Of a stretch of 64,000 nucleotides of DNA, positions 1 through 64,000 are shown piece after piece. The notes beneath the pieces were generated by a model. It saw only the letters and a program-made list of their open reading frames with translations. It was not told where the DNA came from and ran no database searches. This DNA comes from Dillenia suffruticosa (lineage: Eukaryota; Streptophyta; Magnoliopsida; Dilleniales; Dilleniaceae). The translations under genes were made by a program, and so were the position numbers. The stretch spans positions 13,002,174-13,066,173 of the forward strand of contig JAVTVX010000002.1 of NCBI GenBank assembly GCA_033439265.1, given 5' to 3'. Each line of letters opens with the position of its first letter. Positions within the stretch are counted from its first letter, which is position 1.

Positions 1-1300
1 AAAATTTGACAAATCAAAAGAATGTCATAAATATGGAAAAAGAGTACACTTTTATCACTATATAAGAATAAATGAAAAATACAAGATTGATCCGACTATA
101 AGTTATACCATGAAATTATGGAAGAGAGTGATAAAATATAGATTGAGATTTGAGATAAATGTATTTCAGAATCAATTTGAATTTATGCCAGATTAAAATA
201 TTTGATGAAGACATATAGAGTATAGAAAAAAGATCTACATATGGTATTCATCGATTTAAAAAAATATATGATAGTATTTCTAGAGAAGCATTGTGATGGA
301 TACCGATAAAGAAAAAAAGATCTCATTGAAATATATTAATTTCATTAGAGATATGTATAAGAAATTTATAATCAATATAAAAATTTATGAGGGTTTAAGC
401 GATAACTTCCCTATTAACATTAGACTCTATTAAGATTTGACATTAACTTCCATTTTTTTTTACAACAGTTATAGACAAATTCACAAAAAGTAACAAATAT
501 TAAATATTATGATATATATTTTTTACAAATGATATAGTATTGGTTGATAAAATTAGAAAGAGTATTAGTGTTAAATTAGAATTATAGAGGGTCACAATAG
601 AATCTAAAGAATTTAGATTGAATAGATTGAAAATTGAGTATATGAGATTTAAGTTCAGTAACAATTATCAAAATGATGAATAAATGATTAATTTAGACGG
701 ATAATATATACCAAAAATTTAACGTTTTAGATATTTTAATTTTATCATTCAAAATGATAACAATATAGATGAGAATGTAAATTTTAGAATTCAAACGAGT
801 TGGAGGGTATTCGAAATTCTTTGCGATCAAACGATATCATTGCATTTGAATGAAAAATTCTATAAAATCGTGATAAAATCTGCACTATTGTATAATACGA
901 GTGTTAAGTCATTAAATAACAAGAAAAACAAAAAATGATTGTAACAGAAATAATAATATTTATGTGGATGTGTGATAAAATTAGAAAAAATAGAATTAGA
1001 AATGAAAAGATTTGTAATAAATTAGAAATTAGTTCAATTATGGATAAAATACGAAAGTATCGTCGGAAATGATTAGAACTTGTACAGAGAAAATAAAAAA
1101 TGTACTAAATAGGAGAATCGAGAATCTAAATATAAGAAATTTAATAAAACGTAGAGATAAACTGTTGAAAATTAGATACAAATTATTCATAAAAATATTA
1201 TAATTAAAAATTTAGATCAGGAGATGATTTTGAATTAGAATGAGTGACGTAAGAAAATTCGTACGAATTAAATCAAAATTCTTATTTTTTAAATTTTTTT
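1..1300 (+). mobile_element. Decayed RTE-type LINE, reverse transcriptase region, truncated by window edge
   Basis: Pieces in shifting plus-strand frames match, in the right order, the reverse transcriptase and C-terminal region of plant RTE-clade LINEs. Near 160-200 there is a piece like ENQFGFMPG (here NQFEFMPD). Near 235-270 there is HMVFIDL, the first catalytic block. Near 395-420 there is NFPINI (family SFPITIGL), near 515-545 FTNDIVLVD (the FADDIVLVD block, with the first Asp changed), near 600-660 ESKEFRLNRLKIEYM, and near 725-850 the RYL..IIQ / RIQ..W blocks. Near 990-1080 are the KIRNE and RENRLRWFGHVQ-like blocks. Stops and frameshifts are frequent, so it is dead and old. The 5' part lies outside the window. 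The 3' end is set by loss of similarity near 1300; no target duplication was found. Confidence 0.75.
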
Positions 1301-1725
1301 ATATTTATTTTTCAAATGATGGACGCCAATTATTAGAATTAAGGTCGAGAAGATTGCTGTTGTATGGAATTTTTCTTGAAAGTGGAAAGTTTAGGGTTAA
1401 GACGTGAAATCACGAGGAGTTGCTCTTTGGGTTTCTATCAGAAAATCCGTATGTCTCGCTTATGACAAGGTCTTGTTAATAATTATAAATAATTGTCTTG
1501 TATATTGGATGTTACGTGTCACACAGGTCAGGTCGACATAATTTGGAAAAAGAAATAGAAATACAAAATAAATAAATAACAGAAAAACAGAATTTTCCAA
1601 TACCATCCCCTTTATCCTTCCCTTGTCTGACTTGGTAGCATCTTCCGCCGAACAAATTTCCAACTCGCTATTTTATTTTCCACACGTAGGAAACTGCACT
1701 GTGAGTAACCTCTGAACCACCCTCG

Positions 1726-1730
<5 letters not shown>
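1301..1730. other. Intergenic, upstream of the C2 gene
   Basis: AT-rich DNA between the LINE remnant and the C2-domain gene. I see no coding potential; a short minus-strand frame at 1460-1663 has no family resemblance. The last part presumably carries promoter sequence for the C2 gene. Confidence 0.5.
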
Positions 1731-1765
<35 letters not shown>

Positions 1766-1770
1766 ATAAA
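1731..1770 (+). promoter_or_regulatory. (CT)n tract and TATA box of the C2-domain gene
   Basis: A pure CT run at 1731-1759 is followed directly by TATAAA at 1765-1770, about 93 bases before the ATG at 1863. A TATA box at this distance fits a short leader. CT/GA tracts next to plant core promoters are common. The assignment as promoter is inference from position. Confidence 0.55.
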
Positions 1771-1862
1771 TTCAAGTTCTCCGACTCACAACTTGCTCTC
1801 TTCACTTGATTTCGTGGGGTGGGGGGTTGTTTTGCTGAAGTTACTCTTCACTCACACTCATC

Positions 1863-2474
1863 ATGTCACACAAGAATCATCACCAGCCGTTGATCATAGA
1901 GATCACGCTAATATCAGCACAAGGACTCAAGAAAACCTCATCAATCTTCTCCAACAAAATCAGACCCTTTGTAGAGCTGACCACGGTTCCACCATACAAA
2001 CCCATCAACGGAGATAACATGTCCCACGTGTACAAATCAACGGTGTCCGATGAAGGTGGTGTGAATCCAACATGGGGTGACAAGTTCAGAATCCCAGTTG
2101 ATCCCACCTTTTTCACAAATAAATTTGCCTCAATTTACCTCCAAATTTACACAAAGAGACTTATGGCGGGTCAAGTTCAATTGGGTTGGTGTCAGATTCC
2201 CTCGAGTGATATCATCGGAGGGTACCATCCGGTTGGGACAATTAGGTATTTGAGTTACCGGCTAAGGGCTAAAGACGGTTACAGGGGCTATGGTGTTGTA
2301 AATGTGGCGGTGAAGTTGGAAAGTCAAAAGGGGGTGCCAGATAATTCTGGTCCGACGAGGGGAACGCCGGAAAAGAAGGTGTTTCAGACGGCGGCATTGG
2401 GAATTCCGGTGACATTGTTTGGTGACTACCCAACTCAGCACCAACACGTGTCATGGACAACTATTGGATGCTAG
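1863..2474 (+). CDS. C2-domain protein, BON1-associated/SRC2-like
   Basis: Intact single-exon gene of 203 aa. The N-terminal 140 or so residues form one C2 domain: a first beta strand IIEITLISAQGLKK, a strand with FVELTTV, the NPTWGDKFRIPVD block typical of C2 folds (family N-P-x-W-x-x-x-F), then LGWCQIPSSDI and a last strand VVNVAVKL. Such small plant C2 proteins (BAP1/BAP2, SRC2) bind membranes, often with calcium, and act with copines or in stress and defence signalling. Here the calcium-loop aspartates are sparse, so calcium binding is doubtful. The tail after residue 150 is low-complexity and has no transmembrane segment. The ATG at 1863 is chosen because the domain starts within ten residues of it. 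Another in-frame context upstream is absent; an overlapping frame from 1793 is not homologous. Family call firm, exact orthology not. Confidence 0.85.
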   Translation: MSHKNHHQPLIIEITLISAQGLKKTSSIFSNKIRPFVELTTVPPYKPINGDNMSHVYKSTVSDEGGVNPTWGDKFRIPVDPTFFTNKFASIYLQIYTKRLMAGQVQLGWCQIPSSDIIGGYHPVGTIRYLSYRLRAKDGYRGYGVVNVAVKLESQKGVPDNSGPTRGTPEKKVFQTAALGIPVTLFGDYPTQHQHVSWTTIGC

Positions 2475-2676
2475 TTGTAAAAATTTTAATTTTTAATAAT
2501 AATAATAATAATAATAGAGTGCAATGATGATGTTTAGCTTGGGAGCTTGGTAATGATGTGATAAAGTAAATCCAACGGTTGGATGTAATGAAACCAAAGA
2601 TATCCAATGGTTGGAGTGAGCTTGATAAATTTACTTTTGGCGGGTTTTGTTGGGTTCTGGACCAAAGTGGTCTGAA

Positions 2677-2677
2677 T

Positions 2678-2715
<38 letters not shown>

Positions 2716-2718
2716 CCT
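2677..2718. repeat. (CT)n microsatellite
   Basis: Interrupted pure CT run about 200 bases after the C2 stop codon, seen directly. The minus-strand frame through it is an Arg-Glu repeat artefact. Confidence 0.9.
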
Positions 2719-3090
2719 CCCTCTTCTTTGTTTTTTTTGGGTAATGTAATAGCCACTTAATTTTAAGGAAATACATCCAAGTTTAAGAATGTCAGGGGCA
2801 TGGAGGCAGAATTCTTTTTATTTATTTATAAACAGAAGTATAATCTATTTTATTATGTTAGATGAACTAAATCACTAAATGAGTTAAAAATAAAAAATTT
2901 TAAATTAATTAAAATTTTTTAAATTAAATAATATATTTTGATATAGATTATTATATAAAATTTAATTCATTTTTACCTTTAAATTATTTGTCCCATATGA
3001 CATATATATTTTTATCAATGAATTATAAATCAATTACTATCGTCTTTTTCTTTCTTTTATAAAGATCTCACGTTTATAGTATATGTCAAA

Positions 3091-3145
3091 CATATATGTG
3101 TGTGTGTATCTATATATATATACACACGTGTGTGTGTGTGTGTGT
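3091..3145. repeat. (TG)n/(TA)n microsatellite
   Basis: Alternating TG then TA then TG repeats seen directly. Likely length-polymorphic; no gene function inferred. Confidence 0.85.
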
Positions 3146-4689
3146 TTTCTATATCTGCGTGTCAGTGCGTGTAATTTTGGTTTTATGATGATTTTTATTT
3201 ATTTATTTGAGGCTAATTGAATTGACTTGGTCGAATGGGTCATGAGATGACACGGCAAGCTCCTTGCGTTTTTTCATAGCTGCAGCTTTTCCAGGAACTG
3301 CCGCCCAGCCAACCAAAGCGACACGATCATAAGAGTTGGCGTATTTTTACCCCTTTCAAAATGCGCGCGCGCGCTCTATCTTTCCTTTATTTCTTTATAC
3401 CTAAAATTATATCTCGATTAGATCTAAATCGATCATTATAAAATCTATTTTATGAAAATAAATCTTCCAATATTAATTTTTTCTTACTCTCTTACCAAAT
3501 CAAACTCAAATATAAAAAATAAGATACAACTCATTTAATCAACTGCACCAACAAAAGCTCTCTCTCTCTCTCTTCAAAACTTACGAATTTTCCATCCCAC
3601 CCAAAATTAGAACACAACTCCCTAAACATATATTTTAATCGAGCATACTAATCCAAATCCATTTAGATAGTGAGAACGTTTTGACCTAACAAAAAAACCA
3701 AGTTTGATCAACTTTTTTTTTCTTTCAAAATGACTAATATACCCTAACCTTACCAACAAATAATTGACTTAATAATATAGAATGTTAAATTTTTTAATCA
3801 AATATCGAATTTAAAATTTAAGAGATAAAAAAACTATTCTTAGAGCTAAATAAAACTCTATACACACTCAAATCGAGTTAATTGAAATATAATTCCAAAT
3901 ACAGATATAAGAATAAAAAAATACATAAACCTTCTAAATATTACCATCCAATTTCTTATAAATAGCCATTTGAATTAATCATTATTTTCTATTAAGCGAA
4001 CCCATCACTATAATTATCATTTTGAATAGTAGTTTCTTCCCAGGCTAAAAGTAAGACAGGTTCAAAGAGTCGGCTAATGCATAGGTTATTAGTGTTATTG
4101 ATCAATTGACTCCTCAAAGAAAGAACATGCAATGAAATATCCAAACTTAATTGAAACATTTCTTAGAAACTGAAGTCGGCCGACTATTTTTCCAAAGTTG
4201 AAGAGGTCTTCGTAGAAGTCACCAAGAAATCACCCCCAAAATATTTCTAACCAAATGAGGGATTATAGAGTCTAGACCAAATGTCACAACACTAAAATAC
4301 AAGAAGGAAATATATATTCTAATCTTCCCTTAACTATAATTCCAGGTTTGCACAACATTTCCTTCCGTCCAAGATTTTCACTTCCAAAATAATAATACTA
4401 GGTTCAAAAATTTGCCAATTAAATGATGAAAACAAGCTCCAAATCCAAAATGCATGTCCTAATCAAAACCACCATATCCTGCTGAAATCAAGGTTTCTCC
4501 CACCCAATCATCCGCCATTTTCACGTCATCACAAGAGCTATTCCACATCTTTTTTCCTTCATGTCAAATCATTGAGACTTCCAAAGTTTTTGGTGACACG
4601 AGAGCATCATCCAATGATTGTGATAGACTAACTGACAATAATTTTGATAAGAAACAGCTTCAGCTCACATCAAATACTAGACTTTCTTC

Positions 4690-4775
4690 TTTTTTTTTTT
4701 ATTACACAAAAATTCGAACCTGAATTTTAGAATCGTGGAAGAAAAATTATGACTGTCCCTTAAAGACTACTAGAC
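4690..4775 (-). mobile_element. tRNA-derived SINE-like insert
   Basis: Read on the minus strand: an A-box-like GTCTAGTAG start, a B-box GGTTCGAAT (plus-strand complement at 4712-4720), then a run of A. That order and the short length fit a pol III-derived plant SINE. No target duplication was recognised. It resembles four other inserts in this window in layout. Confidence 0.45.
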
Positions 4776-5811
4776 TTTGGTTGTATGGCCATGAGACAAT
4801 AGGGCATCAAAGCATTTTTCAATTGCATTACAAAAGCACACATCAAAACTCGGTCAGTCCTATTCCAAATTTTATGACGATACAAAGCTATACTTTTGAC
4901 TCACTACTACAAAAATTCATTGCATTTGAGGGTAAAAATTTGGGATAATTTCTGGTATCAATTAACAGTACTGCAATTCTTGATTGGATGGTGAAGGGTA
5001 TCGATGCAGTTGATTTTGAGTTCTTGATATGTTGATATACACTTCACTTTGATAAGGGCCAGAAGTTGCATGATCCATACAAGAGCCCTCAAGAGCCACT
5101 ATTATACATGTATTGCTACCATCAAGCGTACCTGATTTCTGATGTTGCCTTTTGATGTTTTTCCTTCATTGTCCTGAAACTACTTTGGCTCTGCTTTGAC
5201 CACTGGACTAATGAGCCTCGTTGTAGTAAGTGTGATAAAGCCAATCTTGAACTCAAGTCTTTAACTGAAGCATCATCATACTCTGCAGCAATGAACACAT
5301 TTTATGGCAATGAACAAATTGCCTAGGGTTGATCGATAAACTCATGAGACAAAAAGCAAGTTCAGAAGAGTTAACAGGAGTCGAAAACAGTTATGAAACC
5401 AGAAAAGATAAAAATGAACAGCCTTGTTTGAAGAAAATAGCAGCCAGAAAAGAAAGAAAAGTGGTAGTCGAATGGCGGTGATCCTGTGATGATACGACAC
5501 TGGAAAAATGAGGCGTGAAGGCAAAGCGTGAGGCAGCTTCCAACTTTGGAAAGATTCTGACAGGTCCATTAAAGGATTCCAAATAGTCGTGTTATTTTGC
5601 TAATTGAATAAGACGAAGATACCGGACAAAATTGGCACCCGTACTCAGGCAACTGGAAACAAGATAAAGATGTTGCCGAGCAAGATGAGATGAAGATACT
5701 GATTTAATTGGCTCAGATGACTAAGAGATATTGAACGGATTTGGTTTAGGGCGTGTCGGACCAGATGACAAACCTTTTAGGGACTTCTCTAAAATGGCTC
5801 TAATACCAACT

Positions 5812-5971
5812 TGAAAATGAACCAAGTTCCTTTTGGAATAGCTTGAGTGATGTACTATCTCTCATGTATATATATATACAAGAACTAATAAAAACAATAG
5901 AAAATACATATGATATTTACAAGACTAATAGATTTTCCTATTAACTATTTCCTAGAGTCTTATTTCCAACA
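5812..5971 (-). mobile_element. Short Copia-type LTR with primer-binding site (fossil)
   Basis: On the minus strand this 160-bp block starts TGTTGGAAATAAG and ends TTTTCA. It has a TATA-rich stretch in the middle and is followed two bases later by TGGTATTAGAGCC (plus 5797-5809), the usual initiator-Met primer site of plant Copia elements. The internal part below 5797 is not recognisable beyond a leader, so this is a truncated remnant. It sits in the last intron of the MUN pseudogene. Confidence 0.55.
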
Positions 5972-6744
5972 AAAACAATTTGAAAAATCAGATAAAGTTA
6001 CAAATATCACAATATTGTATTGATTAATCAGGCATTTTTAACTTGCTCCCAATATCTGTTTCTCTTTTTTGCCGGTGGTGTTTATGGTCTTGTAAGTATT
6101 TTACTGTAAATTATTTTAGGGAAATATTAAGCCTGGCTGTTGGAAATGATCATAATTTCATTAAGTAATGAAAGTTGAGTTAGACTGGACTGCAAAATGA
6201 GGATTTAATATATGATAATCTAATTTTTGAAAAAAAAAAAGTTGCAATAAATTCTCTTTGCTCCCAAAAATCTTGACTCCAGTGGCTGTAAGTTCAGGGA
6301 AAAAGAAGAGCCTGAAGATGCAGGAAGCTGATATTGCATTTCCAAGAATTTGGAGGCACCTCCATCCTTCTTGTGGCATAGTACTCGAATCAAGGTGTCT
6401 GCATCATTCAAGTTCCGACGGCCATATATAAATGAATTTGATCCAGTTGCAATTCTTCACTCGCAGCCATCAACATTTTGATGACAGTTTCAGTCTGCAA
6501 AAGGAAGATATGATACTTATTTCACTATTCTCATGTTAGGCTTCCTGATTCTCAAAGGACAGCTTTCAAACCTGAAGCCAAAAAAGGCTTGAGATTTCAT
6601 GTGCAAATACTGCCTCTGTCTCAACTAATGGGCGGGGAAGGCCTTCTTCATCAGCAACAAAGAAATCCTACGGATTCAGTAACTTGATATATGTAAAGAA
6701 AGTGATGTGTAGATATGTATCAACTAAGCGCTCAAATTGGGAAG

Positions 6745-8338
6745 TGATGATATTATTGGAAAGAATTATTTTAGAAAGTACATATTATTGAAAAAGATTT
6801 TTTAGGATATTTAGAAACTAACAAAAAAAATATTCTAAGAGGAATAGTATTTTCCTCATTTTAGTTGATAGCAATTTTTTTAAAATTAGTTGTTACCCTA
6901 GTTTTGAAAATCTTTCATATTAGAAATGATTTTAGAGATTCGTCTTTAATAATAATTCTATTTTATTGTAAACTCTAGTTTTCTCTATTTAAAGGACTAT
7001 GATCAACAAAGAGACGAGTCTAAATTCTCATAAAAGTAGTACGGCAGAAAACTTGCTGGGGAACAAGTTCCCAACCATCAAACCTAGGGTCGCAGAGAGA
7101 GAAACCTCTAACAAGGAAGAGAGGAATTCCTAAAGAGTATGCATCGACTAGATCCTGTTCTAGGGACTATATCAATTTGGTATCAAAGTCAGTCGTCATG
7201 GAAAACTCTGCAGAATAGTTTAAACTGATGGAGAAATTCATGAGCGAATTCGAGCATCGAATGGAGTAGCGAATGGAGCAACTAATGGAGCAGACACTGG
7301 CTAGGGTGGAAGAACTCTGGCAGTCCAACAAGAAGTTGCTGCAGCAACAGCAGACAGCACTGATCTTGCCAATATAAAGGTTTCAGCAAGAGCTGCAGGG
7401 GCACAACAAGGTTGCAGAGTTTAGAAACAGCAGCCACACCCTTGCAGACCAAGGGGAGGAAAGGAGTAGTTTGCTGGAAGGATTGCCATCCCCAGAAAGT
7501 GCCCTGACCTCAATAGTTATGAATATAATAAGTTTTGGGCAGGATCTTCAGCTTTACATTCATGACATTCACGTCGGCAAGGCTACGGTTGAAGAAAACA
7601 TTGGTTCATACATTCATGACAACAAAATTGGTATCTTAATAGAGGTAAATTGTGAGACAAATTTTGTCGCTCATGGAGATATCTTTAGGGAACTGGTTGA
7701 TGATCTGGCCAGGCAACCAACGGTCTATCTACAAGTGCAATATCTTATTACAGATGCATGTCCTAATGATTCTAAATTTGCAGAGGAAAGGGAAATTCTG
7801 GAAAGTCCAAAGAAGAGTATGAGGGAGGAGGCTTATCAGGAGTTCTTGAAAACTTGAGAAGACCCATCCTGAATTCGAACTTGAGGACAAGCTCTTTGTC
7901 TAGGAGGAGAGTAATGATGTGTATTTGAACATTATTGAAAAGAATTATTTTAGAAAGTGCATATTATTGGAAAGAAATTTCTTAGAATGATATTTAAAAA
8001 CTAATAAAAAGGAAATATTCTAGGAGAAATAGTAGTTCTTTTTTATTTTAATTGATAACAATCTTTTTAAAATTAGTAATTACCTTAATTTTGATAATCT
8101 TTCATATTAGAAATGATTTTAGGAATTAGTTTTTAGTAATAATTCTATTTTATTATAAACTCTTGTTTCCTCTGTTTAAAGGGGATATGATCAATTAAAA
8201 GGCAAGTCTAAATTCTCATAAAAGTAGTCAAGTTCCCGGCCGTCGAACCTAGGGCCTAAGAAAGGGAAAACTCTAGCAAGGAAGAGAGGAATTCATACAA
8301 GTATCCAACGACTAGATCCTGTACTAGGGGCCATATCA
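6745..8338 (+). mobile_element. Non-autonomous Ty3/gypsy-derived LTR element carrying an EF-Ts fragment (fossil)
   Basis: Two LTRs, 6745-7174 and 7915-8338, start TGATG and end ATATCA. Flanks GGAAG (6740-6744) and AGAAG (8339-8343) look like a 5-bp target duplication with one change. A primer site TTGGTATCAAAG begins at 7177 and a purine tract AGGAGGAGAGTAA precedes the second LTR. The 740-bp interior has a short gag-like charged coiled leader, a piece of a host organellar EF-Ts gene (7588-7848) and, just before the second LTR, ELEDKL, typical of the end of gypsy polyproteins. There is no protease, reverse transcriptase or integrase. The LTRs differ by very roughly 12-15 percent by eye, so it is the oldest of the bounded LTR elements here. 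It lies in an intron of the MUN pseudogene, antisense to it. Confidence 0.7.
7588..7848 (+). pseudogene. Captured fragment of an organellar (plastid-type) translation factor EF-Ts gene
   Basis: The encoded segment reads IGSYIHD, then IGILIEVNCET, then ELVDDLA, followed by VQYL and a Lys/Glu-rich stretch ending EEAYQEF. These are signature blocks of EF-Ts, the nucleotide exchange factor for EF-Tu; the SYIHD..IG..IEVNCET order is that of the plastid form in plants. Only this internal piece is present. It lies between the LTRs of the element at 6745-8338 and no intron is visible, which suits capture from a processed transcript. I treat it as a fossil passenger and not a working gene. Confidence 0.7.
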
Positions 8339-9792
8339 AGAAGATGACGTTTTGTTGGCAAAAGAAATTTTGCCATGTCATTTTGCCTCTTTCCTTTTCC
8401 ATTGGCTGGGAAGTGAGGCCATACCTTCAAGATGTTAAGGTCATCTTCCAGCAAATCGATGTCAGAATCATCAAGTAAATTACATATATGGTCCAGGACA
8501 TACAGTATTGCCTTCGAATAATAAGAATTCAAGAAAATCATAAAACATGTAGAATCCCTATTTGTTTGGATAATTGGCTTATCATGAGATAACGGGGGAT
8601 GATTTAATTTAATTTCTTACAGTATCAACACTGGGAAGAATGCTATCAATGCAAGCACCTTCAACACCACCACGATATAAGGAAGACAGGAATGAGTCTC
8701 TCAGATCCCAGAAGACAACTTTTGTCCCTACAATTTGGACGGGAATAACAGAGACTAAGGTCCAAAAATGTGAAAACATTAAAAGCTACATAAATGCTTG
8801 GAATAACTGGATAAAGACATTGTAAGGTGAAACAAGGATTGCACAAAGCTTTCAAATAATCAGGTTCTTGCACCAAGAACAATCACAGAAAATTAAGATC
8901 ATTTGTAAAATCATTTAGAAAATGATGGGATACAGGTGACATAAGTGCTAAGATGGTCAAAGATAGAAGAAACAAAAGTCATTATTAAGATTCCAAAAAT
9001 TTTGATGAGATGAACCAAATTTCAAACCAAAGAAATCGATATCGAAGTTTGGCATAAGGTCAAAGGATGTTTCTGCATACAATAATGGACTAAGTAATCT
9101 AAAAAAGACTAGGTAAAGTGCAGATCTGTAAAATGCAAGTGCTTGACCAAGCATAACTGAGGAAAAACATCAATCAAGACTCAGGTTCGGTCCATGCAAC
9201 ACATGGCATGTCATGGGCTGCCAAGTAATAATAGCTAAAATCCTTTCACAACTACAAATTAAGCCTAGCAAGCCTCATTTAACTCACCAGCAAAGTCCCG
9301 GATTTTGCTGATAGCATCACTTGTAACATCCTTAATACAGTCAAAGGTAGTAACAAATAGCTCATCTACTGATTCACCACATGTTGGTACAGCTCTTTCC
9401 AAATTATCCTCAGGTTCACATTTGGCTGCTTGAGTTACAGTTGACCATAAATAGTAATGAAGATGTTAACAGATGTTCATCAATGAAAACTTGATGGACA
9501 ACATGTAACTTTTTCAATTAACTTGTCATGTTACAGTGATAGACTGTGATAAGCAATCTCAACAAATTAAGAGACAAGCAAGCACCATACAAACAATTAT
9601 CAAGAGTGTAACAGATTTATCCTGATACCAAATGGAAGGAATAGACAAAATTAAGAGGCATTTTACTAATTACTGCAGCTACCAAATATTGCATAACAGA
9701 GGAAAGAATCAGTAATAGTAATTTGCCTAATGAATACTTACTCCAGCTTTGATCATCAGATAGTCTGACAAGTGACCAGGATTTCCTAATGC

Positions 9793-9874
9793 TGTCTCCA
9801 AGGATAGTCTGCCGACCTGCCGATCCTAATTGTTGGGATTAAGGCTCGGGTTATTGTTGTTGTCTCCAAGGATA
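9793..9874 (+). mobile_element. 5'-truncated RTE-LINE tail inserted in a MUN exon, 14-bp target duplication
   Basis: TGTCTCCAAGGATA occurs at 9793-9806 and again at 9861-9874. The 54 bases between them contain GCCGA, GGGATTAAGGCT and a terminal TTATTGTTGT, which is the conserved 3' end with TTG tail of plant RTE LINEs. Removing one repeat plus the insert leaves an uninterrupted MUN reading (ILGDSIRKSWSLV on the minus strand), so the insertion hit a coding exon. It is the same LINE clade as the remnant at the left edge of the window. Confidence 0.8.
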
Positions 9875-11879
9875 CCTATTTGTCTCTGAATATACTGCAA
9901 CATGAAACAGAAATTCAACAAATTAAACAAAACACACCAAAACATTTTACATAACAGAAAGCAACCATATGAATGAACAACCCATTTTAATAATTCATAG
10001 CCACACAGAAAGCAACCATATACTAGGCAAATCTGGAAAGTCAGCAATACATCTTTCATTCCTGTTCTAATGCAGATGGATAAAGTATTAAAACTGATGT
10101 GGCATATCCAATCCATTGATAAAGCATTTGCTCTTGGTTGATCATTGCCTTACCACAAAACAAGAAGAGAAAAGCACAATCAATCAAAGAAGAACCCAAC
10201 GGCACACCCACTTGAGATATAATAAGATTCTATCCATTGTACACAGTCAACTTAAGAATCACAGGAATCTTGGATCTGATTTTTCATTCTACACAATACT
10301 CTCAAAGAAAAGGATATAAGAAGATTCTCCCAGTTGAGTAGTTTTCTTACTTGTAGGGTGTTCAAAATTATACAGAGTCCGGATAAGGTCAGTTCGCGCA
10401 ACTTGTGATCAATTCTCTGGCCCAGATATGTAGATTCCACCAAATTCTTCTTAAGTGATGGGATCACAGTCTCCTTGTGGTGAGTCAGAGGAACAGGCGG
10501 AAATAGATGGGACTTCTCCACTGCAATTTCAAGGGTTCTAGCACCAATTAGGTACTTCAGATCAATTCAGAAATATATTTGTAACAAATGTTCTGCACTG
10601 AAGACATTAACATGCATAAAATCCCATGGGCTTTAGGATAAAATTTAAAGAAAGATAAGAAAATGCCCTCTGATGTAAAACAACACAGAGGCAATCTTTC
10701 ACAATCAGCTGAACTAACACAGCTGGTGAATCTCCATACTCCGTTTGAAAACAACGTAAAATGTTTTCCTGGAATCCTTACCTTTAAGAACAAGTACATA
10801 AAAACCCTAATGTACCATAAATCTTGATGCATAACTAGACTTGTCATTCATATTACCTGGCAGGTTGACCACTTTTAGCAAATAAGCATCCAAACTGTGG
10901 AATATTAAGGAGAGCAGAGCTTGCAAGTGTGCAATTTCCATTGGAAGATTCATCCCAAAGAATTGATCCACAGTCTGCAAGTTAACTTCATAATCATGAT
11001 ATTAGAAGGAGAAAAGATAAGCTCAAACTTAAAGCAAAACAGGAAAATCCTATACAAATGAGAACAAAAAAAAAAAGTGCCACATCAAGACCTGACAGAC
11101 ATTCCCAGTTAATTGGGATTAAAAAAAGGAGGAGGACCAACTCCTAAGATTGATTAGCTTCAATTCTTTAAAGCAATAAAACCTATGTAGGACTTCACAT
11201 ATATAACTAGAGATAGTCACAGTTTCACTACCCTGGAAAACTGATTCAATGAAGAGGACAACTCTTCAACATATAACCGAGGGCTGGATGGACATAAATG
11301 CATCATTAGAGTATTTGTATGGGCCATGAGGAGATAAATCCCACAACCATATATCAAATAATTTCGAAAAGGTGTACAAGCAAGTCAAAGTTGCAGTCAG
11401 TCCCCGCAACAGATTGAGGAAGTGCTTTTTCACATGGATCCATAGTATGACCACAGTAACTGCAACAAATCATGATGCAGAGCAAATTCATATCCACGTG
11501 AAACAATTTCAAGCAGACAATATCAACTAGATGCCAGGCTATAAGAGGACATAAGTGCTTTTTCATAATCGTTAAACACTGACAATCAATAATTGTTACT
11601 CTGCTATAACCCAGAAGCAAACACTTACATATCATTACCAACACTATTTCGATGAAGATAGGACAAGCTAACCTTCCACAAAAGTACAACTTTACCTAAG
11701 GAATTGCTAATGTCATCCTTCAATCATTCTAGACTGCATTAAGCGATACCAGAGTAGCCCTTGACAGATGCTGCATGACAATAATCGATTTTCCAATACA
11801 AAATCTCAACCATAAATTTGTAACCGACTAACTGGTAAGGATCAAAGCCCCAAAGGTCAATCATTTCTTTTGAGTAATA

Positions 11880-12371
11880 GAGGAGTACTATTCACAAGTG
11901 CTATAGTAGTACTTTTTCTACAATAGGATCTTTTCTTTTTTATTAACTAAATTAGGTTCTATTTTTGATGTTTAGTTATTCAGGAAGTCCTGTATTTTTT
12001 TTATTAACAGTTTTAACTTAGGATTATTTAGTAGTTTCTAAATTTTAGTCATGGTAGTAGTTTCTATTTCCTTAAGACTAATTGTCTATTTATAAGCTTG
12101 TAACTTTATCATGAAGCAAGTTGAATAAGAAGTTCAGTTTCCAACATAATTGCTTTGAGTTCTCTCAAATCTTAGGTGTGATGCTTTCTTGCGCCAGGCA
12201 TCATGCCTAAGAATCCACTATCATGATGCTAGTAACTCTATCCTCTTTCTTCTCTTCTATTGTTATCTTCCTTTAAATTTACTTGCTGCAGTTTGCTTCC
12301 AGAGAAAGTATTTACAGATTTTTATCATATTAAGCTTCCTAATTTCTTTGCCCTAAAATCCTCTAAAGTCA
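11880..12371 (+). mobile_element. Possible solo LTR (fossil)
   Basis: A block inside the unresolved middle of the MUN pseudogene has LTR-like order: TATA-type CTATTTATAAG near 12086, a following stretch like an R region, then a pyrimidine-rich end finishing CCTACATCA. I found no second copy, no primer site and no matching flanking duplication, so limits and identity are tentative. Confidence 0.3.
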
Positions 12372-15300
12372 TCCTACATCACTAACACCATATGATAATT
12401 CCCATACAAACCTGCAATACAAGTAGGAGCAGTAGAAGAAGATGTTCATCAAATCATTACTCAAACAGAGCATCTTTATATGCCATCAAGAAAACAAGCA
12501 TTTTTTTATCTAGTTACAACATTTTTCAACCAAGGCATCTCAGCAATTTACTTCACAATATATATTGAATACCTGTTGAAAAAGCACCCATCCGAACATT
12601 GCATTGTGTATTTTCTGCATGATGCCAAAAAATTGACCAGGTCAACTTTGCAAGTGCCATAATTTCATCACCCACCTGTCATAGATCACAAGATCACTTA
12701 AATATCACTTAGGAATGTAGATAGCACAAATTGCAGAAGACCTTTAACAATAGAAATGAAAGAACAGACTGGATAAAAATACCTCTATGAGCTGGCATTC
12801 TTCAAGAATGTCAAAAGGACCAAAAAGTAGTTTTTTTGTAAATCCTGATGTTCAAGCCATAACCAGCAGTCCAGTAGCAAGTTTCACCTTCGAGACCAAA
12901 TTGGGTGGACAACAAGGACATCCGTGAGACAATCACTTTTATTGTTGATAGGACATCATCATGCTCAGAAGGGGACATTGTAGCATCCCAGTCCTGAATA
13001 ACACAACGAATGCAGAGCTCAATAAATGAAAATGTTCAACTTGGTATAAAGAAACAGAAATAAAATTTAATTAGGTTTTCTCAAGTAATAATAACAAAAG
13101 GTAAAATGTTCTAACCCTTCACTTTTGATTTTAGAAAGAGAAGTTCTAACAGTTTCAAAGTCGGCTTACAAAGAATTAGCACGACAGGTAAGTTCTTCAA
13201 GAAGATTCGCCTGCAGTGAAATGTTCAAAAAGGAAAATAACCTGAAAATGATATACCAGATTTTCTGACCAAAATTGTCTAGAAACAACATATTTCTGGT
13301 AATTTAAAGCTATGAAATGAGCTACCCTATTGAAAAATCCAAATATAACATTTAGAAAACAGTGAGAATTAATTTTACTAACTTACTATGCCTCATCACT
13401 AGTCTCAAGCCCAAGTAGAGAAGAAAGAGATGAGGGAAAGAAAGATGTCAAGGGAAGAAAAGACCCAGTGCAAAATAAAACAAGGACAGTTCTTGAAAGG
13501 TACATATTTTCTTTTGGGAGAAGGGAAAACAATGTGAGGCTCCGTTTGTTTTCCAAAAAATAACTTTCTGGGAAATATTTCCCCTGTTTTTGATGTTTGT
13601 TTGCTATGAAAAATTTGGTCAGTGAAAAAAAAAATGCCTTCAATCAGATGAAATGTTGCCCTCAGCTTTTCTAAAGCAGAAGTCTCTCCCTCTCTCTCTC
13701 ACTTTGTACCACTTCCACAAAATAGGGTTTTCATTTCCTCTAGAAGTTTCTCAATCTAGCAACTGTTTCTCATCTTCATTGCAATTAGAACAAACCCCTC
13801 TTGCTCAAATTTTTCTGCCTCAAAAGTTTGGACCTAAGAATTGCTAAATTTCAATGGATTTAAACACACTTCATTTCATCAGTGCCTATGTAAATTCTAG
13901 AAGCAATAAAGGTGTGATTGATGGCAATGAAGTGGCCCAGTTGATCTAGAAGCAATAGTGGTGGGATTCTGATAGTGGCAAAGGGAAGAGCAATCGCCTA
14001 AGCCTTTTAAGCCAAAATATGAAGATCCACATGTTAATAAAGCCAAAAATGACAAAAGTATTGAGCAGTGATTACCATGATCACACAATAGAGACAAAAG
14101 TTGTATAAGTTTATGATGACATGATACCAAAATTTGTGGCAACAGTGATTATGCAATATGACAGTGGCTTGCTCAGGCATTACATAACCACCTACAACTA
14201 AACTTGGTTTTACAAAGCCTGCATATAGTAGAAAAATTGATGCCTAAGCAACCATGCTCTTGGCATTTTTTTCCCCTACTAAAGGCTCACATAAATAATA
14301 CAAAGATGAGATCATCACCTGTCTCTTCTTCCACTGCATATATGCCTTCTCATGCAGAAAATCAGCCCTTGACATCCCAGTTAAGAATCCCAATGAGATA
14401 AGAGGGATATAATAGGTCCAGTTGCAATCCTTGAAACAAACTGCATCATTGTTCGCCTAATACAAACATCCATTGCCTCTGAATTCTGGAAAATATTATG
14501 CAGCCAATGACAGAGAACATGTACCACCAATAAGAGCTCAACAAAATTAGATATGCCAGCATTATCAAGTATGAGGGTGGCAATATATCTTTCTTTGTCA
14601 TGCTTATATTGAATTAAAGGTTGGGTATAACAACCATACAGATCAACATGAATATGAGATTAGCTTGTACCAAAATCTAGAACATGGATTGCTTACTACA
14701 TGCCTAACACAACAACATGCCTATTCTGTTTGCTTCTATAAGTCAAGCTGGCTAGCCTTATCTCTTTTGCTTACGTAAAACAATGCCAGATTTACCTGCC
14801 ACATGAAGCTTTCTTAAATGTTACGTGGTGAACATTGAAAAAACTACTTGCACTCCTCCCTCCCATATAACCAACTTCTGAAATCGGAATATCATTTATA
14901 AAAAAAATCATGCCAACTAAGAGACAAAATGCGTTTGGATCAGAAGTGTTCACCAAATACATTTGAAATAATCACATCAAAAAAGCATGCTGCTTTTATG
15001 AGGGCAAGTTAACCAACACCACCCAACTTACATTTTTCATGTTGTTGTTCATATCAACATGTCATCGGTCTGCAATGAATCTCAAGAAAGACTTAAGTGC
15101 CATGAATCTCTAGCACTAGTTAACTCATTCCTCATTTCTACATTAGCAGCACCATTTCGACAGAAGAAATATCTACATACCCACAAGTATAAAAGGTTCA
15201 CTGTCAAACCTCCAGTCAAGATCAAGCTTATTAGTGGATAATGATTTGAATACAAAATCAGGGTTTAAGTTCACAAGAATAGCGTCTATGCTGCTAAAAA

Positions 15301-15828
15301 AATAACAAATTTCATGGTGTCTCAAACAAAACTAAACTAAATATCAGCATACATTTGTTAATTGCTCTATTTTCCTATGGAATTATAATTGCTATCATTT
15401 AAAGCAATCGCATTGTTGAAAGGAGGTCATAGTTCAGACAGCAACATATCTGCAATCTATCAGAAATACTCATGCTGCAACAAGGTGATGCAATCATAGT
15501 GAAAAGGGGAATTGCAAGATTGCCTGCATTTGAACGCAGATTGTGTCAAGCAACTCTGAATGTCTCCCTAGAGATTCGGGCTGAGACTGCATATCATTTT
15601 TACTCTCCAAACCTGACAAAAATTTAGATTTAGAACTCTTTCCTTTCTTTCTATCTTCAACAGAATATACTTCAAACCTAAACAAGTTTAAAAGGAAAGA
15701 AGACACAGCTGAAAACAAAAACACAAAGCAGTACAGAAGGCATTAACTGATGCATCAGACTGGAGATAGCAATACTGGGAACAAAAGATAAGCATATAGA
15801 AATCAGTAATATATGAAAAGATACAACT

Positions 15829-15872
15829 GCACACACACGCACACACACGCACACACACGCACACACACACAA
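15829..15872. repeat. (CA)n microsatellite with CG interruptions
   Basis: ACACACACGC repeated about four times, seen directly. It lies in the intron between two MUN pseudogene exons. The hydrophobic Cys/Val frames through it are artefacts. Confidence 0.9.
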
Positions 15873-16140
15873 ACACATAGAAAGAGAAGTTACCCATACA
15901 AAACTACAGACGCAAGCAGTATTTCATAATCTGATTCCCTCAAGTCATCTTCTGACAATCTTCAAGTATCCCAAAACTATGTATCAGATTACTCAAAACA
16001 GAAAGTCCAAAACGAAAATGAGAAAAAAGAAACGGGCAACACAGACATCAATGGCATACACTGAAAAAGAATGGCGATGGCTTCTCCCACTTTTCAAGAT
16101 ATATATAAAATAATAACTGAATTTGGCCAATAGCTGTACC

Positions 16141-16614
16141 TGTTGAATTGTGCAAAACAAATGCATAAAATACTTTGAATAAAAATTCAGAATATCATTG
16201 ATATTTTGAGAGAATTTGCATACAACTTGTGAGCATTTTTTCATGCCTTCAAAGAGCCACTAGAAGCCCTATTTATAGAGAAAGAGGAGAGAGAGAGCTA
16301 AAGAGAAAAAAGAGAATGGAGAGGGCACTGCCCTCTCCTTTTCTGGCCATTGGGGCTGTCCCCAACGGCTAGATTTTACTAGCCGTTGGGGGCAGACCCA
16401 ACAGCTCCTTGAAGGAGCTGATGGGGCCCTTTATGGGCCCCTTTGAGATGAAAAAGTCTGGGTCCTATAGGACCCAGCAGATGCCCACAGGCTGAGCCCA
16501 TTTAGGGCCCAATTTGGGTCCCTAAATGGACTGGACAGACTCGACTTAAAACAGGAAAAATCTGTCCCTTTGATGGCTTACAAAGAGAATCCCTAATTCT
16601 CCTTCATTTCAACA
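16141..16614 (-). repeat. Copia 3' LTR
   Basis: 474-bp long terminal repeat, near-identical to 20476-20939. It contains five consecutive perfect or near-perfect hairpins between about 16321 and 16482, described under findings. A Copia purine tract abuts its right side. Confidence 0.95.
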
Positions 16615-19600
16615 CTCCCCCTCAAGTTGGGCGTATATATATCTATAACGCCTAAGTTGTCCATATTTTTGAGGATGTGTTTTGCGGTTCCCGACTTGGT
16701 GAGATTATCAGCAACTTGATGATCACTCCTTTTAAAGCTAGGAGTGATGAGCTTTTCTTCAATCTTTTGTCTCACAAAGCGACAATCTACCTCAATGTGC
16801 TTTGTTCTTTCATGAAAAATCGGGTTTGAAATTATGTGAATTGCCGATTGATTATCACAATGAAGATGAATAGGGGTTGAGACGGAGAATCCAAATTCTT
16901 CAATAAGAGCCCTTAACCAAACTATCTCGCTTGTTGCGGCCGCCATAGCTCTATACTCTGTCTCAACACTTGACCTTGATTCTATATGTTTTTTGCTCTT
17001 CCATGCCACTAGATTTCCTCCAACAAACATGCAATACCCTGAGGTAAATCGTCTATTTTCCGAATCTCCGGCCCAATCCGCATCACAATAACCTATAATT
17101 TCTGAGTTGCCATTTTCCTTCATCCAAATTTCCATGTCTGGAGTGCCTTTTAGGTAATGGAGAATCCTTTCTGCAGCTCTCCAATGCTTTTTCTTTGGCT
17201 TGAGCATGTGTTGGCTTACTTGACTCACGGCGAATGAAATGTCCAGCCGGGTTATGGTAAGATAGATCAACCTCCCTATAAGGCTTTGATATCTTTGTTC
17301 ATCTTCAAACTCTTTATCATCATCCTTGAGACCGTAAGAGGAGCTGATGGCACTACATGCGCGCTTGGCACCTAACTTCCATGTTTCCTGCAAAAGATCA
17401 AACGCATATTTTCTTTATGATAAAACAAGCTCATTTGAACAATAGGTAAGTTCTATCCTTAATACTTTAGTTTTCCTAAATCTTTAATGTCAAATTTTGT
17501 TTGGAGAAATTTTCTAATTTAGTTGATCAAATTTAAATCATTTCCGATTATGGTTATGTCATCTACGAAAACTAACACAACGATAATTTTTCCATCTTGC
17601 CTTTTAACAAAGAGAGATGTATCGCTATTGTATTTCTTAAAATTATGATTGAGAAGAGTAGTGCTAAGTTTTGCGTACCAAACTCTTGGAGATTGTTTGA
17701 GCTCATAAATTGCTTTCTTTAGTTTGCAAACTTTGTTGTTATGATGAGAAAACCCCGGATAAATTTCCATATATACTTCTTCTTCTAGGTCCCCTTGGAG
17801 AAATGCGTTTGTTACATCCATTTGGAACATTAGCCAAGAGTGATTAATTGCAAGAGACAATAAGACCCGAATTGTGTTCATCTTGGCCACCGGTGCATAT
17901 GTCTCTTTGTAATCTACTCCATATGCTTGAGTGAAACCCTTTATCACTAATCTTGCCTTGTATTTATCAATGCTTCCATCACTCTTATGTTTGATCTTAT
18001 AAACTCATTTGCATCCCACAACTTTCTTTCCTTTTGGAAGTAATGATATTTCCCATGTCCCATTCTTAGTTAAGGCATCTAGCTCATACTTCATGGCTTA
18101 GACCCATTGAGGATGATGTTTGGCTTCTTCAAAGGTTCTAGACTCTTGATGTTGATCTATGTTTCTTATGAAAGCTTGGTGGCTCAAGAAAACATGTGAG
18201 GTGGTATAATAGTCACAAATTAGATATCTTTGACTCATCCACTCCAATGGAGGAAGTCTAAGCCTTGTTGATCTTCGAAGAGGAGGCGGAGATGCATCCG
18301 GTTCTTCCATGGCTTGGTCGGATGTCTCTTCTTCCACTATTTGTTGTTCTCCCCCTGAGGTAGATGTTGGTTCCTCTTCATTGTTTTAAGAGTGGGCCGT
18401 ATCTTGGGAACCATTTCTTTCGTCAATTTGAGAGGGTGGTAGGTATGGTAGAACTAGGAAGTCCCTAGTTTTTGTTGGAGCATTTTCCTTGGGTGCTTCT
18501 TGTGTCTCCTTTCCTGAAAAGAAAAACTCTTTTTCTACAAATATCATATTCTTAGATGTGTATGTTCTATTAGTTATAGGATCATAACATCTATAACCCT
18601 TTTCAAGTGATGCATAACCTAGGAATAAGCATTTTCTACCTCTATAATCTAATTTGTCCCTAAATTGTGAGAGAATGTGAATATAACATGTACACCCAAA
18701 AACTCTAAAATGTGAGATCCTTGTTTTTCTTCTTAAGAGGACTTCTAATGGTGACAAGCCCTTTAAAATTTCAGTGGGCATTAAGTTCATCACATGGATT
18801 GCAGTTCTAACCACATCACACCAAAATTTCTTTGGGACATTGGCATGGATCATCATAGCTCTTGTGATTTCTAATATATGTCTATTTTTTCTTTCGGCCA
18901 TCCCATTTTGTTGGGGTGTGTAAACACATGACATTTGATGAAGGATCCCATTGTTTCTTAGGAAGCTTTCAAATTTGTGGCTTATGTATTCTCCACCATG
19001 ATCTGTTCTAAGGACCTTAATTTTGGCATTGTATAAGTTGGTCATATATTTGAAATAGCTTTTGAGTGCCTCAAAAGCTTGATCCTTGGAATGTAAAAGG
19101 TATATCCATGTGTACCTAGTTTTTTTGTCAATAAATGTGATAAAATATTTGTATCCTAGATGTGACATGATAGGGGAAGTTCAAATGTCCAAATGTACTA
19201 GTTCAAAGGGAGAGATATACTTGCTTTCTGAACTAAGGTAAGTGGTTCTTGTTTCTTTCCCTAATATACATGCTTCACAAGGCTTGTTTTCAATGATCAA
19301 ATTTGGAAGAAGAAGTTTCAATGCCTTATTGTATAGATGTCCTAGTCATGCATGCCAAAGTGAAGCATCATCATTAATGTGGGCATGAGTGCATAATGCT
19401 CTTGATGTAAGTAATATAGGCCTCCTTTTTGAGTTCCTCTGCCAATCAATTGATTTGTCTTTGGATCATGAAATATGACTGTGTCCGAATCAAAGGTGGC
19501 CCTACACCCTTGATCCTTTTTGATCTTGCTAATAGACAAAAGATCGGAAGTAAGTTGGGGAACAAATGAAGCACTTGTAGATTTTCCAAAAATTTCAACT

Positions 19601-20475
19601 TCTCCCATTTGTTTTACTTCTAGATTTTGTCCATTAGCAACACGCAGTACCCTTTGGTTAGGGAGCTTTTTAAAACGTTTGATTTTTCTCCTTTCCCTAA
19701 TCATGTGATTATCAGTTCCGGAATCTATGAGAAATTTTTCAGAGTTTAAAGAAGAGATAGGGTTTTGATTGTTACCATCTATGTGCGCTAAATGTTAACA
19801 CCTTTTCAAGTGAATATCCGGTCAATCTTGAAAGGCTGCACATTGATAAACACTTCCGGTCACCACGGAAGCATAAGATCTTCTTTGTTGAGCTGATTCA
19901 TGAAGCCCCTTTAGGCACTCATCTGCCTTTGCTTGGAGATCAGTGCATTCGGCCATCATAGAGACTGAAATTTGATCTTTTGCTTGTGAGCTAAATAGGG
20001 ATAGAACTTGAGAGATATGTCTTTCTTTTTGGGCCGGCTGTTGTAGATCTTTTATGCACTCATTTAGCTTGATTTGAAACTCATCACACTTGGCTCTTAT
20101 TGATGATAAAGGATCTGCATAGTGTGCAGCAGCTTGGTGGCCGGATTTGAGAGGAATGGATGCATTTTGTTGCTGCTCCATTGTAGCAGCGAAGACTTTC
20201 CCTCCATTCAGAATTTGGTTTTGATTTTGAGGCATTTTGGATACCTTTATTTGCTGAATGGCGACCTTTATTTCTTCATAATGTGGAAGCGCTTTTATAT
20301 TTGGGGTGTCTTGATGCAACTTCCACCATAACTCCAAGAATTTGAATACTCCAAATGGCTCTTTCAAAAGGAGGCTTAAATCATCGCATAAATTTGGCAA
20401 TTTTTGTATGATATCTACCCAATTTGAGTGATTTTTGGTGTTGAGAAGATGGAGTATTGCCTGCTCTGATACCAT

Positions 20476-20939
20476 ATTGAATTGTGCAAAACAAATGTAC
20501 AAAATTCTTTGAATAAAAATTCAGAATATCATTGATATTTTGAGAGAATTTGCATACAACCTGTGAGCATTTTTTCATACCTTCAAAGAGCCACTAGAAG
20601 CCCTATTTATAGAGAAAGAGGAGAGAGAGAGCTAAAGAGAAAAAAAGAGAATGGAGAGGGCACTGCCCTCTCCTTTTCTGGCCATTGGGGCTGTCCCCAA
20701 CAGCTAGATTTTACTAGCCGTTGGGGGCAGACCCAACAGCTCCTTGTAGGAGCTGATGGGGCCCTTTATGGGCCCCTTTGAGATGAAAAAGTCTGGGGTC
20801 CTAAAGGACCCAGCAGATGCCCACAGGCTGAGCCCATTTAGGGCCCAATTTGGGTCCCTAAATACTGGACTTAAAACAGGAAAAATATGTCCCTTTGATG
20901 GCTTACGAAGAGGATCCCTGATTCTCCTTCATTTCAACA
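20476..20939 (-). repeat. Copia 5' LTR
   Basis: 464-bp copy of the repeat at 16141-16614. It is adjacent on the inside to the initiator-Met primer site, so it is the 5' LTR of a minus-strand element. On its right side it touches the MUN pseudogene exon at 20944-21189. Confidence 0.95.
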
Positions 20940-22222
20940 GTACCCAGGACAGGTAAACCAAATGATGAAATATTCATATCTTCCACATGGGCTACCGGTT
21001 TAGTTGTTGGAATTGCATTTTGATCTTCATGCCTATCTTCAACCGAAGGTTCAAACAGACCAGGAGAAGATGAAGCATGATGAGTGAACGGGTTCATAAT
21101 AACAGGAGGCACCCTACGATAAGGAGGAGACCCGGAAGCATCTGGGTCAGAGAGAAAAAAAAATAGGCATTTCCTAATTCAGACTTGGTCTGCAAAATAT
21201 GATATAGTAAAAGTTAATCATGTGTGAACAGAAAAGGACAACCTAAATTAAGCATAACTGTGGTAGGAATTGCACCAAGTGTTATTGCTAACAAGCACTC
21301 ATACTTATGACCTTAACTTATATGTCTTCTCTGACTCCAAGTGGAAAATCTTGTTCCAAAATAAATTGAATCAAAGGATACAATTCAAACAAACTAAACT
21401 CGTATTTTGTCTCCTCATTCCTTAAACAAGCTCAAACCTAGCTTCTTTGCTAAATAAACAAGCTCCAGCCCAGCTTGTTAGCGAACAACTATGTTCCTTA
21501 GCTAACTACATTCATATACACCTCACTCATCCACTAGCTATTCAATGGGGACTCAGCGCTCACACATGATCCCACCACTATTTGTATAAACTAAGCAATT
21601 TTTATATATAAATTCATGTATTTAATTTGTCAAAGGTGATTGAACCAAATAATGAGAAGTAGCTCTCCCTATCCATAAACCCTTCCAACTCTAGTAGGGA
21701 TAGGGATAAAATCCAAAAGCTATGATACCATCTCAAGACATGTTTACCAGCTAAACTATCCAACACCCACTTAAAATACTATGAAAAATCAAATAAGCAG
21801 ACAACCCAAAATGAAAATTTACGAGAAAAAAAAAAAGGAAAACACAAGTGAAAACACAAATGTATCAGCAAAAAAAAAAACAATAATAATTAGTAATAAA
21901 CTCGTTAGTTACCATGATCGGATAATCCAGCTCCTCGAAATACCTTCTTGTAGCTTCAGCAACATCAACAACTCCTCCATCTTCAAAAATCAAGTCAAAA
22001 ATTTATAAAATGAATTAACAATAAACAAAGTTGTTAACATTAAAAATAAAAAAATGAGAAGGGTAATCTAAACGATACCGGAGTTGACACGTTCGAGGAC
22101 ATAATCAGTACTGAGAGTGTCAAGATCGATGGGACCACCACAAGGGTTTTGAATTTGTTTGATGGAATCAGAGGAGAGTATGAATTCGAGAAGCTTTCGA
22201 CGGTCACGACGATATCTCTGTA

Positions 22223-24099
22223 AAAGGTGCGTTGTGTCCGTACTCTACTAGGGTTTGTGAACTGAACTACTTACTACTCATCAACGTAGAGAGAGTTGAT
22301 TTTGAAAAAGCAACAAGACAGGAGCTGCCGAGCAAAGGAGGGACCATCCATCATGGATTTGGGGGAAGATTCAAACGCATAAAGATACAGAAACATTTTG
22401 TTCCGTGTTTATGCTTTTCCACATTTTTTTTTTTAAAACAAATTTTGATTTATAGAAAATTACTGGACCAGTAAACAAATAACTGAATAAATACCAAATA
22501 CGGACAAATAAATAAAATCAAATTCTTCATAATATAAATTTGTTTACACATTTTAATGTTACCATCATTAACTTCCTTTTTTTCTTTTTTTTTTTAATTT
22601 TTCTTTTTTTTTTGGGTTGGTAGGACATGCAACTCTTCAAATGAAGTGGATCATAAGTATTAATACATCAACAATAATAATTCAGGCCTGTCTCTGTAAT
22701 TTCGATTTGTAATTTTTCTATTGTTCATTGGATGTGGATACGGAAGGACGATGATTTTACTTTTCTTTTTTCTTTTTCTTTTTTAACCATTCTTCAGGCT
22801 TGTCTCTGTATTTTCTCCTCTTCTACCTCGTGTTTGATGGCGGCCACCCCTCTATCTTGTCTCTCCTCTTTGATTAACCCCCTTTCTCATCCAATTGAGA
22901 AAGAGAGTGAGAGAAAGGAAAGAGACGAACATGTTGGCAGTGAGGACACCAACAAGCATTAAGATCGAAAAGAAAAACGAGCGTGTGGGCCGAAGAAAGA
23001 GGAGAGAATATATGATATTTTTATGCAATAAAAGAAAGAAATGGGTAACATCATACTTCCACATCAATAAACAGTAAAAAATTACTAACCAGAACATAAC
23101 TTCCTTCGAGTATCAAGGACCGATTCCAACCAGCATCCATCATCCAAAAAAATAAAAAATAAATAAAAAAACGAAGAAAGAAAACCAGGAAAACGGCATA
23201 TGGCTGAAAAGGAAAAACAACTTGTTCCTCGTTATTTTTTTTGGTATTATAACCATTGATATTCGAAATTATATTCCGACAAATCTAATTCGAGACTTAC
23301 AATTACCCATTTAAGGAGATTACCCTCTCAACGTAGTTTTTTTCATACCTAATTCGTGAATCAAACCGGAAAACTTGGTCCTCATTATTTGACAGCACAC
23401 CAAGTGTTTGCTTGCAACCTGATAATATTAAAGCGCCAAGGGTCCGTACTCACCATTAAGTGACTAGGCATCGGAGTGAGTATACCATGTCTAGTTCTTG
23501 CAGAGAGCCATGCATCGGATGGCACATGGCATTACCTAACATATGGAAAAGAACAAGATGAATTCATGGTAAATCCACCATATTTACAAGTACGGTAAGA
23601 AATTCAAATTAACCATAGATCCACACTTACCCAAGTGAAAGCGGTGTCTGTACAGAGGCATCGTCAAAATACGCCATCAAGCACTGATAATCTAGGTGAA
23701 ACATTGAGAAGTAAGATAGTTCACAAAAGTGAAGCATTTAGTACAGAGGCTGAATCAGACACAACCAAACTGTTATCTCCAAACTACATTAAGGCCAATA
23801 TGAACAGCTTTAGTTTACAGTTTACAATCTGTTATCCAAAAAAATGTAAAAGAGATAAACAAGGATAGGCTTGGGATCGAAAAGAGCTGACAGGCAGTTT
23901 ACACACAGCTATGGAGACTAAGGCAACAAAAGCATGAGCACTACCCAAGTGCACAAGTCCTCAGGGAAGCCATGGCAAGAATTAGGCACAAGAATACGCT
24001 GCAATACAATATCACAAGAACTTGTATCAACACACACTGCATAACCAGAATCTCCTGCTAACATGAATGTGTGCTGAGCCAGGACAATCCCATGAAGTT
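22223..24099. other. Intergenic between MUN pseudogene and RING ligase gene
   Basis: The two minus-strand genes are separated by about 1.9 kb. It contains T-rich runs (22425-22435, 22577-22612) and A-rich patches but no supported gene. The last few hundred bases before 24100 are probably 3' untranslated sequence of the RING gene, since they are less AT-skewed and directly follow its stop codon in transcription order. Confidence 0.5.
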
Positions 24100-27000
24100 C
24101 TACACTTGCTCCGGGCCATTACAGCAACTTTTCAAGATGTTGTACTTGCAGAGGGGGCAAGTAGCATTAATATACAGCCACTTGTCTACGCATGGACAGT
24201 GAAAATGGTGACCACATGGAAGTTCCCGCAGCTCAACTCCATCTTCATAAGCAGAAAGACAAATGCAGCATTCCTGAATATAAAAGGCAATATGTTAGTT
24301 GTAACTGAAGCGTCCTATAAGAGTTGGTGAACATTCAAGATACAGAGAGTAATATAAATCAAAACATATTCAAGATAATCTAAATTAAGAACTTATTTAC
24401 ACTCTCCATATAGAAGGATAATAAATCAAAATACAGAAAATTTTAGAAAAAGGACAACATACCGCATCCTCCTCCAAGAGATTCCGTTCATTTGGAGCAT
24501 CTGAGCCACATTCAATCATTACCCCTCCACATGGCAGTTGTATCTCATCACCAAGTTTCTCATTGTTTCCATTACTACGGAATTTGAACTTAGGGAGTTG
24601 CTCAACGTCATCCTTTGATGCGCCTTCCTGTAGGAGTTGAAAGGTCAAATGTTGAAATAATATCTCATGAAATATCCATTTCGACTGCTAGATGATAAAA
24701 CTTCAATCCATATTGAAGACCAAGAAAGAGGACAATGTTTGCTGGCGATATTGGAGATGGTTATGACTGGGAATGATCACATTAGTCAGGGTTAAACCTG
24801 GTAAAGAACTTCAGCACTGTTCACCTCTTTAACGAACTTATCTGGCAGTCATATTTAACAAGAGCCCATAAGACTAATGATTTCACCTAATTTATGCTAA
24901 GGAGCGCATCAATAATGTAAAGCTTGAATAAATTATTTGGATGCAACTAGACCGTCCCCAATTTAAATAATAATTCATGAACATTAATAACAAGAGTTGA
25001 ATTCAAAAATGTATCCTGCAAAGCAAAACAATACAAGAAAAGAGAAACAATGAACCAGAAAGACATCGACTATAAAATATTAGCATAGTGGTGGTAAATA
25101 GTATAACAACAGCGTTACCATGCTAGGAACCTTTGAAAGGATACAGTATCATGAACAACTTCATTTTGAATAGATGCATAAGAGAAAATCAAGGTTCCTA
25201 GATGCTGTTAAGAGGGAATTTAATTATAATATAAAGTGAATTAAAGGAGCCAAGGAAGAGATCAAAGTAAGTTCAATAAAAATCCTAGATTCATTTGATA
25301 TCAACTATTTGTCTACTTTCCAGTTGTAGGCATTCTTCTGCTCTGATGTAAGAGAGTCTTTCTTACACTATATTACAGTGCTTTCTTGTGTCACAGAAAG
25401 AGCATTGTTCAAATGGTTATCAAGTTACAAAACATGTACATGTGGGCAGCTTTCGAGTGGTGAGTGGAAAACAAGGGTGTTGCCACATATGATAGTGCTC
25501 AAGTTGAAAGCATTGAATGGAGACCACTAAGTCGGATAAGAAGGTGTAGAAGGTAAAAGACTGCCTCCTTGATAATGGACAATTTTAAGTGAGAAAACAT
25601 CCAGAATGACCTCTGAATGATGAGAGAGTGAAAAGGAGTGATAAAACGGAAACTAGCTTCTAGGATCCAGATGGAAGATGTTTCTTCAAGACAAAGCTGC
25701 AGATGTTGAAATTAAAAGTTTGGAGCAAGAAAAAGAAATGTTTTATATCAGATTAGATGCAAAAATATCAACAATTGCTTTGATTTAGTTCATGTAATCA
25801 CTCAATGGAAAAGATTTTACTTTACTTGAGAGATGAAATAGTAAAGGCCGGATGCAAATTTCAGATTTTCATAGAATATGTCATCTGCAAATGGAAGAAT
25901 ACTGTGCCTGGTGAGAAATGGTAAGGCTTTTCAAGAAAAGCAAAGCATTTAGAAGCTGCATGGAGCAGATTGAGAAGGGAGGAGAAGAACTGGAGGTTGC
26001 ATACCCACCCATCACGTTTGGAATTTTTTTTAATGAGAAGGAAGAAGGAGATGAGCGAGTGTCCAATTCCTTGAGAAGAGAGGAGTTCATTTCAGAAGGA
26101 GAGGAGAGGGCATGGAACATATCCTCCCCTTTGGATTCTTATGAAATTTTTTAAGGCAAGGTTAACTTGGTATATTTGTAAAATTTCATTAAAACCTCCA
26201 AAAGGGATTGAATGGGAAGGGATGGCGTTCTAATAAAATTTAACACGTTCTCCCAAATATATCCCCAGTTTTTTTCAAAATTAGTTTGAAAAAAGGAATT
26301 TTTTTTTTTTTTTTTTACAATTTAATACAAGTAACACTCCACCTCACTCTCATTCACTCTCCAAAAAGAAGGTTGCAATCCCTTCATTCCCCTCCATCAA
26401 TTGCTTCCTCCCCTCCCCTCGAGACTTCCAAACAGTGACTAGAATTAAGACTATACATGAGTTCATCCTATCATCTTAGGTGGTTCCCCAATTGATTTGC
26501 CTTTTTGATTTTCTCCCCTTAAAAGAGCAATCAACACGTTTTTGGAAGAATTTCACAGGGAGCTGCATCAAAAAGGTTATTACATGGTAGACCTTAAGTT
26601 CTACATCTTTCAACCTAATTAACAAGAAAAGGTGGGCTTTATTTGCTATTAAAAAAAAACAAACTATTCAATCTTGTGGGACACTCCAGAACGCATTCAT
26701 GCACGGAAGATACTGCCCAATATTTTGGGACATGGAAAAGACTCACCACCATGCCAAATTGCAGTCCTACATGTTTCAGAAAAAGTAGGCTTTGGAGAGC
26801 ATTGAAGATTCAAAAATACAGGGCATTTGGAACAATTGACCTTCTCCAAATACCTTATACAGTCTCCCCTTAAGTTTCTTTTATCCTTTAACCATGGTGA
26901 GTAAACTATTCCTACTGGTCTTCAACCATCTATCTTACGCATGCAACAACACCATAAATGAAAGGGGAAACACGTCTCAGCACCACAGTAACAAGTTACA

Positions 27001-29330
27001 ACATATCTACAATGGCACATCCACAACAATAGCAAGATGAAAATCAAGAACCGAGATACGGAAAATGCATGCACATAGCCAAGCGAAGGTTTCAAACCAT
27101 TTGACTTATTAGCTATGAAAATCAATCTTTGCACACGCTCAGGGATCTAGATACATATGATTTTGAACAAACTATTGGGAGGCTGAGGTAAGAAATAAGC
27201 AATTGATGCTAGAAAGGCAAGTTATAGACATAACACATAAGATATCTAATGATAACATATGTACAAAGCATATCAGGACCCTGTCAACTAGAATAATCTA
27301 CCTCAATACTGAATGCATCAAGGCAGCAGGAAAAATACAGCAGGCAATATTACAGAAATAAGGCAAGATTAAAAATTCACATAATAAGCCAACTGTCCAT
27401 GGAGATTTATTAATAACAATATAACACAAAAGTGATAGTAAGATCTACCTGATCTGCCACAGCATACAACAGTGCAATGATGCAAGGTAGACAGCAGCAA
27501 ACAGCAATGCCAATTACACAAGCCAAGGCAACACAGAAGACAACAAAGAAGACATCAAAAGCCAAAAACATTACACATAGCCTGCATACCAGAATCAAAA
27601 CCCCACATATAAGCTGAGTTTCCTAGAACCACCTGAGGTTCAAACCGAAAAAGAAGTGAATACACATGCACAAACCAGTAAAGCTGAGGGGAGTCGCGTG
27701 CCATTGCTTGCCCACCAGCAGATACCCAGTAAAATCCAATGATCCACCAGATAAAAGAAAACATGGTATTTGCGGATTCCAAGTGCTTAGCCATGCTGCC
27801 AAACAAAAATGAAAAACCAATAAAATATGACCCACCTTTCCACAAATAAAATATCCAGTGGGAGCTCATCATAATGCTTCCACCCAAGCATATTAAAAGA
27901 GACCCTTTTGCCTAATTAACCTTGACCAAGGAGGCTATGCATCAATCATGGAAAATCCCAAGGATAATGTTATTTGTCACTATTCAGTTCAATATCATGT
28001 CTTTTCACCTTGTTCTATAATATGAAAAATCTTTTGCACACTATATCTCAACTAACACATTCACTTTGCGCAAAATTTCAACCTCAACATATACCATAAT
28101 TTTAGTCCCAATATCTTACAATGTATTGGAATAATAAACAATAACTTAAGACAACAAATTTCCACAATATGCACATGCCATGGTATAGGCTGACAATTTA
28201 GATCCATAGTTGAACTTTAGTGCAGAATATTTTCCTCATCTATTCATGTTGGTGACTGCTATTACAGCTACAATGAGCCAAATCAAGCTAGCTTCAAAGA
28301 AGGTTCAACACCAGTGGATTTTCTAAACAAGACTCGGCCAATTTAGAAAGCTGCCTGGTTATTGTATTCAAATCCAATTTATTTATCTAGTTGACTGAAC
28401 CAAACCATAAGCCTCTAGCTACTTCAATGGGCATGAATATTTGAGCTTATCTTGTCAAATACATGATGTTCATGTGTGGCTCGTTTAATGAGTTGAATGA
28501 GCTGAGTCAAACCCAAAATGAGTTTGAGTCAAGCGTTGTTCATGAATGACTCATTCATTTGCAGCAGACCAATATTCATAATTCATTACGACAATGAATG
28601 TGACTCGAGGCATGGATTTCCGAAATACAGCTAAGTACAGAATCACAATTAGATTTCCCTTCTACATCCATACAAGTGATTGCCATCGTCTATTATTCCA
28701 TTCGATTAAAACCGCTAACATGAAAACATAATTTCATAACATGCTTCACCATATTCAAGAATTCGGGATAAGAACATACCACCCACCATCTTCATCCCCC
28801 TGCGAAACCATAAAATTGTCATCCGAATATCCACCACTAATCCTCGAGCTCGGACTCAAAACCTCGCCACCATAATCTCGCCCCATCCCGGAAACTCCGA
28901 CTGCAACAGCCGACTGCCTCCGCCGCCGATACTCGACAAAGACACAGACAATATGAAGCAAACACTGCAGCGAATACCCAACAATCCACAACCTCAACGG
29001 CATAACCGGATTCTCAAACCAACTCAAACCCATAACCGTCATAGCAACGACGACGAATGCCAAATTCCAAATTATGTCAAGAATCACCACCGGCTTCGAA
29101 TACGCCCAATCGCTTTGACGCTCTTCGAGCTGTTCCGCCGCGGTTTCGCGCACGATCATCGATGGTTCCCGCATCATCCGACGGCTACTAGCTCGCCGGA
29201 GAAACCGGACTGCTTCGCGGAGACTTCTCCGGCGATTAGATCGACGGCTCCGATCATTTTCGTCCGATGAAGTCGAAAGTAACGGTGATTGATCGATCGT
29301 GGTGGCTGACGACTGATTTGATGAAGCCAT
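24100..29330 (-). CDS. Membrane RING-H2 E3 ubiquitin ligase, At1g12760/At1g63170-like
   Basis: Five exons: 28780-29330, 27676-27795, 27449-27581, 24463-24627, 24100-24273, giving 380 aa with all frames joining. The start MASSNQ at 29330 is preferred to an in-frame ATG 15 codons upstream because family members begin MASS. Order: Ser/Arg-rich cytosolic head; hydrophobic segments in [20 protein letters not shown] and [21 protein letters not shown]; two more in exons 2-3 ([30 protein letters not shown] then a Cys-rich CCCLPCI stretch); then a linker QLPKFKFR; then a C-terminal RING-H2. Zinc ligands C325, C328, C343, H345, H348, C351, C362, C365 are all present. Members ligate ubiquitin at endomembranes; substrates here are unknown. 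The protein ends soon after the RING ([10 protein letters not shown]), somewhat shorter than the usual ~400 aa. The intron 24628-27448 is 2.8 kb and contains nothing I recognise. Confidence 0.92.
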
Positions 29331-30067
29331 TTTTTTCTTGGAGGGAATTTGGAATTTGGAAACCCTAAGGTTCAATTCATTTGGGAATTATAAATGATAA
29401 TAATTTTGAAATAGAGAGAGAGAGATGAAATCAAAAACGGAATTGAAAATTGGGAATAATGGAAGAGGTTGAATTTGGTGAGGCGATCACCAATGAGGCC
29501 GATAGGAAATATGGGCGGATGTGTACCTGTGGATTTCCCAAAGTGAACCCTGACCTCTCCCTACGGTTCTCACCAATTTCTTCTTCTTTTTTCTTTTTCC
29601 TTTTTAGCTAGATAATTATATTTCCTTTTCGGTCATTTTAATTTATAATTAAAAATAAATATGCCCGTAGGAATGATGCAAGGTTGGAAAGTAAATGTGG
29701 AAGTATATTTATTAATTTTCTATAATTATAAAAATCCTAAAATTCCTAATTGATAACACTTTTAAATTTAGCTGATATATTACATATTTCTCAAATATTT
29801 TTAAAGAAAAATAAAAAAAGCATAATGGGATTTAAAAAAAAAAATAACAACAATGATTGATATTGAATGGAAAAACAAAATTGTAGTGCACTAGAAAAGC
29901 AAGACCATATTTTCCATTGTTACAAACAAGACAGAGCATAAGATCTCAGTAATGATCAATTTGATAACATTGTGCACCAAATTTCACACAAGCACACAAA
30001 ATCTTATAATAAGTGAATTTCCCAAGTAGAAAAAAATTTAAACCTGTATGAAAGTAACACCGTTTTG

Positions 30068-30101
<34 letters not shown>

Positions 30102-30165
30102 TTGAACCGCATTCAAGTTTTACCCGACTAATCCGATTAAGCACCATAAAATCCACGAAGAGTTT
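30068..30165 (-). mobile_element. SINE-like 3' region with long A tail
   Basis: A 27-base T run at 30068-30094 is, on the minus strand, an A tail preceded by GGATTAGTCGGGTAAAAC. The same type of segment precedes the A tail of the insert at 31150-31335 and occurs in 53345-53519. The 5' tRNA-like head was not resolved, so the far limit is uncertain. Confidence 0.4.
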
Positions 30166-31149
30166 GACTCTCTCAATTTTTATTTTTTTATTCCTAAAAT
30201 TTATATTCAAAACTTTTATTAAAAGAATTTAACGCTTTATTATTACACCGAGAGAAGATCGATCGTACGAAAGAAACACCGTTAAAAACCCTTCGTAGTA
30301 AACTAGGTCATGATGGACAAAATGACCATAAATTAGGAAACATCCCACACTGTATATGCATAAAACAGTTGAAAGAGGACATGAGCAGGACAAACAGTGG
30401 TCCAAGATTGGTCCCACAATAACGGGGATTAGGGCACTATTTGGAGGCATACAGCTCATGGTGTGGCCAAAAACAAATTCAGTTTATGTAATATGAGGTA
30501 TTAATCAACCCTAGTCATCATGGAACATGACCAAAATCATGTCCATGAAGAACCCGGAGTTCTCTAAAATAAGTTCCTTTCCTTGATGCAGGAATGAAAG
30601 AATTTTCTTCGACATTTAAGCATTGAATTGATTTTGAATTTTAAAATATAAATTCATAATATATATAAATTAAAACATGAAAATAATTGAACGTCATGAC
30701 AACTAATAGTTTTCAATGAGTAAAATAAGAGATTTTAGCTGTACTTTTATCTAATAAATATTAAAAATTGAACGATTAGCTAAAATTTAGTTTTAAGTAA
30801 TTTTTTTTATATATTAACATATTATTAAATATTTCATTAATTTTATGATGCATGAGTGCTTTAATTGAGTTATCCAACTTGCTCATCTTAAGAACAGTAC
30901 TACTTGAAATCTTCATGTATTAGTCCGTTTCAATTTTATTAATTCTTTCTCTAACTTGATTCAAAAATATTTTAAATAATTGAAAATTAATTAATTGAAT
31001 CTAATCTTTTTTTCGTAAATATATAGTCTATGTAGTCGTATAAAATTTAATCAATTTATTTTCAACTATTTGATCTATATAAGAATACTTGAATATTTTG
31101 GGCCAACCAGGAAAAAAGGGTTCCGTCTTGTCCCAAAGTTATCAAACAT

Positions 31150-31335
31150 GGCAACACTTCGTTGGTCTAGTAGGAAAGACACTAGCAATTCATACAAAAA
31201 ATCAGAATTTAAGTCTTGATAGTGACAAAAATGATATTGGGAGTGTTCTCTCCCATTTGGAACCCGACAATAACTCTATCGAAATTAATCAGAGCAAGGT
31301 TTAGGATACTCGACGGTGAACAAAAAAAAAAAAAA
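31150..31335 (+). mobile_element. tRNA-derived SINE-like insert
   Basis: A-box TGGTCTAGTAGG at 31163-31174, a body containing GAACCCGACAATAA, then a 3' segment AATCAGAGCAAGG..GGATACTCG and a 14-base A tail at 31322-31335. This is the standard order for plant SINEs. The B-box is degraded and no target duplication was recognised. Confidence 0.5.
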
Positions 31336-31445
31336 GCTATCAAACATGGGCCGAACTACCGTAGGCCTCAATTTCGGCCAGTCTTCCTTTCTAGGTGCAT
31401 CATGTTCATAAAATTCAGCCAAGAGAAAAATGGAAGATTTTTTTT

Positions 31446-31474
31446 TGGGGAGGGGGGGGGGGGGGAGGGGGCCG
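31446..31474. repeat. Poly-G tract
   Basis: A run dominated by G with short interruptions follows a T run. Seen directly. Potential G-quadruplex former or a sequencing-error hotspot. Confidence 0.8.
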
Positions 31475-33407
31475 GGGGAGGTTGTAAAAGGAGTTTAGGA
31501 ATCTGGATCAAATGCAACATGATACTAGCACAACAAAAATAAAATGCAACATGACACGGAGCCCAAAAGGGCCCAAACGTAATCGGCAAAGTTGGTCAAG
31601 GGAGGCTTGGCATTTTTTTTTTAATTTTTTTTATAAGGATTTGAATTTGAAAGAGAGGAGTTCGTACCACTACACTATTCCCTTGAGGACAAGGGACGCT
31701 TGACACTACCAACCACTCAATAGAATTTTTTTTAATAGCTTATCAATATTTAGAGTCATATTTCAAATTAATCTGATTTGAGTATTATCAAATCCAATTT
31801 AGAAAAAACTCTCTCAATATAATCTTTTATATTCTCAAGTTTCTAAATCGAGAGTTTGATTAATGAATTTAACTTATTCACTAAATTCATTGGTACCACT
31901 CAATAGAATTTTACCAAAAGAGAGCATTCACCAAATAAAACACTACCATAACAAGTTTGAGAAAATCTCAAGACAAAACATGAAAAGTATGTGTTGGATA
32001 CATCTAATCAGATAATCTCAAAATCGTTCAGCCTATATATATAATTATACAAAATAATTATGAATGCTAGTATTTCACAAACACCAAAATATCAAGAAAT
32101 CAATCTTAAAATAACAATCAATCCTCAAACACATGTTAAAGTTAGAACGATCAGGACGAGCTTTTTCCAATGTTATTCCTCTTACTCAAAAATCCAAAAT
32201 ATGTTGTATGCTTGGGCAATTTGTCTTCCAAAAAAAAACGGGGGAGTAACATAGCACAAGCTCTGATTGCAATGGCAACACCATTGCTCAGTAAGCACTT
32301 ATTGCCGCAAGAAAAATGTTAAACTATCATGGCAATACATGGTATGAAACATCTGATTTCCTAGTCATCTGGTCTTCGATTTAACACAAATGGCAATGCA
32401 CACAATCAACATACTCTGAAATTGTTCCTAGATACACAATTACCGCCATTCCGGTCCCATGTTTTGTTCAGTTAGAGAAAACGTTGAATAATGATAAAAA
32501 TGGCACAATTACAATATATATGGTGATTATACCGTTAACAGCTCATGACTGGATGGCAAATAGCCATATACAAGTTTAACAAGAGCTGTTTTCACCAACA
32601 GCCACATTGATCAATCAGGGTAAAATAAGAAGCATATATAAATAACAATAAAACGGCTGCTTCTTTAAAAAAAGGGGGGGAATTGTCATTTAGACATGTA
32701 CAATGTAACATTTACATACCTTTTATGATACAGTGATGATCTCTCTCTGAACATCACTACCCTATGCATTATTAATATTGCAATAACAAAATGCCTTGAA
32801 ATAAATTATTTTTGAGTCACTTTTGAGACCAGATGATCTGCCACTATGTACTGTAATGGTTTTACCTTTAACTGTGGTGAGAAGAGACAAGAAAAAATTT
32901 AAAATGAAAAAAGAAATAAAAAAAAGTATATATCCCAAGGCAGTTGGAGTAGTGGTCTTTTCTCAATCATTTCATAATAAACAACAATGTTATCTTGCAA
33001 GCAAGTGCAAAAACGACTTGTAAAGAAAGGTGAGATAATGCCATGAATCAAACCTTTCATACTCTTTTCCATATGTTAGGGTCAAAAGCTTAAGCAAGTC
33101 CCTCTCTCATAGGTGTGGATCTTAACAAGGGGCTCCATGTCCGCAACTCTAGTGAACCGTATACAAAACTCACTGTGATAGAACCATCCTCTAGCATACC
33201 TTCATGGCATTAAGCAACATTCTGTTAATCAAAACAGGAACAAGAACATACCAGAACCAACCTTACACATCAATTGTCAAGAACCTTAGGTGTCCAACAG
33301 CGTGGAACCTAGAAGAGAAATAAGCTCTAGTTATATACCTCAGTTTTCAATGTTAGAACCCAGATCTTAAGATATGTTACTTCAACTAGTCAAACCTGAA
33401 ATTTTGT

Positions 33408-33640
33408 ATCCTTTTTTTTTTTTGGATAAAAAATACATTTGAATTAGAGGTTGAAAAGAATGTACAAAACTCCAAGGATAAGAAATCCTTTAGAAGCAGA
33501 AAAAATAAAATACAAAAAGTAATCTCAAAGAGCTAATGAAACACCAATTTTCAATTCCTCTTCATCTCTTCTAAACTAAAAAATTTAAACACCAGCATGA
33601 GCCCACAAAGAAATCACAATCTTATACCAAAGAAGAGAGG
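33408..33640 (-). repeat. LINE/retroposon 3'-end-like repeat, copy 1
   Basis: On plus: T run, GGATAAAAAATACATTTGAATTAG, then a poorly conserved body with AAGAATGTACAAAAC and GAAATCCTTTAGAAGCAGAA. The copy at 35088-35330 shares the same order of blocks. A T run at the left means the element would read on the minus strand with an A tail. Assignment to a non-LTR family is inference. Confidence 0.35.
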
Positions 33641-34980
33641 GATCAATGTTCATATTATTGAAGATCCTTGCATTTAGTTCTTGAGAAATACACCAAGGAA
33701 TAGCCAGAAATGTGCATTGTCACATACATCAAATAAGTGATTACACATCTTGGATGCAACAAAACAAAGTAGAAATAAGTGATCTTTACTTTCAGAATAT
33801 ACATAGCACAAGACATATAGTTGAGCATGCCAAGGAGCATGGATATCATGAATGCCGTAACAAAACTATAAAGTAAGACATACAGTTCATTGGCTGCACA
33901 TAGTTGAGCTTTGTCGTTTGGTATGCTGCAAGTAGCAGACAATAAGAAACATTAGCAATGCAATTTAGACCCAATCTCCATAAGTTTTTCTCTTTATTTT
34001 ATACTTAGGAGGGGCAGATGGGGACGGAGAGAGAGACAGAGAGCCTGTAAAATATATAAAATAGTGTCGGCTCTGCAAATTTTGAAAAGTAGGCCTGCTG
34101 CAGCCACAACATTTATTAAACCAGGGTGAGGCCAAATAAGAGAGGTGTGGGCAAAACATTCAGAATTCGACGTTGTTATACATAAATTCAAGTAATAATT
34201 AAATTTGAAAAAACACTCACATTTAATGGTGGGGATGGATCTGCATAATAACATTTTGGGACATTATATTCAGGATCCCCCTTGATAGGCTTCACAGCCC
34301 AAGGAGAGGCAAATGTTTTATGTAGATCATTAGGCAAGTTTTAAGTTCAGACCTAATGATGTCAGATCAAATCCCAGAGCTCAAATGAGGATCACTCATT
34401 CTAATAATATTTGACAAACCAAGCAATCCAAATCGATCAGCAGTCACAGGGGGCTGCCTGCCTGGACTTTGGATCCTGATCTCTGTGTGTATCACCAGGC
34501 AGGCATTTGTTGTGGTCCAAATTGTGACTCTCTACAGAGTTGTTGATATTGCTGAAATAATGGATCATAGGATCAAACCTCAGCCGCAGTATCTGATAAC
34601 TTCAAAGTTCTCAATCCAGGTGCAATTAAGGCACAACTTCATGCCTGAGGAAAGCAAAACACAAGAATCAGTAAATTTGAGGATTCAACTCAAAAGGTAG
34701 GATCCTGGCCTTCGTATCAAAGAGCTAATTTTAAGAAGAGCGTTGCAACCCAATGTTGCCAGGTAAGTAAAAGGTTGGGTGCCCCATGGCCTTTGCTCCA
34801 CATTGCCACTGGTGGAGTGATAAGACATGCATATAAGTACCAAGGTGTGCCTTGGAAATCGAAATACTCCGGTTGAGGTGGACCAAAGACTTATGATTCT
34901 ACATCTTTTCATCTCTTCTAGTTCTACCCATTCAAAATTGTACCCCCTCCACAATATCGGCTTTAACCCACACCAGGACA

Positions 34981-34982
34981 GT

Positions 34983-35013
<31 letters not shown>
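34981..35013. repeat. (GA)n microsatellite
   Basis: Pure GA run seen directly, in an intron of the NOT2 pseudogene. Confidence 0.9.
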
Positions 35014-35087
35014 CTTGCCTACAAGTTCATGGTATCTGCCCCGTTGGATTTAGATGAGAAATATTTTATACCTCATTCTCCTCACTT

Positions 35088-35330
35088 TCTTTTGGATAGA
35101 AAAAGAAATTATATTAGATGAAAGAAGAATGTGCAAAAAAACCAAAAATGAGAAATCCTTGCAAAAACAGAAGAAAAGAAAACAACAAACAAACAAACAA
35201 AGCAAAGCAAAAACAAACGAGCAAATCTCCGAGCCCACTTAAACTCCTTTAATCTAAAATCAGAATAGATTCCTGAGATTAGATACCATAAAGACAAAAA
35301 AGAAAAAGCACAATCTATATGTGTAGAATA
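35088..35330 (-). repeat. LINE/retroposon 3'-end-like repeat, copy 2
   Basis: Shares blocks TTTTGGATAGAAAAAG, AAGAATGTGCAAAA and GAAATCCTTGCAAAAACAG with the copy at 33408-33640, in the same order. Both lie in introns of the NOT2 pseudogene. Not full-length and not coding. Confidence 0.35.
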
Positions 35331-35465
35331 GAAGATCAAAAAATCTAGCACGTTTGGCAATCCGCTTTCTCCTGGTATCCCAGGACTGCCCTTCTCCAAA
35401 ATATGCCAACAATATGCCTAAGTTACCCAAATACGAAGCTCTAAAATGTCCATACCTCCCCCTAG

Positions 35466-37318
35466 TGATGTGATTATCAAGACTGCAAGAAATTTACAAC
35501 ATTCAACTCAAGTTCCAATTGGACCAGTAACAAAAGTTCGAGTTAAAAGGTCCAAAAAAGTACTAAATAACTTAATTCAGAGGGTTTTACAATAAGAAAT
35601 TGGAGTTCAAATGAATGAAGAACCAAAAGGGGCCTCAATTATGCTCATGCAAGCCCAATTGGAAGAATAAAAGGCCCAAAACTATCCAAGACCAAGGGAG
35701 GACGAAAATGAAGAAAATAGCAGCAAGACTTGGTCAAAATAGTTTGATTTATTTAGTTTCTTAATTCTTATTTTTTTGTAACTTTTAGTTTCCTAATTCT
35801 TTATTGTTTAGAGAGTTACTAAATTTTTAGTTGCCAATTATGTTTTTACGGTATAAATAGGCCATTATACATTGTGTAAAACAACACTTTGGAGAGAATT
35901 AATAAAATTGTGAGGATTTTTCACACAAGTCTTGTTCTTTTGAGAACTTTGAACTTATTCAAGATATGAGTCTTGTTTAGTTCTTTGACTTATCAATCTA
36001 GGTTTCGAACCATCTAGATTGTGACGTCATTCATTCCATCTTTATACCAAAGTTATTGATCTAGTGAGAAACGGGTCTAAGGTCATATACCTTAGGTTCT
36101 TCCTCCTTTAGGGCAAGGGTTGAGGTCTTTAATTCCATCGGTTCAAATAATTCGTTGAAACAATTTTTTGGGCTAAATTAACTTGTTCGTGGGTTCTAGG
36201 GTTTTTATACCCAACGGGTTCACATCAGTTGGTATCAGAGCAATTTCGGGTTACCCTTCGAGTTGTTCATACTTGTCTATAATTGTTCATATTTGTCTAT
36301 AATTTTTCATAAAACAAAGGCAGCTTCCAATTTTTTTCTTTTCTTTTGTTGTTCCTTCTTTATTTCTTCTTTTTTCCTTATTTGTTCACCTTCCTTATTT
36401 TCTTTCTTTATTCACCTTTCTTATTCAATTCATTCCATATTTGTTTCTTTCTTAATTTAGAATTTTTCCAAATTTGCGACTTTCTTATTTCTCACTTATT
36501 TTTTCTTCTTTATTTTTCTTGTTATTCTTTCTTTGAATTTCACAAGACAATTATTTGTAAGTTAAATTCAAAGAGTTGTTGATTCATTAAGATGGTAAGA
36601 GACATGTTCGAGAGATTGAATTCATCGAGACTTTTTCCAAGCAAAATGCGGTTGCGGATGCATATTCACACAAGTGACGATTTGGGGACAAATCGTTGTC
36701 AAGAAGGGGGGAATGATGTGATTATCAAGACTGCAAGAAATTTACAACATTCAACTCAAGTTCCAATTGGGCCAGTAACAAAAGTTCGAGTTAAAAGGTC
36801 CAAAGAAGTACTGAATAACTTAATTCAGAGAGTTTTACAATAAGAAATTGGAGCCCAAATGAATGAAGAACCAAAAGGGGCCTCAATTATGCTCATGCAA
36901 GCCCAATTGGAAGAATAAAAGGCTCAAAACTATCCAAGACCAAGGGAGGACGAAAATGAAGAAAATAGCAGCAAGACTTGGTCAAAATAGTTTGATTTAT
37001 TTAGTTTCTTAATTCTTATTTTTTTGTAACTTTTAGTTTCCTAATTCTTTATTGTTTAGAGAGTTACTAAATTTTTAGTTGCCAATTATGTTTTTACCTT
37101 TAGGGTATAAATAGGTCATTATACATTGTGTAAAACAACACTTTGGAGAGAATTAATAAAATTGTGAGGATTCTTCACACAAGTCTTGTTCTTTTGAGAA
37201 CTTTGAACTTATTCAAGATATGAGTCTTGTTTAGTTTTTTGACTTATCAATCTAGGTTTCGAACCATCTAGATTGTGGCGTCATTCATTCCATCTTTATA
37301 CCCAACAGGTTCACATCA
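35466..37318 (+). mobile_element. Small Ty3/gypsy-derived LTR element (LARD/TRIM-like fossil)
   Basis: The 5-bp target duplication CCTAG is exact at 35461-35465 and 37319-37323. LTRs are 35466-36228 (763 bp) and 36714-37318 (605 bp), starting TGATGTGATT and ending TCACATCA; the right one lacks an internal block of about 165 bp near its end. Primer site TTGGTATCAGAG begins at 36229 and the purine tract AAGAAGGGGGGAA precedes the right LTR. The 485-bp interior is mainly T/C-rich and noncoding, ending in a short piece like a gypsy polyprotein C-terminus (DDLGTN, then EGGND) that reads on into the LTR (GPVTKVRVKRSKE). No enzyme domains are present. Outside the missing block the LTRs differ at about 2 percent of sites, so it is recent. 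It lies in an intron of the NOT2 pseudogene. Confidence 0.9.
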
Positions 37319-40300
37319 CCTAGCTTTTCATTCCTTTTACTCTAGACCAGAAAATTGGACTTGCCTTCTATGGGGGCAGCACAAGGTTCACACAACCACA
37401 TATCAAATTAGTTAAAAAAAGATTGTTCCCGACTTTCCTTGATATCCTCAAGGGCGGTAACAATGAGTGGTTTACCTCAAAATGAAAACATTTTGGGTAT
37501 CATTTTGAAATCCCTACCCTAAAATAGAATCAGCTAATTGAACCTCCTTGATCAAACCATACACTTCAGAATCACTAGGAATATCATCCCCAAACTCCCA
37601 AATTTCCTCCAACATCTGAAAACCTCTCAAACTCATGCTTACGCCCATCAACCAAATCTAGTATCACAGTTCTCCGATTCAATTGTCGATTGCAACAAGG
37701 GTATCGTTTGACTGCAAAGAGGGTATCATTTGACCGTTTCCGACAAAAACAACTCCTTGTCAACTCCCATCACGACCCACTTTGAAGCCTGAGCAACTCC
37801 CCTTTGTTCTAACAACAGCAATTTCTTTTTCATCTCCGCAGACCAACTACTTTAGTGGAAATAAGGCCTCCTCTTGTGTTCAAAAGAGGATTGAAAGATT
37901 GAAACAACACCCTCTCTCTATGTGTCCCCATTGGACTTTTGTACGAGGCAATTTTGGTTTTGAAACCTACAGAATTTAAAACTGGGTCATTATGTGTCAA
38001 ATGCAACCCTCCTTGAACATTTCCTTATTCTCCTCACTTTTCGCCCTTTTAAATTTGTCTATCAAATTAAAAGTGGGAGGTTCACACAGTGCAAGTAATG
38101 GATGTGATCATATTTTCATTTTCCTTCACAAAGCTTAGGAGATAGAGGAGATTTAAATTATTTAACTACTTACTGATAGAGCAAGTCACTGTTGCAGCTA
38201 GTGGTGAGATGAATACTGTCCGCCATAGTCAAAACCACCAGATCTTCCCATCTGCAAAATGATTCAGAAAAAAGCTTCGTATCATCACTAAAGCGATAAT
38301 TCTACAAAATAAAGATCCAAAAAAGTTTAATCATTGATAATAAAACCTGACTCACCGACATCGGTTGGAATTGAACCATTGACACAATATTCTCATGAAG
38401 TGACCTCTTTCTGATGATAATCCATAGGAGGCTCTCCATCACTTCCCTTGCAAGAAGTGCCAGACAGCATATTGCTTGGGACTGCAGCAGCTAATAGAGA
38501 AGCATTTCTTCAAACAGAAAGAAGCATTACATTTTTGCATTTCAGAATATGGCAGGGAAAGATAAGGGAGATCTTAAGTTGATATACATGAACAAACATT
38601 GGAATGTCTGAAAATGGAATCAATTTGTTTAGAAAGTTCAACGATTACATGACAAATCCAGTCATGCAAAATCAAATACAATTGGCTAACCATTCGACCA
38701 ATAATATATTTGCAACAGGCTTTATACTAGGCCAGAAAAGAACAGTACACCCTTGGGTCCTAGCTTACATGGCATATGTCACCAACGGCCAGTTTCTCAT
38801 GCCTTCTATACTATCATAACCGCCCCAAGCTGTGCAGCATTATTTCAATATTCTTTTTTAAATTGAAAGCCAGCCAGAAACCACATCTAAGAATGCCTAA
38901 TGTTCAAGGGATTCAAGCTCAACATAGCCAAACACAAATATGAATATATAAAATGACATGCATCAAACATGAAAAACACCACCACAATTGCCACCAAAAA
39001 TCAAAGAATAAAGTACCTCTAAATCCAGGAAGCGCTGGAAAATCTTCATTCCTAATGCTGAATTCTTGATTCTGCTGGATAACCCCAGCATTTGCTTCCG
39101 TAGTAAACCTAACAATACCAAGTCAATGTAAAGTCTTCCATATACTGAATGTAAACGAATATAAAAAGAATCCTATTGAAAGAATTTCCAGTTTTCAAAT
39201 TCACCACCAGGTTGCCCATGAGAAACACCGGAAGAACCATAAAGGAGTGTTTTCATTAGAGCTCACTTCATTCAGGAATCCCTTGGAATTTAAATGATTA
39301 TTTCGTGCTTGGTTATGTAGTGGCCCTGCCGCAAATGAAAAATCATAAATCTCATCAATGATACCAATTTCATGGGCATAGTTTGTTACAAAGCACTGAG
39401 GGAAACATAGAAAGACATACTACCTTAGGGAAGTCAACCTAGGAAAGATAGAACTATTATCCAAAATCATTAATTACATAGAATTTTGCACTGGAAATTA
39501 TATTTAAGAAATTAAACCAATTGATGTTTGGTGAAGGATCATTATTTATATCCTCACCCTAAGATGTCCTCCAATGATGGATCATTATCTAAATCTGCTA
39601 ACATGAATCGCACAATCCTAGATATTCCTAGATACTCTGTGAGCATGACTCCTTCACATTTAGTGGTACTCTAGTGACAGATGATTATATATGAGTGCAA
39701 TTGGCAATCACACAAACCATAATAGAGAACAAAGGAAGAAATTAGATAACCAAATCAATCAAATCATGCAAGCATTTAAATGACAAACCATAATACGAAA
39801 AGATTTCAATTTCAATCTCAACGAGTGTCTAAAAGATGTGAAAAGATATATTATAATTGAATAATAAGAAATTTTCACTTAAGGAATTGGAAAACAATGA
39901 TTAATGACAACCTAAATTGGAACATCAACTAACCAAGAGGAGTACAAGAAATGCAAGCAAGCAAGCAACAGGTGTAAGAATAAGAAAAAGTAGATCATTA
40001 TGAATTTCACATAAGATGAAAGTCCGGTTCCTCCTAAACCGAATACCCTTTGATTTCGCCATAATCGAGACACAAAGGGAGAAAAACTATCATACAATTG
40101 ATCTTTATCAAACAACATAAGATGGTATAAATAAACCCTAGTAAGATTTGTTTGATTGATATGGATGGAAATAAATTGAAGACGGCAAATCATTTCTTAC
40201 TTCGTTCTGGTCAAATAATAAAGTCTTATATTAAATATTAGGAATAAAACTAAAATTGATTATAGCCAAGCCACATAAAGGAAATAAACAAAAATTACTA

Positions 40301-40789
40301 AACTAATTTCAAATCTAGCATTTCATATCACATCAATTGTTTTTGAATTTTCCATTATAAGTTTGGATCTCTTTTTATTCTTTTAATAAATTCAATAACA
40401 ACTCTAGGTGTTGCAATGGCTTCAAATGCCTTTCAAATGTCACAAACTACATTATTTCCACAAAACATCATAATGGGAAATGCAAGCAAACCTGCAACTT
40501 ATACTCAAATCAGGAACACAAAAATGGTTGTAATCTACCCATTTGCTCCATGATGACATTAACGGATAAATCCATGACAGGCAATAAATATACCTTTCAA
40601 AAACCTCATTCTTACAACATCTGAATTGGTCGCAAGCAAGCTTAAACCTATATCAAATTTCAAGTAGAATCTCTATCCTATTTTGGAGATTTGTCAAAAT
40701 AAATATCTATTCAATTCCAATAACCACATTGCAAGATAATGAAGATAGATAGCAAGGATATTTCCAGGTAAGAAAACAGGCATTGCAAA

Positions 40790-40931
40790 ACCACATATAC
40801 ATTTTTAAACATAAAGGTTAAACGTATGCTACACCTACATGGTGTGCAATTACATCGCAAACCACATATGCATGTTTAAACATAAAGGTTAAATGTATGC
40901 TACACCTACATAGAGTACAATTACTTTGCCA
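40790..40931. repeat. 71-bp tandem duplication
   Basis: Two adjacent units, 40790-40860 and 40861-40931, share CATAAAGGTTAAA and TATGCTACACCTACAT and differ at roughly ten sites. Seen directly; no coding role. Confidence 0.85.
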
Positions 40932-42870
40932 AAGTACACCAAAATTTTCTAATGGGATAAAAATTAATTGATCATTTCAAAAATTGCATCGTAGGTAAAA
41001 TGCATAAACACCCCTGAAATAAATATTAGAGTAACAAACCCCAGGGGCAACTGGCTTTGACAAACAACTGTTAAAAATTTTTCAAATTTGAAGCTAAAGC
41101 GAAAAGCTATGAAGAAAAGAGAAATTTGAGCCTAAAAGAGAAAGCAAAGAAATAACTTCAATCTTCTAGAAATCTAAAAGCAATGGCAACAAAAGGAAAC
41201 ACAGTTGCATACATAAATTTTTAAGCAAAACCTACTTCATGTCAATGAAAGAAGTTTCTCTTTAAAACAGAAAATTAAAGAATGAATCAATCACAATTAA
41301 GCACATAATCTTTTATGCTTAAACAGTATTAAGCACATAATCTTTTAAAAGTCCTAGAAATCTTTTATGCTATTTGCGAATCTTTTATCAATAATCCATT
41401 ATTTCCTCCTTATGAGTATTTGCTTATGTAGTGATTACTTTCTTAGCATAATATCTCTAGGCATAGATGATTAGTAGACCTTGGCAGAAATAACACTAAA
41501 GAACTCGATCTCCTGATGAAAAAAACTAAGGTTGTCATTAATGAGCTTAGAAGACCAATAGTAGTGGGAAAATGCTTATAAAAGTCAAAAAAAACAAACA
41601 AATAAATAAAGGAGTACTTATACTGACAGAACAGAATTGGTAATTGCTGGCACTTCATCATCCAGAAAGTCTGCAAGCTCCACCCTAAGAGTTTCGGCAC
41701 TTGCCTAACACTTTTAGCAAGGACAAATCATATCAAAAAATCAGTTGAATAGTCAACAACTTGAATTAATAAGAGAGGGAAAGCATGCAGAAATTAGTGG
41801 CAAATGGCCAGGCCCAGAAAACCTATCGAGCATTTGTTTAAATTCTCAAAACTTGAGAGCACAAAAGAAGATTGTGTCGCACAGAAAGCAACAGGGACAT
41901 CACCGGACATCACCATAATTATTCCTAAACAGGAACTTCCTACCACCGAACGGTCCTACAACAAATGAACAATGTTAGCCAAATAACAAGCAAACCAAAT
42001 AAATAAATGGATAAACATTACCAAACATAACATATGAAAAAAATTAAATAAAAGAGGAGAAACGTTACCATTGACAGTACCAAGCATAACAAGCAAAGCA
42101 GTAGATTGATGAAAAAATAAATGGAAAAACACTACCAAACATAAACATTACCATCGACCAACTTAAACCTCATCCGCAATATTGCTCCACAATGTTGATA
42201 TTTAATGCAAGAAAATCTTTGAAGAGGAGAAATGGGGAATTTCTTATAGTTCAGGCCAAATCAGGAAAGTGAGGAGATACGAACCCACTGGAATATTTGA
42301 TGCAAAAATTCAAGAAAAATATAAAGAATAAAATTAAATTAAATAGTTCCAAGTTGAAACCCCAAAGTATAGTGCAGCAAGTTAGGGTTTCAAGGGGCGT
42401 GCAGGGCAGTGACTTCCCTTAATCAATAAATAGTTAAATAAATAAGAGAAGATAAAAACTATAATTAGGAATAAGAGCGCTTTTATTTTTTTATCCTTCG
42501 CTATCTCTTGCCAACCGAGAAAAACGATAAGGAAGAGAGGAAACCATTTTCTTGGAGAAAGAGGTGGCGATCGGATCCAAATAGGAATAAACAAAAGAAA
42601 AATTTATTTCAAATTTCAAATCAAGAAAACAGAACCATAAATGGAACTTAAGAAATTAATTTCAAACAAAACAATTCAAAAAATATAGAACCCCAAAATC
42701 GAATCAAAAAATATAAATAAAAACAGAGGAGTTTTGCAACGTTTGAGATGATGATGTAATCTTTAAAAAGAGGAGCCAGACAAAACCCAGTTTCTTTTAC
42801 TGAAACCAAAGAAGAGGTCAGTAGATTGATGAGAGTTTCACAAAACAACATCAAAATTCAACAACTTAAA

Positions 42871-43147
42871 TTCAGAGAGAGATAAGCATTTGGAAAGATG
42901 ATACGACAATTACGAAGAGTTTCAACATGTCAGTAGATTGGCGAAGGTTTCACAAAGCAATATCAATATTCGACAACATAGATTGAGAGAGAGAGAGGAC
43001 CGAGAAAGCTTTGACTGCCACTGAAGATTTTCAGAGAGAGAGAGAGAGAGAGTGCATTTAGCAAGATGATGCGACAATTAAGAAGATTTTCAACATGTTA
43101 GTAGGTTGACGTGGGTTTCACAAAGCAATATCAATATTCAACAACAT

Positions 43148-43194
<47 letters not shown>

Positions 43195-43216
43195 CGAGAA
43201 AGCTTTGACTGACATT
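42871..43216. repeat. Tandem duplication (~159 bp unit) with expanding (GA)n tract
   Basis: Units at 42871-43029 and 43030-43216 share GATGCGACAATTA-like, TTTCAACATGT, GGGTTTCACAAAGCAATATC and GGACCGAGAAAGCTTTGACT segments; a partial third copy lies at about 42818-42870. The second unit is longer because of a longer GA run (43152-43192). Confidence 0.85.
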
Positions 43217-44617
43217 GATTCAATCAGCTACCATCGAACATGGGCTTCTTCCCCCATCCCCTTTTCTCTCTATCCTGTAGTGGAGCGCAGAAGTTGCACT
43301 CGGCCCCTGTGATTATTAACAGATATTAAAGCAGTTCTGTAAAGTGTCTTTTTGGGGGTAGTTTAGGAATTCAAAATTTAAACTAAAATTAAAATAGAAA
43401 TAACGGACCAAACCTCCCGTTATTTTTTTTTTTTATACAGTGATTCGTATTTAGAATCTCCAAGGAGGGAGATTTTATTCATCAGACTGTCCCAGAACCA
43501 AACCTCCCGTCATTGAAAAAACAAAAGAAACGCAAACCAATTTCTTTAAATTATTAAAAAAAATAATAAACAGTTTAAATAAGATGTCATTTAGATAAAT
43601 ATTTTATTTATTTTATTTATTTCAAAAAATAAGATTGTTTTGTGTTGATTAAAAATTTTAAATTTCAAAACTAACATAATTACAATATGTTTAGTAAGTA
43701 AAATTTATTAAGAAAATAAACAGAAATAAGAAAATAAAACTCATAAGAAAATTATTTATTGTAGAAATTTATTTAATAATTCTACTGGAAATGATTTAAC
43801 CTATTCTAATAAATATTTATTTTTTACTGTTGCAATAATGAATAATTATCGGTTACATAATAATAAGCTCATTGACGTGGTCGAGGTCCCCGAGTCCGAT
43901 GACAGTGTGCAAGACCTCGTTTGGCAATGAGACCGCTACTGCTATAATCCTTTTTGGTTTTAATATCACAATTTTTTTAAACTTAATGTTTATTTAAATA
44001 TAACAATATTAATTCTTTAAAGATTTTACATTTTTTATGGCAATTTTATTTTTATATATGATAATACCATGTCAAGTAGAGAAATGGGGATTAAAGGTAC
44101 CAAACGCCCTTTGTGTTGCTAACACTAATTAAACCCTTGAAGGCTTGTTTAGGAAAAAACGAAAATTAAGAAATTTTATATCTTTATCTCAAGAATTTTT
44201 TTAACAAAAAATTTTATTTTAATTAAAAGATATCAAATAAAATAAAGATGAATTCATATGTGACTAACATAAAACACACAACTGTACCTAAAGGTATTAA
44301 TTATAGATTAAATATTATATGATAAATTATATTAATATATTTTAATCCATTCTTATTAAATATTAATTTAATTAATTAAAATATATTAATAATTTTAATA
44401 AAAATTAATTAAATTTACACCATATTGCATTTGTGGGATTATCAGTAGGCCAAAATCTTCCATTGGCCTCTCGGGAAGAACATGAAGACAAAATTTCACT
44501 TTTCGAGGACTTAATCGGTCCAATCCCAGGAGAAACTTTTCCGCTTCCAGACTGGCCCTTTACTTAGCTCATCAACAGCACTAGTCATCACCCCATTGAT
44601 TCCGCCGCCGGCTCACA

Positions 44618-44625
44618 CACGTGGC
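44618..44625 (+). promoter_or_regulatory. G-box/ABRE core upstream of PAS-Raf kinase
   Basis: CACGTGGC lies 140 bases before the kinase ATG. This is a full G-box and an ABA-response element core bound by bZIP factors. It is suggestive because Raf-like kinases of this subgroup act in ABA and osmotic signalling; a single element does not prove regulation. Confidence 0.5.
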
Positions 44626-44764
44626 GCAAACCCTTTACCCGCCGCCTGACATTCATTAAAATAAGCCAAGACAAAGGCGAAAAACCTTAAAAGTATTATG
44701 AGCAATTTAAATACAAAAGAACCAAGTTTCCTGTTCTTCAGAATCCAAAACCCACAAGAAAGAT

Positions 44765-47700
44765 ATGGCTACGGCGTCTTCAGAAGATCAATCGAGTGTC
44801 TACAGAATTTTGATGGACAGATTTAAGGCCTTGGAAGCGAGTCAGGCGAAATTGAGAGAGCAGTTTAAGGTTTTGGCTAGTGAGAGAGAGGATTTACGCC
44901 TTGCCAGAGATGAAACGGCGTCGTCCGATGGCGGTGAAGGCGGGTCGGATTTCGGGTTCTGGTATATTCCGGGTGTGTTTGCTTGTATGGGACCGTATAG
45001 GAGTGTGTTGGAGTCTCTGGGTCATGCTGTTCATGTTTGTCGAGCGTATACTGAAGAAATTGTTTATTGGTTAGTGAACTTTTACTCAATTTATTTTATT
45101 TTTTTGATTAGTATGATGTACAGTTCTATTCCTGTTTATTTTAAGGATTTCTCGTTGCTTTTATATTGTACTATGATTTTTAAATGATGAGATTTCTTGG
45201 ATTTTAGGGAAATTGTTTGGGAATGGTATAGATACAAAGAGTTTAAAATTAGAAATTATGTGTTAGCTTTATGAGAAAATGAACTAAAAAAAATAGTACT
45301 TTACTGTCTAGTTAATGAACGATTTCTGTTCAGGGTTGATGCTCCTGGAATCAAAGTGCTTAAAATGTTTGACAGAAACTCCCTTTGAAAGTTAATTTCC
45401 TTCGTTCTTTCTTAATACAATGTTTACAATGTGCAAGCAATGTGAAGTTTTGGTCGTGTTTGTCGTGGCATCATTATATAGTTTCCTGTTTACACTTTTT
45501 TTAAGATCGCATGATTGCATCAATTGAAGAGAATACAAAGTCTTTAGCTCTAATTATGGAAGTTTGTTTTGCTTTGTGTACGGTTGATCAGCCTACTCTT
45601 AAGTACTATAAATGCTGAAAGAAGTAGTTGTTGGTCGGTAAAATCTGGCCCTTATTACTGAGGTTTTACTAGTAATTTCATTTAGATGAAGCAGTGTTGT
45701 CTATTTCAGGAATCGATCTGCAGAGAGGCTCTACGGATGGAAGGATTATGAAATTCTAGGACAAAGAGCAGCAGATGTGCTAGTAGAATGTGACTACTAT
45801 AACTACCTTAGAAACATCATGGAAAAGTTGTGCTCTGGACAGTCATGGTCTGGCCAATTTCCTTTTAGGAAGAAGTCCGGTGAGATGTTCATGGCCTTAG
45901 TGACAAAAAGCCCCTTGTATGAGAATGGTGAGCTTGTTGGATTCATCACAGTTTCTAGTGATGCGTCCGTATTCAATAACCTAAACTTGGAGCATCCGAG
46001 AAACTCTGAAGACCATGGCAATGGCCAGTCCAAAGCTCGAGCTCAAAATGCGAAAAAGGTTCAGTGGCAGCCACAGCCACATATTGCAGCGTCTGTGCCA
46101 CAATTAGCATCGTCGGTTTCCCATCTGGTGATCATCACTTGTTGCACTTGGTCATTTTTGTTCCGCAAGTGATTTTAGTTCTTCTGACAATGTTGAGATA
46201 ACAGGCCTCAAAGGTTCTGTTGCGAAGACGCGGAGATTATTCTTCACCAGACTCGGATGAAATGAAAGCAGACAAGACTGAAAAATCTGTGAGTCTTGGT
46301 TCCTAGGATTTTTATTTTATACAGTTCGAAGAAACCCTAAACCATGTGTTGAATGTTTCAGGATGCAAAGCCTTCTTTTCGATTGAACTTGAAAAACCTA
46401 ATTGATAAGAAGAGTCCCGGCAAGGATGACCCTACGTTCGGCATTGTTCAACATTCAAATTTTGTGAGCTTAGAAAAAAAGGGAAAAAATGTCCGATATT
46501 TGATCTATGATGTCCCTATTTAGAAATTCTTTTAATTCTGGTTCTTGTAGGCAGCTAAGGTGTTAGCAAAGCTGCAAAAAAGTGGAAGTGACAACAGTGC
46601 CAAAGACAAGCAAGGCCTTCAAAGAAAGAGCTCAGGTTGTTCTTCTGCAAGCAAAGATGTGGCAGGTGATCCTAGTTCGGATAAACAAGATACCTGCCAC
46701 AGACAAAGAACTTCTTTCGCTGCTAAATATTCAAATGGGAATGGGCGTGTGATAAGCAATTCTCATTCAGACAGTTCTTCTATATCAGAATGTCGCGAAT
46801 GCCTTGGAATGTCTCAGTCGTATATTATGTCACCAACTCTCAACTCCCATTTGAAAAAGCGGGAAATTGAACCCGACTTAGAGAAACCGGAAGCTCTAGA
46901 AATAAAAGAGGCTGTTCAACAGGAGAAAGATATCAAACATGTTCCTGGCTCACGGGAGAGCATAGCTAGCAGCCATGACGGCGTGTCTACAAGAGGGGAT
47001 AGTGAACCGAATACAATTCTAGACTGTGAAATCCCCTGGGAAGATCTCCAAGTTGGGGAGGAGATTGGTCAAGGTAAATTTTGGAGTGGAAAGGGTACAT
47101 GTTGTTAGTCCATGTTTGGAAGTCTTACTGCTTTCATCTCCATTTACCTTGCAGGATCATATGGTATTGTGTATCGTGGGACATGGAATGGATCGGATGT
47201 TGCTGTTAAGGTTTATTTTGCAAATGCATATTGTGAAGGAACCTTACTTGACTACAGAAAAGAGGTAATATTTTAGTTTTAACTTTTTCCTCAATAACTT
47301 GTCTTAATGAATGAATAGGCCTAAGTTGAGATTTACTTACGCTTCAGATCAATATAATGAAAAGATTAAGGCATCCAAATGTCTTATTGTTCATGGGAGC
47401 AGTATATTCACGTCAACGGCTTGCCATTGTGACAGAGTTCCTACCCAGGTAGCTAACAAGGCAGTTTTTGCTTTATCCTATTCCTGAGTTGGGTTCCGCC
47501 AAATGCAGGTCAATCCATGATCGGATTGGCCTATCCTAGTTAACTGTATAGCTGATTATTGATTTTTAACCATATGGTCAGGGGAAGCCTCTTTAGAACA
47601 CTTCATAGGAACAATCAGGCTCTAGACATCAGAAAGCGGTTAAGGATGGGCCTTGATGTTGTAAGTTGCCGGATCATGACATAAATAAGCTTCTCTCTCT

Positions 47701-48893
47701 CTCTCTCATATTCATTAGGAACCCTCTTGCAGGCTAGAGGTATGAACTACCTGCACACAAGGAATCCTCCAATAGTACACAGAGACCTAAAATCTTCAAA
47801 CCTGCTTGTTCACAAGAATTGGACAGTCAAGGTAATGAAATTGGTACAATTCTTTATGTTTAAGCGGACTTGGTAATTCATTACCGCATAATATGAGCAA
47901 TTTCTTATATAACAGGTGGGAGATTTTGGGCTGTCTAAATTGAAGGACGCAACCTTCATAACTGCAAAATCGGGGAGAGGAACAGTAAGTGTCCTATAAC
48001 TTCTATAAAGCCAATTTTGATGATTTTGAATTTTTGCTGCCTGGACACTTGTGAGCTCTTTTTTGCTTTTTGTTTGATGCAGCCTCAATGGATGGCTCCT
48101 GAAGTTCTTCGAAATGAACCATCAAACGAAAAGTTATGTCTTCGAGATCTAAATGTTTCATGAATTGCTTTTTACTCTAGTATGTTCACTGCAGATTCAG
48201 CTAATACTCCATTTTTTTTTAACGTTGGACAGGTCCGATGTGTTTAGCTTTGGTGTGATCTTGTGGGAACTAATGACAGAATCCATTCCCTGGAGCCACA
48301 TGAATTCTCTGCAGGTTAGTCTTTGTCTTGCATAAAACAAATTGTCAGGCCTCATTGAACAGACCCTGGTACTTGTGATTCAACATTAAAATCTTTAATT
48401 TATTAAAATCAAAGGTTGTTGGAGTTGTGGGCTACATGGATCGCAGGTTGGACCTACCAGAAGGACTTGATCCTCATGTCAAATCAATCATTCATGACTG
48501 TTGGCAAAGGTACCTTAGAAGATCTTCACATTGTGTCCTCACTTAAATTGATTTTTCTTATGATTCTATTAATATCCACCAGATTCGTGGTCGATAAATT
48601 GCTATACAGCGATTATCAATGATTCTATCATTTTGCCCATGAAAAATGATGATCGTTGAATGGCGATCCAGCCGTCACTGATCCGGTGGCTGATGTATTG
48701 CTATGCAGCGGTCATCGATCGAAAAAAAAATCATGTTGTTATAATTATTAAACACAAACATTAACCAAATGCTATGGGAAAAACGAGCAGTGATCCGAGA
48801 CGGCGTCCCTCGTTCCAAGACATAATCCCAAGAATGGCCGATATAATTCAGGCGCTTGGACCAGCAACTACTCAGAAGTCCTCCGAACCTTAA
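44765..48893 (+). CDS. PAS-domain Raf-like MAPKKK (B-group Raf, At1g67890/At5g49470-like)
   Basis: Fourteen exons: 44765-45069, 45710-46127, 46205-46288, 46362-46463, 46551-47073, 47155-47264, 47348-47448, 47582-47660, 47733-47831, 47916-47984, 48083-48132, 48233-48314, 48415-48509, 48791-48893. All have GT-AG ends and join in frame to 739 aa. A short coiled head ([11 protein letters not shown]) leads to a PAS domain at about residues 90-205 ([18 protein letters not shown]), a Ser-rich linker, and a kinase domain at about 465-725. Kinase residues present: [12 protein letters not shown]496, HRDLKSSN with D592, DFG at 610-612, GTPQWMAPE. It is therefore an active-type Ser/Thr kinase. B-group Raf kinases phosphorylate SnRK2s in ABA and osmotic stress responses; the PAS domain's ligand is unknown. 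Subgroup B2 is my best placement from the PAS-plus-kinase layout. Confidence 0.95.
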
Positions 48894-51800
48894 CTTGTAT
48901 TGTTGCTCTCTTTTGCGGGTCTATGATCTCAAGAGTCATGTCCTAGGATAATATTCTGTATTACTCTGGTTTTGTTAAAACCTGGACGTCTCTTCAACGT
49001 TATTTTAGATAAGATGATGTTAAAATAGGTCAGCAGAACGTAGCTTGTCTAGTGTCGGTGTATATAACATGATCTCCTATCTAGTGTTCTTTCTTGGGAA
49101 AACGAGTGGAGGTCCAGAGTAAAAGATTCTGAATTTTTATTTTTATTTTTTTTAAGGAAGATAACAAGCAAATGAAGGGAAAAATGTATGAACCCATGAC
49201 TATAGGCCAGTAGGTATTAGGATTTTGAATTTTTCTTTTTGACGTTGGGAATCTGTATTAGTATGTAAAAGAACAAAACCAAGTAAATATATGTATTCGT
49301 TAGCTGAAATTATAAAATAATTTATGACATTAAATAAAAGATTCGCAAGTCCTAAAAAAATTTGGAACTGTTGAAGCACAACTTCCCTCAAATATTTTGA
49401 GAGCATGGTTAGAATCAGGGAACCGACTTTTGGGTTATGTATAAGGTGGTTCTCCAAGTAAATGAGAAAAAAAAAAAAAAAAAAGAACCTTTGAGGTTTT
49501 GTATCTGATTAAAAGATTCATGGGTGAAGCCATATGCAAGCGTCTAGTCAGATAATTTTGTAAGTAAACATTGATTCGCATTGTGCTAATAGGGAAAAAA
49601 ATTACTAAACTAAATTAATAGTTAAGAATTTTTTGTTGTTTGAACTTTGATCGGAACTATGTTGTTAAGAAATATACCAAAAAATATTATAGTTTTAATT
49701 TACTGTATTTTAGTTCTCAGAGGAATTTGGGATGGACTTTGCACCAAGAATTCGTGCTTGTGGTTGGATTGCGAAGGGTATATCATGGTTGCCCTATTTT
49801 ACAAAAGATGAGGTCTTTTAATAATATTTTCTTTGTATATAAGGGGAGTCAAATTTTTTATTTGATTAAGGAATAAAGATGGTCTATTTCGCTTGCCTCG
49901 ACAAGTGCCGGTGAATAGGAGGTACTTGTGAAAACTCAGAGAGCAATCCACCAAAAGGGTCTTTTAGGTTGGGCTGGACTTAAGCCGAAAGTGTTCAAGT
50001 GTGATGCCTAGTCATTTGCCACTGGAGTCTTGACGCTACATGTCAGATCAGAGGGGATGACCATACCGTGAAATGAACAGAGAGGGCATGGTCAAGTAAT
50101 GTCCGTAACTGGGCAGAAGGCGATCCTGTGTAGATTTCGGGTGTCAGGTTGTGGGAAATACAAATTTGCTGATGCGAGGGAGGGCATCCACTGATGTCCC
50201 TTCCCATCCGTCCGATTTGAAGAACCCGCATCTACAGTACAGACTCTTGCTGTCAATTTTTGACGGCGATATCCCTCACTCACGTCGCATGCACGTGATG
50301 CCACGCTCTTCTGATTCTGATGTCTTAAAATGTATCTTTTAAGAAATGCATTCCTTTTTCTTTCGGTTCTATCGATGAATATGAATTTTAAATATATTCA
50401 TATAATAAATTTATTTATTTTCATATTTTTTATTTTAATTTTTAATTTTTTAATTTTTAATTTTAATTTTATTTTAAAAATTATGAAATTAATTTCTTCT
50501 TCTTACGAGAAGGAGAAGAAAAATGGAAAAAACGATTTGACAAAACAGGCACTAATACACACTAAAACAACTACCCAATTCTTAGGTTTTAAATATTATA
50601 TTTCTCTGCATACTATTTTCTTTCTTTACTATACATTTCTTTTTTCAAAAAAATACTTTTGTATTTTATGTATATGGTTGAACCAATATAGCACTATGAG
50701 TGTAATGTCATATACAAAATATGATTTAAAATTCCTTTAAAAATTATGTTTTTTTTTTTTTTGCTGATTTTTTCTTTGAGGTAGCAAAGACAAAAGAATT
50801 TTTTTTTTTGGGGAGGGGGGGGGGGAGATCTTGGAAATGGGATAATCCAAAAGGGGGTGATATTCCGAACGTTCTCGGACTTGCTTGGACGCTCACTTCC
50901 ACTCTCCTCGGTAAGATTCATTTGATCGTCCATATTTCCCTGTCGTCGTCACTTTCTTTTTTCTTCGGCTGTTTTTATTAGGGCAGCGGCAGAGGGTCTG
51001 AATCTGAATCCCAGGACCCACCCTACTTAGGCGATTTTGTTGACGAACGGGAACAACCGGAGTTGGAGTTGAAAACTCACAAAATTCCCACCACGAGCTT
51101 TTGACTAATAAAAGAGGGTCAACAAGACTAGGAATTTCTTGCATTATGTTCAACCAATTTTAGAAGACCGCATCCTTATAATTTTAGTTTTTGAACTTGG
51201 GTTATAGAAGTAAAAAAATAAAATTTAGAAAAATTAACCGATCTTATAGTATTGAATCGAATTAATCAGATAAAATTTAAATATCTAAAAATAAAAAAAA
51301 AATATGTTGATGTTGAATATTTGTAGAATATCCGAATGATAAAGAGTTTTTGTTTAAATATCTTTTTTGAGATATGATGTTTGAATCTAATAGATGTATT
51401 TTTAAGATTTTCACGATTTTATATAAAAAAATAATAAAAAAATTATATTGATATTGATTGCACCATGCCAATAAAAAAATACTTTAAAGAAATTAAATGA
51501 CTCAAAAATAAAATAAAATTTTCAATCTTTTATAATATCAATTGGACATTGTTTATTTAGTCAATGATTTAGAGAAAATTTAGTTATTGACTTATTATGA
51601 TAATTACTCATTGACTGACTAAAAGTCTACGCTATCTCTAATTATTTTTTAAAATAATAAAGTCGCTCTCATTTTGATGGTTATTTTATTAAATATTAAT
51701 ATTACTAATATTTATAAATTAAAAAATAATTTTAAAATTTATTATTCAAAAATTTTTAATTTATAATCAATTATAATAGATTCAAGCATATTATTATTTG

Positions 51801-53300
51801 CTTATTGTTTAAATAATTATATTTTCTGGTGCTAAATTTAAATTATAAGCACTCTTTTTTTTTTTTTTTGTAAATGAATAGTCTTGTATAACGTTAATTT
51901 TTTAAAAGATTTTGAATCCGACCTATTAATTCGTAGAGTTATTTTCTCATGTCGGTAGAGTTTAATAATTATATTTTGGTAATAGCGATTGCAATCTATA
52001 TCAACGAACAGCTATTAAATTTCTTAATTAATATTCAGATTCGAATCTTAAAAATAAAAGGAATTATGTTAGGAGAGTTCTCCTTAAAGAGAGTTTGACG
52101 ACAGGTCAAACCAGTTTAGTCAAAACATAATTTTAAATATTAATCGATGAGACACTAAAAAAAATAATGAGTTCAATTTATTCAATGAATGTGTAGAAAA
52201 ATATTACTTTCTATTTTATAACACTAAATCATGAACATCTTAATAAACAAAACTAAATATATAAATTTTCTTTTAAAAAAATCAATTTATTTCACATTCC
52301 CTCACCAAATAAATTTATTTTAAGTTTTAATATCCGAGCTTTTTGAATAATAATGACACTCGTATCTTTTTACTTAGCACAAAAATATGGGGTTGAGCTA
52401 GCTAGCTAGGAATCATCTTTTTCTAGTAATAATAATGTCACTCTTATCTACGCCTACAATCTTGATTGTGGAAAGCTTGGACACTTACACCTATAATATG
52501 TCTTATTTATGGAGGTCTGGCCCTATAGATTATCACAATTTCGAGCAGTAATAAATACCTTAGAATATATTATAAATAAAATAACACATACATCCACACA
52601 AAAATATAAGTATAATTTGCACCGACACATTCAAGTCTAATCCTCACCCATAATTATTCTTATGGCTTGGAGATGAAACTTCAAATGATATAACAAAAGA
52701 AAATTCAACTTTATTGTTTTGGGTTTGAGCAGTTGTGAAACTCAATTAAGAGACTCTCTATGAGCGTATGATTTTTATTTCTAAGACTAACTCAAGATGA
52801 TGACTTTTATCTGAAAACCCTTTAATTTTTGTAAAGAATTTTTCTATTAAAAATTTATACAAATAAAAATAAAAGCAAATTAAATAATTTGATTTGAGTG
52901 GAGGCAAGTCGAGGCTTTTCAAACATGTTAATATTTTAAGAGTTTAAAATTTGGTTAATTTAGTTTAATTAAAATTAGGTAAATTTTTAATATAATAATA
53001 TTTTTAATTATTTTAATAAAATTTTAATTTTAATTGTTAAAATTATAAAATAAAATAATTTTTATTATTATAAAAAAATAACTATAACAATATTGAGTTG
53101 AATTGGGATAAATGAAATATCAGCAAGATCCCATTTAAGAAAAAAAAAATTTAAAGTTATTCGAAGTGGGGCGAAAATCTTTGCTTGGGTTGGATGAAAG
53201 GGGCGGCCCACATTTAATGGGTGGATGCGGACGATGGGGAGCCTCGGCCCACAATTTATTTATTTTTATTTGACTTTTTTCGGAGAGAAGTCGTAAACTC

Positions 53301-53302
<2 letters not shown>

Positions 53303-53335
<33 letters not shown>
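53303..53335. repeat. (GA)n microsatellite
   Basis: Pure GA run seen directly, immediately upstream of the SINE-like insert at 53345. Confidence 0.9.
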
Positions 53336-53337
<2 letters not shown>

Positions 53338-53344
53338 CCAACAT

Positions 53345-53519
53345 ATGTCCGCGTATGTGAAAAGAGCACGTTCGTCCCTTAATCAGATCAGGAGTTCGAT
53401 TTCTACTGGGTACGAAAAAAATATTATTGGAAGAATACCCCTCAATTGAGATTTGATAAATTTTTCGATTCGGATTAGTCAGAATAAAATTCTGGATATC
53501 GGATGATCAAGTAACCAAG
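53345..53519 (+). mobile_element. tRNA-derived SINE-like insert
   Basis: Contains a B-box-like GGAGTTCGATTTCTACTGGG at about 53391-53410 followed by a 3' segment GATTCGGATTAGTCAG..GGATATCGGATG. The latter resembles the ends of the inserts at 30068, 31150 and 63390. GA-rich DNA flanks both sides. Confidence 0.45.
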
Positions 53520-54314
53520 AGAGAGAGAGAGAGAAAGAGAGTCGCTTAAGAGAGAGGAGAGAAAAAGAAGAGGGGGAGAAGAAAGAAGAGAGAAAAAAGT
53601 TCATACATTTATTTTCTCAATAAATATTCACAGGGTTTGATAATTATATATTTGATAATTTTCAAGTGAAATAAGTTTAAGTTTTAATAGTATTTTAATT
53701 TATTTAATGGTTATATTAAAAATATTATTTTTCATTTTATAACACTAAATTTATGAATATTTTAATAAACAAAATAAAAATAGTTAATTTTTTGAACACC
53801 TCCATTGAAGGGAAAATAGTTAATTTTGAAAGAGTTATTGTAAACTATTTTTAGATACGAACCTATGTGAGGAAGAAAATTTCAACCCTGTGTCAATTTT
53901 TTAAGAAAAGTTTCAATATCATTAATCATAATTTATTAACGTTAAATTTTAAAAGTGGTATGTCTTTTATTTTTATTTTTTATTTTAATTTGCCTTAATA
54001 ATAAGGTAGAGGGTCATTTCATGAAAACAAGTCCAAGTGGTGGGTGGTGATACGCTACTGTCTACACTCTCCGCAGTGCTTAGCTGGGCCTCTGCAGTCA
54101 TTTCAATTTTTTTTGTTTGGCAACCGGTTGCCAAGTGCTCTTTCGAATTCAAAAAACAAAAATGTGAGAAAGAAAAAAATCAAAATGCGTGAGAATCACG
54201 CTCCTGGTGGAGAGTGGATCACGTCACCTCAACGAAGTTAGTTTCACTATTTATTTTTTGTAATTTCAAATTTTCGTTTTTCAATATCAGAACTCAACCG
54301 TATTATTTTCCGTC

Positions 54315-54420
54315 TATTTATATACAACAACAACCACCGATCTTGCCTCACCCTCGCGCACCTCTCTCCCTACACTTTTCACGGTTCCTCTCTCTCTCTC
54401 TCTCTCGCTCGCTCGCTCTC
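54315..54420 (+). promoter_or_regulatory. TATA box and (CT)n leader of the IQD gene
   Basis: TATTTATATA at 54315-54324 is followed by a CT/CGCT tract at 54387-54420, and the ATG is at 54492. Spacing of about 170 bases suits a leader of 130-150 bases. Inferred from position and composition only. Confidence 0.5.
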
Positions 54421-54491
54421 CCCTCCCAATGCAAAGCCAAACCCACGTCCGGCCCCCCAAATCGGTTCTCTGGCGAACGTAGAAAACCAAA

Positions 54492-57400
54492 ATGGGAAAA
54501 GCTGCGAGATGGTTCCGCAACCTGCTCACCGGAAAAAAGCCCAACCCCACGGACCCAAATAAACCACCAAAGGAGAAAAAACGTTGGAGCTTTGTCAAAT
54601 CCTATCGAGAAAAATCCCAATCCCAAACCATCCAGCCCCAAGCACAGGCCCATGAAGAGAGAGTAGTGGGGTATGATGGAGCAGATGGTGTTGACCCGAA
54701 CAAGCATGCAATTGCAGTGGCCGCCGCGACGGCAGCCATGGCTGAGGCGGCAGTTGCGGCAGCTCAAGCAGCAGCGGTGGTGGTGAGGCTGACGAGTAGT
54801 GGAAGGTGTGGCAGTAACACCACGGCGTACGTTAGTGGTACCTACTTGATTCGCGAAGAGTGGGCTGCTGTTAAGATTCAGTCTCTTTTCCGAGGCTATT
54901 TGGTTAGTTTAATGTTTTTTCTTCTTAAGTTGTCAAAAGTTGATTTTTTTATTTTTTGCCCGTGAATTTATGAAATCGTGTTCTTATTGATTTACATTTT
55001 TTTTTATGAAAGCAATGAAAACACTTTTTCACTCCAAAACGTACCGGTTATGAACATTAAAAATAAAATTAGAAAACAAAACAAAAAATCTATTTTGGTT
55101 TATGCACGAAATTATATGTTTTTTTTCGAATAAAATAAAAAAATTCAAGTCACTAAAATCAACATTTTGGGGTCTTTGATTTTTTTTGATGAAGTTTTAA
55201 TTTTCCACGGCAATATATAATATTTAATTTTACCGGGTCGAGGGCAAAACTGGGATTTCATTCCAACCCACAGTCCAACCCGAGAATCCCAAAGGGACAG
55301 ACGACGTCGTTTTAGCAGTCAAAATTGGATTCCTCGGACGGTAGTTTCTAAAGAAGAGTCCAACGACGACGTTTTGTCACCACCATGTGTTTACCCTGGC
55401 AATATCACCATCTCACCATTGTTTTGACTCGTTTGCTTGCTCTCCTAATCAATCTTTTATCATAAAAATAGATAAGCAAAGCTCATCCCATCAAGCACAA
55501 CCTTCTTGCCTTCTTTTCCCAATTAGAGAAATATAATCCTACTATTTCTTTGAACTTTTTTAATACATGTAACACTATTTACAATATTCTAATACATACA
55601 AATAAACACACTCACCCACCAATGGGTAGAAAACTATATTGTGAAATAGTTTTATCCGTAATGTTACAATTTCCATTTTCGGTTAAAATCTGCGAGTAGA
55701 ACAAGGTAAAATAATAGTCAATAGAGTCAAATACTTCGAAACAGTGGTATATCTGAGCCATTATATGAATTTTGTCACAAATTTTTTGTACATGCAATTT
55801 CTTTGGGGTGTGTGGCAAGGCAACAGAAGAGAACCCCACAATGAGCTGTGAATGAGTAAATTTTAGGATTATGATCTCAGTTTCCGGCTGGTTTGTTGCC
55901 TGCCATTTTCACTATTAAAGATCCATCAATCTTTTGCTCTGCACTTACTGTGTAATTTTGGTTGTTGATTTTGATTGCGTCATTTATTGCCCATTTCTTT
56001 TTAATAATTTCTATAGAGGGTCACTGTGTTTTTGCTCAGTTCTATTAATGTAGGGTCAGATTTTTTGGTGTTGTAATTACACAATAGTTGGTCTATTAAA
56101 TTTCATATACTATTTTACCTACCACTTTTAGGTCTCAGTAGGTGGTCTTTTCACTTTCACATACTATTTTACCTGCCGCTCTTCGGTCTCTTTTTTTGGG
56201 ATAATTTTTGCCCCCATGATTCTTCTATATTGAAATACCTTTTTCAGTGGTCAAAAAATCAAATATTTGGGCAATAAAGAATCCGTGTGGTGTGCGCCGA
56301 CCCTATATTTGTGGGGGGGTTGGTTTTCTTCTCGTGGGTATCGTTTGAACTGCTGCTTTTAGTGTTGGAATAAAGGTTTGGAGATTTTGAGCCAAAATAG
56401 GACATAGATACAGTCGCATTCAATGTTAAATCAATTTAGGTTTTGTGTCTAACAAGGTTATTTTTCTTTTAAAGGAAAGTGGTTGGTATGTCTTAATTCA
56501 TATGGTGAAGTCTTAGCTAAGAAGTGTCATTTACTCAACCTAGTATGGCCATTGAGGTTGAATTCAGAGCAATGAAAAAAAGTTAGTTAAGGATTTTGCT
56601 TTTTGGGTAGACATATGTTCTTTTAGAGAGAAAGCAAAGAGTGGTTGATGACTTTAACTATGAATCTGTGTTAAGGACTTATTTTTAGCATTTCGTATTT
56701 TGGAGGGAATTGCAATCAAGATGTCATTGTCATATTAAGTGAGAACCCAGTAGCTTTGCTATCATCTTTAATTTCTTTTCTGAGCATCTGAATTAATGTT
56801 GGTCTGTTATGACATTTAAAGGCTAGAAGGGCATTGCGGGCTTTGAAAGCATTGGTGAAGCTACAAGCATTAGTAAGAGGTCACATTGTGAGAAAGCAGA
56901 CGGTAAATATTCTACGACGAATGCAAGCATTGTTGCGAGCACAGGCACGAGCCCGAGCAGGGCGGGTGCAAGTTTTGGAGTCCCCATATCCAAATAGCAA
57001 ATCCTCTCAAGTCCAAAATCCTGTGAGTCTAGAATTTACTTTCCCTCCACTCCATTTATTTGAATTTGAATTTTCCTAGATATGCCTTCAAAATTTGAAT
57101 GCTATTACTTTAGTGGGACTATAAAGTATGGGCAGCTTTTAACATTGTTGGCTTGAGAAATAAGATAGGTTGGTCCCCCTATTTTTTGAATTTGACATGT
57201 AAGGTTGTTATTAGTAAGTACCAGTGAGTAAGCTTTATACAATGTGGGCCTACAAAGCATCTTCTGAGAAGTTCCTCTGCAATTCTAGAGTTACTTTTGT
57301 GAAGTGAATTAATTCACTTTCAATGACCAGCAAGCGTGTTTTGTACGAGTCGGCTCCAAACTAATATTGTAAATCCAACTTTTTTTTTTTGGGGGGGGGG

Positions 57401-58635
57401 TGTTTGTAAAATTTTGGGGGCCGAGGAGACTCAAACCCAGTCCGTGCTCGAGTGGAAAGGGGAGTATTTCCATGAAGCCAACAAAATTTTTCTCTCCTGT
57501 TTGGAGAGAAGGCGAGTTTTGATGTGATTTAGGTGGAAACTTTTGTTTTGTTAAATTTCTTGCCACTTTTCATTGGTGGACTATGCAGAGGTTCCCATGT
57601 TTTAAAACTCATGAAATCTGGTATGCTTTCATATGGATATCAGCATGTGATATTTGAGCCTCTTAGGAATTAGGTATATTTGTCTGGAACAGCTTTTCAT
57701 CCTATATGGCTTCTCCGTGCAGGGTCCTCCAACCCCAGAAAAATTTGAGCACAACATTCGTGCTAAAAGGGGAATACGCGATTCATCTCCTGGGTTAAAG
57801 GTATGGGGTAGTGTTGTGTCTCATGCGAACATGTTTCACATCACTAATGCACTTTTTGTTCATTATGTAGAGAAACAGCCCGAGATCAACCCGCAGGGAA
57901 GACAATGTAGAGAGAGCTGAATTGGGTCAGAGTTGGGTAGATCCTCAAAGCGATGAAGGATCTGGCAATCAACAAGGACCTCCAGTAAGGAATGGAATGG
58001 TAGACGATGAAAAGAGCGCTAAGATCCTTGAAGTTGACACCGGGAAACCACATGTTTCATCCAAAAGAAGAAATCTTTTCCAATCATCCAACTATACTGT
58101 GTCTTCTGATCAAAATAGTCATTGCTTTACAACTTCGAAAGACTCAACCACACATCAAACCGTTCCAAGTCCTTTGTCATGTGAAGTCCAATCTCTAAGC
58201 CCTCTGAAATTTTCCCATGAAGTAGAGGACTGTTTCTGCACAGCTGATAATAGTCCTCAATTCTATTCTGCATCATCTAGGGCTGCTAGTTCCAAGGGAG
58301 GGCCATTCACTCCTACAAAGAGTGATGGAACACGGAGCATCCTTAGCAGTTACTCTGACTACCCAAACTACATGGCTAACACCGAATCATCAAGGGCTAA
58401 GGTGAGATCTCTCAGTGCTCCAAAACAAAGACCACAGTTTGAGAAATCTAGTTCCACAAAGAGGTATTCTCTTTATGGATATGGTGATTCGAGGTCCCGT
58501 TCTCAAAAGGTGTCTTCTTTGCATACCAATTTCACCAACAAAGCCTATCCCGGATCAGGACACTTGGATAGGCTTGGAATGCCGGTTACAGCCGAAGTAT
58601 CTGGATTCAGTGGTGTCTTGCGACATGGGGATTAG
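54492..58635 (+). CDS. IQD family calmodulin-binding scaffold protein
   Basis: Four exons, 54492-54902, 56822-57022, 57723-57800 and 57871-58635, join in frame to 484 aa. The head [12 protein letters not shown] and basic KEKKRWSF are typical of IQD proteins. The IQ67 region (about 119-185) is split by a phase-0 intron after FRGYL, as is usual in the family. It has IQ motifs [17 protein letters not shown] and [16 protein letters not shown] and then [18 protein letters not shown]. An alanine-rich stretch precedes it (residues ~75-98). A C-terminal DUF4005-type block starts at about 390 ([13 protein letters not shown]) with [15 protein letters not shown] proteins bind calmodulin and decorate microtubules, membranes or nuclei to guide growth and cell shape. 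The sequence most resembles the IQD19-24 group, but I do not assign a number. The first intron is 1.9 kb and holds nothing recognisable beyond a paired ACGACGT motif near 55300-55375. Confidence 0.95.
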
Positions 58636-59635
58636 AATGTGCTTAGGAAGTTTTCTTTTTCTGCCACAAAGTTTGACTAACAGCTGTACTTAGTTTTTAA
58701 CATGGTATCTAGGCAAATGGTCTAGTATCTAGGGAAATAGTCTCCGATATCAGATGGGAGTTAAGGTGGAACTGACTTTCATGTCAAGAATTATGTATGC
58801 ACTGATTACATTCCAAGCAGATCTTCTCCTAAATTCTGCTGCAAAGAATCAAAGATCAACACATGAACATTGTGCTTGGGTACGTCATTGTCTTGGTGAA
58901 TGTGAAATGCATCAAAATTTCAAAAACACGAGTTGGCTTCGTATTAAATTTGTACTTGAAAATCTGTAGCTGGGTCCCGAGATTCCTTACTGCAGATTTG
59001 ACAAATTCAGCCAAGGAAACGCATTTGTTGACCATTTTAATTGTGTGAGGTGTCTCGGTGAGGGATAAGGATGCCCCCGCATATTGGATCAACTATTAGA
59101 CTTAGACATTGCGGTGTCGGTGCGCGTGCCCTTACGCGGACATTAATAGAATAGCTAACAAGAATTCTTGTTTCCAAAGATTTTGTATTTTGGTAGAGTC
59201 AACCATTTATGCATTTATGAGGCACCACATTTTCTGGTGCCCTGGTGCCCAATCCATTACAAAACCATTCCATTAAGGATCTCATCTCAAGTAATACAGC
59301 ACTCGACCTTCTTGTCCTGAGTTAATCATTTTCTAGTCTCCCAATATTGTTTTTTCCGTATCCAGGAGAGTCGAACTCTTGACTTGGTTAAGAAACGAAG
59401 GTGCTCTTCTTACCTATATCAACAAGTGTTGGTGGCATAAACTAACTCTGTTGAAACCAACTCCATATAGAAAGGAATTTCTGTGTAAATCAACATGTAA
59501 TCATATCTAGATATCAAGTATTCAAGAAACAAAGATCCTCGTACTAACACTATGCATGTACATAAAAGGCATCACAACAAATGTGAAAACATTATAAAGA
59601 ATATCAAAAGAGTGACAAAGAATGAGATTTTTCCA
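58636..59635. other. Convergent 3' interval between IQD and rhomboid genes
   Basis: About 1 kb between two stop codons of converging genes. It should contain both 3' untranslated regions. No gene seen. Confidence 0.55.
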
Positions 59636-62423
59636 TCATTCCCCACATTTCCATTTAGATGTCGGAACGCAGCTCAAGTAATGGCACCAGCTGCAGTGCT
59701 TGTTTCCACTCTCACCCTTAAATAGCATCACCAATCCAATAGTAAATCTGCAAGATTTGTCCAAAGATAAATTATGTCAGCATTCAATAAAAACAAGAAA
59801 TTCTCAATCACAAGTACAAAGTAATAATAATCATAGGACTTATCAATGGGGAGCTTCCATTGAATTATTCTGAACCAATTAATATTTAGAATGACGGAAC
59901 TTACCCTACGATAAGGAGAACCACTGAAACCACCCAAAGAACATACTGATAGACCTTGTGCTTTGATTTTCCACGAGCACCAGAAGGAAGATGCTGACGC
60001 TCCACCCAGCCAAACTGAGGACGCACTAGTAGAACAAAGCCCAGGAAGAAACCCGTCAAGAATCCTCCAATGTGAGCAAAGTTATCAACGTGAGGAAGGA
60101 TTCCAAGTGCCAAGTTGATAACAATGACAACCACAAGTGTCAAAAGAGCTGCAGCCTACAGGGAGGAAAACAATCAAATCTTCAAACCCAATCCCGTTCA
60201 TATGATCAAGAATTTACTGGGCTACGAGAGTCACTCCTAGAAAACAAAGTCAACAGGAGTGCTCTCTGCCCTGCACACTCTGAAAAATTTAATATAGCTC
60301 CCGGTAAACTCACCTTGTTACTGTAGATGGTCCAGTTAGTAAGCAGCTCTGATAGCATTGCGCCAAGAAGGCCAAAGAGAGCACCAGAAGCACCCACGGA
60401 GATATTATTGCTGGACTGAATGAAAAGGGAGGAGAGTATGCTCCCACCAAGACCAGATACAAAGTAAATTATCCCAACTCGGACTGCCACATTGCATATC
60501 CCAAGTAAATATTTCAGATACAAAAACATTGGCCCACTATGAAGAAACAAGTATGATGAATATACCCAATAAAAAAGACAGAAGAAAGGACTTACTAAAC
60601 CCAAATTGTTGTTCAAGGCGAATTCCAATGAAGACCAAGCTTAACATGTTTGCAAGCAGATGAACGACACCAGCATGAAGCCACATACAGGTTAGAAGTC
60701 TCCATCCTTGATGTTGGTGAACAATCTTGTCCCACTCTAGAGCTCCCAATTTCAACAAACTGAACAAATATATAGAAATGCCAATAAGAATAATTACTGA
60801 AAAGGAATAGAAGTTGAAATTGGTTGGAAAGAGAGTATGTTGGAATTTTTTTTTGGGGCAAGTTTACAAGTTGAATTCAAACATAAGTTCGCATCATTTC
60901 GGGATAAGATAGTTCCTTTTGGAACAGTCATGTTGCAGTTCTTGGCCTTAGAATACAAGGATTTTAGGGTCACAAACAAAGCATGTTCCCAACAAGATTT
61001 ACTTGCGAAGCAGAAATTTCACCAGAGAAATGGTTTCGACAGTTTCATGAGAACATGACAGCATGGCACAATTCATGGTCAGACTCATTCCTAGCTATTA
61101 GACACACAAGTGCCTTATTTCATATTCCTTGCAATTTTTTAAGACTCAAATCATAGCCGAAAATAGATCTTCCATCTTACATTTTTGAACTACAGATAGT
61201 AAAAAATTTTAAGGAGGAAAAGTATCACTGCAGATGTTTAACAACAAATCTAACCCTTCAAACTAATTCAATAAACCCACTTAAAGACATTCAAAGCTGG
61301 CATAATCAAAGGAAGAGACGATTCGGAAAACTGAAAGCCAAAGTCAGCAGAAAATCCCAAATGAATATTCACCATATTAGGACAAGCAAAAGCAGAAGCA
61401 ATAGGATTAGGTAAACCACTCCAATTAAATTCCACAAAGTTATTTACAAATACCTCAATTCAGATTTTAGAGAAGCTAACAATTCACAATAAATTGCAAA
61501 ATATTTCGAAACCCGGAAGCCAAAATTAAGTCAAAGGCAAACCCAACTAATCAATTTGACTCGAAGACCCCCAAAACCATTTCCATTTTTCTTTCTTAAG
61601 TCCCAATTCAGATTTAATAGTGTGCGAGAGAAATTGAAAAAAGAAACCCTAATTTCTTCTTATAAAAGAATAAAGCACAAAACCCGAAGACAAATTCAAA
61701 TCAAAATCACACCCAGCAAATCAATTAAACTTAAAACTCTAAATTTCAAACCCTAAACGAATGCGAATAATTCCTTCGGACAAAGGCTAAATCACGAGAC
61801 CGAGAAGACAAAATCGAATCAAAACGAAGACCCCAACGAATCAATTGAAACAAAACTCACGAATTTCAAGATCGGCATCAAGGAAAAACAGGGACTTAGA
61901 TTAAAAAAAAAAAAAAAATCCAATTGAATTTCCAAAGCAAACTGACAAAATTCTCGATCCAGATTTCACATCAGACCAAACACAATTCAAGATAAATCAC
62001 GAAACCCAGAGGTCAAAATCAAATGAAAATCACACCCAACCGACCAATTTCACTAAAACCACAAATAAAAAAAAAAGAAAAAGAAAAACGAAACTTTCGA
62101 GATTAGAGATTCAAGAAAACTCACGTGGAGGACGAGGGACCCAGAAGAGGGTTTTCTTTGGTAGGCTCGAAAGAAAATCTCCCAAGAAATTTCGCCACAC
62201 ATGGTCCATAATCTTCAGTAGTGGTCGAATTACTAGGACAGTTGTTGATGTACATAACCACAATGAACACTGCAACGTTGGCGACAACAATCATAGGAAC
62301 CAACCATGAAGTCCAATATGTTTCAGAAGACTCAACGTGGTACGTTGAGTGATACCCATTTGGATTTTGAGGTGGACCTCTGTTTTTCATACTTCCTCGG
62401 TTTTCTAGATCTCCGTTTGGCAT
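59636..62423 (-). CDS. Rhomboid intramembrane serine protease, plant RBL type
   Basis: Five exons: 62125-62423, 60596-60759, 60314-60483, 59905-60155 and 59636-59747, joining in frame to 331 aa. Rhomboids cleave membrane proteins within the bilayer; plant RBL1/RBL2 relatives reside in the Golgi. After a cytosolic head a first membrane segment lies at 40-60. Active-site features: WR plus WLHAG (126-130), HLLAN with N137 for the oxyanion hole, GASGA with nucleophile S187, and the partner H239 in HIGGF. A seventh segment ([14 protein letters not shown]) follows, then a Cys-rich tail ([11 protein letters not shown] ... KCGE) typical of the plant group. All catalytic residues are kept, so an active protease is expected. 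The ATG at 62423 is the first in frame with a compact head. The first intron (60760-62124) is 1.4 kb and plain. Confidence 0.95.
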
Positions 62424-64000
62424 GTTTTCTGGTTTTTTGGGTTCCTCTGTTTTGGAATCTCGGAATGTTGAGGATTTATATCGGAGTTGAGTGGAGGTGT
62501 GGATTTGAAGGGACTATGAGTTGGTGTTTCCCAGAGAGAGAGACAGAGAGAGGAGAAAGAACTGTTCTGCGAATTAAGGTTCTTCGTTGGCTTGTATCGT
62601 CTAAACACGTACTTATATCGCACGAATTCCCTTCTTTTTTATTTATGGTGGGGTCGGGTGGATATATTTTTGGTTTTTTTTCTTTTCTTTTTTTTTTTTT
62701 TAATTTCAGAGCCTTTTTATTTTAAAAAATGCTAAGTGAAATTTGACATAAATTTGGTGGTGGCCAAAAAATTCATGATAACAAATTGAAAATTCTGATT
62801 TTTCTTAAAAAATTATATATTTTAATTTAATTAATAACTATTATAAATAAAATAAAATAAAAATAAAATAATATATTATACTATCACAAACATTCTCAAT
62901 ATTTTAACCAAATGACTTAAATTTATATTTTCACTGTCCAACTGTCCCTCTCTATTGAAAAATGACTTGAATGCATGCCATTGAATCATAAGAAATTTGC
63001 CTCAAATAGTCATAGGCAAGTAAATGTAAACAATAAATTAATGCCACCAAATGAAACCAAAATTTGTATTCAGTGTAAATATGTAATTACATTAAAGGGT
63101 TTTTATGTTTTTCCTTTTTTTTTTATTTGTATATTCTCACATGAAACATTTTTTTTTTCTTTTTTGATTCAAATTTTGTTTAAGGAGAAATTTCATGGAA
63201 AGGAAGGGAGTTGGACATAAGCCAGCGCCCCCATCCCCCGGGCGGGCCATCCTATTCTTTAAAATAATCAAAAAAGCATATGCTTTCACAATATGGAACG
63301 CGTTCGGTACAAAGTACTAATTGTTGTTTCCTTGATTAATCTTTCAACAACATGCTAAGTGTTTCACTTGTTTCACAATTGTTTTCCCTCTTTTTTTTTT
63401 TTTATTAATCGGTATCTGATTTTTATCCGATTTGATCATTGTAGAACTTATTTTTAGGGATTGACTTTCTTAATTTCTTTTTCATTATTCTTAATATTCG
63501 AACTAGAGATTTTTGGTTAAGGGGATAAAGTATTCTTGAACACTTAATCCAAAGAAATTTGGTGAACAATTATTTTCCTAGTTAATGTTTCATTTGGTAA
63601 TATCTCAAGCTTATGGGGCATTGACCTATTTGATCATTTCTTTAATTTCTTCAATGAGTTGGTCTCAAAATGTGAAAGGAGAATCCTATGGACAAATCAT
63701 TTTGCATTATTTATTTTAAACATCCAAAGCAAATAGAATATTAAGCAATTTTAGGCTCTGCGTGTGAAAGTGGAACTGAGAAAAAAGATTAGACATTAAT
63801 CACTTTTCTATTTATTAAGCAAGACTGAGGTTATCATGAAAGTTATGTTTCACCTTTTAACACCCACCTTTTCTTCTCCCTCATTTTTCATTCCTTAGCA
63901 TATGGCTTATTGCATAATTGTGTTAGCAAAGATATTTAAATAAAATTATGTATATTTTTTAACGCAAAAAATTATGAATTTTATTTATTTATAAATAAAA
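62424..64000. other. Upstream of rhomboid gene, then intergenic to window end
   Basis: The first 200 bases are the likely leader and promoter of the rhomboid gene; a TATAAG-like site on the minus strand (plus 62612-62617) and a GA-rich stretch at 62529-62552 fit. Beyond that the DNA is AT-rich with T runs. A sharp GC patch lies at about 63219-63250 and a SINE-like insert at 63390-63535. No gene seen. Confidence 0.5.
63390..63535 (-). mobile_element. tRNA-derived SINE-like insert
   Basis: A T run at 63390-63403 is the A tail on the minus strand. It is preceded by AAATCGG..AAATCAGATACCG, like the 3' segments of the other SINE-like inserts, and by a B-box-like CTAGTTCGAATATT (plus 63492-63505). 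The 5' limit is approximate. Confidence 0.45.

Follow-up and report, generated by a model that had tools for sequence, protein, structure and literature searches.

An apparently non-autonomous LTR element family of Dillenia suffruticosa with pieces of plastid EF-Ts and other host genes

The maize LTR element Bs1 carries pieces of three host genes, and the available text of the same source describes both an Arabidopsis TRIM with a fragment of a single gene, a cytochrome P450, accounted for by 3' transduction, and abnormal template switching of LTR elements (the review PMC13317346). In soybean, the gene-carrying TRIM GmaRetroS15 holds exon-only pieces of three host genes, one of them comprising exons 5-9 without introns, and the gene-carrying elements in the available part of that report have 5-bp target duplications (PMC4717578). 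By its anatomy, in which the LTRs enclose exon-only pieces from several host genes, an element family of Dillenia suffruticosa is of the same kind as Bs1 and GmaRetroS15. Like Bs1 it is an LTR element with several host-gene pieces; unlike Bs1, the copy number of which is low, it has pieces of five host genes or domains in combinations that vary among subfamilies, and many copies. It resembles GmaRetroS15 in being a small LTR element with exon-only host-gene pieces; the differences are that both the LTRs (about 430 bp) and the whole element (1.5 to about 2.8 kb) are longer, that several gene cassettes occur in one slot, and that microhomology joints are seen in the Dillenia family. The P450 TRIM is likewise small and non-autonomous and carries a host-gene piece, though of one gene. 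Small size and the lack of coding capacity agree with a TRIM, whereas the LTRs are longer than the very short LTRs of that class, for which the limit is about 100-250 bp. What is unusual is that five genes or domains were sampled and reshuffled between subfamilies, and among the titles listed in a literature search none concerned an LTR element with EF-Ts.

The window, that is, the whole stretch of 64,000 nucleotides that was analysed (assembly GCA_033439265.1, contig JAVTVX010000002.1, positions 13,002,174 to 13,066,173, forward strand), contains one copy of this family. A first-pass annotation had described an LTR element between 6745 and 8338, and the observation was borne out: an old, defective LTR element is confirmed at these positions. 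Repeat alignment paired 6752-7175 with 7931-8339 at 79.7% identity (433 aligned columns, E 3.6e-108), and the K2P divergence of the LTRs is 0.157 over 404 sites. The ends, TGATATGCAC... and ...CATATCA, were set by comparison with other family copies and place the 5' LTR at 6745-7174 and the 3' LTR at 7912-8338, both on the + strand. These are direct repeats with the TG...CA termini of LTR retrotransposons, the 3' LTR of the window copy beginning with TA instead of TG. The left flank GGAAG (6740-6744, with termini taken via other copies) and the right flank AGAAG (8339-8343, read from the sequence) agree at 4 of 5 bases, and there is no perfect duplication in the window copy.

The interior has, 3' of the 5' LTR, a primer-binding-site-like TGGTATCAAAGTC (7178-7190, + strand), recognized by sequence reading and copy alignment and which we take to match the initiator Met-tRNA, and, 5' of the 3' LTR, a purine tract (7902-7911), as LTR retrotransposons do. 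A tRNA scan and an Rfam scan found nothing, and a plasmid search gave no match. Between these sites, all on the + strand, lies first a degenerate N-terminal part common to the family (7198-7555), termed gag-like by position only, for which a genome search yielded 206 candidates and 40 of these were scored. It is followed at 7556-7576 by repeated ATTCATGAC-like words which, in an alignment of 21 copies, appear to be EF-Ts-derived recombination debris, probably marking the site of a renewed join between a deletion and a longer copy. The captured plastid EF-Ts piece, from the first EF-Ts domain, spans 178 bp (7577-7754) and aligns to a donor gene on contig C12 at 79.8% identity with no indel. The tail (7755-7911) begins with a short piece and continues with the 3' module common to the family and its purine tract, and includes a C-terminal scrap with a short motif that may be gypsy-like. 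The short piece between EF-Ts and the common tail (7755-7790) reads CPNDSKFA; it is in the same place in other EF-Ts copies and was not seen in the related loci L059 and L061.

The EF-Ts content that had been read from the sequence was verified by both profile and structure searches. The open reading frame 7378-7857, which includes some of the gag-like part, matched EF_TS only in Pfam (3.8e-7, 30.3 bits, cut-off 27) and the solved EF-Ts chains 1tfe and 1aip at ~1e-9 (PDB 1tfe, 1.3e-9), and a chance resemblance to EF-Ts is ruled out by these matches. NCBIfam tsf gave 1.8e-5 and 24 of 104 bits, far under its cut-off, as a fragment would be. The donor alignment covers only 7577-7754 of this frame; the remainder derives from other parts of the element and from recombination debris.

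The plastid two-domain EF-Ts is a nuclear gene with two paralogs in the 596 Mb genome, and an EF-Ts family search located the two-domain loci on contigs C12 and C27 and a third locus, of scattered exons, on C34. The two-domain type is that of the plastid polyprotein gene EMB2726/PETs, which in the available text of PMC8343077 has its two EF-Ts domains at the C-terminus; the element holds part of domain 1 only. Identity to domain 1 of C12/C27 is 79.0-92.3% among 31 element copies, and 8 of 9 copies compared also align to the second EF-Ts domain, at 67-74%, with the donor's own domain 2 being 72% identical to its domain 1. Mitochondrial EF-Ts was considered as a donor and is ruled out, with only one of the nine copies compared (L009) having a single 51-bp match to C34. 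The organellar source proposed in the first-pass annotation was thus correct and, from the C12/C27 alignments, is specifically plastid and not mitochondrial. The annotation had also proposed an origin from spliced EF-Ts mRNA, and a comparison of the fragment with the exon borders of its parent gene. A single open donor frame (nt 4245-5084 of L053 reversed, exon from about 4362) takes in the whole captured stretch, no border is crossed, and splicing therefore cannot be shown from the EF-Ts piece itself.

Mutations shared among the copies bear on the history of this capture. At the 12 sites that differ between C12 and C27, the majority of copies equal C12 at 6 and C27 at 6, and because of this split the capture is suggested to have preceded the divergence of the paralogs; a short tree placed C27 beside the element copies and did not resolve the donor paralog. 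At sites where both paralogs have G, the copies have A in 25 of 25 (site 33), 29 of 30 (site 173) and 23 of 29 (site 78) cases, and such non-donor states, being common to nearly all copies, point to EF-Ts having been captured once. The first EF-Ts domain of the C27 paralog (L054, C27:2861500-2871400) lacks one base and is broken up between reading frames.

Genome searches with the element and with EF-Ts support the earlier proposal of a multicopy, gene-carrying and apparently non-autonomous family. The whole-element search gave at least 70 dispersed matches (40 scored of 436 candidates), and distinct EF-Ts copies number at least 31, namely the window copy, 20 fetched loci and ten more found via the EF-Ts search. 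Perfect target duplications of a fixed length, 5 bp, flank 8 of the 20 copies with two LTRs, the window copy being among the 20; in two of the eight, L018 and L026, the terminal base is changed. Chance matches in L015 and L025 and a second match in L026, off the LTR ends, were left out of this count, and L020, for which no second LTR match was obtained, was excluded from both the LTR-divergence and the target-duplication sets. The duplications rule out that the repeats are not LTRs. K2P divergence of the LTR pairs is 0.09-0.25 in 20 copies, and the insertions are therefore old in relative, not absolute, terms.

The copies fall into an X type (nine copies; L024-L028, L042, L047, L050, L052) in which EF-Ts is preceded by up to about 270 bp from another gene, an M type (four copies; L039, L045, L049, L051) in which the EF-Ts piece is longer and a MED15-like piece is present, and a short type (18 copies, including the window copy and L048, the latter with a trace of the X piece). 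Neither a CCCH-like nor a MED15-like piece is present in 17 of the 31. A deletion joining CTTTCC to ATTCATGACAGCAA was evident in L016, L017, L022 and L023 in the alignment of 21 copies, which suggests that the short copies arose by this deletion, and that in the window form such a deletion end may have been re-joined to an upstream part of EF-Ts at about AGCAA. The window copy is in any case a shortened derivative. Internal regions of 20 copies measure only 635-1026 bp and have no room for a polymerase gene, the product that an autonomous LTR retrotransposon encodes, and the family appears from this to be non-autonomous. An autonomous partner was not found among the few candidates read of 40 scored from 486 LTR candidates. 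As individual features, L014 and L023 have a further primer-site word immediately after the 3' LTR, apparently in tandem LTR-internal-LTR arrays, L050 has a copia-RNase-H-like reading upstream of its CCCH-like piece, and the gag-like part of L049 contains about 800 bp of other DNA.

In differing copies the same slot contains, in sense orientation, EF-Ts, CCCH-like, MED15-like, PRP3 and MBD pieces; the CCCH, MED15 and PRP3 pieces were placed by BLAST on the sense strand only, so that antisense pieces of these would be missed. Paralogous genes on C17 and C20 contain the counterpart of the X piece, 81-88% identical in DNA, within one large open exon. About 5 kb downstream on C17 is a CCCH-finger-like sequence (Pfam zf-CCCH_12, 0.0012) that would belong to the same gene as this exon, and the CCCH label rests on Pfam matches under cut-off; the large exon itself matched nothing in Pfam or PDB. 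A search with the CCCH-like piece gave 140 matches, 119 of them at E<=0.01, which on removal of the two donors form 96 clusters; in 86 of the 96 the piece is represented by at least 20 residues, most clusters being known from search matches alone. The counterparts of the M piece are a gene on C8, which we take to be MED15-like, and a relative on C10. The exon of this gene gave weak glutamine-rich matches in PDB and one match in Pfam (E 0.82), and the stretch upstream of the gene, read by eye, revealed nothing useful. The PRP3 piece occurs in L061, L059 and L060, with donor exons on C16 and C34, and is 85-92% identical to these in L061 and L059 and 76.5-77.9% in L060. The donor gene on C34 has Pfam matches to PRP3 (2.2e-48) and Prp3_C (2.7e-42), and the PRP3 piece itself found nothing in PDB or Pfam. 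Additionally, L060 has a methyl-CpG-binding domain (Pfam MBD, 2.1e-6). A coiled-coil-like piece (LEAQARDLGQRKLHIEELEEKE in L059) precedes the tail in L059 and L061 and is perhaps from a sixth host gene.

The MED15-like piece bears on the route by which host sequence entered the family. Its C8 donor has a GT..AG intron of about 137 bp between AAAGTG and GTCAAATC, and this intron is exactly absent in 6 of 6 fetched copies with the stretch (L039, L045, L049, L051, L060, L061), which at the splice joint show nothing but point differences. Splicing is in this way demonstrated for the MED15-like donor, one donor only, the PRP3, CCCH-like and EF-Ts pieces being within single open frames; the spliced-mRNA origin proposed for EF-Ts thus gains its support from sister copies. 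The pieces also adjoin at microhomologies: AGCAGGA at the MED15/EF-Ts joint (4 copies), AGCTGG at the MED15/PRP3 joint (2 copies), and AAGGC, 5 exact bases within a longer imperfect match, at the CCCH/EF-Ts joint (7 copies aligned). Because every copy has decayed, each joint had to be pieced together from a number of damaged sequences. When the same donor stretches were cut at random, 200,000 times for each donor pair, runs of at least 7, 6 and 5 bases had frequencies of 0.0008, 0.0022 and 0.0072, respectively. Joints at such microhomologies fit template switching during reverse transcription, and together with exact intron loss they are direct evidence for an mRNA route.

Capture at the DNA level, by double-strand-break repair, nested insertion or ectopic recombination at one locus with later amplification, would accommodate the EF-Ts, CCCH-like and PRP3 pieces, each in one open donor frame, and short microhomologies are also typical of end-joining; yet the exact loss of the MED15-like intron in all six copies, the sense orientation of all the pieces found and the separate contigs of the donors (C12/C27, C17/C20, C8, C16/C34) make it unlikely. 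Read-through transcription (transduction) of neighbouring genes with subsequent internalization is listed, beside abnormal template switching, among capture mechanisms of plant retrotransposons in the available text of PMC13317346. It is still less likely for a family in which the pieces lie between the gag-like start and the tail, not beyond the LTRs, come from several contigs and directly adjoin each other. The window copy is very probably an old member of a non-autonomous family whose slot was filled with host mRNA pieces by template switching and which was amplified in trans. In such a mechanism host mRNAs would have been co-packaged with element RNA, and reverse transcriptase would have jumped at short homologies onto spliced host mRNAs, so that the slot between the gag-like start and the common tail received their pieces. 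The chimeras would then have been amplified in trans by enzymes of an intact relative, and later recombination would have cut the element down to the window form before its insertion.

The family can be read as a record of exon shuffling via reverse transcription in a plant: a single set of LTR elements took up parts of five nuclear genes or domains, combined them in varying order and spread the resulting chimeras. Since more than one stage is preserved in the same genome, sequence comparison can trace the order of capture, the joints and how template switching contributed.

Whether the EF-Ts piece encodes a functional portion of a protein of the element was evaluated from codon positions. Long copies are readable in one frame over long stretches of the gag-like, CCCH-like and EF-Ts parts, as a functional role would have it. 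Against this, differences from the C12 donor number 258/252/293 by codon position in the EF-Ts part of 31 copies (private changes 45/41/50), and changes in the CCCH-like part of 8 copies number 39/40/50. The gag-like part of 29 copies gave 51/51/58 private and 6889/5874/5511 pairwise differences, counts that are rough because the frame was taken from L025, which is itself broken. As a donor control, C12 and C27 differ at 12/14/24 of 720 positions in the exon and at 6/1/5 in the captured stretch, a weak control with C27 being frameshifted. From the nearly flat change over codon positions we reject a continuing coding constraint on EF-Ts. Stops and frameshifts in many copies, and the insertion of 17 of 31 copies despite having no CCCH-like or MED15-like piece, likewise argue against a coding function, which we consider extremely improbable. 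Because change is nearly flat, the captured pieces look like passengers.

A further idea is that the family keeps acquiring pieces of important host genes since shared sequence protects it from silencing. The other donors are presumably also important genes, and plastid EF-Ts is embryo-essential in Arabidopsis according to the available text of PMC8343077. If the idea were true, small RNAs directed at the element would have plastid EF-Ts and the other donors as further targets, strong silencing would be costly to the plant, and cassettes would be swapped as old ones diverge. At least one exact 21-mer in common with the donor exons of either EF-Ts paralog is kept in 22 of the 31 copies, and on this basis cross-targeting of element and donor by small RNAs is possible. 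Protection as the cause of repeated acquisition is improbable, and the shared 21-mers make it testable.

The window copy lies antisense within an intron of a PATROL1-like gene (6668-8424, - strand; GT at 8424 and AG at 6668, splice sites by eye), into which the shortened form would have been inserted last. Pfam TPR_PATROL1 matches flank the element in the right order, at 8609-8785 (2.7e-6; 26.9 bits against a cut-off of 27, thus narrowly below it) and at 6220-6456 (1.4e-9). Elsewhere in the window, open reading frames at 16593-20520 (- strand) read like a Ty1/copia element, with what we take to be integrase, reverse transcriptase and RNase H motifs.
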